From contig NZ_CDGG01000001.1 in NCBI RefSeq assembly GCF_000821065.1, positions 1,302,001 to 1,366,000 of the forward strand: a stretch of DNA of 64,000 nucleotides. The letters are read 5' to 3'. Positions within the stretch are counted from its first letter, which is position 1. Every line of letters starts with the position of its first letter. Origin of the DNA: Oceanobacillus oncorhynchi. Its GTDB lineage: Bacteria; Bacillota; Bacilli; Bacillales; Amphibacillaceae. The translations under genes and the position numbers were made by a program. Positions 1-64,000 of this stretch are shown here, one piece after another. Below the pieces are notes generated by a model. That model was not told the DNA's origin and searched no databases. It was given only the letters and a program-made list of their open reading frames with translations.

Positions 1-2
1 TA

Positions 3-1559
3 TTGGGTGCTGATGTGCCGGAAGCATATGGCGGTCTCGCGTTAGATAAAATCAGTTCTTCCTTAATTGCAGAGAAGTTTTCCCGCGCCGGCGGTTTCTC
101 TATTACACATGGCGCACATGTCGGAATCGGCTCCCTGCCAATCGTCTTCTTTGGGAACGATGCACAGAAGGAAAAATATCTTCCTAAATTAGCCACAGGT
201 GAGTTAATTGCTGCCTATGCACTCACTGAGCCAAGTTCAGGCTCTGATGCGCTTGGTGCAAAAGCAACAGCCAAACTAAATGATGCCGGCACGCATTATA
301 TTTTAAATGGCGAGAAGCAGTGGATCACCAACTCTGCTTTTGCAGATGTCTTTATCGTCTACGCTAAAATTGACGGCGAGCATTTCAGCGCCTTTATTGT
401 GGAAAGAGAATATCCGGGTGTATCTACAGGGCCGGAAGAAAAGAAAATGGGTATCAAGAGTTCTTCTACAAGAACACTGGTCTTAGAGGATGCCGAGGTT
501 CCGGTAGAAAATCTGCTTGGTGAAAAAGGCCGCGGACACGTGATTGCTTTTAATATTTTGAATGTCGGCCGTTATAAACTGGCTGTCGGCGGTATCGGAG
601 CAGCGAAGCGTACTCTGGAATTAGCTGTAAAATATGCAAATGAGCGCAAGCAGTTCCAAACACCGATTTCAAGCTTTTCGCTGACACAGGAAAAATTAGC
701 AACGATTGCTTCCAAACTATATGCGAATGAAAGTGCCGTTTACCGGATTGTCGGTTTATTTGAACAGCGGATGGGCGCATTATCTGAAGAGCAGCTGCAG
801 GATGGACGTGAGGTTGCCAGGGCAATCGCGGAGTATCAAATTGAATGCTCGATGGCAAAATACATGGTTTCCGAATTGTTGGATTATGCAGTGGACGAAG
901 CCGTTCAGCTCCATGGCGGATACGGATTTATGCAGGAATACGAAGTAGAACGGATTTATCGTGATTCCCGTATTAACCGTATTTTTGAAGGAACGAATGA
1001 AATCAATCGCCTGCTTGTGCCGGGAACATTGCTGAAAAAAGCAATGAAAGGTGAGCTGCCATTATTGGAAAAGGCACAGGGACTGCAGGAAGAATTAATG
1101 ATGATGATGCCGGAGGAAGTCGGCACAGAAGCATTAGAGCAGGAAAAATATTTATTGAGGAATGCGAAAAAGCTCATCTTGCTCGGAGCTGGATTGGCAG
1201 CACAGAAATACGGTAAAAAATTAGAACAGGAGCAGGAAATACTTGTTAAATTGGCAGATATGACAGCAGAGGTATTTAATATGGAATCTGCTATCCTTCG
1301 TACCGAAAAAGCCATTTCCAATGCCGGTTCAGAAAAAGCACAGCTGAAATTACTATATACGGAAGTGTATGTACAAGAAGCGTTTAACAGAATGGAGGCA
1401 GCAGCAAAAGAAATTCTGATTACTGCGGAAGAAGGGGATTCGCTGCGCGTCATGTTATCTTCTTTACGTAAGCTGACAAGGCATACACCAATCAATGTGG
1501 TTAAGAAGAAACGCGAAATTGCTGCGAAGGTTATTGAAGAAGAAAAATATATTGTTTAA
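3..1559 (+). CDS. fadE: acyl-CoA dehydrogenase, 5'-truncated by window edge
   Basis: FAD-dependent enzyme of beta-oxidation that introduces the trans-2 double bond into acyl-CoA. The frame is open from the first base, so the true N-terminus lies upstream; the first visible residues (LGADVPEAYGG, with L encoded by TTG) are already internal family sequence. Recognisable segments are YALTEPSSGSDA and WITN in the middle beta domain, and YRDSRINRIFEGTNEINR near the end of the catalytic core, where the first Glu of FEGTNE is the usual catalytic base. About 160 further residues form the helical C-terminal extension of the long Bacillus FadE type. Neighbours match B. subtilis fadE next to yusI and gcvH, so this is probably the last gene of a fadN-fadA-fadE operon. 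Followed directly by a strong terminator. Confidence 0.88.
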   Translation: MGADVPEAYGGLALDKISSSLIAEKFSRAGGFSITHGAHVGIGSLPIVFFGNDAQKEKYLPKLATGELIAAYALTEPSSGSDALGAKATAKLNDAGTHYILNGEKQWITNSAFADVFIVYAKIDGEHFSAFIVEREYPGVSTGPEEKKMGIKSSSTRTLVLEDAEVPVENLLGEKGRGHVIAFNILNVGRYKLAVGGIGAAKRTLELAVKYANERKQFQTPISSFSLTQEKLATIASKLYANESAVYRIVGLFEQRMGALSEEQLQDGREVARAIAEYQIECSMAKYMVSELLDYAVDEAVQLHGGYGFMQEYEVERIYRDSRINRIFEGTNEINRLLVPGTLLKKAMKGELPLLEKAQGLQEELMMMMPEEVGTEALEQEKYLLRNAKKLILLGAGLAAQKYGKKLEQEQEILVKLADMTAEVFNMESAILRTEKAISNAGSEKAQLKLLYTEVYVQEAFNRMEAAAKEILITAEEGDSLRVMLSSLRKLTRHTPINVVKKKREIAAKVIEEEKYIV

Positions 1560-1562
1560 CTA

Positions 1563-1619
1563 ACACAAAGGAGCTGTCGTAAAATGCATAGGATGCATTT
1601 GATGACAGCTCCCTTGTGT
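1563..1619. terminator. large hairpin terminator between convergent fadE and sodium-channel genes
   Basis: Arms 1563-1578 (ACACAAAGGAGCTGTC) and 1604-1619 pair over 16 bases with one G-U; an inner palindrome AAATGCAT/ATGCATTT (1582-1589, 1593-1600) extends the stem. It sits between two converging stop codons, so it probably stops transcription from both sides. Confidence 0.75.
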
Positions 1620-1620
1620 T

Positions 1621-2421
1621 CTAATCCTTCGTGGATTTTTCTTTTAATAAAGCTTTAATTTCTTTCAGCTCTTTTTCCATTTCTTCCAATTTTAAATCAG
1701 TTGGCGATGGTGTCTCTTCCCGGCTTGCTTCTTCCACATTATTGACAACAACCCCGACAAATAAATTAATAATAACGAATGCACCAATTAAAATAAAGGT
1801 TACAAAATACCACCAGGAGGAAGGATCTTGTTCTAAAATAGGGTACATCACACCACTTGCCCATGACTCTAATGTAATTACCTGAAATAAGGTGAGTAGG
1901 GTTCGATGCAAAGAACCGAAGTATTCAGGAGAAATGGATGCAAAAAGAGTGGTTCCAATAACGGCATAGACATAGAAGAACAGCCCTAAAAGAATCATGA
2001 TTGTTCCCATCGAAGGTATCGTCAGCAGTAACGCATTAACCATTTTTCTTAAGGACGGAATAATCGATATCGCTCTTAATACACGAAGAACTCTCAGGAT
2101 ACGTAATACCATGATGTAACTTGAGCCGAGGAATACGAAACTGGCCGATATAATGATGAAATCAAACACATTCCACGGGCTTTTAAAAAAAGCTGTAAGA
2201 GAAGAGCTTCCTATTAATCTAATAATAATTTCAATTGTAAATACAGCTAATAATAAAGTATCCAGCCAATAAATGATAGAAGGGAATTGATTGGAAATAG
2301 CAGGGTACGTTTCAAAGCCTACAATAATAGCATTAAAAATAATTAATCCGATAATCGTGTTCGTGAATATTTTGTTTTCTGCAATCGCAGCACATTTTGC
2401 TTGAAAAGAATTTTTTATCAT
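1621..2421 (-). CDS. voltage-gated sodium channel, NaChBac/NavBac family
   Basis: One 266-residue subunit with six membrane segments, expected to form a homotetrameric Na+ channel in the cytoplasmic membrane. S4 (about 104-118) carries four arginines at three-residue spacing (R107, R110, R113, R116), the voltage sensor. The pore loop contains TLESWAS at 183-189, identical to the selectivity filter of NaChBac from alkaliphilic Bacillus. S6 is followed by a charged C-terminal helix (about 243-263) that looks like the tetramerising coiled coil of the family. In alkaliphiles such channels supply Na+ for flagellar motors and pH homeostasis; that role here is inference. Monocistronic, converging on fadE. 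Start ATG at 2421 chosen because it gives the family's short cytoplasmic N-terminus. Confidence 0.93.
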   Translation of the reverse strand: MIKNSFQAKCAAIAENKIFTNTIIGLIIFNAIIVGFETYPAISNQFPSIIYWLDTLLLAVFTIEIIIRLIGSSSLTAFFKSPWNVFDFIIISASFVFLGSSYIMVLRILRVLRVLRAISIIPSLRKMVNALLLTIPSMGTIMILLGLFFYVYAVIGTTLFASISPEYFGSLHRTLLTLFQVITLESWASGVMYPILEQDPSSWWYFVTFILIGAFVIINLFVGVVVNNVEEASREETPSPTDLKLEEMEKELKEIKALLKEKSTKD

Positions 2422-2646
2422 AATAAATATCCTCTCTCTATTAAGTGTTCATCCGATATGTAAAATAATTTGAATTACAATTTAAAAGACCTCTTTTTTC
2501 CACAACTATTATTGTACGAATACTTTTTTATTTTGTCACTTCTGATTACATTTACGGACAGCAGATATGGATTCAATATATTGGATTAAAGCAGAAGTTT
2601 CGTGGTACGCTAATAAAAAAGAAACATTATCTTAGGAGGGACTAGC

Positions 2647-3120
2647 ATGTATCGAAATTTAAATGATTTTTTAACAGAATGGTCACAGTCTGCTGATGGT
2701 ACAAAATCTGTATTAAAAGCTTTAGAGGATGATAAATTAAATCAGTCAATTGTAGAGGGACATAACAGCCTTGGCTGGCTGGGCTGGCATTTGGTGAATA
2801 GCCCTGTTTTCTTTATGAGCCTGGTCGGAATTGATTTAGACTCTTCTTATGATCCAGACGCCGTTCCAACAAAAGCAAGTGACATACTGGAAGCATATGA
2901 GGATATCTCAACTAGCGTTGCAGAGAAAGCAAAAGAGCAGCTGACGGATGAAGCATTAGTAAATGAAGTAGGTGATTTCGGCGGACCTGCTCCGAAAGGA
3001 AGTATTTTACGTATGCTGGTCAGTCATCAAATCCATCATCGCGGTCAGATGACTGTGCTGCTTAGACAGGCTGGCTTAGAGGTGCCGGGCGTTATGGGAC
3101 CGACGAAAGAGGATCAATAG
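2647..3120 (+). CDS. DinB/YfiT-family putative metal-dependent enzyme
   Basis: A 157-residue four-helix-bundle protein of the DinB superfamily. The probable metal ligands are visible: H48 in LGWHLVN and H127/H131 in LVSHQIHHRGQM, the usual HxxxH near the third helix. Members of the family include thiol (bacillithiol) S-transferases and proteins of unknown role; the sequence does not tell which. Good ribosome site (CTTAGGAGGG) six bases before ATG. It is 20 bp ahead of the ArsC/Spx-like gene and may be co-transcribed with it. Confidence 0.8.
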   Translation: MYRNLNDFLTEWSQSADGTKSVLKALEDDKLNQSIVEGHNSLGWLGWHLVNSPVFFMSLVGIDLDSSYDPDAVPTKASDILEAYEDISTSVAEKAKEQLTDEALVNEVGDFGGPAPKGSILRMLVSHQIHHRGQMTVLLRQAGLEVPGVMGPTKEDQ

Positions 3121-3139
3121 AAGAAGCGGAGGAAGAATA

Positions 3140-3496
3140 ATGACATTATCTTTTTATTGGTATTCGAAATGCGGCACCTGCCGAAATGCAAAAAAATGGC
3201 TGGATGCAAACCAAATTGATTATAAGGCGATTCCGATTGCTGAAGAGCCTCCAAGTGCGAGTGAGCTGCTGTCTTGGATGGAAACAAGCGACCTGCCGCC
3301 TAAAAAATTCTTTAATACCAGCGGTAAAAAATATCGGGAATTAAATTTGAAAGAAAGAATAAATGATTTATCCCCGCAGGAAATGGCGGAGATTTTAGCT
3401 TCTGATGGTATGCTCATCAAAAGACCGGTCTTAACCGACGGCAAGAAAGTAACTGTCGGATTTAAAGAAGAAACCTATGAATCTGTCTGGAAATAG
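3140..3496 (+). CDS. yusI: ArsC/Spx-family thioredoxin-fold protein (YusI-like)
   Basis: A 118-residue protein with the CxxC motif (C11-G-T-C14) right after the first beta strand, as in Spx and related ArsC-fold proteins. Its position between fadE/dinB and gcvH equals B. subtilis yusI. Whether it acts as a thiol reductase or an RNA-polymerase-binding regulator like Spx cannot be told; it lacks obvious arsenate-reductase context. Ribosome site GCGGAGGAAG. The stop is followed within 45 bp by the long TIR element. Confidence 0.85.
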   Translation: MTLSFYWYSKCGTCRNAKKWLDANQIDYKAIPIAEEPPSASELLSWMETSDLPPKKFFNTSGKKYRELNLKERINDLSPQEMAEILASDGMLIKRPVLTDGKKVTVGFKEETYESVWK

Positions 3497-3593
3497 TGCT
3501 AGAAATGAGCAGTACTTCCATGTATAGTTAAAGTGGATGTTCAAAAAGTCCAATAAAAATGACACGGCGGGAAAAGGAAATTCTACTAAGAAC

Positions 3594-3610
3594 GCCCACG
3601 TCATGTGGGC
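3594..3610. repeat. hairpin unit, copy 1 (inside long TIR element)
   Basis: GCCCAC gtcat GTGGGC: six perfect pairs, five-base loop. Compare copy 2 at 3704-3720, where one pair has changed on both sides. Confidence 0.6.
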
Positions 3611-3703
3611 AACATAGGAGCCACCGTATCCTGCGGAAGTGCGTTGACGAGCTTTTTCCGTTACTCACGTATTATAAAGCATACGGGAACTTCTGTTAAA
3701 ACC

Positions 3704-3720
3704 GTCCACGTCCTGTGGAC
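3704..3720. repeat. hairpin unit, copy 2 (inside long TIR element)
   Basis: GTCCAC gtcct GTGGAC: same stem as copy 1 with the second pair switched from C-G to T-A on both arms, so pairing is preserved. Confidence 0.6.
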
Positions 3721-3820
3721 AACACAGAAGTCACCACATCCTGTGGAAGCCCGTTCGTAAAAAGCTCGTCGCCTTGAACTTTCGGCGCACAAGTGTTTCC
3801 GGTGGGGCGTGTAATCGCAG

Positions 3821-4029
3821 CAATGTTGTCAGGTTAATGAATTTTCTTAAATTCAATACAAATAACAATAAAACTATCTAGCGGAGGAAAAACACGGAGA
3901 CTCCTATGGGAAAGCGAAGTGGGAAGACCCCGCAGAAAAAAGTGGTCTTCTTTTTGCGAGGAGGCTGAGCGCAAGCCCATGGAAAGCGTAGTGTTTTTCC
4001 GCAGCGGTAGCACTAACCTGACAACATTG
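3821..4029. repeat. inner repeat module bounded by perfect 16-bp inverted repeat
   Basis: CAATGTTGTCAGGTTA at 3821-3836 is the exact reverse complement of 4014-4029. The enclosed segment (from about 3878) is shared with the repeat at 29769-30045, for example CTAGCGGAGGAAA and the CTGAGCGCAAGCCCATGG stretch. It appears to be a repeat nested inside the larger TIR element. Confidence 0.6.
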
Positions 4030-4157
4030 GTAATCGCAGTCCCAGGACGTGCTAGTGTCGGCTTTGCGACAGGACGTCGCGTACTTAGCCGACCGGTCCT
4101 TTTCATCGTACTTTTTGAACAATTAATAAGAATAAAGTTTTGTTGGAGGGATACGAA

Positions 4158-4538
4158 ATGAGCTTGCCAAATGATTATTTATATTCAAAAGAACATGAAT
4201 GGGTAAAAAAAGAAGATGGAAAAGTTCGTATAGGAATTACAGACTTTGCACAGGATGAGCTTGGCGATATTGTTTTCGTAGAATTACCGGAAGTCGGCGA
4301 TTCTTTAGAGCTGGAAGAGCCATTTGGAAGTGTGGAATCTGTTAAAACGGTATCCGAGCTGTATGCTCCAGTCAGCGGGAAAGTGGTAGAAGTAAATGAA
4401 GAACTGGAAGACAGCCCAGAGCTTGTGAATGAATCACCGCATGAAAAAGCATGGATGATTGTTATTGAACTTGAGAATGAAGCGGATTTAGAGGAATTAT
4501 TAGATTCGAAAGCATACCAGGAATTTATAGAAGGATAA
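4158..4538 (+). CDS. gcvH: glycine cleavage system H protein
   Basis: A 126-residue lipoyl carrier that shuttles the aminomethyl group between the P, T and L proteins of the glycine cleavage system; in Bacillus it also serves as the lipoyl relay for protein lipoylation. Lipoylation site K63 lies in [15 protein letters not shown]. The frame is open back to a TTG at 4140, but the TTGGAGGG there is the ribosome site, eight bases ahead of ATG 4158, giving the normal N-terminus [15 protein letters not shown]. As in B. subtilis it sits between yusI and yusF. A long hairpin and a terminator follow. Confidence 0.96.
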
Positions 4539-4551
4539 TAAAATTACATTG

Positions 4552-4622
4552 CACCTATTTTAGAGAAAGTGAAAATACAGGCGGTGCTCCTGAATTTTCA
4601 AAAAAGGCTCTAAAAATAGGTG
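4552..4622 (+). terminator. long two-part hairpin after gcvH
   Basis: Outer arms 4552-4565 and 4608-4622 (CTCTAAAAATAGGTG) pair with one bulged base; inner arms 4571-4581 (GAAAATACAGG) and 4589-4599 (CCTGAATTTTC) pair with one mismatch. No T-run follows directly; it precedes the stronger terminator at 4624. Confidence 0.5.
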
Positions 4623-4623
4623 A

Positions 4624-4672
4624 AAAAGAGCTGACTTTTCCACATTCGTGTATAGTTAGCTCTTTTCTTTTC
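4624..4672 (+). terminator. terminator after gcvH
   Basis: AAAAGAGCTGAC (4624-4635) pairs with GTTAGCTCTTTT (4655-4666), one G-U pair, and runs into a T-rich tract. Confidence 0.65.
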
Positions 4673-4752
4673 ATATAATATAGAAAAAGCATAGGATAGG
4701 ATTAGGTTAAAAAAGATGTTTACCTAATCACTTCGATAAGGAGTGCAAAACG

Positions 4753-5118
4753 ATGATGGAAGATGATTACAACAAAGTCATAATCGTTGAAGGGTTATCT
4801 GATAAAAAGCATCTAGAAAAAATTCTTGACGACAATACCATCACCATTGTTTGTACAAATGGAACCATCGGTGTAGAAAAATTTGAAGAGCTGTTGGAAT
4901 ATTATCATTTGGACGATACAGATGTATTTATTCTGGTGGACGAGGATGATTCGGGAATGAAACTCCGAAAACAGCTAGCCAGGGAACTGCCGCACGCAGA
5001 GCATATTTATGTAAGCAGTGAATTTCGTGAGGTTGCCGCCACCCCAAAAAGAATGTTGGCAAGTATTCTGGCAGGAAAACGCATTGGAATCAATCTCAAT
5101 TATCTTGCAAAATGGTAA
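4753..5118 (+). CDS. yusF: small Toprim-domain protein (YusF-like)
   Basis: A 121-residue protein that is almost only a Toprim domain: catalytic Glu in IIVEGLSD (E13) and the acidic DxD-type motif LVDEDDSG (D63, D65, D66), which together bind Mg2+ in topoisomerases, primases and RNase M5-type nucleases. A stand-alone small Toprim protein suggests an RNA or DNA nuclease, but the substrate is unknown. Ribosome site AAGGAGTG; ATG 4753 and ATG 4756 are both possible. Position matches B. subtilis yusF. Confidence 0.85.
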   Translation: MMEDDYNKVIIVEGLSDKKHLEKILDDNTITIVCTNGTIGVEKFEELLEYYHLDDTDVFILVDEDDSGMKLRKQLARELPHAEHIYVSSEFREVAATPKRMLASILAGKRIGINLNYLAKW

Positions 5119-5262
5119 CGTAAAACGTTAAAATAAGAATGGATTCTATCCGCCGAGGAAATAAATAAGGAAAGATGCGAAGTCGTTTTATACGCAACCA
5201 GTGTAATCCTTTCACTCAGCATATATTATTTTATGGGAAGAAAAAGATTGAGGGGAATGAAC

Positions 5263-5583
5263 TTGAAACAGTTTAGTGGAGAAGAAAAGAATCATCAGCG
5301 ATTCATACTATATATTTATACACCATTTTGCGGGACATGTACGGTAGCCCGCGCTATGCTTGAAAAAATAGAAAGACTGCATAAAACAGATATTTTTACG
5401 GAAATGAACGCGTCCATGCACCCTGATTTTATGCAGTCTCATCAAGTCGAAAGCGTGCCATGTCTTGCATTTATGGAAAACGGTAAAATGATTGAGAAAG
5501 TGTACACGTTTCAATCGACAGCAAATATTTATCAGTATTTGATGAAATACAAACCGGAATTATTCACAGCAATAAACACCTAA
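5263..5583 (+). CDS. yusE: thioredoxin-like protein (YusE-like)
   Basis: A 106-residue thioredoxin-fold protein with redox motif FCGTC (C23, C26). The conserved cis-Pro region is VESVPCLAFMENGK. The frame is open back to ATG 5233, but that codon has no ribosome site, whereas TTG 5263 follows GAGGGG by eight bases; I take TTG as the start. It probably reduces a specific cytoplasmic disulfide. It lies just upstream of the S-box and metNIQ, as yusE does in B. subtilis. Confidence 0.82.
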   Translation: MKQFSGEEKNHQRFILYIYTPFCGTCTVARAMLEKIERLHKTDIFTEMNASMHPDFMQSHQVESVPCLAFMENGKMIEKVYTFQSTANIYQYLMKYKPELFTAINT

Positions 5584-5665
5584 TTTTTTCTGTACAAGAG
5601 GACGGTTCAATATACGAGAAGCAGCAGATTCCACAGAAACCTGAGTGAATGACTAGGGATTATGA

Positions 5666-5697
5666 TTGACAAGGCACAAATGGCATGCTACTATAAT
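5666..5697 (+). promoter_or_regulatory. promoter of the metNIQ leader
   Basis: Perfect -35 TTGACA (5666-5671). The -10 is TACTAT (5689-5694) at 17 bp or TATAAT (5692-5697) at 20 bp; transcription would begin just before the riboswitch. Confidence 0.65.
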
Positions 5698-5722
5698 GGC
5701 ACTTCATTTAAAAATAGGCAAA

Positions 5723-5823
5723 CTCTTATCAAGAGCGGTGGAGGGACTGGCCCATTGAAACCGCGGCAACCTTCAATCATTGAAAAGGTGCCAATTCCTG
5801 CAGGAAACTGTAAAGATAAGGGA
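5723..5823 (+). promoter_or_regulatory. SAM-I (S-box) riboswitch
   Basis: P1 arms CTCTTATC (5723-5730) and GATAAGGG (5815-5822) enclose the classic S-box core: AAGAGCGGTGGAGGGACTGG, then CCGCGGCAACC, then AAGGTGCCAATTCCTGC and GCAGGAAACTG. It binds S-adenosylmethionine and, with the terminator at 5849, shuts off metNIQ when SAM is plentiful. Confidence 0.97.
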
Positions 5824-5848
5824 GCAATGGACGATATTGTGTATAATA

Positions 5849-5886
5849 AAGCGTCTTTCTGTTCTCTTGCAGAAAGACGCTTTTTC
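5849..5886 (+). terminator. S-box expression-platform terminator
   Basis: AAGCGTCTTTCT pairs perfectly with AGAAAGACGCTT (5871-5882) and is followed by a T-run. It lies 26 bp after the aptamer and 60 bp before metN. Confidence 0.9.
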
Positions 5887-5950
5887 AATGAAGAGAAAAG
5901 TAAATCGTACACAATAAAATAGGTTTGTACACATATAGGAGTGAAATAAA

Positions 5951-6973
5951 GTGATATCCATTGAAGGATTGAAGAAAATATTCTCTTTAGAAAAAAAAGA
6001 TATTGTCGCCGTAGATAATTTAAATCTAAACGTAGCGGATGGAGATATCTATGGCGTAATCGGATACAGCGGCGCGGGGAAAAGTACTTTTGTCCGTTTG
6101 ATTAACAGGCTGGAAGAACCGACGTCAGGTACGATAAAAATCGGCGATCAGGTTATTACCTCCTTATCGAAAAAAGATTTACGTGTTGCCAGACAGGATA
6201 TTGGAATGATATTCCAGCATTTTAATCTGCTCTGGTCCCGAACAGTCGCTGAAAATATTGAATTTCCGCTCGAGATTTCCGGCGTAGAGAAAAGTGATCG
6301 GAAAAAGCGGGTGCTGGAATTGATTGAATTAGTAGGCTTGGCAGGCAAGGAAAATGCCTATCCGGCACAGTTAAGCGGCGGACAAAAGCAGCGGGTCGGA
6401 ATTGCAAGAGCATTGGCGAATTCACCGAAAGTCCTGCTTTGTGATGAAGCGACCTCTGCACTTGATCCGGAAACAACGAATCAAATCCTGCGTTTATTGC
6501 AGGATATTAATGAAAAGCTGGGTCTAACCATTATTTTAATTACCCATGAAATGCATGTTATCCGCAAAATTTGTAATCGGGTTGCTGTGATGGAACAAGG
6601 GAAAGTGGTAGAAGAAGGAACGGTTCTCGATGTATTTACCAGACCAAAGCAGCCGGTAACGCAGAAATTTGTTGAACAGCTGACCGGTCCGGATGAGGAA
6701 GAGGAAGACATGACAGAGTTGAAGGAAAGATATCAAGAGGGCGCGTTATTACGGATTCAGTTTTTAGGAGAAAGTGCAAACCAGACCGTAATCAGCCAGC
6801 TTGTGAAGAATTTTGATATCCATGTTAATATTTTGCAGGGGAAAATCACCCAGACACAGGTTGGGAGCTATGGGACATTGATTGTTCAGCTGATTGGAAA
6901 TCAGCAGAAAGAGGCAATGCAGTACCTGGAGGAACAGGATGTTATTGAATTGGAGGTAATTCAGCATGCTTGA
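5951..6973 (+). CDS. metN: methionine ABC transporter, ATP-binding protein
   Basis: ATPase of the D/L-methionine importer. Walker A GYSGAGKST is at 38-46, the ABC signature LSGGQKQRVG and Walker B VLLCDEATSALD follow. After a DEEEE-rich linker (about 254) the last 85 residues form the NIL (ACT-like) domain that senses methionine and inhibits transport. Start is GTG 5951, eight bases after AGGAGTG. First gene of metN-metI-metQ, controlled by the S-box. The last codons overlap metI by 8 bp. Confidence 0.96.
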   Translation: MISIEGLKKIFSLEKKDIVAVDNLNLNVADGDIYGVIGYSGAGKSTFVRLINRLEEPTSGTIKIGDQVITSLSKKDLRVARQDIGMIFQHFNLLWSRTVAENIEFPLEISGVEKSDRKKRVLELIELVGLAGKENAYPAQLSGGQKQRVGIARALANSPKVLLCDEATSALDPETTNQILRLLQDINEKLGLTIILITHEMHVIRKICNRVAVMEQGKVVEEGTVLDVFTRPKQPVTQKFVEQLTGPDEEEEDMTELKERYQEGALLRIQFLGESANQTVISQLVKNFDIHVNILQGKITQTQVGSYGTLIVQLIGNQQKEAMQYLEEQDVIELEVIQHA

Positions 6974-7634
6974 GGAATTATTTCCGAACGTTACGATTGA
7001 AGATTTAGTAGAAGCTTCTCAAGAAACACTTTACATGACCATTATAGCTTTAGTCGGTACAGCTATTATTGGCTTACTTTTAGGCCTGCTGTTATTTTTA
7101 ACATCGAAAGGGAACTTTTGGGAAAATCGATTGATTAATTTTGTTGTTGCAACATTTGTCAATGTATTTCGTGCCGTTCCGTTTATTATATTAATCCTGC
7201 TGTTATTTCCTTTCACCGATTTTGTAGTAGGGACACTGCGCGGACCTAATGCTGCTTTACCGGCTTTAATTCTCGGTTCTGCTCCATTCTATGCAAGATT
7301 AGTGGAGATCGCATTGAAGGAAGTAGATAAAGGGGTTGTAGAAGCTGCCAAAGCAATGGGGGCTAAAGCAAGTACGATTATTTTTAAGGTGCTGCTTCCG
7401 GAGTCCAAGCCTGCACTTGTATCGGGGCTGACGGTTACAGCGATTGCTTTAATCGGTTATACTGCGATGGCAGGTGCGATTGGAGCAGGAGGATTAGGGA
7501 ACCATGCTTACTATTTCGGGTTTCAGCGGAAAAGCTGGGATGTTGTATTTGTCAGCACAGTCATCATTGTGATTATCGTATTTATCTTCCAGTTTATTGG
7601 GGATGCTATAACCAGAAAGATAGACAAGCGTTAA
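6966..7634 (+). CDS. metI: methionine ABC transporter, permease
   Basis: A 222-residue membrane permease (MetI; called MetP in B. subtilis) with about five or six hydrophobic segments. The cytoplasmic EAA loop that docks on MetN is readable as VVEAAKAMGAKASTIIFKVLLPESKPALVSG. The start ATG 6966 lies inside metN (8-bp overlap), implying translational coupling. It forms the membrane dimer that receives methionine from MetQ. Confidence 0.95.
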   Translation: MLEELFPNVTIEDLVEASQETLYMTIIALVGTAIIGLLLGLLLFLTSKGNFWENRLINFVVATFVNVFRAVPFIILILLLFPFTDFVVGTLRGPNAALPALILGSAPFYARLVEIALKEVDKGVVEAAKAMGAKASTIIFKVLLPESKPALVSGLTVTAIALIGYTAMAGAIGAGGLGNHAYYFGFQRKSWDVVFVSTVIIVIIVFIFQFIGDAITRKIDKR

Positions 7635-7695
7635 GAAAGGTGCTATTCAAGAATTTCTTGATTCACATAATAAAAAATAAAAAGGGGCGTTCAAC

Positions 7696-8553
7696 ATGAA
7701 AAAGCTTTGGTTTTTAGCAGCTGCGAGTTTGATTTTATTATTAGCAGCATGCGGAGGAAATGATGATTCTTCCAACAACGAAGAAGGTACAGGCAGTGAT
7801 GGGGACGAGCCGGCTGAAATTACAGTAGGTGCTTCCAGTATCCCGCATGCTGAAATCTTAGAAGAAGCAGCACCATTATTAGAAGAAGAAGGAATTACAT
7901 TAGAAATTGAACAGTATGAAGACTATGTTTTACCGAATGATGATTTAGATAATGGAACACTGGATGCGAACTTCTTCCAGCATCAGCCGTTTCTTGACCA
8001 AACGATAGAGGATGCCGGATATGAGATTGAATCTATCGGCGGGGGTCATGTAGAACCAATGGGAGTCTATTCTCAAGGTATTGAAAGTATTGATGATATT
8101 CCAGATGGAACAGAGGTAGTATTAAGTAACTCTGTATCAGATCAGGGGAGAATTTTATCTTTATTTGAAGCAAATGGATTAATTACATTAAATGAAGATG
8201 TGGATAAAGTTGCTGCAACAATAGACGATATTGAGGAAAATCCGAAAGATTTATCCTTCCACCCGGACGTTGCTCCTGAGATTACACCGGATATTTATAA
8301 TAGTGAAGAAGATTCATTAGTGGTTATTAACACCAACTTTGCTATCGGAGCAGGATTAAATCCACTTGAAGATGCGCTTTTCATTGAAGGCGATGAATCA
8401 GATTATGTAAATGTTATAGCTGTACGTTCAGAAGACAAAGACAGCGAAGCATTAAATACATTAGTAGAGGTACTGCAATCTCAAGAAATTCAGGATTTTA
8501 TTACGGATAACTATGATGGTGCTGTAATTCCAACACCAACTGATGCAGAATAA
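7696..8553 (+). CDS. metQ: methionine-binding lipoprotein
   Basis: Extracellular substrate-binding lipoprotein of the methionine importer, NlpA/MetQ family, 285 residues. Signal peptide with lipobox LLAAC, lipidated Cys19, then a low-complexity N/D/E/S linker. Mature domain begins EITVGASSIPHAEILEEA and has the family segment NGTLDANFFQHQPFLDQ. The protein is strongly acidic, as is common for exported proteins of salt-adapted bacilli. Ribosome site AAAGGGGCG. Third gene of the S-box operon; no terminator directly follows. Confidence 0.95.
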   Translation: MKKLWFLAAASLILLLAACGGNDDSSNNEEGTGSDGDEPAEITVGASSIPHAEILEEAAPLLEEEGITLEIEQYEDYVLPNDDLDNGTLDANFFQHQPFLDQTIEDAGYEIESIGGGHVEPMGVYSQGIESIDDIPDGTEVVLSNSVSDQGRILSLFEANGLITLNEDVDKVAATIDDIEENPKDLSFHPDVAPEITPDIYNSEEDSLVVINTNFAIGAGLNPLEDALFIEGDESDYVNVIAVRSEDKDSEALNTLVEVLQSQEIQDFITDNYDGAVIPTPTDAE

Positions 8554-8648
8554 AGAGCATTTCCGAAGAATACTAAGAATGTGAGAGTATATCCACCTAT
8601 AGCGAAAGATTTTCATAAATTATCCGAAAATATAAGTTTAAATCGATT

Positions 8649-8677
8649 TTGAGCGGGAATCATACCTGTGTTAGCAT
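8649..8677 (+). promoter_or_regulatory. candidate promoter for the short ORF after metQ
   Basis: TTGAGC (8649-8654), 17 bp, TAGCAT (8672-8677); moderate match to the housekeeping consensus, 35 bp before the short ORF's ribosome site. Confidence 0.35.
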
Positions 8678-8711
8678 ATTGAATGTGTTAAACAAACCGA
8701 AAGGATGATTT

Positions 8712-8903
8712 ATTATTACCACTGAAAATGGTTTAAGCTACACTTCGGAAATGGAAAAAGGAATTGGTCAATCAAGAGGTGTCAATTACGAGGAATATGA
8801 CCGAAGCTTGAATAAAAAGTTAAAAGTGGAAAAAGAAAGAGAACAGGAATACCAGAAGGCGAAGAGACTTTCTACAGAAGCAGTTTCTGGTAATTTAAGA
8901 TAA
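8712..8903 (+). CDS. small charged protein, possibly started at ATT
   Basis: An open frame runs from the stop TGA 8706 to TAA 8901. It contains no ATG/GTG/TTG where a start is expected, yet AAAGGA (8701-8705) sits six bases before ATT 8712 and nine before ATT 8715. Read from ATT 8712 it gives 63 residues, including GIGQSRGVNYEEYDRSLNKK and a helical, charged stretch KVEKEREQEYQKAKR. The first in-frame ATG (8751, 50 residues) has only a poor ribosome site. A good terminator follows the stop and a promoter-like sequence precedes. I do not recognise a family. It is either a real small gene with a rare ATT start or one that begins at 8751. Confidence 0.5.
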   Translation: MITTENGLSYTSEMEKGIGQSRGVNYEEYDRSLNKKLKVEKEREQEYQKAKRLSTEAVSGNLR

Positions 8904-8910
8904 AAATAAC

Positions 8911-8943
8911 AAAAGCTGATGTCACGGGGCATCAGCTTTTTAA
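8911..8943 (+). terminator. terminator after the short ORF
   Basis: AAAAGCTGATG (8911-8921) and CATCAGCTTTT (8930-8940) pair perfectly over 11 bases around an eight-base loop; T-run at the end. Confidence 0.85.
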
Positions 8944-9115
8944 ATGGGAACAGACTATGAAAAAAGTGTCTAAAGAAGCATATTTAAAAGCTTTTTTAAG
9001 ACGAATGATAACAGTTGCGAATTAATTTGAAATGCTTTAAGATTGTAATGAGAATAAATTGAGAATGGATATCATATTCATTTCATTTAAAATACAGTTT
9101 TTGGAGGTATGATTT

Positions 9116-9904
9116 ATGTCAGGCTCAGTATTAGAAGTTAAGAATCTTCACGTATCTATTGAAGATAAGGAGATATTAAAAGGGGTAGACCTAACCATTA
9201 AAGGTGGAGAATTCCATGCTGTCATGGGACCGAATGGTACAGGTAAATCCACATTGGCATCTGCCATTATGGGTCACCCTAAATATGAAATAACAGAAGG
9301 GTCCATCACCCTTGACGGGGAAGATGTTTTAGAGATGGAAGTAGACGAACGTGCCCGTGCCGGTCTGTTTTTAGCAATGCAGTACCCAAGTGAAATCAGC
9401 GGTGTAACTACTTCTGACTTCTTACGTTCTGCGATTAATGCAAAACGCGAAGAAGGCGATGAAATTCCATTGATGAAATTCATCAAAAAATTGGATAAGG
9501 ACTTAGATTACCTTGATATTGATCAAAATATGGCAACACGTTACCTTAATGAAGGTTTCTCCGGCGGGGAGAAAAAGCGTAATGAAATTCTGCAATTAAT
9601 GCAGCTGGAGCCAAACATTGCTATCCTTGATGAAATTGATTCAGGGCTGGATATCGACGCATTAAAAGTAGTATCAAAAGGAATCAACCAAATGCGTTCG
9701 GATAATTTTGGCTGCTTGATTATTACTCACTATCAACGTCTATTAAACTATATTACACCTGATTTCGTACACGTAATGATGCAGGGACGCGTTGTGAAGT
9801 CTGGCGGACCAGAGTTAGCAAAACGTCTTGAAGCAGAAGGTTACGAGTGGATTAAAGAAGAATTAGGAATCGAAGACGAAGAAACTGCAGAACAAAACGC
9901 GTAA
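9116..9904 (+). CDS. sufC: Fe-S cluster assembly ATPase SufC
   Basis: A 262-residue ABC-type ATPase, part of the cytoplasmic SufBC2D scaffold that assembles Fe-S clusters. Walker A GPNGTGKST at 38-46; signature FSGGEKKRNEI and Walker B IAILDEIDSGLD are the typical SufC forms. Ribosome site TTGGAGGT. First gene of sufCDSUB; in B. subtilis the same operon lies beside metNPQ. The 172-bp leader after the preceding terminator must hold the promoter, but I could not assign one with confidence. Confidence 0.96.
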   Translation: MSGSVLEVKNLHVSIEDKEILKGVDLTIKGGEFHAVMGPNGTGKSTLASAIMGHPKYEITEGSITLDGEDVLEMEVDERARAGLFLAMQYPSEISGVTTSDFLRSAINAKREEGDEIPLMKFIKKLDKDLDYLDIDQNMATRYLNEGFSGGEKKRNEILQLMQLEPNIAILDEIDSGLDIDALKVVSKGINQMRSDNFGCLIITHYQRLLNYITPDFVHVMMQGRVVKSGGPELAKRLEAEGYEWIKEELGIEDEETAEQNA

Positions 9905-9921
9905 TGTAAGGAGGGATAATC

Positions 9922-12870
<2,949 letters not shown>

Positions 12871-12908
12871 GACAGAGTTTTTAATCTGTCAGAGGGAGGT
12901 TATTAACA

Positions 12909-14306
12909 ATGGCAAAAAATATGCCGGAAATGGAAGAGTATAAATATGGATTTCACGATAAAGACGTATCTATTTTCCGTACAGAAAAAGGATTAACGCC
13001 AAATATTGTTAAAGAAATTTCGAAAATGAAGGAAGAGCCGGAGTGGATGCTCGATTATCGTTTGAAGGCGCTGGAGCATTTTTATAGCCGTCCAATGCCG
13101 CAATGGGGCGGAGACCTTACTGGTTTAGACTTCGATGAGATTGTTTATTATGTAAAACCTTCTGAGAAACAAGGCAGAACATGGGATGAAGTGCCTGATG
13201 AAATCAAGCAGACGTTTGATAAATTAGGTATCCCGGAGGCAGAACAAAAATATCTTGCCGGTGTATCTGCACAGTATGAATCAGAAGTTGTTTACCACAG
13301 CTTGAAAGAAGATCTTCAAGAGCTTGGCATCGTCTTTAAGGACACAGATACAGCACTTAAAGAAAATGAAGAGCTGTTTAAAGAATATTTTGGTAAGGTT
13401 ATTCCTTACTCAGACAATAAGTTTTCTGCATTAAACTCGGCAGTTTGGTCCGGCGGCTCATTTATCTATGTGCCAAAAGGCGTGGAAGCAACAACGCCAT
13501 TACAAGCTTACTTCCGTATTAACTCTGAAAATATGGGACAGTTTGAACGTACGCTGATTATTGTAGACGAAGGAGCATCTGTACACTATGTAGAAGGCTG
13601 TACAGCACCTGTTTATACAACGAACTCGCTTCACAGTGCTGTTGTTGAGATTATTGTTAAAAAGGATGCCTACTGCCGTTATACAACGATTCAAAACTGG
13701 GCAAATAACGTTTATAACCTGGTTACGAAACGTGCGACCTGTGATGCGAATGCAACCATGGAATGGATTGACGGAAACATTGGTTCGAAGTTAACGATGA
13801 AATATCCTGCTATCCTGCTCAAAGGAGAAGGTGCACGCGGAAATACGCTTTCTATCGCTTTAGCTGGAAAAGGACAATTACAGGATGCTGGTGCGAAAAT
13901 GCATCACTTGGCTCCAAATACGTCTTCTACCATCGTGTCTAAGTCTATCTCTAAACAAGGCGGAAAAGTATCTTACCGCGGACTGGTACACTTTGGACGT
14001 AAAGCAGACGGAGCTCGTTCCAATATTGAGTGTGATACGCTGATTATGGATAACGAGTCTACTTCAGATACGATTCCGTACAATGAAATTCTAAACGACA
14101 ACATTTCCTTAGAGCACGAAGCAAAAGTTTCGAAAGTATCTGAGGAACAGCTCTTCTATCTAATGAGCCGCGGCTTATCAGAGGAAGAAGCAACAGAAAT
14201 GATCGTTATGGGCTTCATTGAACCATTTACAAAAGAACTTCCAATGGAATATGCTGTTGAGATGAATCGATTGATCAGCTTCGAAATGGAAGGTTCTATC
14301 GGCTAA
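12909..14306 (+). CDS. sufB: Fe-S cluster assembly protein SufB
   Basis: A 465-residue core scaffold subunit that, with SufC and SufD, builds the cluster. Family landmarks are [36 protein letters not shown] and the C-terminal [20 protein letters not shown] equivalent, with the conserved Glu and His near the assembly site. Ribosome site GGGAGG. Last gene of the suf operon; a terminator follows at 14327. Confidence 0.97.
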
Positions 14307-14326
14307 GAATGATTATAAGATGAAAT

Positions 14327-14360
14327 AAAAAAGTGGCTTCTGCGGAAGTCACTTTTTTGT
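14327..14360 (+). terminator. terminator of the suf operon
   Basis: AAAAAAGTGGCTTC pairs with GAAGTCACTTTTTT (14345-14358), one G-U; ends in a T-run. Confidence 0.88.
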
Positions 14361-14576
14361 ACATAAATGCGTATGATTCATATGATAAAAAGTATTTTAG
14401 TAAACGAGTTTGTACATAAATAATCATTCTTAGTAAATCTTTATGGGCAATTCTTTGTGAGTAAAATACAGATTTATTTCAAAAGCTTTCCAAATACTCT
14501 AGTTATTCTGTTAGAATGAACGTATTGTATTTTTTATAAATAAAAATGATGATGCAGACTAAGGAGGAAAATGGGA

Positions 14577-15563
14577 ATGAAAAAACTTTTATTAGCATTA
14601 TTCACGCTTTTGCTTGCCGGTGTGCTTACGGCATGCAGTGGGGATGAGGATGCATCCGAACCAGAAGAGACTGCAGAGGAGCCGGCAACAGAAGAGGATG
14701 AGGCTGGCGCTGATGAAGTAGAGGAAGAAGAAGCAGAGAGCGGTGAAGGAAAAGGCGGTTTCTTATGGAAGGTAGAATCCGGTGATACCGAAATGTACTT
14801 ACAAGGAACCATCCATTTAGGAACGGATGACTTTTATCCATTAGATCCAGCGATTGAAGAAGCGTTTGACAGTGCGGATGTGGTACTGCCAGAATTTAAT
14901 CTGCTGGAGGAAATGCCGGCTCAGGAAGAAGTCTTAGAGTATGCCATGCTGGAAGAGGGGACAACATTGGAAGACGAACTTTCAGACGAGACATATGAAG
15001 GGCTTGCTTCTATTTTTGAAGAGAATGGATTAGATTTGGAAACAATGAATGAATTTCAGCCATGGTTTGTAGAGATGATGCTGCTTGAATTTACAACCAT
15101 GTCCAGTGACGTCGATCCACAAGAAGCCGTTGACCTATACTTCCTTGAAAAAGCAACAGAGGATGAAAAGGAAATTGTTTCATTAGAAAGTGCAGAGGAA
15201 CAATTTGAAGTGCTGAGCGGTTATTCGATGGAAACACAAGTACAGACATTGGAACTAGCGATTGATGGCTATGAAGAGGCTCCAGAAGAGATGGAGGAGC
15301 TTGCTGAAGCTTGGCTTGAAGGAGACATCGAAGCGATGGAAACGATGTCTGATGACTATGGAGAAGCTGGAATCAATGCGGAGTATATGGAAGAATTAAA
15401 TGATAATCGGAATATTGACATGGCAAACAGCCTGGATGACATTTTACAGGAAGACAGCGGTCAGGTGTATTTTGTTTTCGTAGGCACAGCACACTTTACC
15501 GTGGAACCAAGTATTATCACAGAGCTTGAAGACAAAGGCTATGAAGTGGAGCATGTGTATTAA
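14577..15563 (+). CDS. TraB/GumN-family lipoprotein
   Basis: A 328-residue surface lipoprotein. Lipobox LTAC puts the lipidated cysteine at C20, followed by about 40 very acidic residues (E/D/A/S). The folded part shows the two ends of the TraB/GumN domain: LQGTIHLGTDDFYPLDPAIEEAF near the start and FVFVGTAHFTVEPSIITELEDKGY at the end, both with the conserved GTxH motif that resembles Tiki-type metalloproteases. Substrate unknown. ATG 14571 is only three bases from AAGGAGG, so ATG 14577 is preferred. It stands alone between terminators. Confidence 0.82.
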   Translation: MKKLLLALFTLLLAGVLTACSGDEDASEPEETAEEPATEEDEAGADEVEEEEAESGEGKGGFLWKVESGDTEMYLQGTIHLGTDDFYPLDPAIEEAFDSADVVLPEFNLLEEMPAQEEVLEYAMLEEGTTLEDELSDETYEGLASIFEENGLDLETMNEFQPWFVEMMLLEFTTMSSDVDPQEAVDLYFLEKATEDEKEIVSLESAEEQFEVLSGYSMETQVQTLELAIDGYEEAPEEMEELAEAWLEGDIEAMETMSDDYGEAGINAEYMEELNDNRNIDMANSLDDILQEDSGQVYFVFVGTAHFTVEPSIITELEDKGYEVEHVY

Positions 15564-15601
15564 GGAAAATTTGTCAGCTTAAAATGAATTAACTTTTTTA
15601 G

Positions 15602-15663
15602 ACACGAAATAGTTGCTTGGAGCGAAACCATTCGCAGTGTGAGCCATTATTTCGTGTTTTTTT
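15602..15663 (+). terminator. probable terminator after the TraB-like gene
   Basis: ACACGAAAT (15602-15610) pairs with ATTTCGTGT (15649-15657) and is followed by seven Ts; the loop is long and may fold further. Confidence 0.55.
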
Positions 15664-15819
15664 GAAATATAATAACTGAAAAAGTGTCTTTTTTGAGATT
15701 AAATCATATCATTAAGATAAGAATACTTTTTTATGAAGTTTGATAGTATAATAAGTAATTAATCAAAAAGAATTGAAGCTCATATAAAGTTTTTTAAAGA
15801 GTAAGAAATAAAATGTTAA

Positions 15820-16085
15820 GGATAGCCGCTCCAACGGGTTTCATGGGGTGAGTAATCTTAGGCCCCAGAAATACACTAAGCTTTCGGTGGGCCCCGAGCT
15901 CAGCATTCTTTAAAGAAGACTTGCTGATTGGCAAGCCGACAGGCGCAGACAGAGCTAAAGTCACGCTTATTTCCTGCGGGGTTCTTCCCACAGGGGCTGG
16001 GACTGCGGTTACTCGCCCCACCGAAAACCATTGCGATTACTCGCCCCATCGAAAAACGTCGCAGCGGACATCTCTTTGGCAAGGG
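15820..16085. repeat. noncoding repeat block
   Basis: No gene is supported here. Bases 15820-15846 reappear inverted as a perfect 27-base match at 61912-61938; 15909-15951 reappear inverted (one mismatch noted) at 29951-29993. It also contains two phrases GATTACTCGCCCC/GGTTACTCGCCCC that match, inverted, GGGGCGAGTAATCGC in the 29.8-kb block. The mosaic suggests a dispersed intergenic repeat family, here in the minus orientation relative to the other copies. Confidence 0.65.
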
Positions 16086-16177
16086 CACCGATGTTTTAAA
16101 GACAAAGTGATTTTCCTGGTTTTTTAACAGAAAATCAAAGCAATTTTCATTACATTTAAAAATTTTTAAATGAGTGA

Positions 16178-16206
16178 TTGACAAAAGGCAGAAATATGGA
16201 TAGAAT
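16178..16206 (+). promoter_or_regulatory. promoter of the sulfate assimilation operon
   Basis: TTGACA (16178-16183), 17 bp, TAGAAT (16201-16206), 74 bp before yezD. This is the only strong promoter before the ten-gene operon. No S-box or clear CymR box was seen in the short leader. Confidence 0.75.
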
Positions 16207-16279
16207 ACTAATAAATCTTATCAAATTACAGGGAATTGAACTTCCTCAAGCAACGAAAAATAATTAGGGGGAAGATAAC

Positions 16280-16423
16280 ATGTCAAAAGAGCATGAAATG
16301 GATGATTTTTATGTGAAGTTGAAGGAATTATTAAATGACTTGAATTATGGCACCATAACGATTGTGGTTCAAGATGGAAAGGTAATCCAATTAGAGAAAA
16401 ATGAAAAAGTAAGATTAAAGTAA
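16280..16423 (+). CDS. yezD: YezD-family small protein (DUF2292)
   Basis: A 47-residue protein, MSKEHEMDDFYVKLKELL..., with the family core LNYGTITIVVQDGKVIQLEKNEKVRLK. Members are very often encoded beside sulfate-assimilation or sulfur-metabolism genes in Gram-positive bacteria; the molecular function is not known. Ribosome site AGGGGGAAG seven bases before ATG. It is the first gene after the promoter, 116 bp ahead of cysH. Confidence 0.85.
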   Translation: MSKEHEMDDFYVKLKELLNDLNYGTITIVVQDGKVIQLEKNEKVRLK

Positions 16424-16539
16424 ACACGAAAAAACACTGCTGACTAGACAACTAGAGGCGGCGTTCTGTTCAGAAGAAATTCTGGAGGAGCGGCGTCTTT
16501 TTTAATGGTCAAGTATTATCTGAGAAAGAAGGTTTATGC

Positions 16540-17253
16540 ATGCAATTAACCTATCAAAAAGCTGCGGCAGAGGATTATGAATCTCTGAATCAAAAGCTTA
16601 AAAAGAAAGACAGCCTGGAGATATTGAAATGGGCATATCAGACCTATGGTGATGAGCTTGTCTACGCCTGCAGCTTTGGGGCGGAAGGTATTGTTTTGAT
16701 TGATATGATCCATAAGGTAAAAAAAGATGCTGTCATCGTTTTTCTGGATACCGATTTTCATTTTAAAGAAACCTACGAACTCATTGATCGAGTAAAAGAA
16801 CGGTATCCGAGTTTACGGATTGAAATGACGAAACCGGAGCTGACACCGGAGGAGCAGGCGGAAGTTCATGGTCCTGAGCTATGGAAGGTGAATCCTGATT
16901 TATGCTGCAGCATTCGTAAGCTGATTCCTTTGGAGCAGCAATTAAATCAATACACTGCCTGGATATCCGGCTTACGGCGGGAACAATCCCCGACAAGAGC
17001 TAATACGGAATTTGTTAATCAAGACAGACGGTTTCAATCGATTAAAATTTGTCCTTTGATTCATTGGACAGAAGAAGAAATCTGGATGTATATCCGTCTG
17101 CATCAGCTGCCTTATAATGAGCTTCATGATAAAAATTACCCGAGCATTGGCTGTGAACATTGTACAAAAGCGGTGTTGGCAGGGGAAGACGCAAGAAGCG
17201 GCAGATGGGCAGACACAAACAAAACAGAATGCGGCTTACATCTGGATAAATAA
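16540..17253 (+). CDS. cysH: adenylylsulfate/phosphoadenylylsulfate reductase
   Basis: Thioredoxin-dependent reductase that releases sulfite from APS (and/or PAPS). The 237-residue protein has the [4Fe-4S] cysteines C122-C123 and C205/C208 (DLCCSIRK, GCEHC), which mark the APS-reducing type, and the catalytic C-terminal cysteine in KTECGLHLDK (C231). The nucleotide-binding SFGAEG loop is at 45-50. Because cysC is also present, both APS and PAPS routes may operate, as in B. subtilis CysH. Second gene of the operon. Confidence 0.95.
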   Translation: MQLTYQKAAAEDYESLNQKLKKKDSLEILKWAYQTYGDELVYACSFGAEGIVLIDMIHKVKKDAVIVFLDTDFHFKETYELIDRVKERYPSLRIEMTKPELTPEEQAEVHGPELWKVNPDLCCSIRKLIPLEQQLNQYTAWISGLRREQSPTRANTEFVNQDRRFQSIKICPLIHWTEEEIWMYIRLHQLPYNELHDKNYPSIGCEHCTKAVLAGEDARSGRWADTNKTECGLHLDK

Positions 17254-17298
17254 GCAATCTAGCCAGGATGAAATTGAATATTATTGGAGGTAAACGTT

Positions 17299-18444
17299 AT
17301 GACAACCATTGCTCCACATGGAGGAACATTGATTCAACAGTATGAGCCAGACTATGATACACAGGGAATCACACAGGAAATAGAGCTGGATTCCTTTGCT
17401 CTTTCCGATTTAGAGCTGATTGGTATTGGGGGATTCAGCCCGTTAACAGGTTTTATGGGAAAAGCAGATTACGAATCGGTAGTCAGCGATATGCGTCTAG
17501 CAGATGGAACGGTTTGGAGTATACCAATCACATTGCCAATTTCAGAAACAGCAGCAAACACATTGGAAATCGGAACACGCGCTAAGTTAACTTTTAACAA
17601 TGAAGTGTATGGTGTCATCGATATTACCGAGGTGTATGAACCAAATAAATGGAAAGAAGCAAAACAGGTATACCGGACGGATGATCAGGCGCATCCAGGT
17701 GTGAAGAAGCTGTTTGAACGTCCTGATTATTATGCAGCTGGTCCAATTACATTAACCAAGCGGCTGCAGCGTGATCGTTTTCAGGCCTATTATCTCGATC
17801 CAAAAGAAACCAGAGCACATTTTGAAAAACAAGGCTGGAAAAAGGTAGTCGGCTTTCAAACGAGGAATCCGGTTCACCGGGCTCATGAATATATTCAGAA
17901 ATCAGCACTCGAAATTGTGGATGGGTTATTCTTAAACCCACTGGTAGGAGATACGAAAGCAGATGATATTCCGGCAGATGTCAGAATGGAAAGCTATGAA
18001 GTGCTATTGTCCAAATATTATCCGCGAAACCGGGTATTTCTCGCTGTATTTCCAGCAGCGATGCGTTATGCCGGGCCAAGAGAAGCGATTTTTCATGCAT
18101 TAGTCCGTAAAAATTATGGCTGTACCCATTTTATTGTCGGCCGGGACCATGCAGGGGTAGGCGACTATTATGGAACCTATGATGCGCAGGTTATCTTCCA
18201 GCAATTTTCAGAAGAAGATCTCGAGATTACGCCATTATTTTTTGAACATAGCTTTTATTGCAAAGCATGCGGGAATATGGCATCGACGAAAACATGTCCT
18301 CATGACAAAAAAAGCCATGTGATCTTGTCTGGAACAAAGGTACGAGAGATGTTGACCAATGGAATTACTCCTCCTCCTGAATTCAGCCGGAAAGAGGTTG
18401 TCGAGGTGCTTATCCGGGGGATGCAGCAGCAAGCAAGTGTGTAA
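17299..18444 (+). CDS. sat: ATP sulfurylase
   Basis: Sulfate adenylyltransferase, sulfate + ATP to APS + PPi, 381 residues. Motifs [16 protein letters not shown] (QTRNPxHRxHE), [13 protein letters not shown] and [12 protein letters not shown] are those of the homo-oligomeric Sat type. A zinc-finger-like group [16 protein letters not shown] lies near the C-terminus. The frame extends to TTG 17284, but that TTGGAGG is the ribosome site for ATG 17299. Confidence 0.96.
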
Positions 18445-18472
18445 GTAAGAAAGAGAGAGGTGTTTTAGAGTT

Positions 18473-19549
18473 ATGCTGGTTGCTGTTGCTTTTATAATTG
18501 CTTTATTTTTTGCGATGAACATTGGAGCCAGCGGAACGGCTGCTTCGATGGGGCCGGCTTATGGGAGCGGTGCTATCCCCAAGAAGAGAACGGCAATGAT
18601 CCTGGTCAGTATTTTTGCTTTATTAGGTGCCTTATCTGGAGGCGAGGTTGTCCGCACGATTGGAAATGGAATCATTTCCCCAGGGGTCCTTGATGTAGAA
18701 ATTGTCATTATTATTTTAGCGGCAGCTTGTCTGACTTTATTCTTTGCCAACGTATTAGGAATTCCGCTATCTACGAGTGAAGTGGTTGTCGGTGCAATTA
18801 TTGGAGCAGGTATCGCTTATCAGGCACTCCTATTCGATCAGTTGATTATCATCATTGCATTTTGGCTGATTACTCCTATTACCGCTTTTTTGCTTGGATT
18901 GGTGTTAGGGAAATGGATACGCTATGCGGAAAATCGCTGGAAGGAGCTTACAGAGCTTGGTAAATGGAAGAAACCACTGGCTTTTTTGCTCATCGCGGCC
19001 GGCTGTATCGAGGCATATGCTGCTGGAATGAATAATGTAGCTAATGCTGTCGGCCCGTTAGTTGGTGTCGGGCTGCTTGATGTGACCATGGCAGTATTGC
19101 TTGGCGGACTTTTCGTATCTCTTGGGGCAGTGTTACTGGGAGGCCGCGTGTTAGAAACAAATGGGAAAAAAATTACGCGGCTGTCCTTGCTGCAGGGAAG
19201 TGCTGTTTCTTTGACGGGAGGCAGTCTAGTGATAACGGCATCCATTTTTGGTTTGCCGGTGCCGCTGACACAAATAACAACCTCTGCCATCGTTGGGGTT
19301 GGTACAGCAGACAAAGGATTTCAAATGTGGCAGCAGAGCATTGTGAAACAAATTATTAAAGTCTGGGTTGTTTCACCGGTTATTTCATTAGTGCTGTCGT
19401 ACGGTCTTATTCTTTTATTTAAAACAACGGATTATTATACGCTTTTCGTAATCCTTTCCGTTTTTATTGCCACAGCAGGTGTCTACAGTCTTTATTTGTC
19501 TACAAGAGCAGAGCGTCGTTCCACGTATGACGAAGGCGGAGGCATTTAA
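18473..19549 (+). CDS. cysP: sulfate permease, PiT family
   Basis: A 358-residue integral membrane protein with about ten hydrophobic segments, related to inorganic phosphate (PiT) transporters. Both internal repeats carry the PiT signature: MNIGASGTAASMGPAYGSGAI near the N-terminus and AGMNNVANAVGPLVGVG in the middle. In B. subtilis the paralogue in the same operon, CysP, is a sulfate permease; position after sat supports that here. ATG 18473 is about 15 bases from AGAGAGGTG, a long but tolerable spacing. Confidence 0.9.
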   Translation: MLVAVAFIIALFFAMNIGASGTAASMGPAYGSGAIPKKRTAMILVSIFALLGALSGGEVVRTIGNGIISPGVLDVEIVIIILAAACLTLFFANVLGIPLSTSEVVVGAIIGAGIAYQALLFDQLIIIIAFWLITPITAFLLGLVLGKWIRYAENRWKELTELGKWKKPLAFLLIAAGCIEAYAAGMNNVANAVGPLVGVGLLDVTMAVLLGGLFVSLGAVLLGGRVLETNGKKITRLSLLQGSAVSLTGGSLVITASIFGLPVPLTQITTSAIVGVGTADKGFQMWQQSIVKQIIKVWVVSPVISLVLSYGLILLFKTTDYYTLFVILSVFIATAGVYSLYLSTRAERRSTYDEGGGI

Positions 19550-19606
19550 TGCATTAAACCTTAGTAAATACATCAGAATGAACAGTTATAGAAGGATGGT
19601 GTTTAT

Positions 19607-20215
19607 TTGAAACAAGAAACAAAACATATCGTTTGGCATGATACGGCTGTACAGAAACAAGAACGGCAGCAGAGAAACCAGCATAAAAGCTGTATTTTAT
19701 GGTTTACCGGACTTTCCGGAGCAGGGAAGTCAACACTAGCTAATGCATTGGAGCATCGTTTATTTGAACGAGGTTTAAACAGCTATGTGCTGGATGGCGA
19801 TAATGTCCGGCACGGCCTGAATAAAGGACTTGGCTTCGGTGAAGAAGATCGAAAGGAAAATATCCGCCGAATTGGCGAGGTGGCGAAGCTGTTTGTAGAT
19901 GCAGGGTTGATTGTCTGCACAGCATTTATTTCTCCATTTGCAGAGGATCGAAATCGGGTGAGAGCGCTGGTTCAAGAGGATGAATTTGTGGAAATTTATG
20001 TACGGTGCTCCTTAGAAGCCTGTGAAGACCGCGATCCGAAAGGGCTGTATAAAAAAGCACGTACAGGAGAAATCAGTAATTTTACTGGTATCAGTTCTCC
20101 TTATGAGGAACCGCTGCAGCCGGAATTGGTTGTTGATTCTGACCAGCATTCTATTGAAGCATGCGTTAATCAGATGATTACATTCTTACGAGAAAGAAAT
20201 TATTTGCCAGATTAA
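19607..20215 (+). CDS. cysC: adenylylsulfate kinase
   Basis: APS kinase, APS + ATP to PAPS, 202 residues. P-loop GLSGAGKST at 35-43; further family motifs [36 protein letters not shown] and the lid [11 protein letters not shown] are all intact. TTG start 19607 follows GAAGGATGG by about eight bases. The product feeds CysH or sulfation reactions. Confidence 0.96.
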
Positions 20216-20297
20216 TAGGTTCGCATAACACATTAAGAGGATATTTAATTTGAACACATCCTTTAAATTTAAAATTAATTTTGAGAGGTAGATAGCG

Positions 20298-22136
20298 TTG
20301 CAATTTCAAGTGAATAATAGTCCATTTAATCAAGAGCAGGTTGAGCTGCTCAATCGTCTATTTCCAACATTGACGGAAACCCAACAAATATGGCTTGGCG
20401 GTTATCTTTCTGCTTTACAAAGTGCCGGCGCCGTCCCGGCTGCACCTGTCGCAGAAGCAGTCACAGCGCAATTGCCAACCGCTGCTGTAACAGAAGCTTC
20501 CCCGGTAGAGGTGACGGTTCTTTTCGGGTCACAGACAGGGAATTGTCAAGGATTGGCAACAGAGGTGTCAGGAAAGCTAAAAGAAAAAGGAATGAAGGTT
20601 ACCCTTGCCTCTATGGCTGATTTTAAACCCAATAAGCTGAAAAATCTTCAAAACCTGCTGGTTGTAATCAGTACACAGGGAGAAGGAGATCCGCCGGATA
20701 CAGCGCTTCAATTTCATGAATTTCTCCACGGACGCCGGGCTCCAAAGCTGGAGGACTTGAATTATTCCGTATTGGCGCTCGGAGACAGCTCTTATGAACT
20801 TTTCTGTGAAACTGGCAGACAGTTTGATGAGAGATTGGCAGAATTGGGAGGAAATCGAATTATCGACCGTGTGGATTGTGATTTGGATTATGATGAAGCG
20901 GCTGAGGAATGGCTGGAAAATGTATTAAATAAACTTTCTGAGTCACAGGAAACGGCTCAGGCTCCGACAATAGCTGAAGCAGCTGCTGCCGTAGAAACAC
21001 AAGCTTCCGCATTTTCAAGAACTAATCCATTTGAAGCAGAAATCTTTGAAAGTCTGAATATAAATGGGCGCGGCTCGAATAAAGAAACCTATCATATGGA
21101 ATTGTCGCTGGAAGGGTCGAACCTGGAGTATGAACCAGGAGACAGCATTGGAATTTATCCTGAAAACGATCCGGTCATTGTCGAAGAGCTTATCAAAGAA
21201 ACAGGGTGGGCTCCGAATGAGCTGATCCCAGTGAATAAAAAAGGGGATGAAGTTCCTCTGCAAGAAGCATTGCAAAAAAATTATGAAATCACTGTACTGA
21301 CAAAGCCATTGCTGAAAAAAATAGCGGAATTCACACAAATTCCGGAATTACAGCAATTACTGGAGCAGGGGAATGAAGAAGCGGTAACAGAATATATATA
21401 CGGACGTGATTTATTAGATTTGATTCGTGATTATCAGATAAAGGATCTTCCGGCAAAGGAATTTATTGCGCTGTTACGAAAAATGCCGCCGAGACTATAT
21501 TCTGTAGCAAGCAGCTACAAAGCAAATCCGGAGGAGGTTCATTTGACGGTTGGAGCAGTACGTTACCAAACTTATGGCAGAGAGCGGAGCGGCGTTTGCT
21601 CTGTGCAATGCGCAGATCGAAAAGAGCCGGGGCAGACCCTTTCCGTTTATGTTCATAAAAACCCGAATTTCAAGCTGCCGGCTGATCCGGATAAACCAAT
21701 TATCATGATTGGCCCGGGAACTGGAATCGCCCCATTCCGCTCCTTCGTAGAAGAACGTGAAATAATGGAAGCAAACGGAAAGTCATGGCTGTTCTTTGGA
21801 GACCAGCATTTTGTTACCGATTTTCTTTATCAGACAGATTGGCAGCGCTGGTTGAAGAGCGGCGTTTTATCTAAAGTAGATGTGGCTTTTTCGCGGGATA
21901 AGGCAGAAAAAGTCTATGTACAGCATCGTATGCTGGAGCAAAGCAAGGAGCTTTATGAATGGCTGAAAGAAGGCGCAGTCGTCTACGTATGCGGTGATGA
22001 GAAAAACATGGCAAGTGATGTCCACGATACGCTAGTGACTATCCTGGAACGGGAAGGAAATCTCAGTACAGAAGATGCGCAGCATTATTTAATGGAGATG
22101 CAGCAGGAGAAACGCTACCAGCGGGATGTCTATTAG
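20298..22136 (+). CDS. cysJ: sulfite reductase flavoprotein subunit
   Basis: NADPH-dependent diflavin reductase (612 residues) that feeds electrons to CysI. Flavodoxin domain at about 70-215 with FMN loop [11 protein letters not shown], then FAD domain with [18 protein letters not shown], and NADP domain with [18 protein letters not shown] and [11 protein letters not shown], ending RYQRDVY. The N-terminal 65 residues plus an Ala/Pro/Val linker precede the flavodoxin domain. TTG start 20298, eight bases from GAGAGGT. Confidence 0.95.
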
Positions 22137-22156
22137 TAAGTAAAGGAGAATCAGAA

Positions 22157-23890
22157 ATGTCAGATAGTAAAACAGTTAATAAACCGGTCCATATTCAGGA
22201 CGGACCGCCAAGTGATGTAGAAAGAATCAAAAAAGAGAGTAATTATTTACGCGGGACATTGGAAGAAACGCTGAGTGATCCGTTAAGTGCAGGGATCCCG
22301 GATGACGATAACCGGTTAATGAAATTCCATGGAAGCTATTTACAGGATGACCGGGACCTGCGTACCGAACGGCAGCGGCAGAAGCTTGAGCCTGCCTATC
22401 AATTTATGGTGCGGGTCCGTGTGCCCGGAGGAGTTGCTACACCGGAGCAATGGCTGGTTATTGATGAATTGGCCAACACCTACGGGAATCAGACGATTAA
22501 ATTGACTACCAGACAGGCGTTTCAGATGCATGGCATTTTAAAGTGGAATATGAAAGCAAGTATAAAAGGGATTAATGATGCTTTGATGGATACCCTTGCA
22601 GCCTGCGGAGACGTTAACAGGAATGTTATGTGTAACCCTAACCCGGATCAATCGGAGGTGCATGCAGAAGTCCACGAGTGGTCAAAAGTATTGAGTGACT
22701 ATTTATCTCCGCGCACGAATGCGTACCATGAAATTTGGCTTGATGGGGATAAGGTGGTTGATTCTAAAGAAACTGATGAAGTAGAGCCAATGTATGGAAC
22801 GGTTTATCTGCCAAGAAAGTTTAAGATTGGAATTGCAGTTCCGCCATCCAATGATGTGGATATCTTTTCGCAGGATTTAGGTTTTATTGCTGTTCTGGAG
22901 GATGGAAAGCTTCAAGGATTCAATGTATCGGTTGGCGGCGGCATGGGCATGACTCATGGCGATACCAATACGTATCCGCAGCTTGGAAGAGTTATCGGTT
23001 TTTCTAAGCCGGATCAAATCACGGATGTAGCCGAAAAAATCATTACCATTCAGCGGGATTATGGAAATCGTTCCGAACGAAAATATGCACGCTTTAAATA
23101 TACGATTGATGCCAGAGGGATTGATTGGCTTAAAAATGAGCTGACGGAACGTTTAGGCTGGCAGCTGGACGAAGCACGCGACTTTCATTTTGACCATAAC
23201 GGCGACCGCTATGGCTGGGTGAAAGGGACGAAGAATCGCTGGAATTTTACGCTTTTTATTCAAAATGGACGTATTCAGGATAAAGAAGACTATCAGCTGA
23301 TGACGGGACTGCGGGAAATTGCCAAAATTCATACCGGAGATTTCCGTTTAACGGCAAATCAAAACCTGGTAATCGGAAATGTCACCAGTCAGAAGAAAAA
23401 GGAAATCATCGCGCTTATCGAGCAGTATGGACTGTCAGATGGAAAAGAGCAATCTGCATTACGCCGTAATTCCATGGCTTGTGTTGCATTTCCGACCTGC
23501 GGCTTGGCGATGGCTGAATCAGAGCGTTATTTGCCTTCCTTGATTGAGAAATTAGAAACACTGCTGGAAGAAGAAGGGCTACGTGATGAAGAAATTGTCA
23601 TTCGGATGTCTGGCTGCCCGAACGGATGCTCACGAGCAGCATTAGGAGAAATTGGCTTTATTGGGAAAGCCCCAGGAAAATATAATATGTATTTAGGAGC
23701 AGGATTTGCCGGACAGCGTTTAAGCAAAATTTACCGGGAAAGCATTGGAGAAAAAGAAATTTTAGAAACGCTGCAGCCGATTATCCGGCATTATGCAAAA
23801 GAGCGTCTGGATGGCGAACACTTCGGTGATTTTGTAGTTCGAAAAGAGTATGTGAAGGCTGTTACTTCTGGAGTAAACTTTCATGATTAG
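22157..23890 (+). CDS. cysI: sulfite reductase hemoprotein subunit
   Basis: Siroheme- and [4Fe-4S]-containing catalytic subunit that reduces sulfite to sulfide by six electrons. The shared cluster/heme cysteines are in [17 protein letters not shown] and [20 protein letters not shown]; substrate residues are in [11 protein letters not shown] and the KGTKNRWN segment. Full length at 577 residues. Gene follows cysJ by 20 bp. The siroheme it needs is made by the next three genes. Confidence 0.96.
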
Positions 23891-23898
23891 TTGAAAAC

Positions 23899-23945
23899 TT
23901 TAAAGAAGACGCAGGGCAGCGGTTATCGCCCTGCTCTTCTTTAAC
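23899..23945 (+). terminator. intra-operon hairpin between cysI and sumT
   Basis: TTAAAGAAGA / TCTTCTTTAA and GCAGGGC (23911-23917) / GCCCTGC (23928-23934) form a strong two-part stem with one C:T mismatch. There is no long T-run, so it may attenuate or protect the upstream mRNA rather than end transcription. Confidence 0.5.
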
Positions 23946-24025
23946 TTTAAGAAAAGCAGAGCTGTTGACTTGAATAGCCGATTTGATACGAAAAAGTTTA
24001 GAAATGGATGAAATGAGGGTGACGA

Positions 24026-25516
24026 ATGATGACAAAACCAGGATGTGTGTATTTAGTCGGAGCTGGTCCTGGAGATATTGGGTTAGTGACATTAAAAGGT
24101 TATACGTATTTGCAGCAGGCAGAAGTTGTTTTATACGATAGGCTGGTTAACCCTCTCTTACTGGAATATGCTTCGCAGCAAGCAGAATTTATATATTGTG
24201 GTAAAATGCCTAAAAAACATATACTGCGTCAGGAAGCAATTAATGAATTATTAGTAAAGCATGGCTTAGAAGGAAAGAATGTTGTGCGTTTGAAAGGCGG
24301 CGACCCAAGCGTATTCGGCCGGGTAGGCGAGGAGGCAGCTGCACTTGAACAGGCCGGTGTGCCTTACGAGATTGTTCCAGGGATAACGGCGGGAATCGGA
24401 GCTGCTGCTTATGCAGGCGTGCCTGTTACACATCGTGAGCATAGCTTATCCTTTGCTGTTATTACAGGTCATGATAAGTCGCCTTCAGGTGAACCGCTGA
24501 TTGACTGGCATGCTTTAGCGAACGGGATCGACACCATTGCGTTCTATATGGGATTGGGCAATCTGCCTTACATTTCAGAACAGCTCATCTCACATGGGCG
24601 GTCTTCGGATACGCCAGTTTTATTAATTCAATGGGGCACGACCGGAAAACAGAGAACGCTGCAGGGAAATCTTGCAACTATTGTACAGAAAGCAAAAGCG
24701 GCACAGTTTAAAAATCCAGCTATCATCTTAGTAGGAGATGTAAGCACACTGAAAAAAGGAGAAAGCTGGTTTGAAAGCAAGCCGCTGTTTAGTCAGCATT
24801 TGCTTCTCGGGCGGGCTGGTGAAGAACCGAGTGAGATGGCTCGGCATTTACGGGAGCAGGGAGCAGAGGTTTTTGAATTTCCGCGGATGCAAAAGAAAAA
24901 GCATCTGTTGAAAAAAGCCGATATTCCGGCAAATCGGGATCTTCTTTTTCTATCACCGGCAAGTGTGGACATTTTCTTCGAGTCTCTGCAGGCAAATAAA
25001 ATCGATATTCGAAGGATTCAAGGCGAATTCTATGGAATTTCTAAAAAAACAGTAAAGGCCATAGAATCCTATCATTGTTTTGGAAAAGAAATAGCAGAAC
25101 GGAGCCCCGACGCTCCCCCGCTGGTAATATTAGGAGATCCGGAAGGCTTCCATCGAAAAGAGCAGCGTTATCCATTCGTATTTGAGCCTGATTTCATTGC
25201 TACGCATAGCTTTATTCGTGTGCAGCAGACGGAGCAAACGTTCAGCCGTCTTCAGGAGGAGGAGCGTATCGAAACGATCATTTTTCCTAATGCGCGTTCT
25301 GTGAAAACAGTGACGGAAGGGTTTCAAGCTTGTGGAGAAACGCCAGAAAACATTAGTACCTATGCACGCGTGATTTGTTTTGGAGAAAAATCAAAACAGG
25401 CTGCTGTCAAAGCAGGGTATGCTGTTTCGGAGGTATTATCTGAACCAACCGAAGAAGCACTGCAGGAAGTTCTTTTGCAAAAAGAAGCTCCGCTGGTTGC
25501 TGCGGCCTTGTCTTAA
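24026..25516 (+). CDS. sumT: uroporphyrinogen-III C-methyltransferase fused to HemD-like domain
   Basis: Residues 1 to about 245 are a full SAM-dependent methyltransferase that makes precorrin-2 from uroporphyrinogen III: GAGPGDIGLVTLKG, GGDPSVFGRVGEEA, PGITAGIGAAAYAGVPVTHR, VITGHDKSPSG. The remaining 250 residues look like a uroporphyrinogen-III synthase: LLLGRAGEEPSEMARHLREQGAEVFEFPRM, DLLFLSPASVDIFFESL and the end RVICFGEKSKQAAVKAGYAVSEVL. B. subtilis SumT (YlnD) is only the first domain. The fusion couples two successive steps toward siroheme for CysI. Two adjacent ATGs (24026, 24029) are possible starts. Confidence 0.9.
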   Translation: MMTKPGCVYLVGAGPGDIGLVTLKGYTYLQQAEVVLYDRLVNPLLLEYASQQAEFIYCGKMPKKHILRQEAINELLVKHGLEGKNVVRLKGGDPSVFGRVGEEAAALEQAGVPYEIVPGITAGIGAAAYAGVPVTHREHSLSFAVITGHDKSPSGEPLIDWHALANGIDTIAFYMGLGNLPYISEQLISHGRSSDTPVLLIQWGTTGKQRTLQGNLATIVQKAKAAQFKNPAIILVGDVSTLKKGESWFESKPLFSQHLLLGRAGEEPSEMARHLREQGAEVFEFPRMQKKKHLLKKADIPANRDLLFLSPASVDIFFESLQANKIDIRRIQGEFYGISKKTVKAIESYHCFGKEIAERSPDAPPLVILGDPEGFHRKEQRYPFVFEPDFIATHSFIRVQQTEQTFSRLQEEERIETIIFPNARSVKTVTEGFQACGETPENISTYARVICFGEKSKQAAVKAGYAVSEVLSEPTEEALQEVLLQKEAPLVAAALS

Positions 25517-25600
25517 AATTTTTCAGTTTTACAATTAATATCGTTCATTAAGCAGAAATTTGCTAGACTTGAAAGAGAATAAGAGGAAGGGGAATACAGG

Positions 25601-26377
25601 ATGCAGGCTATTTTATATATCGGGCATGGAAGCCGGGTACAACGAGGGAATGAAGAGCTGCTGGCTTTTGTAGACAGAGCAAAGAAAAAAAATTCGCAGA
25701 TTCAGATACAGGAGACCTGCTTTATCGAACTTGCTTCGCCATCCATCCAAACGGGCATCGACAGCTGTGTCCGGCAGGGAGCAGCACAGATTGCAGTGGT
25801 GCCTGTTCTATTGCTTTCAGCTGGGCATGCAAAGCAGGATATCCCAAAAGAAATAGAGCAGGCTGAAAAACGCTATCCAGATATCACCTTTACGTACGGA
25901 AAGGTGATGGGAGTTGATCCGGCAATCATTGATTTACTAAACAAACGCCTGGAAATGGGAGGGCTGAAGCAAACCGGTAAATCGCCTGTGTATGAAGAAC
26001 GCGAAGCTGCTTCTGTATTACTTGTCGGCCGAGGCAGCAGTGATCCGGATGCGAATAGCGACCTTACTAAAATTGCACGCTTATTATGGGAGGCAGCTCC
26101 GGTAAATGAAGTAAATACATGTTATCTGGCAGCAACCCGTCCTACATTGGATGAGGGACTGGAGCAATTGCTTAAAAGTCCTAATTCGGTGGTGTATGTT
26201 GTCCCCTATTTGTTATTCTCCGGTGTATTAATGAGGGAGCTGCGCCAGAAATTAGATGAACTCTCTGAACGGACAGATAAACAATTTATTCTTTGTCCGT
26301 ACTTGGGATTTGATGATCAGCTCGTTACAGTCTTAGTTGACCGGGTCGAAGCATTGCTGAAAGGAAAAGTCAGCTGA
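25601..26377 (+). CDS. sirB: sirohydrochlorin ferrochelatase
   Basis: CbiX-family chelatase (258 residues) that inserts Fe2+ into sirohydrochlorin. Two homologous halves are visible: ILYIGHGSRVQRGNEEL at the start, with the metal-site His9 region, and VLLVGRGSSDPDANSDLTKIARLL in the middle, plus VVPVLLLSAGHAKQDIP and YVVPYLLFSGVLM. Strong GGAAGGGG ribosome site. The stop shares one base with the sirC start. Confidence 0.92.
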   Translation: MQAILYIGHGSRVQRGNEELLAFVDRAKKKNSQIQIQETCFIELASPSIQTGIDSCVRQGAAQIAVVPVLLLSAGHAKQDIPKEIEQAEKRYPDITFTYGKVMGVDPAIIDLLNKRLEMGGLKQTGKSPVYEEREAASVLLVGRGSSDPDANSDLTKIARLLWEAAPVNEVNTCYLAATRPTLDEGLEQLLKSPNSVVYVVPYLLFSGVLMRELRQKLDELSERTDKQFILCPYLGFDDQLVTVLVDRVEALLKGKVS

Positions 26378-26991
26378 TGCACATGCCGCTTTTTTTAGAG
26401 GTGAAGAATCAGACCGTCATTGCAGTCGGCGGAGGAGCTGTTGCAGCGAGAAAAGTACGTCATTTTTTAGATGCTGGAGCTGCTATCACTATCATTGCGC
26501 CGAAGCTTCATCCATTTTTGCAGCAGCTTTATCAAAAAGGAAAAATCAAGTGGCAGGAAAGAGAGGTTCACGAGGGAGAACATTTTAATTGTCTATTTCT
26601 TTTATTGATGACAGATAAGAAAGAACTGAATATGTCCCTTTATGAAAACAAACAGCCGCATCAGCTGGCTTATGTTGCCAATGATGCCATGAAAAGTGAT
26701 GTATCCTTTCCTGCTGTTCTTCAAAGGGGAGCGCTAAGCCTTGCGTTGTCCACCGGCGGTGCGAGTCCAGTTTATGCAAAACAGTTAAAAAATAAGCTGG
26801 CGGATCAGCTGCCAGCAGAAATAGAAGCTGATCTTATCTTTCTTGATCAGGCAAGAAAAAGAATCCTCACCCTGCCTTTAACACCCGAGCAAAAAAAGCA
26901 GATTCTGCAGAAAATTACAGAAGAGGAATTCCTGCGGCAGGGTAACCGGCAGCAGCTTCTGGAAGAAATGCTTGAAGCGGTTCAAAAATGA
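26377..26991 (+). CDS. sirC: precorrin-2 dehydrogenase
   Basis: NAD-dependent dehydrogenase that converts precorrin-2 to sirohydrochlorin (204 residues). Rossmann motif IAVGGGAVAARKVRHFLDAGA, then APKLH; central VANDAMKSDVSFPAVLQRGALSLALSTGGASPVYAKQLKNKL is the typical family core. ATG 26377 overlaps the sirB stop; ATG 26383 is an alternative start. Last gene of the sulfur operon; I see no strong terminator after it. Confidence 0.93.
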   Translation: MHMPLFLEVKNQTVIAVGGGAVAARKVRHFLDAGAAITIIAPKLHPFLQQLYQKGKIKWQEREVHEGEHFNCLFLLLMTDKKELNMSLYENKQPHQLAYVANDAMKSDVSFPAVLQRGALSLALSTGGASPVYAKQLKNKLADQLPAEIEADLIFLDQARKRILTLPLTPEQKKQILQKITEEEFLRQGNRQQLLEEMLEAVQK

Positions 26992-27089
26992 CTTAAAAAA
27001 TTCATAATCGGGATAGAGAATGAGAAGAAAAAGTGGTAAAAGTCATAAAATATCCATTTGAACTCCTTTCTAACCTCCTTTACCATAGA

Positions 27090-27133
27090 ACTATATATAG
27101 TTTGATTTTGTTTTTAAACATACTATATATAGT
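27090..27133 (+). promoter_or_regulatory. tandem NrdR boxes at the nrdDG promoter
   Basis: Two identical palindromes ACTATATATAGT at 27090-27101 and 27122-27133, start-to-start 32 bp, that is three helical turns. This is the arrangement of NrdR repressor boxes before ribonucleotide reductase genes. The second box overlaps a likely -10, with TTGATT (27102-27107) as a weak -35. Confidence 0.85.
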
Positions 27134-27185
27134 TTTTCGAGTGCGTTGAAACGTATTTGCGGAGACGAAGAAGGAGGAATAGAAG

Positions 27186-29063
27186 ATGGCGGAAGTAATG
27201 ACTGCTCCTGAAAGTACAGAAGCAGATTTAATGCAGGATTTTCAAGAGATTGTATCCAGCACCAATCAGGATTTAATACAGGAAAATGCCAATGTGGACG
27301 GGAAATCACCATGCGGGCAGATGAACAAGTTTGCTAGTGAAAGTGCAAAACTTTATGCGAAAGAAAAGATGTTGAGCCGGGAAGCGAAGCAGGCAATGGA
27401 GGATAATTATATTCATATTCATGATTTAGATTATATGCCCACAGGGACAGCGACCTGCTGCCAAATTCCTTTAGGAAAATTGTTGGAAAAAGGGTTTAAC
27501 ACGGGGCATGGACATATGCGCTCCCCACAAAGCATTCTGAGTGCGATGGCATTAGCGGCAATCGTTTTTCAAAGCAACCAAAATCAGCAGCATGGTGGAC
27601 AGAGCTTCCAGGCGTTTGATTATGATTTAGCGCCGTTTGTGAAGAAGTCCTATCAAAAGCGGCTGCATAGATTACAGCAATATCAGCTTCCCCTTGCTCC
27701 ACAGGAATTGGAGAAGTTAGCTTGGGAGGAAACGGATCGGGAATGCTACCAGGCCTGTGAAGCGTTTATTCATAATTTGAACAGCCTCCATTCCAGAAGC
27801 GGCGGTCAGGTTCCATTTACGTCAATCAATTATGGAACAGATTCAAGCAGAGAAGGAAGACTGATTATAAAAAATCTTCTTTTAGCTACACAGTCTGGTT
27901 TAGGAAAAGGGGAGACCCCAATTTTTCCGATTCAAATTTTTAAAATGAAAAAAGGCGTTAATTTTTATAAAGCGGATCCAAACTATGATTTGTATCAGCT
28001 TGCTCTGGAAACAACAGCAAAAAGGCTTTTTCCAAACTTCAGCTTTATCGATGCACCCTTCAATTTCGTTTATTATGAAGAAGGAAACCCGGATTCGGAA
28101 GTAGCTTATATGGGCTGCCGCACGCGTATTATGGCTAATCGTCATGGAGAAGAAAATAGTCTCGGGCGCGGCAATATCTCCTTTACCAGTATTAATTTAG
28201 TGAAAATAGCGCTGACCTCATCAACCGTCGAGGCATTTATGGCGAAATTAGAGGTCTATACGGAAATGGTCATTCGTCAATTGTATGAACGGTATGTATT
28301 TCAGGCAAATAAACTTGTGAATAACTTCACTTTTTTGCATGGAGAAGGCGTCTGGTCAGGCAGTGACGAATTAAATCCAGAGGATACATTGGAAGAGGTG
28401 TTGAAGCAGGGGAGTTTAAGTGTCGGTTTTATTGGCCTGGCGGAGTGTTTAAAAGCATTGACAGGCAAGCATCATGGAGAATCAGAACAGGCACAGGAAC
28501 TCGGAGAAGAGATTGTTGCCTTTCTACGGAAGAAATGTGACGAGGCTGCAGAAGACTATGATTTGAATTATTCGCTGATTGCAACACCGGCAGAAGGGCT
28601 GAGCGGCCGATTTGTGAAGCAGGATCGCAAGGATTTTGGGATAAGAGAAGGGATTACAGACAGAGATTATTATACAAATTCGTTTCATATCCCAGTGTAC
28701 TATCCGATTCAAGCTGTGGAGAAAATAAAACGGGAAGCTGTCTATCACCCATATACCAATGCGGGTCATATCACTTATATTGAAGTAGACGGAGATGTCA
28801 GCAAAAATATAAAAGCTATCGATATCCTTGTGAAAACCATGGCTGAAAGCGGTATTGGTTATGGCAGTGTAAACCATCCGGTCGACCGCTGTAAAAGCTG
28901 CGGCTATACCGGAACAATCGATAACGCGTGTCCAAGCTGTGAAATCACGGATGAAAGACAATTTGACCGGATTCGCCGTATTACCGGCTATCTGGTAGGA
29001 ACGATGGATAAATGGAATACAGCAAAAGCATCGGAAGAACGGGACAGGGTGAGGCATGTATGA
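27186..29063 (+). CDS. nrdD: anaerobic ribonucleoside-triphosphate reductase, class III
   Basis: Glycyl-radical enzyme (625 residues) that makes deoxynucleotides without oxygen. The radical site is G601 in RRITGYLVGT; zinc cysteines are in DRCKSCGYTGTIDNACPSC; active-site region YMGCRTRIMAN. The sequence starts almost directly at ENANVDGKSPCGQMNKFASESAK, so the usual N-terminal ATP-cone of about 90 residues is missing and dATP feedback by that domain is not expected. AAGGAGGAAT ribosome site. Overlaps nrdG by 4 bp. Confidence 0.95.
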   Translation: MAEVMTAPESTEADLMQDFQEIVSSTNQDLIQENANVDGKSPCGQMNKFASESAKLYAKEKMLSREAKQAMEDNYIHIHDLDYMPTGTATCCQIPLGKLLEKGFNTGHGHMRSPQSILSAMALAAIVFQSNQNQQHGGQSFQAFDYDLAPFVKKSYQKRLHRLQQYQLPLAPQELEKLAWEETDRECYQACEAFIHNLNSLHSRSGGQVPFTSINYGTDSSREGRLIIKNLLLATQSGLGKGETPIFPIQIFKMKKGVNFYKADPNYDLYQLALETTAKRLFPNFSFIDAPFNFVYYEEGNPDSEVAYMGCRTRIMANRHGEENSLGRGNISFTSINLVKIALTSSTVEAFMAKLEVYTEMVIRQLYERYVFQANKLVNNFTFLHGEGVWSGSDELNPEDTLEEVLKQGSLSVGFIGLAECLKALTGKHHGESEQAQELGEEIVAFLRKKCDEAAEDYDLNYSLIATPAEGLSGRFVKQDRKDFGIREGITDRDYYTNSFHIPVYYPIQAVEKIKREAVYHPYTNAGHITYIEVDGDVSKNIKAIDILVKTMAESGIGYGSVNHPVDRCKSCGYTGTIDNACPSCEITDERQFDRIRRITGYLVGTMDKWNTAKASEERDRVRHV

Positions 29064-29524
29064 TGGAAATAGCGCGGGTTTTATCCATTTATCATGATTC
29101 GGTCGTCGACGGAGAGGGATTACGTACGGTTATTTTCTTTGCCGGCTGTCCCCATTACTGCAAAGGATGCCATAATCCAAGGTCGTGGAATATACGAAAT
29201 GGCAGAGAGATGGATGTGCAGCAGATTGTCAAGGAGGCATGGAATCCATTGACAGATATTACATTAAGTGGCGGGGATCCATTCTTTCAGGCAGAAGCTG
29301 CAGCAAGTGTTGCCAGACAATTGAAGGAGCTTGGGAAAAATATATGGGCGTATACTGGATGGACGATAGAAGAGCTGCGTGAGAACAAAGATCCACATCA
29401 GCTGGAGTTACTTAAATACGTGGATGTGCTGGTGGACGGTCCTTTTATATTGGCTGAGCGGGATTTAACCTTATCCTTTCGCGGCAGCCGGAATCAGCGG
29501 ATTATTGAGATGGGGAATGAGTAG
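29060..29524 (+). CDS. nrdG: anaerobic ribonucleotide reductase activating protein
   Basis: Radical-SAM activase (154 residues) that generates the glycyl radical on NrdD. The cluster motif is GCPHYCKGC (CX3CX2C), followed by the SAM-binding segment ITLSGGDPFFQ. ATG 29060 overlaps the nrdD stop in an ATGA arrangement; ATG 29063 is an alternative. The same frame is open back to 29012, but that lies inside nrdD and has no ribosome site. Confidence 0.95.
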   Translation: MMEIARVLSIYHDSVVDGEGLRTVIFFAGCPHYCKGCHNPRSWNIRNGREMDVQQIVKEAWNPLTDITLSGGDPFFQAEAAASVARQLKELGKNIWAYTGWTIEELRENKDPHQLELLKYVDVLVDGPFILAERDLTLSFRGSRNQRIIEMGNE

Positions 29525-29539
29525 AAGTAACATCGGCAG

Positions 29540-29572
29540 AAAAACTGACCAGAGACAAGGTCAGTTTTTTTG
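29540..29572 (+). terminator. terminator of nrdDG
   Basis: AAAAACTGACC (29540-29550) pairs with GGTCAGTTTTT (29559-29569) with a short loop and long T-run. Confidence 0.9.
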
Positions 29573-29768
29573 ATGGACAAAAACTGACTGTTGCAAAGTC
29601 TATATTGGCTTTTGGCAGATTAGAGTATATCCAAGCAAGCATAAAAGGAAAAAGAAGTATATAATAGCTTCCATAGCAGCAGGATAAGTTAAAACATTTT
29701 TAAAAGATAAGGATCAACACCAAAATCTATGGTTGGAAAATATAATTAAATGTGATAAAAGCAACTAG

Positions 29769-30045
29769 CTAGCGGAGGAAATACACGGAGACTCCTATGG
29801 GAAAGCGCAATGGTCTTCGGTGGGGCGAGTAATCGCAAAAGCTCTTCGATGGGGCGAGTAATCGCAGTCCCAGTCCCAGTGTGAAGACCCCGCAGAAAAA
29901 AAGCGAACTTCTTTTTTTCTACCCTCGGGGCATAAGTGCGACTTTGCTTCTGTCTGCGCCTGACGGCTTGCCAATCAGCAAGTCTTCTTTAAAGGAGGCT
30001 GAGCGCAAGCCCATGGAAAGCGTAGTGTATTTCCGTAGCGGTCGC
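29769..30045. repeat. noncoding repeat block between nrdG and the P-type ATPase
   Basis: Shares CTAGCGGAGGAAA, ACACGGAGACTCCTATGGGA, GACCCCGCAGAAAAAA and GCTGAGCGCAAGCCCATGGA with the module at 3878-4010, but carries extra pieces: two tandem phrases containing GGGGCGAGTAATCGC (about 29822 and 29852) and the 29951-29993 segment shared inverted with 15909-15951. No gene is supported in it. Confidence 0.65.
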
Positions 30046-30305
30046 TTACAGCAAATATATATCTACTATGTCACCCATAGATTTTGGTGAAGAGCTAAAG
30101 ATAAATATGAAGATTTTGTAAAGATTCCTTCTTTTCTGCAGTAATAAGGTTTCAATCGAATGAAAAAAGGCAATAGCTCAAGATAAAGAAAAACCTTTCA
30201 TTGCTGTAATATGTTAAAAATGGGGATGGAATGTGTTGAAGAATGCAAAATAAGCAATAAATGCACTCTATAATTGAAAAATGAACAAGCAGGGAGATTT
30301 TGAAA
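30046..30305. other. intergenic leader of the P-type ATPase gene
   Basis: AT-rich; I see no gene, riboswitch or clear promoter. The only functional site I can support is the ribosome site AGGGAG at 30291-30296. Confidence 0.4.
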
Positions 30306-32942
30306 ATGGAAATGTATCAAAAAAAAGCTGCAGATGTTTTGGAAGAATTAGAGGCTTCCCAACAGGGGCTATCAACCGAAGAAGCAGCATCTAGACTGGA
30401 TCAATACGGATATAATGAGATAGCGGATAAAGAAAAAGTACCGACGTGGAAGCTTTTCTTAGAGACCTTCAAAGATCCGATGGTTATTGTCCTGTTAGCG
30501 GCGGCTGCAGTACAAATATTGATTGGAGAATGGGTAGAATCCATTATTATCTTTCTTGTTCTGCTGATTAACTCGGTAATCAGCGTGGTACAGACGAGAA
30601 AAGCGGAAAGCTCGCTGGAGGCATTACGGGATATGTCTGCCCCAGATGCGAATGTGATGCGGGATGGAACCGAAAAAACAATCGCTGCCAAAGAGCTTGT
30701 TCCCGGTGATATTGTCTACTTAGAAGCGGGAGACTATATACCTGCGGATGGACGTATGCTGGAAAGCGGCTCTTTACGAGTAAATGAAGGAATGCTTACC
30801 GGCGAATCGGAGGCGGTAGAAAAGAACACCGATATCATTGAGGACGAGGCTGCTTTAGGAGACAGACTAAATATGGTGTACAGCAGCTCTTTGGTTGTTT
30901 ATGGACGGGGAACCTTTGTAGTTACCGGTACAGGAAACCAAACAGAGGTCGGTAAAATTGCCGATATGCTTTCTACTGCAGAGCAGAAAGAAACGCCGTT
31001 ACAACAGAAATTAAACAGCTTCAGCAAGAAGCTCGGTGTTGGCATTTTGATTTTATGTATTGCTATTTTTGCTGTTCAGGCAGCTCGTATCTGGTTTGGC
31101 GACAGTGAGGCAGATACAACCACTGCATTATTAAATGCGCTGATGTTCTCGGTAGCTATCGCAGTTGCTGCTATCCCTGAGGCTTTGCAATCGATTGTTA
31201 CCATTGTCTTATCTGTCGGCACAAATAAAATGGCAAAGCAGCATGCCATTATTCGTAAGCTGCCAGCTGTAGAGACACTTGGGTCTACACGGATTATTTG
31301 TACAGACAAAACAGGGACACTGACCCAAAATAAAATGACCGTTACCGATGATTTTATCCCTTTTCATAAAAATGAACGTTTACCGGAGAATCCGGATGAA
31401 TGGGATAAGTCCGAGAGATTTCTTGTCTATATTGCAGCCCTTTGTAATGATTCGTATATTAATCAGGAGAACCAAGAGATTGGCGATCCGACGGAGGTTG
31501 CTTTAATTCAATTTGCGGATAAACATGCGCACAGTTATCAGGAATTACGAAAAAAATATCCACGGGAAGCAGAACTGCCATTTGATTCTGACCGCAAGCT
31601 GATGTCCACTGTTCACCATATGGACGGGGAACGCCTGTTATTTGCCAAGGGCGGTCCAGATGTAATGTTTCATCGCGCAAGTCATGTGCTGCTGGATGGT
31701 GAAGAACAGCCGTTGACCGATGATTTGCTGGAGCGGTTTGAAGGAGCCAATGAAGACTTCTCCAACCAGGCTCTGCGCGTATTGGCTTATGGTTATAAAC
31801 ACTTGCCTGATAATCAGACAGATATTACGTATGAGGATGAGCGGGATTTTGTGTTAGTCGGACTGACTGCGATGATGGATCCGCCAAGGGAAGCGGTGTA
31901 CGGATCGATTGAAGAAGCAAAAGCAGCCGGGATCCGGACCATTATGATTACCGGCGATCATAAAACTACTGCACAGGCAATTGGTCGGGATATCGGCTTA
32001 ATGGAAAATGAGGATATTGCAATCACAGGAAAAGATCTCGATAAGATGTCAGAGGAAGAATTAGAGGATAAAATTGAGCAGATTTCCGTTTACGCCCGCG
32101 TATCACCTGAAAATAAGATAAGAATTGTCCGAGCCTGGCAGCAAAGAGGTGCTGTAACAGCCATGACGGGTGACGGAGTGAATGACGCGCCTGCTTTAAA
32201 ACAGGCGGATATTGGTATTGCGATGGGAAGCGGAACGGATGTATCCAAGGATTCGTCGGCAATGATTCTGACCGATGATAATTTTGTATCTATTGTTAAT
32301 GCTGTTCAGGTCGGGAGAACTGTATTTGATAATATTAAAAAAGCAATCGGTTATTTATTTGCCGGGAATCTTGGAGCCATCCTCGCGATTCTGTATGCTG
32401 TTATCTTCAATCTGCCGAATCCATTTACAGCGTTGCAGCTCTTGTTTATTAATTTAGTCAATGACTCGCTGCCTGCAATTGCGTTAGGTGTGGAAAAATC
32501 AGAGGCAGGCGTGATGAAGCGGAAACCGCGTCCGGTTAACGAAGGTATATTTGCCGGCGGTACGCTGCGGACTGTTTTGACAAGAGGGATTTTAATTGCT
32601 GCTGCTGTTGTTATTTCTTTCTATATTGGTCTGTCCCATTCCAATGAAATGGGTGTGGCGATGGCATTTACGACGTTGATTATGTCACGTACCCTGCAGA
32701 CCTTTGCTGCACGTTCGAATACACAGACATCGATTAAAATTGGCTTCTTCTCTAATAAATATGTGATAGGAGCAGTTGTAATCGGGTTTGCTTTATATGG
32801 GATAACGCTGCTTCCTTTTGCAAGAGAGGTGTTTAATATACCTGCTTCCTTTGGTTTCCAGGAATGGGGAATTGCAACAGGACTGGCAGCTGCCGCTGTG
32901 GTTTGTATGGAAATAGCAAAAAAGATTTTTCATAGAGCATAA
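30306..32942 (+). CDS. P2-type cation-transporting ATPase, probable Ca2+ pump
   Basis: An 878-residue SERCA-like P-type ATPase. Phosphorylation Asp is D334 in CTDKTGTLTQNKMT; TGES loop in GMLTGESEAVEK; hinge TGDGVNDAPALKQADIGIAMG. Transmembrane helix 4 has AAIPEALQSIVTIVLSVG (PEAL rather than PEGL) and M6 has INLVNDSLPAIALGVE, with the N and D used for Ca2+ binding at one site. These features recall the single-site Listeria LMCA1 pump. The frame runs back to TTG 30300, but ATG 30306 has the proper nine-base spacing from AGGGAG. Monocistronic. Confidence 0.92.
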   Translation: MEMYQKKAADVLEELEASQQGLSTEEAASRLDQYGYNEIADKEKVPTWKLFLETFKDPMVIVLLAAAAVQILIGEWVESIIIFLVLLINSVISVVQTRKAESSLEALRDMSAPDANVMRDGTEKTIAAKELVPGDIVYLEAGDYIPADGRMLESGSLRVNEGMLTGESEAVEKNTDIIEDEAALGDRLNMVYSSSLVVYGRGTFVVTGTGNQTEVGKIADMLSTAEQKETPLQQKLNSFSKKLGVGILILCIAIFAVQAARIWFGDSEADTTTALLNALMFSVAIAVAAIPEALQSIVTIVLSVGTNKMAKQHAIIRKLPAVETLGSTRIICTDKTGTLTQNKMTVTDDFIPFHKNERLPENPDEWDKSERFLVYIAALCNDSYINQENQEIGDPTEVALIQFADKHAHSYQELRKKYPREAELPFDSDRKLMSTVHHMDGERLLFAKGGPDVMFHRASHVLLDGEEQPLTDDLLERFEGANEDFSNQALRVLAYGYKHLPDNQTDITYEDERDFVLVGLTAMMDPPREAVYGSIEEAKAAGIRTIMITGDHKTTAQAIGRDIGLMENEDIAITGKDLDKMSEEELEDKIEQISVYARVSPENKIRIVRAWQQRGAVTAMTGDGVNDAPALKQADIGIAMGSGTDVSKDSSAMILTDDNFVSIVNAVQVGRTVFDNIKKAIGYLFAGNLGAILAILYAVIFNLPNPFTALQLLFINLVNDSLPAIALGVEKSEAGVMKRKPRPVNEGIFAGGTLRTVLTRGILIAAAVVISFYIGLSHSNEMGVAMAFTTLIMSRTLQTFAARSNTQTSIKIGFFSNKYVIGAVVIGFALYGITLLPFAREVFNIPASFGFQEWGIATGLAAAAVVCMEIAKKIFHRA

Positions 32943-32975
32943 ACGAAATGAATAGAAATAAGTTAAAGTGTGTAT

Positions 32976-33010
32976 TCAAAAAGTCCTTTTTAACGGGCTT
33001 TTTGAATAAC
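32976..33010 (+). terminator. hairpin with TIR-like arms after the P-type ATPase
   Basis: TTCAAAAAGTCC (32976-32987) pairs with GGGCTTTTTGAA (32996-33007), one G-U. The left arm equals the end sequence of the TIR elements at 3539 and 38660, so this may be the smallest relic of that family serving as a terminator. Confidence 0.6.
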
Positions 33011-33017
33011 CTCTTAA

Positions 33018-33072
33018 AAAAATATGCCGTTTTACTTGGGATTTTTAGGTCAGGTAAACGGCATATTTTTAA
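33018..33072. terminator. second terminator after the P-type ATPase
   Basis: AAAAATATGCCGTTTTAC and GTAAACGGCATATTTTT pair almost perfectly (one bulge); T-run on the right, A-run on the left, so it could work in both directions. Confidence 0.8.
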
Positions 33073-33168
33073 CAAATGTAAAGATTTTGTTAAGTTTTGC
33101 TTGCATCATTATTGTGTACGGAACATCGTGGTATACTTAATTACTTAACAAAAAAATGAGGACGGAAC

Positions 33169-35481
33169 ATGCAGATGGACAAAGATTATTTTCAGACAAA
33201 GCAGGAGCAGGCAAAGGCATATTTTCAAACGCTGCAGGCTCAAATACAAGAAGAGAATTTTGCGTCAGCCTTGATAGAGACGCTTCATCAATATCAACAA
33301 GATAAAAAGAAAACATGGGTAAATATAGATCATTGGAAGCAGCAGCCAAGCAAATTATTTATTTCTTATTTAGCGAAATCAGGCCAGCTTGATGCTTATT
33401 TGCATCGAAGTATTTCGTACATTTATTTCCGTGACCTGGGAAGGGATATTACCTCTGAAGCAATGCAGAGCAGAATAACTGCTGTCACAGAAGGTGTCAA
33501 AAATTACTTGAATCAGAAGGAGCAGCGAGTGCCGTTTCATCTGACAGAGCTTTACCAAATGGCACAAAAAGAATCGCTGGAAGAAGTATTCTTCTGGGTA
33601 TCGGATAAACTTAAACGTGTCTCCGCGATACTTCCGGATGGTTTGGATAAAAACGAAGCGAAACGAAAAATAATGAAGATTATTGCTGGTGTCGTTATGC
33701 ATGAATTGGAAGAATTGGATGGAGAACTGTCCGAAAATCGGAGGAGGCAGCTGTTAGATCAGGCTGTTCGTACAGGATATTATTATGGGTTGACCTATCC
33801 GTTGATTGATGATGTGCTGGATGCGGACGTGTTAACATTATCAGAGAAGAAGACTTTCGCTTATTTTATCCGGCAGACGTTATTCACAGGGGAGGTGCTT
33901 CCAGTAAAAGCTGACGATTGGCAGGAGAATCATTGGGAATTCATTTCTGCTGTGCATCAGGAGCTGTCGGAAGCATTTCATTATTTAAAATCCTGCCAGC
34001 CGGAGGAGAATAGACAGCTTTTTCTGGAAAATGCGTATTTATTTTTCGAAGCACAGGAACTGGACAGGCAAAAGCATTTGGATAATGGCAGGTATACCAA
34101 TGAAGAACTGTATACATCTGTTATTTTAAAATCGGCTTCCTCCAGACTGATTATCCGTTCGTTTAAGCCTTTTTCAGAGGTCGAGAACATCGAAGCAAAT
34201 ATGTTTCATTACGGGATGTATAACCAGCTTGCGGATGATTTAACAGATTTAGATGAAGACCTGGCGAATAGGAATGTCACGCCGTATACGTATTTTGTGA
34301 CGTATCGTGAACAGAATTCTAATTTAATCAATCCCTTTGCCATGTATTGGTCTGTTATTTATTATTTTATTCATAAGCTCTATCCGGGAAAGCCGGAGAT
34401 AAGAGATGTTATTTTGGACAGGGCAATAAACGGTTTAAAACGGCTAAAGGCAAGATTGGGAAAAGAACGCTATCAGAAATTGATGCAGCAGTTTTCCTTT
34501 GATCCGAATTTTGACAAAGCTTTAGAGAAAACAGTACATCGTACGCACAACGTAGCATTCTTTGATAAATGGATCCGTGATCAATTTTTAGATACATTAA
34601 AACAAAATCAGCAATTAAAGAAACAGTTTGTATCGAAAATGAAAGAAATCAAAGAACAAGTAGAAGAACAGCTTCCCTTTGAGTCAGCGAAAAATTCGTT
34701 AGAAGAAGCGGCAAACGACAGCTTGTCAGGCAATGCGAAGCGTTTACGACCAATGATGACATGGGTGCTGGCAAAAGAAGGGCTTCATCTTCCAGACCAT
34801 TTGGTCCTGCCCTTAGTAAAATCAATAGAATATATGCATACCGCCTCGCTTATTTTTGATGATTTGCCGTCACAGGATAATGCACCCGAAAGAAGAGGCA
34901 AGCAGACGCTGCATGAGAAATATAATCATGCGACGGCGGAACTGACTGGACTTTGGTTAACACAGCGCGCTGTAGAAGAGCAGGCTGTAATCAAGCATCA
35001 AGAACCTGGCAGGCTGCTAGAGCTTATTGCTTATTCCACCTGGACCACCCAAAATATGTGTCAGGGACAATTTTTGGATTTGCAGGCAAAAGGAAAGCAA
35101 TTAACGCTGGATGAGCTGAGAGAATTATCGGTTTATAAGACCTCCTTTGGTTTTGAAGCGGCCCTGATGATGCCGATGATTATGGCTGGAGAATCGGACG
35201 AGCGGAAGCAGGCAGTCCAGCGTTTCGCGTACCACGCAGGCATTGCCTTTCAAATCAAGGACGATTTATTAGATATAACGGGGGATGCGAATCTGTTGGG
35301 CAAACAGCCGGGAAGAGACGAGCGGAATAACAGCTCGACGTTTGTGTCCATCCTTGGCAAGGAAGAAGCACAGAAGGAAATGTGGCGTCACTACATGGCA
35401 GCAAGAAAAGAATTCACGTTGCTGCCGGATATCCCTTTCTTTTATCAGCTGTTAGATTATTTAATTTTGCGTGATCATTGA
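33169..35481 (+). CDS. tandem class I isoprenoid-synthase-fold protein with C-terminal polyprenyl synthetase domain
   Basis: A 770-residue protein. The C-terminal 290 residues are a polyprenyl diphosphate synthase: first Asp-rich motif FDDLPSQD (D564, D565, D570), then RRGKQTLHEKYNHATAELTG, and second motif FQIKDDLLDITGD (Q695, D698, D699). The N-terminal 480 residues are not annotated by simple similarity, but carry LIDDVLDAD (D214, D215, D218) and NQLADDLTDLDED (Q353, D356, D357, D360). The two motifs lie 142 residues apart in the N half and 134 in the C half, so the N half looks like a second, diverged class I domain. The likely role is making a prenyl diphosphate and then using it in the same chain; product unknown. 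Good GAGGACGG ribosome site; monocistronic. Confidence 0.85.
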   Translation: MQMDKDYFQTKQEQAKAYFQTLQAQIQEENFASALIETLHQYQQDKKKTWVNIDHWKQQPSKLFISYLAKSGQLDAYLHRSISYIYFRDLGRDITSEAMQSRITAVTEGVKNYLNQKEQRVPFHLTELYQMAQKESLEEVFFWVSDKLKRVSAILPDGLDKNEAKRKIMKIIAGVVMHELEELDGELSENRRRQLLDQAVRTGYYYGLTYPLIDDVLDADVLTLSEKKTFAYFIRQTLFTGEVLPVKADDWQENHWEFISAVHQELSEAFHYLKSCQPEENRQLFLENAYLFFEAQELDRQKHLDNGRYTNEELYTSVILKSASSRLIIRSFKPFSEVENIEANMFHYGMYNQLADDLTDLDEDLANRNVTPYTYFVTYREQNSNLINPFAMYWSVIYYFIHKLYPGKPEIRDVILDRAINGLKRLKARLGKERYQKLMQQFSFDPNFDKALEKTVHRTHNVAFFDKWIRDQFLDTLKQNQQLKKQFVSKMKEIKEQVEEQLPFESAKNSLEEAANDSLSGNAKRLRPMMTWVLAKEGLHLPDHLVLPLVKSIEYMHTASLIFDDLPSQDNAPERRGKQTLHEKYNHATAELTGLWLTQRAVEEQAVIKHQEPGRLLELIAYSTWTTQNMCQGQFLDLQAKGKQLTLDELRELSVYKTSFGFEAALMMPMIMAGESDERKQAVQRFAYHAGIAFQIKDDLLDITGDANLLGKQPGRDERNNSSTFVSILGKEEAQKEMWRHYMAARKEFTLLPDIPFFYQLLDYLILRDH

Positions 35482-35514
35482 GTTTGCTCGTATTGCTGCC
35501 GGCTTTGTAAATCT

Positions 35515-35566
35515 GGATGATCTTAACATACGCTTTATTGTATGTGAAGGTTATCCGGATTTTTTC
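35515..35566 (+). terminator. terminator after the isoprenoid-synthase gene
   Basis: GGATGATCTT (35515-35524) pairs with AAGGTTATCC (35547-35556), two G-U pairs, with inner CATAC/GTATG; followed by GGATTTTTTC. Confidence 0.75.
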
Positions 35567-35709
35567 ATGAATTGTTATTAAAAACAGGAGAGAGAAATAA
35601 AAGCAGTTGGATTTTGAAAAGTTGTGCGATACAATGTGATTGGATTGGAAATAAATGAGAACGAAAGCGGTATATACCGAAATATTAGAAAAAGAGGAAC
35701 TATCAATCA

Positions 35710-36035
35710 ATGCAACGATTAAAACACTTTTTGCTGTATCTTTACAGAATAGCCTTTGCTGAAATGAAAAAAGATAAACAGCTGCTACAGAGGGGAAAAT
35801 TCGCAAAAAAGACCTTGGCCGAATTCTATATACAAATTATGCATTTTTAGTTATGTATACGATCATGTACCTGCTGGCTGTGCTCTATGTAGTTAGTGGT
35901 ATCTTTGATCATCCTTTTGGTTTTTTAGGAATCCTATGGACAGGACTCTGGATTTGGATATTCAGCATTTTTTATCGGAAAATATTTTTGAACAGGAAAA
36001 AGAGATTTTTGCAAGAATTAGGGGTAGAACTTTAG
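35710..36035 (+). pseudogene. small membrane protein gene, apparently frameshifted
   Basis: ATG 35710 opens a 46-codon frame (MQRLKHFLLYLYRIAFAEMKK...) that stops at 35848. A second frame continues across it and, from ATG 35853, encodes 60 residues with two hydrophobic stretches (YLLAVLYVVSGIFDHPFGFLGILWTGLWIWIFSIFY, split by a turn). The second frame is already protein-like upstream of its ATG (RILYTNYAFLV), which has no ribosome site. Joining the two near the A-run at 35805-35810 gives one plausible protein of about 108 residues with a basic N-terminus and two membrane helices. I do not recognise the family. It could be a decayed gene or a sequencing error. Confidence 0.4.
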
Positions 36036-36342
36036 TATATCAAATCAAAAAATCTCTTGTTATATCTCCTGTGAAAAAATACATCAAGCTCTTATTACAT
36101 AGTTAGTTCTTTTAACAATTTGAATGAACAGTGCCTATTTTCATAGCTTATCGAATTTTAACAGAAAGCAGTGAAAAATATAGCTGATTTACGTTCGGGC
36201 TTTCGAATCTGTGTTATTATTTTTAAATATACGGACAGTTATGGAGTGTGCTGGGAAAGCTGCACTCCTTGATATGAATAAAAATTGTACAATTGTAAAA
36301 AAAGAAGCAGTTTTGGCTGAACAGGGAGGAGGACGAGCTGGT

Positions 36343-37956
36343 ATGCGGAAAAAAGACATGCCCTTCATGCTTCAAATGCTGCTGTTCACCAGCGGATTAA
36401 TCTGCCTGACGCTGCTTGTTACAGGACTGCTTATTGGATATAATCAAGCAGCAGATACAAAGGAAGCGCTTGCTGATAAAGCGAGCTTGAGTGCAAGTCA
36501 TTTTGCCCGCATGCCTATCGTTGCGGATGCGCTTGCAGAAGGGGAGGCAGATGACGAGCTCCGCACTATTGCAGCCGAGGTTCGCGAGAATAATAATCTA
36601 CAATATATTGTGTTGATGAATATGGAAGGGATCCGGCTGATGCATCCTGTTCCGGAGCGGATTGGAGAACATTTTGTCGGCGGGGATATTGATGATGTGT
36701 TTGAAGGAAAAAGCTATACGTCTGAGGCAGTTGGCACTTTAGGACCGTCGATGCGCGCTTTTGAACCGGTTTATGATCAAGATGGTATGCAGATCGGAGC
36801 GATTTCTGTAGGGATTTCCACAGAGGTTATTAATCAGGCTGTATGGGATAGTGTAAAGATAACTATTTACGGAACAGCTGTAAGTCTTATTCTCGGTTTA
36901 GCAGGCTCTTACCTTTTAGCAAGAAGGCTGAAGAAAACCTTATTTAACCTGGAGCCTCAGGAGATTGCCTATCTGATAGAGGAACGGGAAGCAATGCTTG
37001 ACAGCGTAAGTGAAGGAGTTATCGCTATTAATGCAGACGGTCACATCATTATTGCGAATCCATCCGCGGAAATAATGCTGGAGCGCGCCGGGCTTCATGA
37101 GAATATTATTGGACAAAAAATAAGTGAGATCTGGCCTGAACTGTCACTGGAAGTATTCGTAAACGGGGAAAAGGCCGTTTATGATAAAGCTGTCCGCTTC
37201 GGTGAGTTAGAAATGATCACGAACAGTGTTTCCTTTCAAGTGGATAAACATAATGTCGGGGCACTTGTCACTTTCCGGGATCGAAATGAGCTGGACGCCA
37301 TGATGAAGAAGCTTTCTGGAGTAGAGTCCTATGCCCATACGTTACGGATGCAGACGCATGAGTTTATGAATAAGCTTCATATTATCGGAGCAATGGTCTA
37401 TACCGAATCCTATGAAGAGCTCGCGGAATATGTAGATAGCCTTTCCATGATCTATCAGCGGGAAACAGGGATTATTTCCGCTCATATTGATGATGTAGCC
37501 ATTGCAGGATATTTATTGACCAAATTGGAGCGCCTGGAACAGCTTCAAATTGATGTAGATATACAAGGGGAAAATAAATGGCCGAGCCTTTCTGATCCAA
37601 CAGCTGTTGACCGCTGGATAACGATTATTGGAAACAGCCTGGAAAATGCAGTCGAGGCGATGGTCGGTCAGGAAGAAAAAAAGGTCACATTGATTTTTGA
37701 TGTTTTTGATGGAGCGTTATTCTATGAAATCCGTGATAATGGAGAAGGATTTGACGTCGAGGATTTACCTTCTATCCTGGAAAAAGGCTATTCGACAAAA
37801 GGATTGAACCGCGGCTACGGGATGACGATTATGATTAATGCAGTTAAAGCAGGCAATGGAAATTATCATATCCAATCTGAGATTGGTGCAGGCGTTTGTT
37901 TACAAATTACGATGCCATATGAATGGAACGACAAAGAGGGGAATAATTCACAATGA
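36343..37956 (+). CDS. sensor histidine kinase, DctS/CitA/DcuS type
   Basis: A 537-residue membrane kinase. TM1 at about 8-33, an extracellular single-Cache-like sensor domain (about 34-180, with IRLMHPVPERIGEHFVGGD), TM2 at about 180-200, a cytoplasmic PAS domain, then H339 in MQTHEFMNKLHIIGAM and an HATPase domain (NSLENAVEAM, DNGEGFD, STKGLNRGYGM). This layout is that of C4-dicarboxylate/citrate sensors. The frame is open to GTG 36211, but GGAGGAGG precedes ATG 36343. It overlaps the response regulator by 4 bp and lies before an SLC13 carboxylate transporter, its likely target. Confidence 0.92.
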   Translation: MRKKDMPFMLQMLLFTSGLICLTLLVTGLLIGYNQAADTKEALADKASLSASHFARMPIVADALAEGEADDELRTIAAEVRENNNLQYIVLMNMEGIRLMHPVPERIGEHFVGGDIDDVFEGKSYTSEAVGTLGPSMRAFEPVYDQDGMQIGAISVGISTEVINQAVWDSVKITIYGTAVSLILGLAGSYLLARRLKKTLFNLEPQEIAYLIEEREAMLDSVSEGVIAINADGHIIIANPSAEIMLERAGLHENIIGQKISEIWPELSLEVFVNGEKAVYDKAVRFGELEMITNSVSFQVDKHNVGALVTFRDRNELDAMMKKLSGVESYAHTLRMQTHEFMNKLHIIGAMVYTESYEELAEYVDSLSMIYQRETGIISAHIDDVAIAGYLLTKLERLEQLQIDVDIQGENKWPSLSDPTAVDRWITIIGNSLENAVEAMVGQEEKKVTLIFDVFDGALFYEIRDNGEGFDVEDLPSILEKGYSTKGLNRGYGMTIMINAVKAGNGNYHIQSEIGAGVCLQITMPYEWNDKEGNNSQ

Positions 37957-38654
37957 TACGGATAGCTATTATTGAAGATGAACCGCTTATTGCTAAATTT
38001 CACCAGAAGTATATTGAAAAAATTGATGGATTTTGCTGTACAGGGAGTGTAGAAACGCTCGAGGAGGGTATTGAGCTGGCAAGGCACCCCGATGTTGATT
38101 TGATTTTACTGGATGTTTATTTACAGCAGAAAAATGGGCTGGATGTATTAAAACAAATCCGTTCAGAAGAAATAAATGTGGACGTTATTTTAATCACATC
38201 CGCCAATGATCAGCAATCGTTACAGACTGGTTATCGCTACGGAGTAGTAGATTATCTGCTGAAGCCATTTACCTTCGAACGTTTCCAGGCGTCCCTCCTA
38301 CGTTATCAGCAAACCATAAGAGTGACGGAAGGAAAGGTGCATCAATCAGAAGTGGATCGTTTATTTCACCCGCATGAACAGCCTGTTGTGTTAAAACCGG
38401 AGGATCTGCCAAAAGGAATCACGAAAGAAACATGTCGAAATATATTAACGGTCATGATGGAGCATGAGGATTGGCTGTCAGCGGCAGATTTAAGTGCTCA
38501 TGCAAACATTTCCCATGTATCCTTGCGTAAATATTTACGTTTTTTTGAGGAAAAAAGATTGCTTGAAAAAAATGTGATTTACCATAGCTTCGGACGTCCG
38601 CTGCAGCAGTATAAACTCTCACAAACAGGAAAAAACAATTTTCGTCATTTCTAG
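37953..38654 (+). CDS. response regulator, CitB/DctR type
   Basis: A 233-residue regulator. Receiver domain 1-120 with acidic pocket EDE (9-10), phospho-acceptor D54 in LILLDVYL and LLKPF with the conserved Lys. The C-terminal half holds a winged/HTH segment SAADLSAHANISHVSLRKYLRFFEEKRL typical of DctR/CitB regulators. ATG lies in the kinase's stop (ATGA). It probably activates the transporter gene at 38838. Confidence 0.92.
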   Translation: MIRIAIIEDEPLIAKFHQKYIEKIDGFCCTGSVETLEEGIELARHPDVDLILLDVYLQQKNGLDVLKQIRSEEINVDVILITSANDQQSLQTGYRYGVVDYLLKPFTFERFQASLLRYQQTIRVTEGKVHQSEVDRLFHPHEQPVVLKPEDLPKGITKETCRNILTVMMEHEDWLSAADLSAHANISHVSLRKYLRFFEEKRLLEKNVIYHSFGRPLQQYKLSQTGKNNFRHF

Positions 38655-38659
38655 AGGAT

Positions 38660-38730
38660 GTTCAAAACGTCCAATAAAAATGACACGGCGAATTTCTACG
38701 TTGACGAGCTATTTATCGAACTTTTTGAAC
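38660..38730. mobile_element. 71-bp TIR element (deletion derivative of the 582-bp element)
   Basis: Begins GTTCAAAACGT (38660-38670) and ends ACTTTTTGAAC (38720-38730). The segment TCCAATAAAAATGACACGGC is identical to the left end of the long element, and TTGACGAGCT is shared with 3645-3654. The whole middle is absent. Confidence 0.7.
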
Positions 38731-38807
38731 ACGCATTTCTAGTTTCGATTAGTTAAAAAATATATACAAACCAGAGAAAATAGACGAAAATAAGAATAAC
38801 CATTTTT

Positions 38808-38821
38808 GGTAAGCGTTTTCA
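38808..38821 (+). promoter_or_regulatory. candidate CcpA (cre) site
   Basis: GGTAAGCGTTTTCA fits the cre consensus TGWAANCGNTNWCA at all but the first base. It ends directly before the ribosome site (GAGAGGGG) of the SLC13 gene, a position suited to transcriptional roadblock by CcpA. Confidence 0.55.
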
Positions 38822-38837
38822 GAGAGGGGTATGAACG

Positions 38838-40526
38838 ATGAACTATGTAACATCGGCATGGAACGAACTTTGGAGGCAGCATAAACGTACAAAAAGTCTA
38901 TTAAATATTTTTGCTCTCCATAAAAATGTTACTGAAAAAGATGTTGAAAAACATAAACAAACTTCTGCAAAGGACAGCACGGTTCAGGGGCAGACTGAAG
39001 ATTCAGGCGACGAACCGCCAAAGAAACCTTATTCCAGGGCACAAATCGTCGGTTTAATTTTAGGACCGCTTTTATTCGTTTTAACGATGTTATTTTTTCA
39101 GCCGGAAGGATTATCAGCCGAAGGAAAGGCTGTTCTGGCTACGACATTATGGGTAGCCACATGGTGGATCACAGAGGCATTGCCTATCCCGGCTACGTCG
39201 CTTCTGCCATTGATATTGATCCCGATAACGGGAGCGATGGAAGGCGGAGATGTTGCTTCTGCCTATGGAAATGATATTATTTTTCTATTTTTAGGCGGAT
39301 TTTTTATTGCCACAGCCATGGAAAAGTGGAATCTGCATAAGCGTATTGCCCTTTTCATCATTGCGGTAATTGGAACAAGTGTACAGCGAATTCTGCTTGG
39401 TTTCATGGCAGCTACCGGTTTTCTTTCTATGTGGGTTTCCAATACGGCTGCGGTAATGATGATGGTTCCAATGGGGCTGGCGATTACAGTACAGGTAGCA
39501 AGTGTGTTAAAAGGAACTCCGGAAGAAAAAGAATTACCAAAGTTTGAAAAATCCCTGATTTTTGGGATTGGTTACGCTGGAACAATCGGCGGTTTGGGAA
39601 CATTGATTGGAACACCTCCGAATATTATTCTGGCAGGGCAGCTGGATGAGTTATTCGGTGTAAATATTTCTTTTGCAACGTGGATGCTGTTTGCTTTTCC
39701 AGTAGTGGTGTTTATGCTCTTTTTTACATGGTTATATATAGGTAAAATTGCGTTTAAACCGGGCATCAAGCAGCTGCCTGGCGGAAAAGAATTAATCCAG
39801 CGTGAAAGAAGTAAACTGGGGAAAACAGGCTATGAAGAGAAGATGGTCGCAGTAGTGTTTATTTTTGCTGCATTTATGTGGATTACAAGAGATTTCCTCT
39901 GGACAGATGGAAATTTTAGCATTGTTAACGTTCCAGGGATTTCTGATGGGATGATTGCAATTGTAGCCGCAGTATTATTATTTGCTATTCCAGCAAAAAA
40001 AGAGGAACGTATTTTATCTTGGAAGGATTCCCGTGATATTCCATGGGGCGTACTCCTGCTGTTTGGAGGCGGATTGGCAATTGCTGCAGGTTTTACAGAA
40101 ACAGGTTTATCCGATTGGCTCGGGGAGCAGCTGACTGTTTTAGACGGCTTCCATATTCTTGTGGTTATTGCTGCAGCAACCTTGATGATTATGGCTCTGA
40201 CGGAGATTACTTCCAATACAGCAACAGCGACCATGATTTTGCCGGTAGTTGGAGCATTGGCCGTTGCGTTAAACATTCATCCGTTTGCGCTGATGATTCC
40301 ATGTGCACTGGCAGCAAACTGTGCATTCATGCTACCGGTTGGAACACCGCCGAATGCCATTATTTTCGGTACAGGAAAACTGAAAATTATTGAGATGATC
40401 AAAACCGGATTCTGGGTCAATATCGTAGGAACAATTATTATTATTTTAGCTGTGTATTATTTTGTTCCAATAGTTTGGGGAATTGATTTAACCTCCATTC
40501 CAAGTGAATTCTTGAGCGGGAATTGA
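38838..40526 (+). CDS. SLC13/DASS-family sodium:dicarboxylate symporter
   Basis: A 562-residue membrane transporter with a hydrophilic N-terminus of about 70 residues, then eleven or so membrane helices. The two substrate/Na+ motifs are intact: SNTAAVMMM with GTLIGTPPN in the first half, and SNTATATM with LPVGTPPNAI in the second. It probably imports C4-dicarboxylates or citrate with Na+. The DctS/DctR-like pair upstream and the cre site in its leader point to induction by substrate and repression by sugars. The N-terminal soluble part is longer than in VcINDY-type members. Confidence 0.92.
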   Translation: MNYVTSAWNELWRQHKRTKSLLNIFALHKNVTEKDVEKHKQTSAKDSTVQGQTEDSGDEPPKKPYSRAQIVGLILGPLLFVLTMLFFQPEGLSAEGKAVLATTLWVATWWITEALPIPATSLLPLILIPITGAMEGGDVASAYGNDIIFLFLGGFFIATAMEKWNLHKRIALFIIAVIGTSVQRILLGFMAATGFLSMWVSNTAAVMMMVPMGLAITVQVASVLKGTPEEKELPKFEKSLIFGIGYAGTIGGLGTLIGTPPNIILAGQLDELFGVNISFATWMLFAFPVVVFMLFFTWLYIGKIAFKPGIKQLPGGKELIQRERSKLGKTGYEEKMVAVVFIFAAFMWITRDFLWTDGNFSIVNVPGISDGMIAIVAAVLLFAIPAKKEERILSWKDSRDIPWGVLLLFGGGLAIAAGFTETGLSDWLGEQLTVLDGFHILVVIAAATLMIMALTEITSNTATATMILPVVGALAVALNIHPFALMIPCALAANCAFMLPVGTPPNAIIFGTGKLKIIEMIKTGFWVNIVGTIIIILAVYYFVPIVWGIDLTSIPSEFLSGN

Positions 40527-40584
40527 TTGGAATTAGGCAGCTGGATGGTATTTATGTATTCGATTTTTACTTGTAATATAGATC

Positions 40585-40632
40585 ATAACGAAAGCCTCCT
40601 TGGAATTCAATTCAGGGAGGCTTTCGTTATAT
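40585..40632. terminator. strong terminator after the SLC13 gene
   Basis: ATAACGAAAGCCTCC and GGAGGCTTTCGTTAT pair perfectly (15 bp) around a 15-base AT-rich loop. Confidence 0.85.
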
Positions 40633-40687
40633 GATGCAGCCTCAGCGATGAAATAACTTTGATTCAGCCTTCCTCTTATACACCAAC

Positions 40688-40786
40688 CTAAGAACGATTT
40701 CTGCGATGCCTTTCTTTCCCGCCCTTCATGGCATTTAATTCTTCTTTATTCTTTTTCTTCTTCTTTTTTCCTTTATCTACGCTCAT
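40688..40786 (-). CDS. 32-residue lysine-rich small protein
   Basis: On the minus strand AAAAGGAGG lies eight bases before ATG 40786. The encoded peptide is MSVDKGKKKKKKNKEELNAM followed by KGGKERHRRNRS, ending in TAG. It is strongly basic (Lys/Arg/His about half) with no hydrophobic part. The ideal ribosome site and isolated position support a real gene. I do not recognise the family; binding to nucleic acid or ribosomes is a guess. Confidence 0.6.
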   Translation of the reverse strand: MSVDKGKKKKKKNKEELNAMKGGKERHRRNRS

Positions 40787-41305
40787 TCCAATACCTCCTT
40801 TTTGGTTAGTATGAGCCAAATATCAGAAAAAATGTAACTGCAGGCTATGCGTTTTCACAAGAGAATGAACGGATGAGTTGTATATTTTCATTTCAATTCT
40901 GCAAAATAAAAAGAGAAATCATGACGATAACGGAGATGAAAAATCAGCAAGAGTCTTCGCTTCAAGTAATGCAACCCAACTAACAGGACACTCGAAGTCT
41001 ATTACAGAGAATAAAGATAAACAACACAAAGCTTGGAGACATTGTATAATCCGCAGTGGGTTACTTTAGTTTTTTCGACAGATTTATATGGAAAGATTAT
41101 ATGTAAAAATAAATCCTTTTAAATGAATTAATCATATCGGTTATCTAAATAACTTAAATTGTTTTAAAAACGGAACGATTGTTCATCTAATTTATTCTTC
41201 TTCTGATTATATTTAGCCTCTATCTAAGAACAAACTGTTAATTTTTAATAATAGAACTCCCCAGCAATATTATGATATAATTTTCAGAAAAAGCAGGTGA
41301 AGAAC
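40787..41305. other. intergenic region between small basic gene and sinR-like gene
   Basis: No coding frame with a ribosome site, no hairpin terminator and no riboswitch seen. Near 41225-41260 are AAGAAC and AGAAC words resembling SinR operator half-sites (GTTCTYT inverted), which could mean autoregulation; that is weak. Confidence 0.35.
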
Positions 41306-41635
41306 TTGATTGGTGAAAAAATCAAACAATTACGTCAAAAAAAGCGAATGTCGCTATCAGAACTGGCTGAAAAGGCAGGAGTAGCAAAATCCTATTTAAG
41401 TTCCATCGAGCGAGACCTTCAATCAAACCCCTCCATCCAATTCATTGAGAAAATCAGCCAAGTGTTAGAGGTTTCTGTGAAAGAGTTAATAATTGAAAAC
41501 AACTCGATACATGAAACAGAGTTAGATAGTGAATGGGTGAATATTGTAAAAGAAGCAATGGAATCTGGTGTGTCGAAAGAGCATTTTAGAGAATATCTAG
41601 AATTTAATAAATGGAGGCAGGAAAAAGAGAATTAA
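41306..41635 (+). CDS. sinR: SinR-like transcriptional regulator
   Basis: A 109-residue XRE-type repressor. N-terminal HTH: IGEKIKQLRQKKRMSLSELAEKAGVAKSYLSSIERDLQSNPSIQFIEKIS, nearly the B. subtilis SinR sequence. The C-terminal helices LDSEWVNIVKEAMESGVSKEHFREYLEFNKWRQ match the SinI/SinR dimerisation hook. TTG 41306 after AGGTGAAG gives the usual MIG start; GTG 41297 lies within the ribosome site. In B. subtilis SinR represses biofilm genes and is opposed by SinI; no sinI-like gene is adjacent here. Confidence 0.9.
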   Translation: MIGEKIKQLRQKKRMSLSELAEKAGVAKSYLSSIERDLQSNPSIQFIEKISQVLEVSVKELIIENNSIHETELDSEWVNIVKEAMESGVSKEHFREYLEFNKWRQEKEN

Positions 41636-41881
41636 GTCAGTAAATCGTTCAGCAGCTTTATGGAAATCATCGAGAGTTATTTTATAATCAATTTTTCGCA
41701 GTGTAACTGGCTTTAATGAAGTTTCTATTTATCATTTATATTTAATTGTAAGATAAATAAATGTAATATGATAAATAGCTATAATAATATCCTTTGAACA
41801 TAGATCATTTAGCGAAGGAACTGTAAAAAGGCAGGATTGAGTATGTCAGTATATACCAAATGATATGACAAGGAGAATTAC

Positions 41882-42718
41882 ATGAATCAGCTTGTAGAGC
41901 TAAAGAGTATCAAGAAAAAATACGGGAAGAAAACTATTTTATACGACATGTCACTTCGCTTGGAAGAAAAGCAGGTCATTGCTGTATTAGGCGGGAATGG
42001 CAGTGGAAAGAGCACCTTTTTACGTATGGCAGCAGGAGTAGAACGACCGGATTCAGGGCAGGTAGTATACGCTGATAAGAATATCCGGATAGGGTATGTA
42101 CCAGAACGGTTCCCAAACTATCTCCGTTTTACACCAAATGAATATTTGCACTATACCGGAAGGATAGGCGGTATTTCAGAGGCTGAGCTCAAACAGCGTA
42201 TTTCGTCGTTATTGCATCGGTTTCAATTGGATAAATGGAGTGACCGGCGAATTAGCACGTTGTCTAAAGGGAATATCCAAAAAGTAGGTATTATTCAAGC
42301 CATTCTTCCGCAGCCGGAGCTGCTAGTTTTAGATGAACCGTTATCCGGGCTCGATTTTTCCGCGCAGCAGGAATTACTTTTGATTCTAGACGAATTAAAG
42401 GAACGAGGAACCTCCATTCTATTAACCTATCATGAAGCTCCCATTTTTGAAGAGGTTGTTGACCAAGCCTATTACATAAAAGATGGGCAATTAACAGAAG
42501 AAAAACTTGTGGAAAAAGATGCTGTGAAGGTGATTGAAGTAAAGGGTTTAACGGATATAGATGTGCAGGAATGGAACGAACTAATAAATAAAGAAAGAAG
42601 AGAAAATAGCTTACTGCTATATGTGAATTCAGAAAATAGCGATCAGATCCTGTCCAGGATTCTTGAATTGCAGGGAAGCATTGAGTACGTCGGAAACATC
42701 GATTATAAAATAGAGTGA
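41882..42718 (+). CDS. ABC transporter ATP-binding protein
   Basis: A 278-residue ATPase with Walker A GGNGSGKST (37-45), signature LSKGNIQKVG and Walker B LLVLDEPLSGLD. After the ATPase core about 70 C-terminal residues form a small accessory domain of unknown role. Substrate unknown. First gene of a three-gene cassette with a permease and a small membrane protein. Ribosome site AAGGAGAA. Confidence 0.9.
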   Translation: MNQLVELKSIKKKYGKKTILYDMSLRLEEKQVIAVLGGNGSGKSTFLRMAAGVERPDSGQVVYADKNIRIGYVPERFPNYLRFTPNEYLHYTGRIGGISEAELKQRISSLLHRFQLDKWSDRRISTLSKGNIQKVGIIQAILPQPELLVLDEPLSGLDFSAQQELLLILDELKERGTSILLTYHEAPIFEEVVDQAYYIKDGQLTEEKLVEKDAVKVIEVKGLTDIDVQEWNELINKERRENSLLLYVNSENSDQILSRILELQGSIEYVGNIDYKIE

Positions 42719-42764
42719 AGAACAAATTATGTGCTTGTTCGTTTTACATAAAGGAGAGATTTAT

Positions 42765-43469
42765 TTGAAAGTAGTCATTAAATACAGCTTGCATGATTAT
42801 ATTCGTTCCCATAAATATTTTCCGCCGGTCTCCACCTTTATTGTATTGATTGCTGTTTTTTATACATATAAGCCGAATCCAGTTGTCGATAGCTATGCAA
42901 TTACGGCATTGTTTATGTTTGTGATATCTGCATGGCTGTGCATGAGCGTCTTGTCTCTAGATTCACCAGTACAAAGACAGCTGCTGATTTTAAATCTGAG
43001 AAGCAGCTATCGATACTACTTGGCAAAATTAGCAGCCGTTTGGCTGATTGCCTTGCTATTGGCAGTGTTTGCCTTTCTTTATCCGATTATATTTCATCTA
43101 TTTTCTGATTCTGTATCCATGACAGTTGGCTTCGTATCGATAGTGAATCATCTCCTATTGGCTGCGCTCGGAATTTGTATTGCCGCTTTTTTCAGTAGCG
43201 TAATGATGGAAAGTGCCATCAATGCCTATGGCGGTTTAGCACTGACGGTCATTCTTTCCATTGCTGCACTAGGTATCGAGAATGCTTTACCGGCATCTCT
43301 CAAATATATTACATGGATTATTCCACCGGCCACGATTACCCAGAAGCCGCTATTTCAATGGGAGGAAGAAAACCTGACCCATTTATCGGGATTTCCATTT
43401 TTATGGATAATGGTTTATACTGGGATTATTATGGTGCTATTTCTGATAATGGCAAATAGAAAACGTTGA
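42765..43469 (+). CDS. ABC-2-like permease
   Basis: A 234-residue membrane protein with about six hydrophobic segments and a short N-terminal amphipathic part (MKVVIKYSLHDYIRSHKYFPP). The frame is open back to ATG 42729, but AAAGGAGAG lies just before TTG 42765, which I take as the start. It is the membrane partner of the preceding ATPase. Export is more likely than import because no binding protein is encoded. Confidence 0.8.
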   Translation: MKVVIKYSLHDYIRSHKYFPPVSTFIVLIAVFYTYKPNPVVDSYAITALFMFVISAWLCMSVLSLDSPVQRQLLILNLRSSYRYYLAKLAAVWLIALLLAVFAFLYPIIFHLFSDSVSMTVGFVSIVNHLLLAALGICIAAFFSSVMMESAINAYGGLALTVILSIAALGIENALPASLKYITWIIPPATITQKPLFQWEEENLTHLSGFPFLWIMVYTGIIMVLFLIMANRKR

Positions 43470-43530
43470 TTACTACGAAAAAGAAATAAGAGATTTACAA
43501 TATAGAAGTAAAGGAGGAGAATCTTGGCAG

Positions 43531-43833
43531 GTGTATTTTCTTTTTTTGAGTATAGTTCTATTCGCTTTTAATTTTTGGAAAAACAGAAAAGAGTTGAAAG
43601 CAACCTATTCAAAACTTCATTCTGTTCAAATAATCGGTGTTATTATCTCCTACTTGGTAACGATTGCGATAGCATTTGTGCTAATATACTATGCTGGAAA
43701 CTGGCTGGTCAGCTTTATTCCATTTGTATTTCTCCGTTCGGCTGCATTTTTTGTAATGATAGCTGCCGTCCTCTTTTTTTGTTTAGATTTGCTTCATAAA
43801 GTATTAACGAGGATAACAAAAGGAATTTTGTAG
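43531..43833 (+). CDS. small membrane protein of the ABC cassette
   Basis: About 100 residues with three hydrophobic stretches and a basic loop after the first (WKNRKELKATYSK). The start is unclear. GTG 43531 is in frame but 13 bases from AAAGGAGG. TTG 43524 has ideal spacing but is in another frame, and joins this frame only if one T of the T7 run 43541-43547 is skipped (MAGVFSFLSIVLFAF...). Function unknown; probably an accessory subunit of the ABC transporter. Confidence 0.65.
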   Translation: MYFLFLSIVLFAFNFWKNRKELKATYSKLHSVQIIGVIISYLVTIAIAFVLIYYAGNWLVSFIPFVFLRSAAFFVMIAAVLFFCLDLLHKVLTRITKGIL

Positions 43834-43884
43834 GTTTATGTTCAAAATAGCCCACTGTTTGGAAATTATTTCGGTATATGTAAA

Positions 43885-43914
43885 GAAAGTATCTTTCGAG
43901 GATGCTTTTTTTAT
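43885..43914 (+). terminator. terminator of the ABC cassette
   Basis: AAAGTATC (43886-43893) pairs with GATGCTTT (43901-43908), one G-U, followed by a long T-run. Confidence 0.65.
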
Positions 43915-43953
43915 TTGTACAAATAACCGTTTTGCAAAATGAGTTTTCCTATC

Positions 43954-43995
43954 TTGATAAGCATCAATTATATTCTCTTTCTTTCACGATAAAAT
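43954..43995 (+). promoter_or_regulatory. FNR/FLP-type box and -10 of the metal-ATPase operon
   Basis: TTGATAAGCATCAA (43954-43967) is a perfect TTGAT-N4-ATCAA FNR box. A -10 TAAAAT lies at 43990-43995; a start at about 44002 places the box centre at -41.5, the class II activation position. The Crp/Fnr protein at 46262 is the obvious candidate to bind it. Confidence 0.75.
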
Positions 43996-44024
43996 GACAG
44001 TGTAATCGGAAAGGGGGAGAGAAA

Positions 44025-45923
44025 ATGAAACTGCAGCAATTTTTAATGAAACATAAGCATCCCGTTGTTCTTATCAGTGGGATTTTGATTGTTTCAGCAT
44101 TTATTTCAAAATTTTTATTTGATTGGAACCCGGTATATTCACTTACAATGGCAATGGCTGCGATTATTGGGGTTCCGCCGATATTTATCCAAGCGTACCA
44201 AGCACTGAAAGTAAAAATAATCAGTATTGAACTGTTAGTATCCATTGCTGTTACTGGAGCGTTTATCATCGGTGAATTCAGTGAAGCTGCTATTGTTATT
44301 TTCCTGTTTTTGTTCGGAGGGTTATTGGAACAAAAAACATTGGAAAAAACACGCTCTGCTATTCGGGAACTTACCAAAATGGCTCCCGCCAGCGCTTTAC
44401 GAATCAACGGTGATAATATAGAAGAAATTAATATTGATGACGTAACGAAAGGGGATTTGCTCCTTGTTAAGACAGGAGCGCAAATTCCTGTGGATGGTAT
44501 TATTCAAGAAGGAAAAGGATATATCAATGAAGCAAGTGTGACAGGTGAATCCATGACAGCAGGAAAAACAACCGGAGAGAAAGTGTTTGCCGGTACAATT
44601 TTAGAAAATGGTACGTTGAAGATAGAAGCGGAGAAAATTGGAGAAGACACGACCTTTGGAAAAATTATTGAACTCGTGGAAGAAGCACAGGATAATAAAT
44701 CCGAAGCGGAACGTTTTATGGATCGGTTTGCCAAATATTATACGCCGATTGTGTTGCTGCTTGCGCTTATTGTCGGTTTGATTTTTCAGAATGTCCATCT
44801 AGCAATTACGATTTTAATTTTAGGATGTCCGGGGGCGCTGGTTATTGGTGTCCCGGTCTCTAATGTTGCCGGAATTGGCAATGGAGCAAAAAATGGCATT
44901 CTAATCAAGAGCGGGGAATTGATGGCTGCATTCAGCAAGGCAGATACGATGGTATTTGATAAAACTGGAACATTAACGAGTGGCAAACCGGCAGTTTCTG
45001 AAGCGAAAGCATATACGGATGATTTGCAAGAAGCGCTTCGGTTAGCTGCGAGTGTGGAGAGAGAATCAGAGCATCCATTGGGACAAGCAATCTTAGATTA
45101 TGTGGGGAAAACCGAATATGCAAAAATTGATAAAACAGAGGTTGTGAAAGGACAAGGAATTATTGCTCACGTCGGTTCGGAGGAAATAATGATTGGTAAT
45201 CAGACCTTCATGGAGAATCATGCTGTTTGGATAAATAATCAGGCAAAACAGGATTTACTTTATCTTCAACAGTCAGGGAATTCTACCGTATTTGTAGCAA
45301 TCAATCGTCAATTAACACTGCTGATTGGTATCAAAGACCAGGTTCGGCCAGAGGCAAAAAGAACGTTGCGTATTTTAAAACAAATGGGAATCAAGCGTTT
45401 TGTGATGTTGACAGGAGATAATCAGACAACGGCAGAAATAGTGGGAAATGAATTGGGTATAACGGAGGTTCATGGGGATTTCCTTCCAGAGGATAAGTCC
45501 AGCTTTATAAAACGGCTTCAAGAAGAAGGAAGAACGGTAGCTTTTATCGGAGATGGAGTGAATGACAGTCCTTCTATTGCTTTAGCTGATGCAGGAATTG
45601 CGATGGGAAGCGGGACGGATATAGCAGTGGAAACCTCTGATATTATCCTCATGCACTCTCATTTTAAAAAATTGATCCACGCCTTTGGTTTAACAAAGAA
45701 AACAACAGCCAATATGAAGGGAAATATCATCATTGCAGTCGGGACGGTGGTTTTTCTCCTCATCGGATTGATTTTTGGATATATCCACATGGCCAGCGGT
45801 ATGCTGGTACATGAATTAAGTATTCTAGCAGTAGTTATCAATGGCATGCGTTTATTACGCTATCGTACGAAGGATGAAAAACTTGATAGCTATCAAGTAC
45901 AAAATAAAACTTTAGAAGTATGA
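44025..45923 (+). CDS. P1B-type heavy-metal ATPase with CPG motif
   Basis: A 632-residue metal pump. TGES at 173-176, phosphorylated D312 in FDKTGTLTSGKP, hinge GDGVNDSPSIALADAGIAMG and SEHPLG nucleotide motif are intact. The membrane metal site, normally CPC in Cu, Zn or Cd pumps, reads C268-P269-G270 (LGCPGALVIGVPVSN), so specificity is uncertain. There is no N-terminal HMA domain; instead a separate HMA protein is encoded next. Start ATG follows GGGGGAG. Expressed from the FNR-type promoter. Confidence 0.93.
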   Translation: MKLQQFLMKHKHPVVLISGILIVSAFISKFLFDWNPVYSLTMAMAAIIGVPPIFIQAYQALKVKIISIELLVSIAVTGAFIIGEFSEAAIVIFLFLFGGLLEQKTLEKTRSAIRELTKMAPASALRINGDNIEEINIDDVTKGDLLLVKTGAQIPVDGIIQEGKGYINEASVTGESMTAGKTTGEKVFAGTILENGTLKIEAEKIGEDTTFGKIIELVEEAQDNKSEAERFMDRFAKYYTPIVLLLALIVGLIFQNVHLAITILILGCPGALVIGVPVSNVAGIGNGAKNGILIKSGELMAAFSKADTMVFDKTGTLTSGKPAVSEAKAYTDDLQEALRLAASVERESEHPLGQAILDYVGKTEYAKIDKTEVVKGQGIIAHVGSEEIMIGNQTFMENHAVWINNQAKQDLLYLQQSGNSTVFVAINRQLTLLIGIKDQVRPEAKRTLRILKQMGIKRFVMLTGDNQTTAEIVGNELGITEVHGDFLPEDKSSFIKRLQEEGRTVAFIGDGVNDSPSIALADAGIAMGSGTDIAVETSDIILMHSHFKKLIHAFGLTKKTTANMKGNIIIAVGTVVFLLIGLIFGYIHMASGMLVHELSILAVVINGMRLLRYRTKDEKLDSYQVQNKTLEV

Positions 45924-45958
45924 TAGAAATATAAATACAAGGAAAGAGGGGATTAATT

Positions 45959-46186
45959 ATGGAAAAAGTAACGATTCAATTAGAAAGCTTAACCTGTCCG
46001 TCATGTATTCAAAAAATCGAAAGTGCTGTTCAGAAGCAGCAAGGCGTAGCAAAGGTGAATGTCTTATTTCATGCGGGTAAGGTAAAAACAGAAATTAATA
46101 GTAAGGTAACTAGTGCGAATAAATTATCAGAAGTCATTGAAAAACTGGGGTATACAGTAGAAAATACAAAAGTACAAGGCGTATAA
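45959..46186 (+). CDS. CopZ-like HMA metal chaperone
   Basis: A 75-residue ferredoxin-fold protein with metal-binding TCPSC (C13, C16) after the first strand: MEKVTIQLESLTCPSCIQKIESAV. It probably delivers metal to the ATPase just upstream, which lacks its own HMA domain. Ribosome site AGAGGGGATT. A hairpin separates it from the regulator gene. Confidence 0.88.
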   Translation: MEKVTIQLESLTCPSCIQKIESAVQKQQGVAKVNVLFHAGKVKTEINSKVTSANKLSEVIEKLGYTVENTKVQGV

Positions 46187-46201
46187 TAGAGGAAAGACAA
46201 T

Positions 46202-46244
46202 AACATGGCAGCTTTATCTATCTGCTTAAAAAAGCTGCCATGTT
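46202..46244 (+). repeat. intercistronic hairpin between HMA and FLP genes
   Basis: AACATGGCAGCTTT (46202-46215) is the exact complement of AAAGCTGCCATGTT (46231-46244). No T-run follows, so it more likely adjusts mRNA stability or read-through into the regulator gene. Confidence 0.6.
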
Positions 46245-46261
46245 GAAAAGGAGGACTTGCC

Positions 46262-46927
46262 GTGAGCCAGGAGCATTTATGTGTAGCTGCAGTACCGCTT
46301 TTCCAGCATTTAGATTTAGAAGATCAAAGGATAATTAACCGGTTGGTAAAGCACCATATTTTTCAAAAGGGTGAACAAATTATTACTCCAGACGAAAACC
46401 CGCAGTTAGTTGTGATTGCCCAGGGAAACATGAAGGTATATCAGCTTTCAGCGACTGGCCGCGAGCAATTATTAAGAGTTGTCGGACCGAACGGCTATGA
46501 AGGAGAAGGATTACTGCTTGGTGCCCAAAATGAAAATTTATTCGGGGAAGCAATGCAGAAAACAGAAGTCTGCCTGTTAAAACAGGAGGATTTTCAAAAA
46601 ATACTATTGCAATACCCGCAAATAAGCTTGAAGCTGTTAGAAATCAATGCTCAAAAATTGATGGAGGCAGAGCAGCAAGCACAATTTTTAATGATGGAAA
46701 AAGTAGAAAATCGTTTAATGACGTATCTTCTTGATTTATATAAAACTGCAGCATCCAAGCAAGTAGAGATTCCTATGAAGATGAAGGAGCTGGCTTCTTT
46801 TCTGGGAACGACGCCAGAAACACTGTCTCGAAAATTGAAATGGCTGGAAGAAGAAGGACTTATTCAGAGGAAGGGAAGTATGATAAAACTGCTTGATAAA
46901 AAGGAGTTGGAAAATCGTTTGTTGTAA
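46262..46927 (+). CDS. Crp/Fnr-family regulator, FLP-like
   Basis: A 221-residue protein with a cyclic-nucleotide-type beta barrel (about 13-120), dimer helix and C-terminal HTH MKELASFLGTTPETLSRKLKWLEEEGLIQRKG. The recognition helix has E-T-L-S-R, the E..SR set that reads TTGAT in FNR. There is no FNR-type four-cysteine cluster; the only cysteines are C7 and C104, close to the Cys5/Cys102 pair that forms the redox-active disulfide in Lactobacillus casei FLP. GTG 46262 has an AAGGAGGA site. Likely a redox or metal responsive activator of its own operon. Confidence 0.9.
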   Translation: MSQEHLCVAAVPLFQHLDLEDQRIINRLVKHHIFQKGEQIITPDENPQLVVIAQGNMKVYQLSATGREQLLRVVGPNGYEGEGLLLGAQNENLFGEAMQKTEVCLLKQEDFQKILLQYPQISLKLLEINAQKLMEAEQQAQFLMMEKVENRLMTYLLDLYKTAASKQVEIPMKMKELASFLGTTPETLSRKLKWLEEEGLIQRKGSMIKLLDKKELENRLL

Positions 46928-46930
46928 TCG

Positions 46931-46964
46931 AGAAGACAGGTCTTAAAATAGACCTGTCTTCTAG
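46931..46964. terminator. bidirectional terminator between flp-like and GNAT genes
   Basis: AGAAGACAGGTC and GACCTGTCTTCT (46953-46964) pair perfectly; the two genes converge here, and the right arm overlaps the GNAT stop codon. Confidence 0.75.
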
Positions 46965-47509
46965 TTGCTGTAATGTTGCTGCTCCCATTCCTCACGCAGC
47001 ATCCCCATGCGGATGGAATCATAATATTCATCTTGATAATACCGAACCTTGCGAATTTGTGCTTCCATTTGCATCCCGAGTTTTTCCGCTACCCGAATCA
47101 TTCGAATGTTACCGGACCAAGTCGTTAAACCGATACGAACTAACGGCAGCTGATTAAAAAGATGATTGATCCATAGTTTCAAAGCGCGGGTGCCGATTCC
47201 CTTTCCCCAGGATGCTGCTTCATGTAAAACAATACCAATCTCTAACCAGCAGGAGGGCTGATGCTCCCAATAATAAGAAATCGTACCAAGAATATGACCA
47301 TCAAGCTCTACAGCCCAATATTTTTCAGAATTTATCCAATGCGCCTGTTCTGTTAAAAAAGCTTCATATGATTTTGCCTGATGCGGGAAATAGGGGGCAT
47401 CCCATTTTTTCCATTCTGGCTTTTCTTCCTTAAATATCAACTCCCACAGACGCGGCAGATCCTTTTCTTCAATTGTACGAATGCTTAGATTATTGTCTGT
47501 ATATTGCAA
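46961..47509 (-). CDS. GNAT acetyltransferase, RimJ/RimL type
   Basis: A 182-residue N-acetyltransferase. Family features are SIRTIEEKDLPRLWEL at the start, the acetyl-CoA loop HEAASWGKGIGTRALKLWINHLF and VRIGLTTWSGNIRMIRVAEKLGMQMEAQIRKVRYYQDEYYDSI near the end. Substrate unknown. The start codon is TTG 47509, about ten bases after AAAGGAG; no ATG is available. Monocistronic. Confidence 0.88.
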   Translation of the reverse strand: MQYTDNNLSIRTIEEKDLPRLWELIFKEEKPEWKKWDAPYFPHQAKSYEAFLTEQAHWINSEKYWAVELDGHILGTISYYWEHQPSCWLEIGIVLHEAASWGKGIGTRALKLWINHLFNQLPLVRIGLTTWSGNIRMIRVAEKLGMQMEAQIRKVRYYQDEYYDSIRMGMLREEWEQQHYSN

Positions 47510-47650
47510 TGGACGAATCTCCTTTTCTATTCCTTTTTATTGGGTATCGCTTTTTTGAAAAATGATTGAAAAGGAACGTGCCTCTGCTTTTCAATCACCT
47601 GTGTCCTCTGTTTCATTTTTAATCAGCCCCATGGGGATAGCCTCAGCAAA

Positions 47651-48619
47651 TTAAGCTATTTCTCTCTTATTTCCTTTTTCATTATTATTCACCGGTATTT
47701 TTGACCAGATGGATGCAAGGATAGACCCGCTGATTACATGCATCACAACGGCAATAGCACCTGGCAATGCAGCCAATGGCTGTGCAGCAAAATGGGCGCT
47801 CGCTAAGGTGGTGCCTAATCCAGCATTTTGAATGCCGACTTCGATGGATATTGCTCTTCTTGTCTCTTCATTGAGACGAAGCACTGTGGCAACTAAGAAG
47901 CCAAGCAAAAGTCCCGACCAATTATGCAAGAGAACGGTGACAAAAATAAGCGCTCCTGAAGATGCAATATTTTCTGTATTTCCTGAAACAACTGCAGCCA
48001 CTACTCCCGAAATAGCTATAACCGAAATCAGCGGCAAAATTTCTATACTTTTGTCAACTGCCACTGGAAAGAACCTTTGAAAAATAAGTCCTAACACAAT
48101 GGGAACAATAATAACTTGAATGATAGAAATAAACATGGCAAACGGATTTACTGGGATCCATTGTCCAGCTAGAAGATACAAAAGCACTGGTGTCATAATT
48201 GGTGCCAGCATAGTAGAAACAGATGTCATCGTAACGGATAACGCTACATTTCCTTTAGCGAGATATACCATGACATTCGATGCAGTACCTCCGGGAACAG
48301 ATCCTACTAAGATAATTCCAGCTGCCAGAGCAGGCGGTAAATTTAAAAGCTTTGCAATTCCAAATGCAAGCAGCGGCATAATGGTGAATTGCAGAATAAC
48401 GCCAATAATAACTGGTACAGGTTTTGTTAACACCAGCTTAAAATCGTTTGGTGTCATGGTGAGCCCCATTCCAAACATAACGATTCCAAGTAATATGGTC
48501 ATATAATTGTTTAACCAATTAAAACCGCCGGGCATATAGAAGGCAGCAACAGCGACTAAAATAGTGATGAATGCAAAATACTTATTCGAAAAATTACTGA
48601 TGTGAATGAATAATTTCAT
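47651..48619 (-). CDS. bile acid:sodium symporter (BASS) family transporter
   Basis: A 322-residue membrane protein with nine or ten hydrophobic segments. Typical BASS features are GIVMFGMGLTMTPNDFKLVLTKPVPVIIGV, GSVPGGTASNVMVYLAKGNVALSVTMTS and EVGIQNAGLGTTLASAHF. It is similar to B. subtilis YocS and bacterial ketopantoate/organic anion carriers; substrate not determined. The frame is open to 48748, but that part is unlike the family, so ATG 48619 is preferred although its GGGAG is twelve bases away. Confidence 0.88.
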   Translation of the reverse strand: MKLFIHISNFSNKYFAFITILVAVAAFYMPGGFNWLNNYMTILLGIVMFGMGLTMTPNDFKLVLTKPVPVIIGVILQFTIMPLLAFGIAKLLNLPPALAAGIILVGSVPGGTASNVMVYLAKGNVALSVTMTSVSTMLAPIMTPVLLYLLAGQWIPVNPFAMFISIIQVIIVPIVLGLIFQRFFPVAVDKSIEILPLISVIAISGVVAAVVSGNTENIASSGALIFVTVLLHNWSGLLLGFLVATVLRLNEETRRAISIEVGIQNAGLGTTLASAHFAAQPLAALPGAIAVVMHVISGSILASIWSKIPVNNNEKGNKREIA

Positions 48620-48923
48620 ACTTCTATGATACTCCCTTACTTCAATATAATAGAATAGGATTCCGTATTTTATTTTGATGCACATTTTCTGAGTATGCAT
48701 AGACAAGAAATAAACTTTAAGTTTGGATAGACGGAATAGAATGTACAAACTTTGTGATAAATAAATAATATTGGATTAGTCTGAAAATAATATTTATGTA
48801 AAATCTTCCTTTATCCCTTTTTTCGGAAATCCTTCTAAGAAATTGTTGACAAGTATATCGCAAAAAAATTAAAAAGTCTATATAAAATTTTCAATGCTAG
48901 AAAAGGATAAAAAGCAAACATAA
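48620..48923. other. AT-rich upstream region of the BASS gene
   Basis: No gene with a ribosome site and no riboswitch; the BASS promoter on the minus strand should be here but I could not assign it. Confidence 0.35.
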
Positions 48924-48957
48924 AAAAAACAAGCGCAATTTCGCGCTTGTTTTTTAA
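48924..48957. terminator. terminator of the NlpC/P60 gene
   Basis: AAACAAGCGC-AAATTTC-type stem: AACAAGCGCGAAA on the minus strand pairs with its complement around a 4-base loop, flanked by A- and T-runs, so it works on either strand. It begins six bases after the stop codon. Confidence 0.85.
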
Positions 48958-48962
48958 AACTA

Positions 48963-49916
48963 TTAATTGAAAGATTTTGCTCCAAGGTAATGTTGCTGCC
49001 AATAATCAACGCTCATGTCAGCTACAACCATTGCACCGCTGCCGCTGCTTGCGTGGATCATTTGGTTGTTACCAATGTAAATTCCGCTGTGAGATGCGCC
49101 AGCTGTATCATATGTTCCTTCAAAGAAGACAACATCGCCAACGCTTGGAGAATCTACATGTACCCCGTCACTTGCCCACATTTCACTGTGCGTACGAGAA
49201 ACATCAATGCCTACTTGGTCAAACGTATAGTTGATCAATCCGCTGCTGTCTAATGCAGAAGGGTTTGATTCTCCTGGAGTATATGCTCCAAATTGATATG
49301 GGATTCCTAGTGCACTTCGAGCTGCATCAACAATAGCCTGATCGCTGGCAGAAGCACTTTCTGTTCCTACATTATCATTATCTGTTCCATCGGAGTCGTT
49401 AGATACTTCTTCAATAACAATATCATTTTCACTTGTTCCTTCTGTTGCTTCCTCTTCACTAGCTTCTGGTTCTGAAGCTTCTTCAGAGCTTGGAGCGGAT
49501 TCAACAGGAGTACCTAGTGCATCAGAAGTAGCTGGTCCTACAATACCGTCTTCTTGCAAGCCTTGATCAGATTGGAAATCTCTTACGTCTTGTTCCGTAA
49601 GCTCTCCAAAAATACCATCTACGTTACTAGAAGAATAGCCTTGATCGTGCAATGAACTTTGTATATTTTCTACCTCTGATCCGGAATCACCTTGTTGAAC
49701 AAGAGAAGAGTTAACTGTTGCAGAAGGTGTTTCTTCAGAAGATTGTTCCTCTTGAGCTTCAGGGAGGCTACTTTCTTCGTAGGTGATATCTCCTTCTGTT
49801 GATCCTTCTCCCGCATTTGCTAATACACTGGAGCCTACTACCGGAGTGAGTGCTAACGTTGCAGCAAACGCAGTCGAAATAACATATTTTTTTGCATCAA
49901 GATTCAATGGTGCCAA
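48963..49916 (-). CDS. secreted PG-binding / NlpC-P60 protein lacking catalytic cysteine
   Basis: A 317-residue exported protein. Signal peptide 1-35 (cleavage probably after VLANA), an acidic linker, a PG_binding_1 domain (about 70-135, GDSGSEVENIQSSLHDQGY...GLQEDGIVGPAT), a second Ser/Glu-rich linker, then an NlpC/P60 domain (195-317). The catalytic motif, normally DCSG, reads D-S224-S-G (codon AGC), while the histidines H276 (ASHSGIYIG) and H288 (MIHASS) remain. It is therefore probably inactive as a D,L-endopeptidase, or an unusual serine variant; it may bind wall without cutting. TTG 49916 follows AAGGAGG. Monocistronic. Confidence 0.88.
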   Translation of the reverse strand: MAPLNLDAKKYVISTAFAATLALTPVVGSSVLANAGEGSTEGDITYEESSLPEAQEEQSSEETPSATVNSSLVQQGDSGSEVENIQSSLHDQGYSSSNVDGIFGELTEQDVRDFQSDQGLQEDGIVGPATSDALGTPVESAPSSEEASEPEASEEEATEGTSENDIVIEEVSNDSDGTDNDNVGTESASASDQAIVDAARSALGIPYQFGAYTPGESNPSALDSSGLINYTFDQVGIDVSRTHSEMWASDGVHVDSPSVGDVVFFEGTYDTAGASHSGIYIGNNQMIHASSGSGAMVVADMSVDYWQQHYLGAKSFN

Positions 49917-50428
49917 AAGAATTCCTCCTTAAGAATGTTTGTATTATTTTGTTGAAAAACAGAAACCTATGTAGCAAGATTTCGCTCAAATCGTGATATG
50001 GCCGTCCGTTAATCTCCTATTCTATGATGTATTGTATATAGGGGAGTACAAATTGATTGAAGCAGAAGATAACGGACTGAAACCAACCCAGACTTGATTC
50101 AGCTATATTTTCGCTGAACTTTTATTTTTTCACTATATACAAGGTAACATAGAGATATCACAAGAAGGTGTCCAAATTTTTAAAGGTCGGTAACAAATTA
50201 TTAAAATATATTACATCAATCGACAGGTTTCGAATCAAGTTCTATCAACATTTTCAGATAAATTTACGGTTTTTTCATTTCATTTTCATTTCGAAAAGCT
50301 ATTAATATTACAATCTTGTAAAAGAAATCGAAATTTTTAAAAAGGTAATTAGAGTTTTAATAGAAAATAAGTTATCCTTATAAGGTAATTGATTATTTTG
50401 AAACGTCCTTACCGTTCTGAAAAGGCAG
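49917..50428. other. intergenic region between divergent NlpC/P60 and ydjF-like genes
   Basis: Very AT-rich. Apart from the ribosome site of the minus-strand gene and the SigW-type promoter just beyond it, I see no gene, hairpin terminator or conserved RNA. Confidence 0.35.
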
Positions 50429-50455
50429 TGAAACCTTTTGTGGAGTTCAAACGTA
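50429..50455 (+). promoter_or_regulatory. SigW-type (ECF) promoter of the ydjFGHI-like operon
   Basis: TGAAAC (50429-50434), 17 bp, CGTA (50452-50455): the hallmark of extracytoplasmic-function sigma factor SigW in Bacillus. It lies 36 bp before the first gene of an operon whose B. subtilis equivalent is in the SigW regulon. Confidence 0.8.
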
Positions 50456-50490
50456 CAATTATTTAAGCGAGGCAGAAAGGATGATTCAGA

Positions 50491-51000
50491 ATGCGTTTTT
50501 TTAAAGGCCTTTTTTCATCTGAAAGAGAAGCGAAGAAAAACAGACAAAAGCTGCAAAAAAGCAGAAAAGAAATGGATAGCGTAATGCGGGAAATGCACGC
50601 CAAAATAGACACTATTCAACTAAACATTACCAGAACACAGGAAAAGCTAATAGAGCAGCAAGGACTGGCAGATAAGTTTGCCAGATATGAAGAAAGTTCG
50701 GAACAAGCAAATGAAAAAAGCCGGTTTCAAATGCAAAAAGAAGCGGCACAGAAAGAAATTGAAAAATTACAACGCCAAAGATATGATTTTGAAACACAGA
50801 TGGTCCCTTTCCAGCAAAGCTATGACCGAATGCGTCAAACATTTTCAGAAACCTTTGACCAGCTGGATGCTTTAGAGATGGAGACCTCTGCGAAAGAAAA
50901 TGAAGCAGATATAATGAAATACACTACAGCACAAGAAGAGAAGATCCAGTTTGAGCTTGCTGAAGCAGAGGCGCTGCTTGAATTGCGATCAGAAAAATGA
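50491..51000 (+). CDS. coiled-coil protein at the PspA (YdjF) position
   Basis: A 169-residue, highly charged and almost wholly helical protein (long heptad-like E/K/Q/R stretches from 12 to 165). It starts MRFFKGLFSSEREAKKNRQK, a short amphipathic N-terminus. It occupies the place of pspA (ydjF) in the B. subtilis ydjFGHI operon but is shorter than the about 227 residues of PspA, so homology to PspA/LiaH is likely only in architecture. A role at the stressed membrane is inferred from the SigW promoter and neighbours. Confidence 0.75.
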   Translation: MRFFKGLFSSEREAKKNRQKLQKSRKEMDSVMREMHAKIDTIQLNITRTQEKLIEQQGLADKFARYEESSEQANEKSRFQMQKEAAQKEIEKLQRQRYDFETQMVPFQQSYDRMRQTFSETFDQLDALEMETSAKENEADIMKYTTAQEEKIQFELAEAEALLELRSEK

Positions 51001-51011
51001 GGTGAAGACGG

Positions 51012-52040
51012 ATGTTAGTGCATTATAAATGTCCCAACTGCGGGGCGGATATGGAATTTGACAGTGCTTCCGGTCATTTGGCCTGTGACAGCTGCGGGCA
51101 TGAGGAACATATTGATACGTATAATGACGTGAATATCTCACAGTCCTTTGAGGAAGACGAGGCGAAGGAATATCATTGTGAGAATTGCGGTGCTATTGTT
51201 TTAACTGATGCAGATACAACGGCGACCTCATGCAGCTTCTGCGGGGCCGGGGTGGTGCTTGCTGACCGGTTATCCGGGGAGTTGGCACCTGCGAAAGTAA
51301 TTCCGTTTACCATCAGTAAAGAAGAAGCAATGGAAGCATTTAAAAAATGGTGTAAAAATGGCAGGTTGACGCCTAAGGGCTTTATGACTGCAGACCGTGT
51401 AAAAAATATTACAGGAATGTATGTCCCATTTTGGATGTATGATTTAGATAATGATGTAGACGTGAAAGCAACAGGAACGAAAGTGCGCACGTATCGGCGC
51501 GGCGATTATCGTTATACGGAAACCAAGTATTATCGTGTGCATAGAGATATTGATATCAGTTATTTAAAAGTGCCGGTCGATGCATCAGAAAAAATGAATG
51601 ATGAGCTGATGGATAAAATAGAGCCTTATGATTATAACAAGCTGGAGGATTTTAAAACGCCTTATCTAGCAGGATACTTAGCTGAAAAGTATAATTATAC
51701 CGATGATGAATTATTTGACCGGGTGAAGGCAAAAATTCAAGGTTTTATGGATACGTATATAGCTTCGACCATCCGGGGATACAGCTCTGTAAGCTATCAA
51801 CAGAAAAACATACGCACCAAGAAAGCAAACAGCTACTATGTCCTGCTGCCAGTCTGGATGGTATATTACGATTTTGATCAGCAGGAGCATACCTTTGCAA
51901 TGAATGGGCAGACTGGAAAAATTGTCGGAAAGCCGCCGTTGAGCTATTCGAAGGCAGCGCTTTGGTTTTCCAGCATTGCTGGCGGGTCTTTTGTTTTATT
52001 TAAAGCAATAGCGATGATGCTGGGCGGTGATTTACTATGA
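51012..52040 (+). CDS. ydjG: zinc-ribbon membrane-anchored protein (YdjG-like)
   Basis: A 342-residue protein with two zinc ribbons at the N-terminus: C7/C10/C25/C28 and C56/C59/C74/C77, of the TFIIB/rubredoxin kind. A globular domain follows (AKVIPFTISKEEAMEAFKKW, GMYVPFWMYDLDN, LLPVWMVYYDF), and one hydrophobic segment ends the chain (AALWFSSIAGGSFVLFKAIAMM). Ribosome site GAGGTGAAG. The stop overlaps the next start (ATGA). In B. subtilis the homologue is induced by envelope stress; biochemical function unknown. Confidence 0.85.
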   Translation: MLVHYKCPNCGADMEFDSASGHLACDSCGHEEHIDTYNDVNISQSFEEDEAKEYHCENCGAIVLTDADTTATSCSFCGAGVVLADRLSGELAPAKVIPFTISKEEAMEAFKKWCKNGRLTPKGFMTADRVKNITGMYVPFWMYDLDNDVDVKATGTKVRTYRRGDYRYTETKYYRVHRDIDISYLKVPVDASEKMNDELMDKIEPYDYNKLEDFKTPYLAGYLAEKYNYTDDELFDRVKAKIQGFMDTYIASTIRGYSSVSYQQKNIRTKKANSYYVLLPVWMVYYDFDQQEHTFAMNGQTGKIVGKPPLSYSKAALWFSSIAGGSFVLFKAIAMMLGGDLL

Positions 52041-52822
52041 AGAAGTTTTTAATTACGGCTGGTATACTTGTACTTATATCTTTCCTAATGCTGCCTGCAG
52101 TGTCTGCAGAGAAGCAGTATATTTATGATGATGCAAACATATTTACAGATAATGAGCGGACGGATCTGGAGCAGAGAGCGGCAGAATATAGTGAAGAGAA
52201 CGAGATTGATATTCTTATTTTGACGAAGGATGAGTCTGACGGAAGAGATATCCAAAAATATATCGATGACTTCTATGATGAACAGGGCCCCGGATATGAT
52301 GGAGAACATGGAGATACGGTATTTATGGGGCTTGATTTTTCAGGACCTTCCGGAGAAAGAGATATTGCGGTAAGCGGATTTTATAAGGGAGAAGAGTATG
52401 TTGGCCCTGAGCGTGCGCAGCAGCTTGCCGATGATTTAGTTCCTGATTTACGAAATAACGATTATTACGATGCCAGCTTATTATATTTTGAGAAGGTAGA
52501 GCGATATATGGGTGTGAACCCGAGTATCAACCCGGACAGTATTTTTCTTCAAACTTGGTTCCAGTTGCTGGCTGCTGTTATAATTGGTGCAGTTATTGTA
52601 GGTTCCATGATTTTTAATATGGGCGGCCGTGTGACAACGAATGCAAGTACGTATCTTGATGCGGATAATTCAAGAATTAAAAGCAAGTCAGATAGATATT
52701 TACGTCAAACCGTTACGAAAACGAAAATTCAGAAGAACAACAGCGGCGGAGGCCGGGGAGGCGGCAGTATAGGCAGAACTGGCGGCGGACATTCCCGCTC
52801 TTCCGGACGTGCAAAGTTTTAA
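52037..52822 (+). CDS. ydjH: TPM-domain exported protein (YdjH-like)
   Basis: A 261-residue protein. Signal peptide 1-24 (cleavage after VSA), then a TPM domain (YIYDDANIFTDNERTDLEQRAAEYSEENEIDILILT...), one membrane helix at about 176-196 (LLAAVIIGAVIVGSMIF), and a cytoplasmic or surface tail ending in a Gly/Ser-rich stretch (GGGRGGGSIGRTGGGHSRSSGRAKF). TPM domains act in thylakoid photosystem repair and membrane-protein turnover; the Gly-rich tail is a common companion. Coupled to ydjG by a 4-bp overlap. Confidence 0.85.
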   Translation: MKKFLITAGILVLISFLMLPAVSAEKQYIYDDANIFTDNERTDLEQRAAEYSEENEIDILILTKDESDGRDIQKYIDDFYDEQGPGYDGEHGDTVFMGLDFSGPSGERDIAVSGFYKGEEYVGPERAQQLADDLVPDLRNNDYYDASLLYFEKVERYMGVNPSINPDSIFLQTWFQLLAAVIIGAVIVGSMIFNMGGRVTTNASTYLDADNSRIKSKSDRYLRQTVTKTKIQKNNSGGGRGGGSIGRTGGGHSRSSGRAKF

Positions 52823-52867
52823 TTATAGATTGAATGAAGGTATTGAAATAAAGAAAGGATGAACAGA

Positions 52868-53917
52868 ATGATGGGCTTTTTTAGAGGGCAATTAGCAAAT
52901 GTGATTGAATGGGAATCATTTCGTGATGATATGATCTTTTGGAAATGGAATAACAACGAGGTGAAAAAAGGAAGTAAATTAATTGTTCGTCCGGGCCAGG
53001 ATGCTATTTTTTTCAACCAGGGAAAAATTGAAGGGGTTTTTAAAGAAGAGGGCGAATATGAAATTGAATCAGACATTATTCCTTTTTTATCTACCTTAAA
53101 AGGATTTAAATTTGGATTTAACAGCGGAATGCGTGTGGAAGTGCTTTTTGTCAATACAAAACAATTTACTGTGAAATGGGGCACAAAAAATGCGATAAAC
53201 ATACCTTCTCCACAGCTTCCTGGCGGTATACCGATTCGTGCTAATGGAACCTTTCAGTTTACAGTGAAAGATTATGTGAAGCTGATAGATAATATCGCAG
53301 GCGTCAGAGACAGTTTTCTGGTGGAAGACATTCGCCTGAGAATTACTGCTGTTTTAGATCAATTATTAATGAAGTGGATTACCAGAGAAGGAAAGGATAT
53401 GTTTAATCTTCAGGCGAATTCCTTTGAAATCGGCGAGGGTATCAAAGAGGATTTAGATAAGCAAGTCAATCAGGATGGTTTTGAGATTAAAGGTTTTCAA
53501 ATCATGAGCTTTAATTATCCAAAAGAAATCCAGGATATGATTACAAAAACTGCTTCGCATGGCATGATCGGCGATATGGGACGGTATAAAGATGTCGCTA
53601 TGACGGATGCGATTGCTTCCGGGAAATCAGATGGCGGCAATTCCGCAACAGATATGGCCGGAATGATGATGGGAATGCAGATGGCAAAGGAAATGATGAA
53701 CGGTACGAATGACCAAAATACAGCAAATCACCAGCAGTCCAATCAGGGTGGGCAGCAAAATCAGGGTGGACAACAAAGCCAGAATCAACAGACCGGAAAC
53801 CAGCAGAATGCTTCTGATAATGAAGGAAGCGGATCAATTCCAAACTTCTGTCCGAATTGCGGAAGTAAAACACAGGGAATGAATTTCTGCGGGAATTGTG
53901 GACATAAGCTGGTTTAA
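52868..53917 (+). CDS. ydjI: SPFH-domain protein with C-terminal zinc ribbon (YdjI-like)
   Basis: A 349-residue protein of the virion-core/SPFH (band 7-like) group. It starts FFRGQLANVIEWESFRDDMIFWKW, has the SPFH-type core up to about residue 255 (MITKTASHGMIGDMGRYKDVAMTDAIAS), a Q/N/G-rich linker and a zinc ribbon FCPNCGSKTQGMNFCGNCG. No transmembrane helix is evident. ATG 52859 directly abuts AAAGG, so ATG 52868, nine bases away, is preferred. Last gene of the SigW-type operon; SPFH proteins often form large membrane-domain scaffolds. Confidence 0.85.
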   Translation: MMGFFRGQLANVIEWESFRDDMIFWKWNNNEVKKGSKLIVRPGQDAIFFNQGKIEGVFKEEGEYEIESDIIPFLSTLKGFKFGFNSGMRVEVLFVNTKQFTVKWGTKNAINIPSPQLPGGIPIRANGTFQFTVKDYVKLIDNIAGVRDSFLVEDIRLRITAVLDQLLMKWITREGKDMFNLQANSFEIGEGIKEDLDKQVNQDGFEIKGFQIMSFNYPKEIQDMITKTASHGMIGDMGRYKDVAMTDAIASGKSDGGNSATDMAGMMMGMQMAKEMMNGTNDQNTANHQQSNQGGQQNQGGQQSQNQQTGNQQNASDNEGSGSIPNFCPNCGSKTQGMNFCGNCGHKLV

Positions 53918-53934
53918 ATACGAAAAATAGATTA

Positions 53935-53978
53935 AAAATAAGGGTGCTGTCTTGGAGGAGATAGTATCCTTATTTTTT
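53935..53978 (+). terminator. terminator of the ydjFGHI-like operon
   Basis: AAAATAAGGGT pairs with ATCCTTATTTT (53965-53975), G-U tolerated, and ends in a T-run. Confidence 0.7.
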
Positions 53979-54055
53979 GATATAATATAAAGCTCCTTCC
54001 CTTTCATCTATTCTGCAATATGATATGATTACAGATAGAAAGAAGGTGTTCTCAG

Positions 54056-55035
54056 GTGTTACTAGTTATTCTAATTTGTTTCACTATCGCCATGCTGGCA
54101 GCCTTTGTTGGAAGTCTGGCCGGACTGGGGGGCGGTGTGGTTTTAATTCCATTGCTTTTTCTTGCAAATGGGAATATCGAAGGTTTTGAGTGGGTGACTC
54201 CGCAAACGGTTGTCGCAATGTCCTTGCTGGTGATGTTTTTACAGACATTTCCTCCGCTCTATCCTTTGCAAAAACAAAGCGGATCGATTATAAAGCTGGC
54301 GGTTTGTTTCTGATTGGCAGTATCCCGGGGAGTATGTGTGGAGCCTGGTTGAACCAATATGTTCAGGCGAATATATTTTATCACGGAGAATCGTCCGTAA
54401 AACTCTCGCCTCAAAATAAAGCGTAAAAATAAATTTATTTAAGCGGGAGATAATGGACGCTAACTCCCTGAATCACTCAACTAATCATGCAGTGGGAGAA
54501 AGGAAAAAACTCCCACTGCATGAAGTTTCGTTTTATATTTACTTTGAAATTTTAATTATTTTGATTGCAGCTATTCTTTTTTACCGGCAGTTAAGAGGAA
54601 TAAAGCCGCGGGAAGTAGATGTTTCTGAAAAAGAATCCCGCCAGGCAGAAATAGGGGCAGAAATATATACATATAAATTTCAAATTATACCTGCTGTAGC
54701 TATTGCTTTTTTTGCCAGGATGTTATCGGGCTTTTTTGGCATCGGCGGAGGAGCAATCATGGTTCCAGTTATGCTGCTTGTATTTGGTCCGCCCATACTG
54801 CTACGGCGACATCGATGTTTATGATTATATTCGTCAGCTTGTTTGGAAGCACCACTCATGTTGCGCTTGGCAACATAGAGTGGGCATATGTGCTTTTCTT
54901 TATACCGGGGGAATGGATTGGGGCAAACTGGGTGCGTTCACCAATCAAAAAAATTCAAGTTCGCTCTTAGAGCTGCTTTTGAGAATCTTATTAATTGTGA
55001 TGGGGATTCGCATGATTTTACAAGGAATTGGTTAG
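54056..55035 (+). pseudogene. yunE: TauE/SafE-family permease (YunE-like), disrupted
   Basis: Pieces of one sulfite-exporter/TauE permease are spread over all three frames. The first part (GSLAGLGGGVVLIPLLFLANG... to VVAMSLLVMF) shifts frame at the T-run near 54236-54240; the next (ISSALSFAKTKRIDYKAGG...CGAWLNQYVQAN) is cut by a small palindromic insertion (about 54377-54537); after it the gene resumes (YFEILIILIAAILFYRQL...FFGIGGGAIMVPVMLLVFG), shifts again near 54790 (HTATATSMFMIIFVSLFGSTTHVALGNIEW) and once more near 54955 (LLELLLRILLIVMGIRMILQ). At least three frameshifts plus one insertion: surely nonfunctional. Position next to yunD matches B. subtilis yunE. Confidence 0.9.
54377..54537. 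mobile_element. palindrome-bearing miniature insertion in yunE (IS200/IS605-derived, probable)
   Basis: About 160 bp beginning TTTTATCACGGAGAATCGTC and ending TGAAGTTTCGTTTTAT. It holds a hairpin GGGAG...CTCCC (54444-54470) and a perfect 12-bp palindrome ATGCAGTGGGAG / CTCCCACTGCAT (54487-54498, 54510-54521). The subterminal palindromes and lack of terminal inverted repeats suggest a PATE, a relic of an IS200/IS605 element. The same two ends recur at 56455-56511. It encodes no protein. Confidence 0.65.
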
Positions 55036-55047
55036 GGGCGATGAAGT

Positions 55048-56442
55048 ATGTCAGAAGAGAAAGTTTACTTTTACTATACAAATGATTTACATAGTCATTT
55101 TGAACAATGGCCTAGAGTAACAGCCTTTTTAAAAGAAAAGCAGGGCCTGCGGAAAGAGAATAATGAAGCTGCCTTTACAATGGATATAGGAGACCACGTT
55201 GACCGCTCTCATCCAATTACAGAAGCTTCAAATGGGTTAGCCAATGTGGAGCTGCTGAATGAAGCAGGCTATGATATCGTGACGCTGGGAAACAATGAGG
55301 GGATAACGCTTTCCCATCAAGAATTATATCAATTATATGATAAAGCCGATTTCCAAGTGGTCTGCAGTAATTTATTCAGCAGAGATGAATTGACGCCATT
55401 TTGGCTGAAGCGGACACACACTTTTATGACAGAAAGCGGGATACGGATAGGTGTCTTAGGTTTAACGGCACCGTTTAATGCCTTTTACGAGCTGCTTGAC
55501 TGGCATGTAGAAAATGAATTTGACATTATTGAACGTTATATAGAAGACTTGAAAAAAGAATCGGATATTATTGTGCTTCTTTCCCATTTAGGAATTTCCG
55601 TTGACCAGGAGATTTCCCGGCGTTATCCGGCAATTGATCTGATTATCGGGGGACATACGCATCATCTGTTAAAAGAGGGTGAACTGGTAAATCAGACCTT
55701 AATCACTGCAGCGGGAAAGCATTGCTACTATATCGGTGAAGTGGAGCTTATTTGGGATCATAAGGAGAAAAAAGTAATTTCGAAGGAAGCAGCAGCAATC
55801 AGTCTGCAGGATACAGGAAAGGATTTGGAGACGGAAGAACATTTACAGCAGCTATTACAACAGGCTGACCAATATCTGGGTCAGGCGGTAGCAAGTGTAG
55901 AAAAGCCGCTGGAAGTAAACTGGTTTGGAGAAACCCCCATTATTGATTCACTGACTAAAGTGCTCCGAAGATGGACCAATGCGGATATAGCTATGCTGAA
56001 TGCTGGCGTGCTGTTAGATTCGCTGCCTGCCGGGGCAATCACAAAAGGGGATATACACCGAATTTGCCCTCATCCAATCAATCCCGTCCTTGTGGATTTA
56101 AAGGGGGATCAAATCATAGAAACGGTCAGAGCGGCATTATCTCCTGCTTTTACAGAATTAAAATTAAAGGGCTTTGGTTTCCGCGGGGAAATCTTAGGGA
56201 AAATGATTTTTTCAGGCATTCAGGTCGAGACAGCCTTTCATCGGAATGGGGAAGTGTATGTGAAGCGGGTGTATACTGAAGATGGTTACCCTATTCATCC
56301 AGACAAAGTATACTATGTTGCTACTGCAGATACTTTTACTTTTGGCCAGCTCCTGCCGGAAATTGCCCGTTCTGCAAAAAAACAATATTTTGTCCCGGAA
56401 TTTTTGCGTGACTTATTAGTATATGCTGTCAAACAGCATTGA
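55048..56442 (+). CDS. yunD: metallophosphatase of the 5'-nucleotidase family (YunD-like)
   Basis: A 464-residue cytoplasmic enzyme (no signal peptide). Metallophosphoesterase domain with dinuclear metal motifs NDLHSHF, DIGDHVDRSH, TLGNNE and IIGGHTHH; the C-terminal part (about 285-464, EVNWFGETPIIDSLTKVLRRWTNADIAMLNAG) is the 5'-nucleotidase substrate domain. It probably hydrolyses nucleotides or nucleotide sugars/cofactors in the cytosol. Ribosome site AGGGGCGATG. Same neighbourhood as in B. subtilis. Confidence 0.9.
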   Translation: MSEEKVYFYYTNDLHSHFEQWPRVTAFLKEKQGLRKENNEAAFTMDIGDHVDRSHPITEASNGLANVELLNEAGYDIVTLGNNEGITLSHQELYQLYDKADFQVVCSNLFSRDELTPFWLKRTHTFMTESGIRIGVLGLTAPFNAFYELLDWHVENEFDIIERYIEDLKKESDIIVLLSHLGISVDQEISRRYPAIDLIIGGHTHHLLKEGELVNQTLITAAGKHCYYIGEVELIWDHKEKKVISKEAAAISLQDTGKDLETEEHLQQLLQQADQYLGQAVASVEKPLEVNWFGETPIIDSLTKVLRRWTNADIAMLNAGVLLDSLPAGAITKGDIHRICPHPINPVLVDLKGDQIIETVRAALSPAFTELKLKGFGFRGEILGKMIFSGIQVETAFHRNGEVYVKRVYTEDGYPIHPDKVYYVATADTFTFGQLLPEIARSAKKQYFVPEFLRDLLVYAVKQH

Positions 56443-56454
56443 TTCATTTCCATT

Positions 56455-56511
56455 CTATCACGGAGAGCCGTCCGAAAATTCCCGCTGAGTGAAGTTTCGT
56501 TTTATGTGTGA
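56455..56511. mobile_element. short copy of the palindrome-bearing insertion
   Basis: CTATCACGGAGAGCCGTCCG at the left and GTGAAGTTTCGTTTTATG at the right match the two ends of the 54377-54537 insertion; the palindrome-containing middle is missing. It lies in the yunD-yunC gap. Confidence 0.6.
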
Positions 56512-56521
56512 CGTTCTTTAG

Positions 56522-56561
56522 CCCCTCTGCATACACTTATCACGAGAGAAAAACAGAGGGG
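56522..56561 (+). promoter_or_regulatory. hairpin that sequesters the yunC ribosome site
   Basis: CCCCTCTG (56522-56529) pairs perfectly with CAGAGGGG (56554-56561), which contains the only ribosome site of yunC (AGAGGGGG, ATG at 56570). The same stem, followed by CATTTTTA, might also act as a weak terminator. Confidence 0.55.
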
Positions 56562-56569
56562 GCATTTTT

Positions 56570-56878
56570 ATGATTACGGTAGAACCTCTTGAGGTGGATG
56601 GAATTATTTTTACAGCAGTGAGTGTGGAATTGCCGCAAACAACCTTATTAACAATCAGCAATGATGTAGGGTATATTATGTGTGCAGCGCTCGATGTGGA
56701 TATTTTTAATGAAATACCTAAGCTGAAAGAAAGAAACGTTATCGCCGGCCGGGCAATGGGAGTAAGAACCATTGATCAATTGCTGAACGCTCCGTTGCAG
56801 AAAATAACAGATGCATCGAAGGAGCACGGCTGGGAAGTCGGGATGACAGGAAAAGAAGCATTGCTTAAAATATCATAA
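56570..56878 (+). CDS. yunC: YunC-family protein (DUF1805)
   Basis: A 102-residue cytoplasmic protein of the YunC/DUF1805 family; function unknown. Core LPQTTLLTISNDVGYIMCAALDVDIFNEIPKLKERNVIAGRAMGVRTIDQLLNAPL is well conserved among bacilli. Its ribosome site lies in a hairpin stem, so translation may be regulated. Followed by its own terminator. Confidence 0.88.
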   Translation: MITVEPLEVDGIIFTAVSVELPQTTLLTISNDVGYIMCAALDVDIFNEIPKLKERNVIAGRAMGVRTIDQLLNAPLQKITDASKEHGWEVGMTGKEALLKIS

Positions 56879-56879
56879 T

Positions 56880-56934
56880 ACATGGAAAGACACTTTTTTT
56901 GTTCTTGCAGGGGACAGAAGAAGTGTCTTTTTAC
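56880..56934 (+). terminator. terminator of yunC
   Basis: AAAGACACTT (56887-56896) pairs with AAGTGTCTTT (56920-56929), then T-run; flanking ACATG/CATGT extends the stem. Confidence 0.75.
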
Positions 56935-57011
56935 ATGTAAAACCAATCCATTTTCCTTTGTTCTAATTCCCTTCCATAATTGCATAAATTATTACGAAGG
57001 GGGTTGTTGCA

Positions 57012-57809
57012 TTGAAACTTAAAAGAAGATATCGATTTCGAAAGCGAACGGGAAGAAAAAGAAGAATGCCCCCCTCTCGACGCTCCATTCTGATGCTGAC
57101 GTTAATTTTATTCTTTGCAGTAGTGGGCTTTAGTTTTTATTTGATAAACGTCAAAATTGAACCGATTGTTATTGATATTGCCAAACGAAAAGCGGATGAA
57201 TTTGCTACGAGAGCGATTAACTCCGCTGTATATTATGTAGAGGAATATGGATTTGAGGATATCCTGAACATTACCTATGACAATGAAGGAAATTTAGTAA
57301 CATATAACCGAGATCCTGCAGTTATCAGTGAAATCAACCGGGTAGCTACTGACCGGGTAGAGGAGTATTTTGCGCATGTGAATCGGGGGGAGCAGCTTGA
57401 ATTTGAGCATAATCTGCATGAGCCTTATGACTATGAGGGCGGTGCGGATGGCAGGGTACAGATTGATCCTACGCTGATTGAGATTCCTTTAGGGCAAGTA
57501 ACGGGAAATTCTGTACTGGCTAATTTAGGTCCTAAAATTCCTATTAATATGGAAGTGGTTGGAGCAGTGCGGACAAATGTGGTCGAGGATAAAGAAGAAT
57601 TTGGGATTAATGGAGCTTGGGTTTCCCTGTATATCAATGTAGAAGCAGATGTACAAATTATTGTGCCATTTACCTCCGAAGTTAGAACTGTACATACCGA
57701 GCTTTATTTAGATGGAGGCGCAATTATGGGAAAAGTGCCTGATTTCTATGGCGGGGATGGAAATGCTCCTGATATTGCCGTACCAAAAGATGATTTGCAG
57801 AGCGACTGA
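57012..57809 (+). CDS. yunB: sporulation protein YunB
   Basis: A 265-residue protein with a very basic cytoplasmic N-terminus (KLKRRYRFRKRTGRKRRMPPSRR), one membrane helix (about 27-48) and an extracytoplasmic domain (VKIEPIVIDIAKRKADEFATRAINSAVYYVEE ... IPINMEVVGAVRTNVVEDKEEFGINGAWVSLYINVEADVQIIVPF). In B. subtilis yunB belongs to the mother-cell SigE regulon and is needed for normal spore formation. TTG 57012 follows GAAGGGGG by about eight bases. No convincing SigE promoter could be picked by eye. Confidence 0.92.
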   Translation: MKLKRRYRFRKRTGRKRRMPPSRRSILMLTLILFFAVVGFSFYLINVKIEPIVIDIAKRKADEFATRAINSAVYYVEEYGFEDILNITYDNEGNLVTYNRDPAVISEINRVATDRVEEYFAHVNRGEQLEFEHNLHEPYDYEGGADGRVQIDPTLIEIPLGQVTGNSVLANLGPKIPINMEVVGAVRTNVVEDKEEFGINGAWVSLYINVEADVQIIVPFTSEVRTVHTELYLDGGAIMGKVPDFYGGDGNAPDIAVPKDDLQSD

Positions 57810-57865
57810 ATATGTAGTATAGTACAAATTAGTTGAGAAGATATTTATAATTGAATAAAAACCTT

Positions 57866-58046
57866 ATCAGATCGGTGAGGTAGAGGCGCAGATTAGATGA
57901 GTATCCGGCAGGAGAATGACAACGAAGATTGCTGGAGAAAGGATAGTTTGCCGAAGTATATAAAGAGGTCATGCTTTATATTGCTGGCATATTACTGAAA
58001 AAGTATTATGCTGTCATGTAATGATTTACATGGAGAACTACTGATC
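57866..58046 (+). promoter_or_regulatory. lysine riboswitch (L-box)
   Basis: Closing arms ATCAG (57866-57870) and CTGAT (58041-58045). The conserved L-box words appear in order: GGTGAGGTAGAGGCGC, GATGAGTA, AGGAGAATGA, GTTTGCCGAAG, TTGCTGGCAT, CTGTCATGTAATG and ACATGGAGAACTAC. With the terminator at 58074 it should repress the downstream transporter when lysine is high. Confidence 0.95.
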
Positions 58047-58073
58047 GAAATGGAGGATAACGTGAATTGGTGA

Positions 58074-58109
58074 AACAATGATAGGTTATTTTCTATCATT
58101 GTTTTTTTG
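58074..58109 (+). terminator. L-box expression-platform terminator
   Basis: ACAATGATAG pairs with CTATCATTGT (58093-58102) followed by seven Ts; 28 bp after the aptamer. The remaining 210 bp up to the transporter gene show nothing else I can identify. Confidence 0.9.
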
Positions 58110-58321
58110 CGTTTTTAAAGGGTAATTTGTATATGTTTTTACTGTGAAACAGTACTTGAGTATGATAGATATCCCTGTGTCTTACTTTCCTATTTCGAAT
58201 CGGTTATATGCACGTAATTATTTCAAAAGGAACTGCAGTTTCCATTATTCATTACGCGTCGTTGACCTTATTCAAAATGCTTAAATACTCAGCTCGAAAA
58301 TAAATCGTTGGAGGTCTTAAC

Positions 58322-59884
58322 ATGGAAGGTACGTTTTGGTCACTGATACCTGCAATTGTCATGCTGATATTAGTGGTGTTAACAAGAAAGGTTCTTATCT
58401 CAATAGGAACAGGGATTGTTGTAGGAGCATTATTATTAAATGATTTCCATATATGGGGAACATTAAAAGAAATATGGACGGTATTTTATACAATTTTTTA
58501 TGCAGATGAAGCCTTGGAGATGGGGAATCTATTATTAATCAGTTTTCTTCTCTTTCTGGGCGTGCTTACTGCGTTTCTCCAAGCTTCTGGCGGGGCTAAA
58601 GCTTTTGGAGATTGGATGCTGCGCCGGGTGAAAACACGTACCGGTGCGGAAATCATGACTGCTGTAATTGGATTGATTATTTTTATAGATGACTATTTTA
58701 ACAGCTTAGCAGTTGGACAGATTGCAAGACCTGTAACAGACAGGCAAAAAATTTCCCGGGCGAAACTGGCATATTACATTGATTCCAGTTCTGCTCCCGT
58801 TACCGTAATCGCACCTATATCAAGCTGGGGAGCCTATATTATTGGTATTTTAGGCGGGTTATTTGCAGCAAATGGAATTACAAATTTGCAGCCGATTGAA
58901 GCATTTATACAAATGATTCCATTAAACTTTTATGCGATTGCTTCGATTGTTCTGGTGTTTATTGTGGCGTATTTTCATTTTGATATCGGTCCGATGCGCA
59001 CGCATGAAAAAAGAGCAAAAGAAAAGGGAGAACTGCTGGATCCAAAAAGAAATCAGGTTTCTGGGGATTTAGGTGATATTTTTGATCCGCATAAGGATGG
59101 AAAAGTATTTCATTTAATTGTTCCTATCATTGTCTTATTTATTGTTACCGTCCTTGCTATGATTGTGACAGGGATTATGGAAACAGAAGGGAGCGCATCT
59201 ATCCTTGATGCCTTTGCCAATACGAATGTTAATCTTTCCTTAATTATTGGCGGTGTTGCAGCTGTTCTTACTTCTATTATTTTTCATATGCAGCAAAGAA
59301 AACCGCGCTCAGACATGGGACGTATTTTTATTGAAGGCTTTAAAACCATGATTCCTGCAATTAATATTCTCGTTCTTGCGTGGATGATTGGTTCGATTAT
59401 CGGTGCTTTAGAGACTGGAAGCTATTTAGCTGGTTTAGTAAATAATTCCTCTATTTCTGCAGATTTTCTGCCGGCTATTCTGTTTATTATTGCCGGTTTA
59501 ATGGCTTTGGCAACCGGGTCATCATGGGGAACTTTTGGCATTATGCTTCCGATTGCAGCGGAGGTTATGGCGAACACAGATATGGGGCTATTTTTACCTG
59601 CATTAGCGGCTGTATTAGCCGGAGCAGTGTTCGGTGATCATTGTACACCTATTTCTGATACAACAATTTTATCTGCAACCGGAGCCGGGGCGCACCATAT
59701 AGACCACGTTATTACACAGCTGCCTTATGCTTTCATTGCTGCTTTTACTGCTTTGATTGGTTTCTTGGTTATTGGACTAACTCATTCTACGTGGTTAGCT
59801 TTAACTGTAACGCTTGTTCTTTTGGCTGGGATTGTCTGGATTACTCATTTCCTGATTAATAAAAATAAAAAGAAGGCATCTTAA
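58322..59884 (+). CDS. lysW: NhaC-family transporter, probable lysine importer
   Basis: A 520-residue membrane protein with about twelve hydrophobic segments of the NhaC Na+/H+ antiporter superfamily (FIDDYFNSLAVGQIARPVTDR, DSSSAPVTVIAPISSWGAYIIG, GSSWGTFGIMLPIAAEVM, FGDHCTPISDTTILSATGAGAHHIDHV). By similarity alone it would be called an antiporter, but the lysine riboswitch in its leader marks it as the LysW-type amino-acid transporter, probably lysine uptake coupled to Na+ or H+. Ribosome site TTGGAGGT. Monocistronic. Confidence 0.88.
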   Translation: MEGTFWSLIPAIVMLILVVLTRKVLISIGTGIVVGALLLNDFHIWGTLKEIWTVFYTIFYADEALEMGNLLLISFLLFLGVLTAFLQASGGAKAFGDWMLRRVKTRTGAEIMTAVIGLIIFIDDYFNSLAVGQIARPVTDRQKISRAKLAYYIDSSSAPVTVIAPISSWGAYIIGILGGLFAANGITNLQPIEAFIQMIPLNFYAIASIVLVFIVAYFHFDIGPMRTHEKRAKEKGELLDPKRNQVSGDLGDIFDPHKDGKVFHLIVPIIVLFIVTVLAMIVTGIMETEGSASILDAFANTNVNLSLIIGGVAAVLTSIIFHMQQRKPRSDMGRIFIEGFKTMIPAINILVLAWMIGSIIGALETGSYLAGLVNNSSISADFLPAILFIIAGLMALATGSSWGTFGIMLPIAAEVMANTDMGLFLPALAAVLAGAVFGDHCTPISDTTILSATGAGAHHIDHVITQLPYAFIAAFTALIGFLVIGLTHSTWLALTVTLVLLAGIVWITHFLINKNKKKAS

Positions 59885-59885
59885 C

Positions 59886-59925
59886 AGAAGGCTTGGAATA
59901 CATTTTAGTATTCCAAGCCTTTTAT
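59886..59925 (+). terminator. terminator of the lysine transporter gene
   Basis: AAGGCTTGGAATA and TATTCCAAGCCTT pair perfectly (13 bp), then TTT. Confidence 0.88.
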
Positions 59926-59976
59926 GATGTAATAAGGGTATTGCAATTAAATCCTGCTATTTCCATAATTAGATAT

Positions 59977-60004
59977 TTGACAAAAATGTCAAAAAAGCTA
60001 TAAT
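59977..60004 (+). promoter_or_regulatory. strong promoter with palindromic -35 region
   Basis: Consensus TTGACA (59977-59982), 16 bp, consensus TATAAT (59999-60004). TTGACA-AAAA-TGTCAA (59977-59992) is a perfect inverted repeat covering the -35 and spacer, a good place for a repressor to bind. Confidence 0.8.
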
Positions 60005-60101
60005 ACAAGATGAATAGTCTGAAAGTAATGATTTTTGTTATTATTCTTATTTAATGCGCTTTCATTCTGTTGTTATTCATTAAAAAAGGGGGTTATGATG
60101 G

Positions 60102-61625
60102 ATGGAGAGTCGATCACAATGGGGAACAAGGGCGGGGTTTATTTTAGCGGCTGTCGGATCAGCAGTTGGTTTAGGAAATATATGGAGATTTCCTGCTGTT
60201 GCTTATGAAAATGGCGGCGGAGCATTTTTTATTCCTTATCTATTTGCTTTACTGACTGCGGGTATTCCAATTTTAATTATGGAATTTACCATGGGTCAAA
60301 AGTATCGGGGTTCTGCACCTTTGACATTTCGAAAAATGAATAAGAAAACAGAGTTTATTGGATGGTGGGCAGTACTTGTTGCTTTTGTTATTTCAACATA
60401 TTATTCGGTAATTATTGCCTGGGCAATATCTTATTCTATCTTTTCGTTTAATCTGTCTTGGGGAGAAGATACAGAAGGATTTTTATTTGGGGAGCATCTT
60501 CAATTGGCGGAGATTCCTGGGGAAATAGGCGGATTGGTACCGGGAGTAGTTATTCCGTTAGTGATTGTTTGGCTATTGGTGCTGGGAATTTTATTCCGCG
60601 GTGTAAAAAAAGGAATCGAGGTTGCAAACCGGATTTTTATTCCTTTGCTTCTCATCGTATTTATTATTATTGTAATAAGAGCAGTCACGCTGCCAGGAGC
60701 AATGAATGGATTGAATGCCTTCTTTACACCTGATTTCAGTCAAATTTTGTCACCAAGTGTATGGATTGCAGCATATGGACAAATTTTCTTCAGCTTATCG
60801 ATTGCTTTTGCAATTATGATTACGTATTCAAGTTATCTCCCTAAAAAATCTGATATTACCAATAATGCATTTATTGTTGGTTTTGGAAATTCCGGCTTTG
60901 AATTATTAGCGGGAATTGGGGTGTTTGGAATATTAGGATTTATGGCATTTTCTGCCGGTGTCAGTGTGGATGAAGTCGTCGCTGGCGGGGTCGGTCTTGC
61001 TTTTGTTGTCTTTCCGGCCATTATCAATGAGTTGCCGGCATTTAATGGATTGTTCGGAGCGCTCTTCTTTATCTCATTGACGCTTGCCGGAATTACATCT
61101 CTTATGTCCATTACAGAAGCGTATGTAGCAGCATTGGTAGATAAGTTTAAAATCACACGATCGAAAGCCGTTCTTTTCGGAGGCGGTCTCGCAGCATTGA
61201 TTTCCTTATTATATGCTTCCAGAGGCGGCTTGTACTTCTTAGATAATGTCGATTATTTCATTAACCAGTTCGGAGTTGCCATGATCGGTCTTGTCGAAGT
61301 TGTCCTGATTGCCTGGATTCTTCGTAAAACCAATATGCTTAAAAATCATGCTAATGAAATTTCAGATATCCGTTTAGGTTCCTGGTGGACAATCAGCTTA
61401 GCTATGATTACACCAGTAGTTATGGGTTATATGATGTTTGGGCTGTTTAAGCAGAATTTATTAAGAGAGTTTGATACAGATACCGGGAACTATGAAAATT
61501 ACTCGAATGCCTTTATCAATAATACAGGCTGGGCCGTAGTAGTAGGTGTGTTAGTTCTTGGAATTATCCTGGCAGCTTTGAAATGGAAGTCAGAAAATTC
61601 TCTATCCGATTATGAAGATAAATAG
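60102..61625 (+). CDS. sodium:neurotransmitter-symporter (SNF) family amino-acid transporter
   Basis: A 507-residue membrane protein with about twelve helices, LeuT fold. N-terminal signature WGTRAGFILAAVGSAVGLGNIWRFPAVAYENGGGAFFIPY with the Na1/Na2 ligands, and helix 8 region SLTLAGITSLMSITEAYVAAL. The gene is followed eight bp on by a MetS-like small subunit, which marks the two-component methionine/alanine importers (MetPS of Corynebacterium). ATG 60102 has nine-base spacing from AAAGGGGG. Substrate by context: methionine or another neutral amino acid. Confidence 0.92.
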   Translation: MESRSQWGTRAGFILAAVGSAVGLGNIWRFPAVAYENGGGAFFIPYLFALLTAGIPILIMEFTMGQKYRGSAPLTFRKMNKKTEFIGWWAVLVAFVISTYYSVIIAWAISYSIFSFNLSWGEDTEGFLFGEHLQLAEIPGEIGGLVPGVVIPLVIVWLLVLGILFRGVKKGIEVANRIFIPLLLIVFIIIVIRAVTLPGAMNGLNAFFTPDFSQILSPSVWIAAYGQIFFSLSIAFAIMITYSSYLPKKSDITNNAFIVGFGNSGFELLAGIGVFGILGFMAFSAGVSVDEVVAGGVGLAFVVFPAIINELPAFNGLFGALFFISLTLAGITSLMSITEAYVAALVDKFKITRSKAVLFGGGLAALISLLYASRGGLYFLDNVDYFINQFGVAMIGLVEVVLIAWILRKTNMLKNHANEISDIRLGSWWTISLAMITPVVMGYMMFGLFKQNLLREFDTDTGNYENYSNAFINNTGWAVVVGVLVLGIILAALKWKSENSLSDYEDK

Positions 61626-61639
61626 GAGGGAAGATGCGT

Positions 61640-61741
61640 ATGGGTGCTTCAGCTATCATTGTAATGATTATCGGTATTGTTGTGATATGGGGCGGATTAG
61701 CAGCTAGTATTTGGAACGCTGTCCAGAAAAGTAAAGGATAA
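61640..61741 (+). CDS. metS: MetS-like small subunit of the SNF transporter
   Basis: A 33-residue single-pass membrane peptide, MGASAIIVMIIGIVVIWGGL then AASIWNAVQKSKG. The pattern GA(S/T)AI(I/V)MM...WGGL is typical of MetS subunits that accompany SNF transporters and are required for transport in Corynebacterium. GGAGGG lies nine bases before ATG 61640; an earlier ATG (61634) is too close to it. Starts just after the transporter's stop, clearly co-transcribed. Confidence 0.85.
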   Translation: MGASAIIVMIIGIVVIWGGLAASIWNAVQKSKG

Positions 61742-61804
61742 GTGTTACTCTTATTTAAACTTAAGAAAAGCCAAGAGAATAAATTGGTCTTTAAAATACT
61801 GGTA

Positions 61805-61945
61805 TTCTTGCCGAGTAGATGTCCGCTCCGGGAAGTCGCTTTCCGCGGGTAACGGCTTAGCTTAAGCCGACGGAAAGCGTAGTGTATTTCTGGGGTCGAA
61901 GGTTATTCATTCCATGAAACCCGTTGGAGCGGCTATCCTCAATAT
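61805..61945. repeat. noncoding repeat block
   Basis: Contains GTCCGCTCCGGGAAGTCGCT and CGGAAAGCGTAGTGTATTTC phrases typical of the dispersed Bacillaceae intergenic repeats; the latter is shared with the 29.8-kb block. The end, 61912-61938, is the exact reverse complement of 15820-15846. CGGCTTAGCTTAAGCCG forms a hairpin. Confidence 0.65.
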
Positions 61946-61951
61946 TTTATT

Positions 61952-61998
61952 TAAAAAGGTGTGTATCCTGTTTTACAACTGGGATACACACCTTTTTC
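61952..61998. terminator. bidirectional terminator between metS and lytH
   Basis: AAAAAGGTGTGTATCC (61953-61968) and GGATACACACCTTTTT (61982-61997) pair perfectly over 16 bp; genes converge on it. Confidence 0.9.
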
Positions 61999-62014
61999 AC
62001 GGATAGGATTGTTA

Positions 62015-62986
62015 TTAATTATTTTTCTCCATCCGTTCCCATTTCGAGATATAAGGATAAGGATCAAATGAAAATTCACTGTATCCATTATCTTTATACA
62101 TGCCATAATGCAGGTGCGGCGGGAATTTTCCAGAAGTTCCAGGAGGGCCGTAACCAGTAGATCCGACGCTGCCTAACACGTCTCCCGGTTTTACTACCTG
62201 GCCTACTTTTACATCATCCTCATAGCCGCTCATATGTCCATAATAATGATAAATATTATAGATATCCCGTATACCAATACGCCAGCCTCCATATAAGTTC
62301 CATCCCATCATTTCGACCACACCATAGGTTGTTGAGCGGACAGGGACGCCGTAGGATGCAAAGATATCGGTCCCCTCATGGATGCGCAAGCCGCCAAAAC
62401 CGCGGCGGTCTCCCCACGTACTGCGGTAACTGTAATTATAATCTGTATCTAAAGGAAAGGCACGATCTGTCAGGTTGATTTCGCCAAAATTTTGAAACAC
62501 TTTGGCGGTGTTCATGATTGTCTGGACAGTCAAGTCACGTTTATAATGCTCCCAGAGTGCGATTTTAACATCATCCTTATGCAGACCATATGCTAAGATA
62601 TGATTTGCCATCGTATAAAGGATGTCTTCAGGATCATCGGGATCTGCCTGGCCATCACCATTTCCGTCTTTACCGATTCCGCCAAATTGTCTGATAACTC
62701 CCTGTTTTGTTGATTTAGCTGCATTTCCCAGCCCAAACCATGCGGTCTCTTCAAATTGTATGGAAATAACCTTTTCTTCTTCTGAGGAAGAGAGTGTGTT
62801 ACGTTCGTAATTATCCATTGCAGCAAAATAATACCAAGGGACCTGGGTAAGGCTTTCTACCTTTTTGAATAGAGCCATGCGGTCTGTATATATTTGATCC
62901 TCTGATTCTGCATGGACAACAGCGGTGGTTTGCATAAAGGTAAGAAAGCAGCACATAATCAGGACCGTAGTGCGAATTCTAGCCAG
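62015..62986 (-). CDS. lytH: M23-family L-Ala-D-Glu peptidase (LytH/YunA-like), CTG start
   Basis: A secreted zinc peptidase, 323 residues from CTG 62986. Signal peptide ARIRTTVLIMCCFLTFMQTTAVVHA, then a long N-terminal domain and an M23/LytM domain with HEGTDIFASYGVPVRS (first zinc His and Asp), YGHMSGYEDDVKVGQVVKPGDVLG and PPHLHYGMY. B. subtilis LytH, next to yutC and yunB, trims side chains of spore cortex peptidoglycan late in sporulation (SigK). AAGGAGGTG precedes CTG by eight bases; the alternative ATG 63025 overlaps yutC, has no spaced ribosome site and would spoil the signal peptide. Confidence 0.88.
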   Translation of the reverse strand: MARIRTTVLIMCCFLTFMQTTAVVHAESEDQIYTDRMALFKKVESLTQVPWYYFAAMDNYERNTLSSSEEEKVISIQFEETAWFGLGNAAKSTKQGVIRQFGGIGKDGNGDGQADPDDPEDILYTMANHILAYGLHKDDVKIALWEHYKRDLTVQTIMNTAKVFQNFGEINLTDRAFPLDTDYNYSYRSTWGDRRGFGGLRIHEGTDIFASYGVPVRSTTYGVVEMMGWNLYGGWRIGIRDIYNIYHYYGHMSGYEDDVKVGQVVKPGDVLGSVGSTGYGPPGTSGKFPPHLHYGMYKDNGYSEFSFDPYPYISKWERMEKNN

Positions 62987-63017
62987 ATAAATCACCTCCT
63001 TATGGGATAAGTATTTT

Positions 63018-63563
63018 TTAATCATCCTTCTTCATCGTGTCGACAATTTCCTGTACCAGAGGCCCGGTATCTACATCTTCATTCTCCATCACAGAATAAT
63101 GCAGGGTTTCAATGTTTTGAATCAAGCTTCTGTTATTAGAAGCATGAATCGTATAATAGCCAGGCAGTACAGACATTGCTGTTTTTTCTGCATTATCAAT
63201 TGCCATTTCTTTGGATAGGTTATCTGAAGCTTCAAAAGCAATCAAAGCTTCTTCATCCGTTACAAGCGTGGCTACTTCTTTAAAATCAGGGTTCTGTAAT
63301 AAAATGCGGGTAATCATATCAGCCATCTCTTCCCGGTCTACATGAATCTCTTTTGGTTCTGATGTATTATCTTGATTAAATTCATCCTGTGTATAACGGA
63401 CAAAACCAAGCTGATCACGAGATGGCGAATTCGTGTTTGATTCCATCTCCGGGTTTCTGTTTTTTGGATCTAATGGGTCAGAATCGGAGTTATTTTGATC
63501 TGTTGCACAAGCTGCAAGCGTTATAACAAGGCTTAATAAAATGATTCCAAATCCTTTTTTCAT
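63018..63563 (-). CDS. yutC: YhcN/YlaJ-family lipoprotein (YutC-like)
   Basis: A 181-residue sporulation-type lipoprotein: signal MKKGFGIILLSLVITLAAC with lipidated C19, an N/S/P-rich linker and the YhcN/YlaJ domain (REEMADMITRILLQNPDFKEVATLVTDEEALIAFEAS...). Such proteins are found in the spore membrane or cortex. Ribosome site AAAGGAGAC. Upstream of lytH on the same strand, 31 bp apart, probably one transcript; B. subtilis has lipA between the two, absent here. Confidence 0.88.
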   Translation of the reverse strand: MKKGFGIILLSLVITLAACATDQNNSDSDPLDPKNRNPEMESNTNSPSRDQLGFVRYTQDEFNQDNTSEPKEIHVDREEMADMITRILLQNPDFKEVATLVTDEEALIAFEASDNLSKEMAIDNAEKTAMSVLPGYYTIHASNNRSLIQNIETLHYSVMENEDVDTGPLVQEIVDTMKKDD

Positions 63564-63706
63564 CTTTAAGTCTCCTTTCCAAGAACTATTTCTTACATCT
63601 TAGTTTTGGAAAACAAGCGTAAATCATGCAGGTAATTTTTTCTGGTTTTTCTAACTGTTTCTGTGATAAACTAAGAATAATTGATAAGGAGTGTGACTAT
63701 TCTCTT

Positions 63707-63982
63707 ATGATTGAGTTAAATGGAAAAACATATGAATTAATTGAAGAAAATAAAGAAGGCTTTGAAGCAGAAGCTGTGAAAGAGCGCTATTCAGAGGTTT
63801 TATCAAAATATGATTTTATCGTAGGCGATTGGGCGTATGAACAGCTTCGTTTAAAAGGGTTTTATCATGATAATCATGCCAAAGCACCAATAGATGCGAA
63901 AATCAGCTGTTTTCAGGATTATATTTATGAATACTGTAATTTCGGCTGTGCTTATTTTGTTTTGAAAAAGATGCAGAAATAA
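63707..63982 (+). CDS. yutD: YutD-family protein (DUF1027)
   Basis: A 91-residue cytoplasmic protein, MIELNGKTYELIEENKEGFE..., with family core YDFIVGDWAYEQLRLKGFYHDNHAKAPIDAKISCFQDYIYEYCNFGCAYFVLKK. Function unknown. The frame is open back to 63626, but ATG 63707 gives the usual N-terminus; its AAGGAGTG is 13 bases away, a longer gap than normal. Divergent from yutC, as in B. subtilis. Confidence 0.88.
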   Translation: MIELNGKTYELIEENKEGFEAEAVKERYSEVLSKYDFIVGDWAYEQLRLKGFYHDNHAKAPIDAKISCFQDYIYEYCNFGCAYFVLKKMQK

Positions 63983-64000
63983 AAGAAGTTCAATCTATCT

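Follow-up and report, generated by a model that had tools for sequence, protein, structure and literature searches.

A putative chimeric class I terpenoid synthase in Oceanobacillus oncorhynchi and its relatives in the Bacillota

Oceanobacillus oncorhynchi encodes a 770-residue protein whose C-terminal half has the motifs of a prenyl diphosphate synthase and whose N-terminal half resembles a second class I isoprenoid synthase, and we judge it somewhat probable that the two form a bacterial chimera, a class I terpenoid synthase whose C half makes a diphosphate of C20 or longer for its N half to convert into a terpene. The gene lies in a stretch of 64,000 nucleotides (hereafter the window; contig NZ_CDGG01000001.1, positions 1,302,001 to 1,366,000), and homologous fusions occur in roughly one in three of the relatives examined.

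Architecture of the protein and its prenyl diphosphate synthase half

A single ORF opens with an ATG at 33169 and closes with a stop codon at 35479-35481. Translation bears out an earlier note on this DNA, which had described a 770-residue ORF with a pair of Asp-rich motifs in each half: the motifs fall at the residues given there, the spacing within the pairs is 142 residues in the N half (214 to 356) and 134 in the C half (564 to 698), and the second motif has the form QxxDD in both (Q353-x-x-D356-D357 and Q695-x-x-D698-D699). The Asp and Gln residues of these motifs are identical in 60/60 rows of a full-length alignment, so the pairs are more than a product of chance. Upstream of the ATG, a ribosome-site-like GAGGACGG occupies 33158-33165, and TGnTATACTTAATTACTTA is common to 7/7 aligned upstream regions from a close group of fusion genes, which points to a possible extended -10 promoter element; a consensus promoter scan did not call this candidate. 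The features discussed below are as follows, all on the plus strand.

33129..33137, plus strand: possible extended -10 promoter element TGGTATACT (TGnTATACTTAATTACTTA aligned in 7/7 close-group upstream regions)
33169..35481, plus strand: two-domain protein of 770 residues, single ORF with stop (translation; unbroken frames in relatives)
33169..33555, plus strand: N-terminal region, residues 1-129, predicted helical and less conserved (alignment, dN/dS)
33556..34602, plus strand: N-half core, residues 130-478, putative class I terpenoid synthase (alignment, PF00348 matches, models)
33808..33822, plus strand: N-half motif 1, D214-D215-V-L-D218 (DDxxD; the three Asp in 60/60 rows)
34129..34158, plus strand: K321-R330, basic patch upstream of motif 2 (K321, R326, R330 in 60/60)
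34225..34260, plus strand: N-half motif 2, Q353-LA-D356-D357-LT-D360-xxx-D364 (the Gln and four Asp in 60/60)
34603..35478, plus strand: C half, residues 479-770, prenyl diphosphate synthase, IspA/CrtE-like (PF00348, 1rtr)
34729..34752, plus strand: GNAKRLRP (K524, R527, P528 in 60/60; R525 in 59/60)
34843..34845, plus strand: A559, five positions ahead of the C half's first Asp motif (Ala in 60/60)
34858..34878, plus strand: first Asp-rich motif of the C half, DDLPSQD (D564-D565-x-x-x-x-D570; translation, 60-row alignment)
34891..34899, plus strand: RRG after that motif (R575, R576, G577 in 60/60)
35137..35142, plus strand: KT motif of the C half (K657, T658 in 60/60)
35251..35274, plus strand: second Asp-rich motif of the C half, QIKDDLLD (Q695-x-x-D698-D699-x-x-D702; translation, 60-row alignment)

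The assignment of the C half is supported by family matches, solved relatives and conserved catalytic motifs. Searched against Pfam, the whole protein scores 166.1 bits with PF00348 (cut-off 27; E 1.1e-48), the best stretch being residues 510-743, and its nearest solved chains by sequence in the PDB are the geranyltranstransferase 1rtr (2.9e-38) and the GGPP synthase 7mxz (5.2e-35). The best NCBIfam matches of the C half are FPPsyn at 185 bits (cut-off 275) and GGPPSynCrtE at 136 bits (cut-off 460), both under the curated cut-offs. KR.RP, DDxxxxD, RRG, KT and QIKDDLLD are intact in 60/60 rows, barring one change at R525, and I696 within QIKDDLLD also differs in one row of the 60. By sequence, the C half is thus a prenyl diphosphate synthase, presumably active, that retains its catalytic motifs, with GNAKRLRP as what we take to be the isopentenyl diphosphate site of such enzymes and A559 as what we assume to be their chain-length position. 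In prenyl synthases, a small residue fifth before the first Asp motif lets the chain pass C15. Position 559 is Ala in 60/60 rows, the aligned place being Tyr in 1rtr and Met in 7mxz, and by this rule the alanine suggests an all-trans product of C20 (GGPP) or longer.

The N-terminal half as a putative second class I isoprenoid synthase

The N half of the window protein matches no Pfam or NCBIfam family, isoprenoid models included. D214, D215, D218, R300, K321, R326, R330, Q353, D356, D357, D360 and D364 never vary in the 60 rows. Mean pairwise identity in this alignment is 59% for the whole N half and 64% for the C half, and the N core (0.632) and the C half (0.636) are equally conserved. Selection constrains the N half no less strictly than the C half: across six pairs from four genomes, dN/dS is 0.057-0.088 for the N core, 0.066-0.084 for the C half and 0.075-0.113 for residues 1-130, all 18 region-by-pair values lying within 0.057-0.113; of the 18 dS values, 13 lie above 1 and are rough. 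The invariant residues, like conservation and low dN/dS together indicate that the N half is a working part of the protein. Moreover, the pairwise identities of the whole N half and the C half correlate at 0.95 over the 60 rows, and with the equal conservation and similar constraint this correlation suggests that the two halves have been passed on together.

A working part could still be a non-catalytic one, namely a regulatory or chain-length subunit fused to an active C half, comparable to the small subunit that heterodimeric prenyl synthases possess. Bacillus has such a pair of subunits in HepS/HepT, and the complete site of the C half in the 60-row alignment is what such a reading predicts; we nevertheless hold it to be improbable, as Asp clusters and a K321, R326 and R330 that are invariant in 60/60 rows are unexpected in a dead subunit, and stand-alone relatives such as L155, described below, retain most of the motif residues with no fused partner.

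Motif 2 is not that of a canonical cyclase. Canonical terpene cyclases carry an NSE/DTE motif, (N/D)Dxx(S/T)xxxE, which is absent from the N half; in its place stands DDxxDxxxD in 60/60 rows, with Asp replacing both Ser/Thr and Glu. The RRG that follows the first motif of the C half has no counterpart after N-half motif 1 in the alignment, which argues against ordinary chain elongation, while the DDxxD-type second motif is compatible with a transfer or condensation reaction. By position, K321 may correspond to the KT lysine of prenyl synthases, and an invariant R166-K167-x-x-K170 about 45 residues ahead of motif 1 may lie roughly where those enzymes hold isopentenyl diphosphate.

Remote homology hints at prenyl synthases. 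PF00348 was weakly matched by the N halves of 11/24 members (E up to 10; best 3.2e-4), and any other Pfam family shown by at most 3/24. As the unrelated DUF445 was matched by 3/24 and reached 9.2e-4, single PF00348 E-values are near chance and it is the recurrence that carries weight. The NCBIfam prenyl synthase NF040936 was matched by 1/24 (E 0.047). Four of ten members viewed singly match PF00348, the best at 19.6 bits against a cut-off of 27; two of these matches are collinear and place motif 2 on the second Asp motif (residues 282-381 of L020 on profile positions 93-197, and 283-380 of L034 on 93-195), and the other two are not collinear, laying motif 1 on the second motif of the profile. 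For the 24 members, the 25 families shown (of 31) include no Pfam terpene synthase model, and neither do the matches of the ten viewed singly. N-half queries against solved structures returned by sequence only chance-level rows, such as the heptaprenyl synthase 9kp1 at 2.3 and at 0.15, in the latter of which N-half motif 1 resembles the second motif of that enzyme. In hhalign, a profile combining N halves with stand-alone relatives reached 78.8% against prenyl synthases over 64 columns (reversed profile, 2.0%), 21.9% with C halves added to the target and 2.4% against C halves alone, the printed alignment once more pairing motif 1 with the prenyl synthases' second motif. These profile comparisons are at most suggestive of a relationship between the N half and the prenyl synthases.

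Two other origins were considered and set aside. Tandem duplication of one enzyme finds nothing in its favour in hhalign, N against C profiles giving just 0.3% and 0.7%, so no recent duplication is indicated; derivation from DUF2600/YtpB (PF10776), prompted by the style of the motifs, gave no signal (0.2-0.3%), nor was PF10776 among the families shown for the 24 N-half members or in the ten viewed singly. The viral contigs searched hold no relative of the N half. Among plasmid records, the 20 of 376 matches listed for the whole protein cover only residues 465-770, and a plasmid search with the stand-alone L155 returned no match.

Structure predictions, built on only four closely related sequences, give all-helical models of low confidence for residues 1-478 (pLDDT 50.9) and for the core, residues 126-478 (pLDDT 52.9). 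In both, motif 1 closes one long predicted helix (189-217 in the 1-478 model, 64-93 in the core model, with D214, D215 and D218 at its end) and motif 2 lies inside a later one. In Foldseek searches with E up to 10, isoprenoid enzymes fill 49 of the best 50 rows (of 349) for the 1-478 model and 37 of the best 50 (of 522) for the core model, at E-values of 0.046 at best and rmsd of 12-25 A. These counts rest partly on names, by which we took 9x0f, 7e4n, 8f8f, 6tbd, 6thu and 9jr6 to be isoprenoid enzymes. They are mainly terpene cyclases, the first row of the core model being a GGPP synthase; the remaining rows are an aminopeptidase for the 1-478 model, and twelve 14-3-3 chains and one receptor for the core model. 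Re-examination of the same matches with VIA-align gave terpenoid or prenyl synthases in 50/50 and 46/50 of the best rows shown for the 1-478 and core models, respectively, some presumably so by their names, the four unrelated rows of the core model being designed proteins. The best alignment of the 1-478 model (Z 12.3, 187 residues, 3.5 A) covers model residues 135-350, the top alignments of that model stopping at residue 350, short of motif 2; that of the core model (Z 8.8, 249 residues, 6.1 A) spans both motifs over residues 8-305, which are 133-430 of the protein. Such Z values are in the range possible for unrelated helical bundles, and helical models often score so. The fold searches favour a class I isoprenoid-synthase fold and are support rather than proof; an unrelated N-terminal fold, which the earlier note had named as counting against its reading, did not emerge, though on poor models (pLDDT 51 and 53).

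More telling than the PF00348 matches, the N half also occurs by itself. In a search of 398 genomes from the phylum, the N profile matched a separate protein in one genome (G864; 2.4e-7), a copy that runs off the contig end, and fused forms in the other eight matching genomes. Neither this protein nor its relatives L155 (419 aa) and L159 (a 418-aa frame), in genomes that the N profile search did not report, are fused. A two-row stand-alone profile matches the N halves of five fused proteins, among them the window's own, at 6.3e-9 to 3.0e-4, but leaves three further fusion carriers of that sample undetected; compared in hhalign, the N-half and stand-alone families reach 95.8%, with reversed decoys at most 10.0%. 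The stand-alone proteins printed keep equivalents of D214, D218, K321, Q353, D356, D357, D360 and D364, and have Asn for the second Asp of motif 1. In alignment A6, the motif 2 residues Q353, D356, D357, D360 and D364 are present in 10/10 rows, two stand-alone rows included, and K321 in both stand-alone rows. Among ten neighbouring genes checked for two of the stand-alone relatives are transposition genes of the IS21 and IS110 types and a gene for BlaR1, and none is terpenoid.

Taken together, the Asp pairs, the PF00348 matches of 11/24 members, the low-confidence models and the stand-alone relatives lend moderate support to the N half being a second, catalytic-looking class I isoprenoid synthase. 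The bifunctional reading of the earlier note is thus borne out in part: it holds for the C half, with its intact prenyl diphosphate synthase motifs, and for a class I N half as a putative assignment with moderate support. That the Asp motifs are instead coincidental features of an unrelated helical domain is the least probable reading considered, and a very improbable one: it would sit well with the lack of a curated family, the weak statistics of every homology test to known enzymes and the low-confidence models, but hardly with the invariance of the motifs, their C-half-like spacing, the repeated ranking of isoprenoid synthases in structure searches or the recurrent PF00348 matches.

A class I N half need not make a terpene. 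Fed by the C half, it could transfer or condense, elongating a chain, joining two chains head to head, or prenylating another acceptor, which might be a small molecule or, as with ComQ, a peptide. The pair of DDxxD-type motifs, the second preceded by Gln as in prenyl synthases, and the lack of an NSE motif would suit such an enzyme, as would the fact that the isoprenoid families matched by members are prenyl synthases (PF00348 and NF040936), the likeness of motif 1 to the second motif of 9kp1 and the basic R166-K167-x-x-K170. We regard it as unlikely, though deserving some weight, as RRG is missing after motif 1, the fold searches rank mainly cyclases (yet a GGPP synthase first for the core model), and no direct neighbour recurs among ORFs of at least 70 aa, a size that a short peptide gene would escape.

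Distribution and genomic setting

Bacterial examples of chimeric terpene synthases were said to be rare in the earlier note; for this architecture the opposite holds among relatives, and neither its wide distribution nor the stand-alone relatives of the N half had been noticed there. Homologues of the N half were found in 51/147 relatives, the window's genome included, and in 43/398 genomes drawn from the class. At 49/51 and 43/43 of these places the frame is single and unbroken and spans 771-859 aa, a length sufficient for a C half, the C half itself being seen in those fetched homologues that were aligned; the two exceptions have a frame break between the halves (G047) and one in-frame stop (G016). 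Left unaligned were 20 of the 51 matches in relatives and nine of the 43 in the class. The 60-row alignment represents 59 genomes, with G104 present twice (L025, L039). Of the 30 loci fetched from the search of relatives, the 60-row count excludes L031, whose frame is broken between the halves, and L024, with an in-frame stop near its start. Alignment A1 holds 24 of the 30 loci, also excluding L009, L011, L012 and L013 as near copies of the window. The N half is 90% identical to that of Oceanobacillus jeddahense (L005).

The window's genome is 4.6 Mb in one contig. In agreement with the earlier note, the gene stands alone as far as the terpenoid families searched go (PF00348, SQS_PSY, squalene-hopene cyclase and PF10776): the same genome holds three more PF00348 genes, a squalene-hopene cyclase (over cut-off) and one SQS_PSY gene, all outside the window. 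PF10776 (YtpB) is absent from this genome and present in 121/144 relatives. The seven genomes that carry the close form, with N-half identity of 79% or more, all lack it; other carriers retain it, which means that the fusion does not simply replace PF10776.

All five loci of the close group have a calcium-ATPase-like gene one or two genes upstream. Outside this group, no gene cluster recurs as a direct neighbour (19 loci; ORFs of at least 70 aa, picked mechanically). Within stretches of about 20 kb, one cluster is present at 10/24 loci and one with a SelO member at 6/24, in changing places. The ten neighbours checked were SelO, 2-hydroxyacid dehydrogenase, GNAT, AbrB, radical SAM, BacA, FMN reductase, TauE, APH and EutH; BacA, which acts on an isoprenoid diphosphate, was met once. 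In the relative L070, a GNAT gene begins right at the end of the fusion gene, and the fusion is therefore not everywhere transcribed as one gene.

Comparison with known systems and proposed reaction

Fungal chimeric terpene synthases (PTTS), such as the fusicoccadiene synthase PaFS, have a cyclase domain first and a prenyl diphosphate synthase second in one chain. The window protein would share this layout, its C-terminal prenyl synthase being preceded by a putative class I domain that is probably a cyclase; it differs in being bacterial, in a C half nearest to the FPPsyn and CrtE models, and in an N half that Pfam terpene synthase models do not detect and whose second motif is DDxxD-type, not NSE. 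PaFS is not among the best 60 of 169 sequence matches to the window protein. A 2021 PNAS paper describes PTTS as a family 'occurring only in fungi' (PMC8307374), and no bacterial chimera of such kind appears among the open-access literature matches listed, as far as their titles and abstracts show. Class I chimeras as a kind are known, and what is new is the bacterial fusion and the unlisted family of its N half.

The C half shares its motifs and its FPPsyn and GGPPSynCrtE matches with bacterial FPP and GGPP synthases (IspA, CrtE; PF00348), but stays below the curated cut-offs and is fused behind another domain. Canonical bacterial cyclases (epi-isozizaene, linalool/nerolidol and kaurene synthases) are among the best fold matches of the N half and share the DDxxD form of motif 1, whereas no significant sequence match to solved chains was found and motif 2 is DDxxDxxxD, not NSE. 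Class IB large terpene synthases (YtpB/tetraprenyl-beta-curcumene synthase; PF10776, DUF2600) are class I enzymes of the Bacillus group; one of them, the C25/C30/C35-prene synthase 5yo8, stands at VIA rank 20 for the core model (Z 7.3), but the N-half profile is without signal against PF10776, as noted above. To judge by a C half nearest to IspA/CrtE-type models and an N half outside the listed terpene-cyclase families, the fusion probably originated independently in the Bacillota.

If the protein is a chimeric terpenoid synthase, the C half would join isopentenyl diphosphate to an allylic diphosphate primer to give an all-trans prenyl diphosphate of C20 or longer. The N half would bind this product through magnesium held at its two Asp clusters, with K321, R326 and R330 nearby, and would ionise the diphosphate, quenching then yielding a terpene, most simply a diterpene. 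With the two halves joined, a single gene would suffice to convert IPP and DMAPP into a terpene, and no partner genes would be needed. We infer the reaction and product of the fusion; for the families searched (PF00348, SQS_PSY, squalene-hopene cyclase and PF10776), the window holds no terpene pathway neighbours.

We offer more tentatively, at close to even chances, the broader view that these proteins are widespread, self-sufficient chimeric terpene synthases of the Bacillota, fused independently of those of fungi, whose N half is an unlisted cyclase family that also stands alone and whose terpene, made by common bacteria, is so far unseen. A bacterial counterpart this widespread, in 51/147 relatives and 43/398 genomes of the class, would show that such a fusion arose more than once, would add a class I family missed by Pfam and NCBIfam profiles, and would give a one-gene route to a terpene that could easily be tested in E. 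coli.

Inverted repeats upstream of the fusion gene

Two perfect inverted repeats lie ahead of the gene encoding the fusion of a putative class I terpenoid synthase (N half) and a prenyl diphosphate synthase (C half):

33020-33068, 13-nt inverted repeat AAATATGCCGTTT / AAACGGCATATTT, in the interval separating the fusion gene from the calcium ATPase gene
33085-33095 and 33143-33153, 11-nt inverted repeat TTTTGTTAAGT / ACTTAACAAAA, arms 47 nt apart

The first, which is absent from the output of a consensus scan, is perhaps a terminator stem. The arms of the second flank the possible promoter of the fusion gene, and its 10-nt core at such a spacing has a single occurrence in the window, whose sequence shuffled 100 times never gave one. 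Only GTTAA and ACTTA within this repeat are conserved in all seven aligned upstream regions, and the repeat is possibly an operator.

Possible variant architectures in other genomes

In the fusion homologue of G047 (L031), the two halves occupy two overlapping frames at their junction, with the frame break close to an A run between the domains; the break may be a slip in the sequencing, or the gene may truly be split or read by slippage. In a second genome, G193, a 626-aa open frame perhaps encodes a different fusion architecture:

G193:C1:1653840-1654469, weak PF00348 (prenyl diphosphate synthase) match, 3.7e-20, within the open frame

Terpene synthase families and stand-alone relatives

PF10776 (YtpB) is carried by 121 of 144 relatives, and is missing from each of the seven genomes whose fusion is of the close form, with an N half at least 79% identical (G000, G002, G008, G009, G015, G019 and G025). 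Squalene-hopene cyclase is retained in the window's own genome, G000, the only one of the seven searched for it.

Unfused relatives of the N half (L155, L152 and L159; ~420 aa) come from distant genomes within the same phylum:

L155, 1495-2754, stand-alone relative of the N half

Searches with L152 against Pfam, and with L155 and L152 against NCBIfam, returned no match, and the three proteins are candidates for an unnamed class I family.
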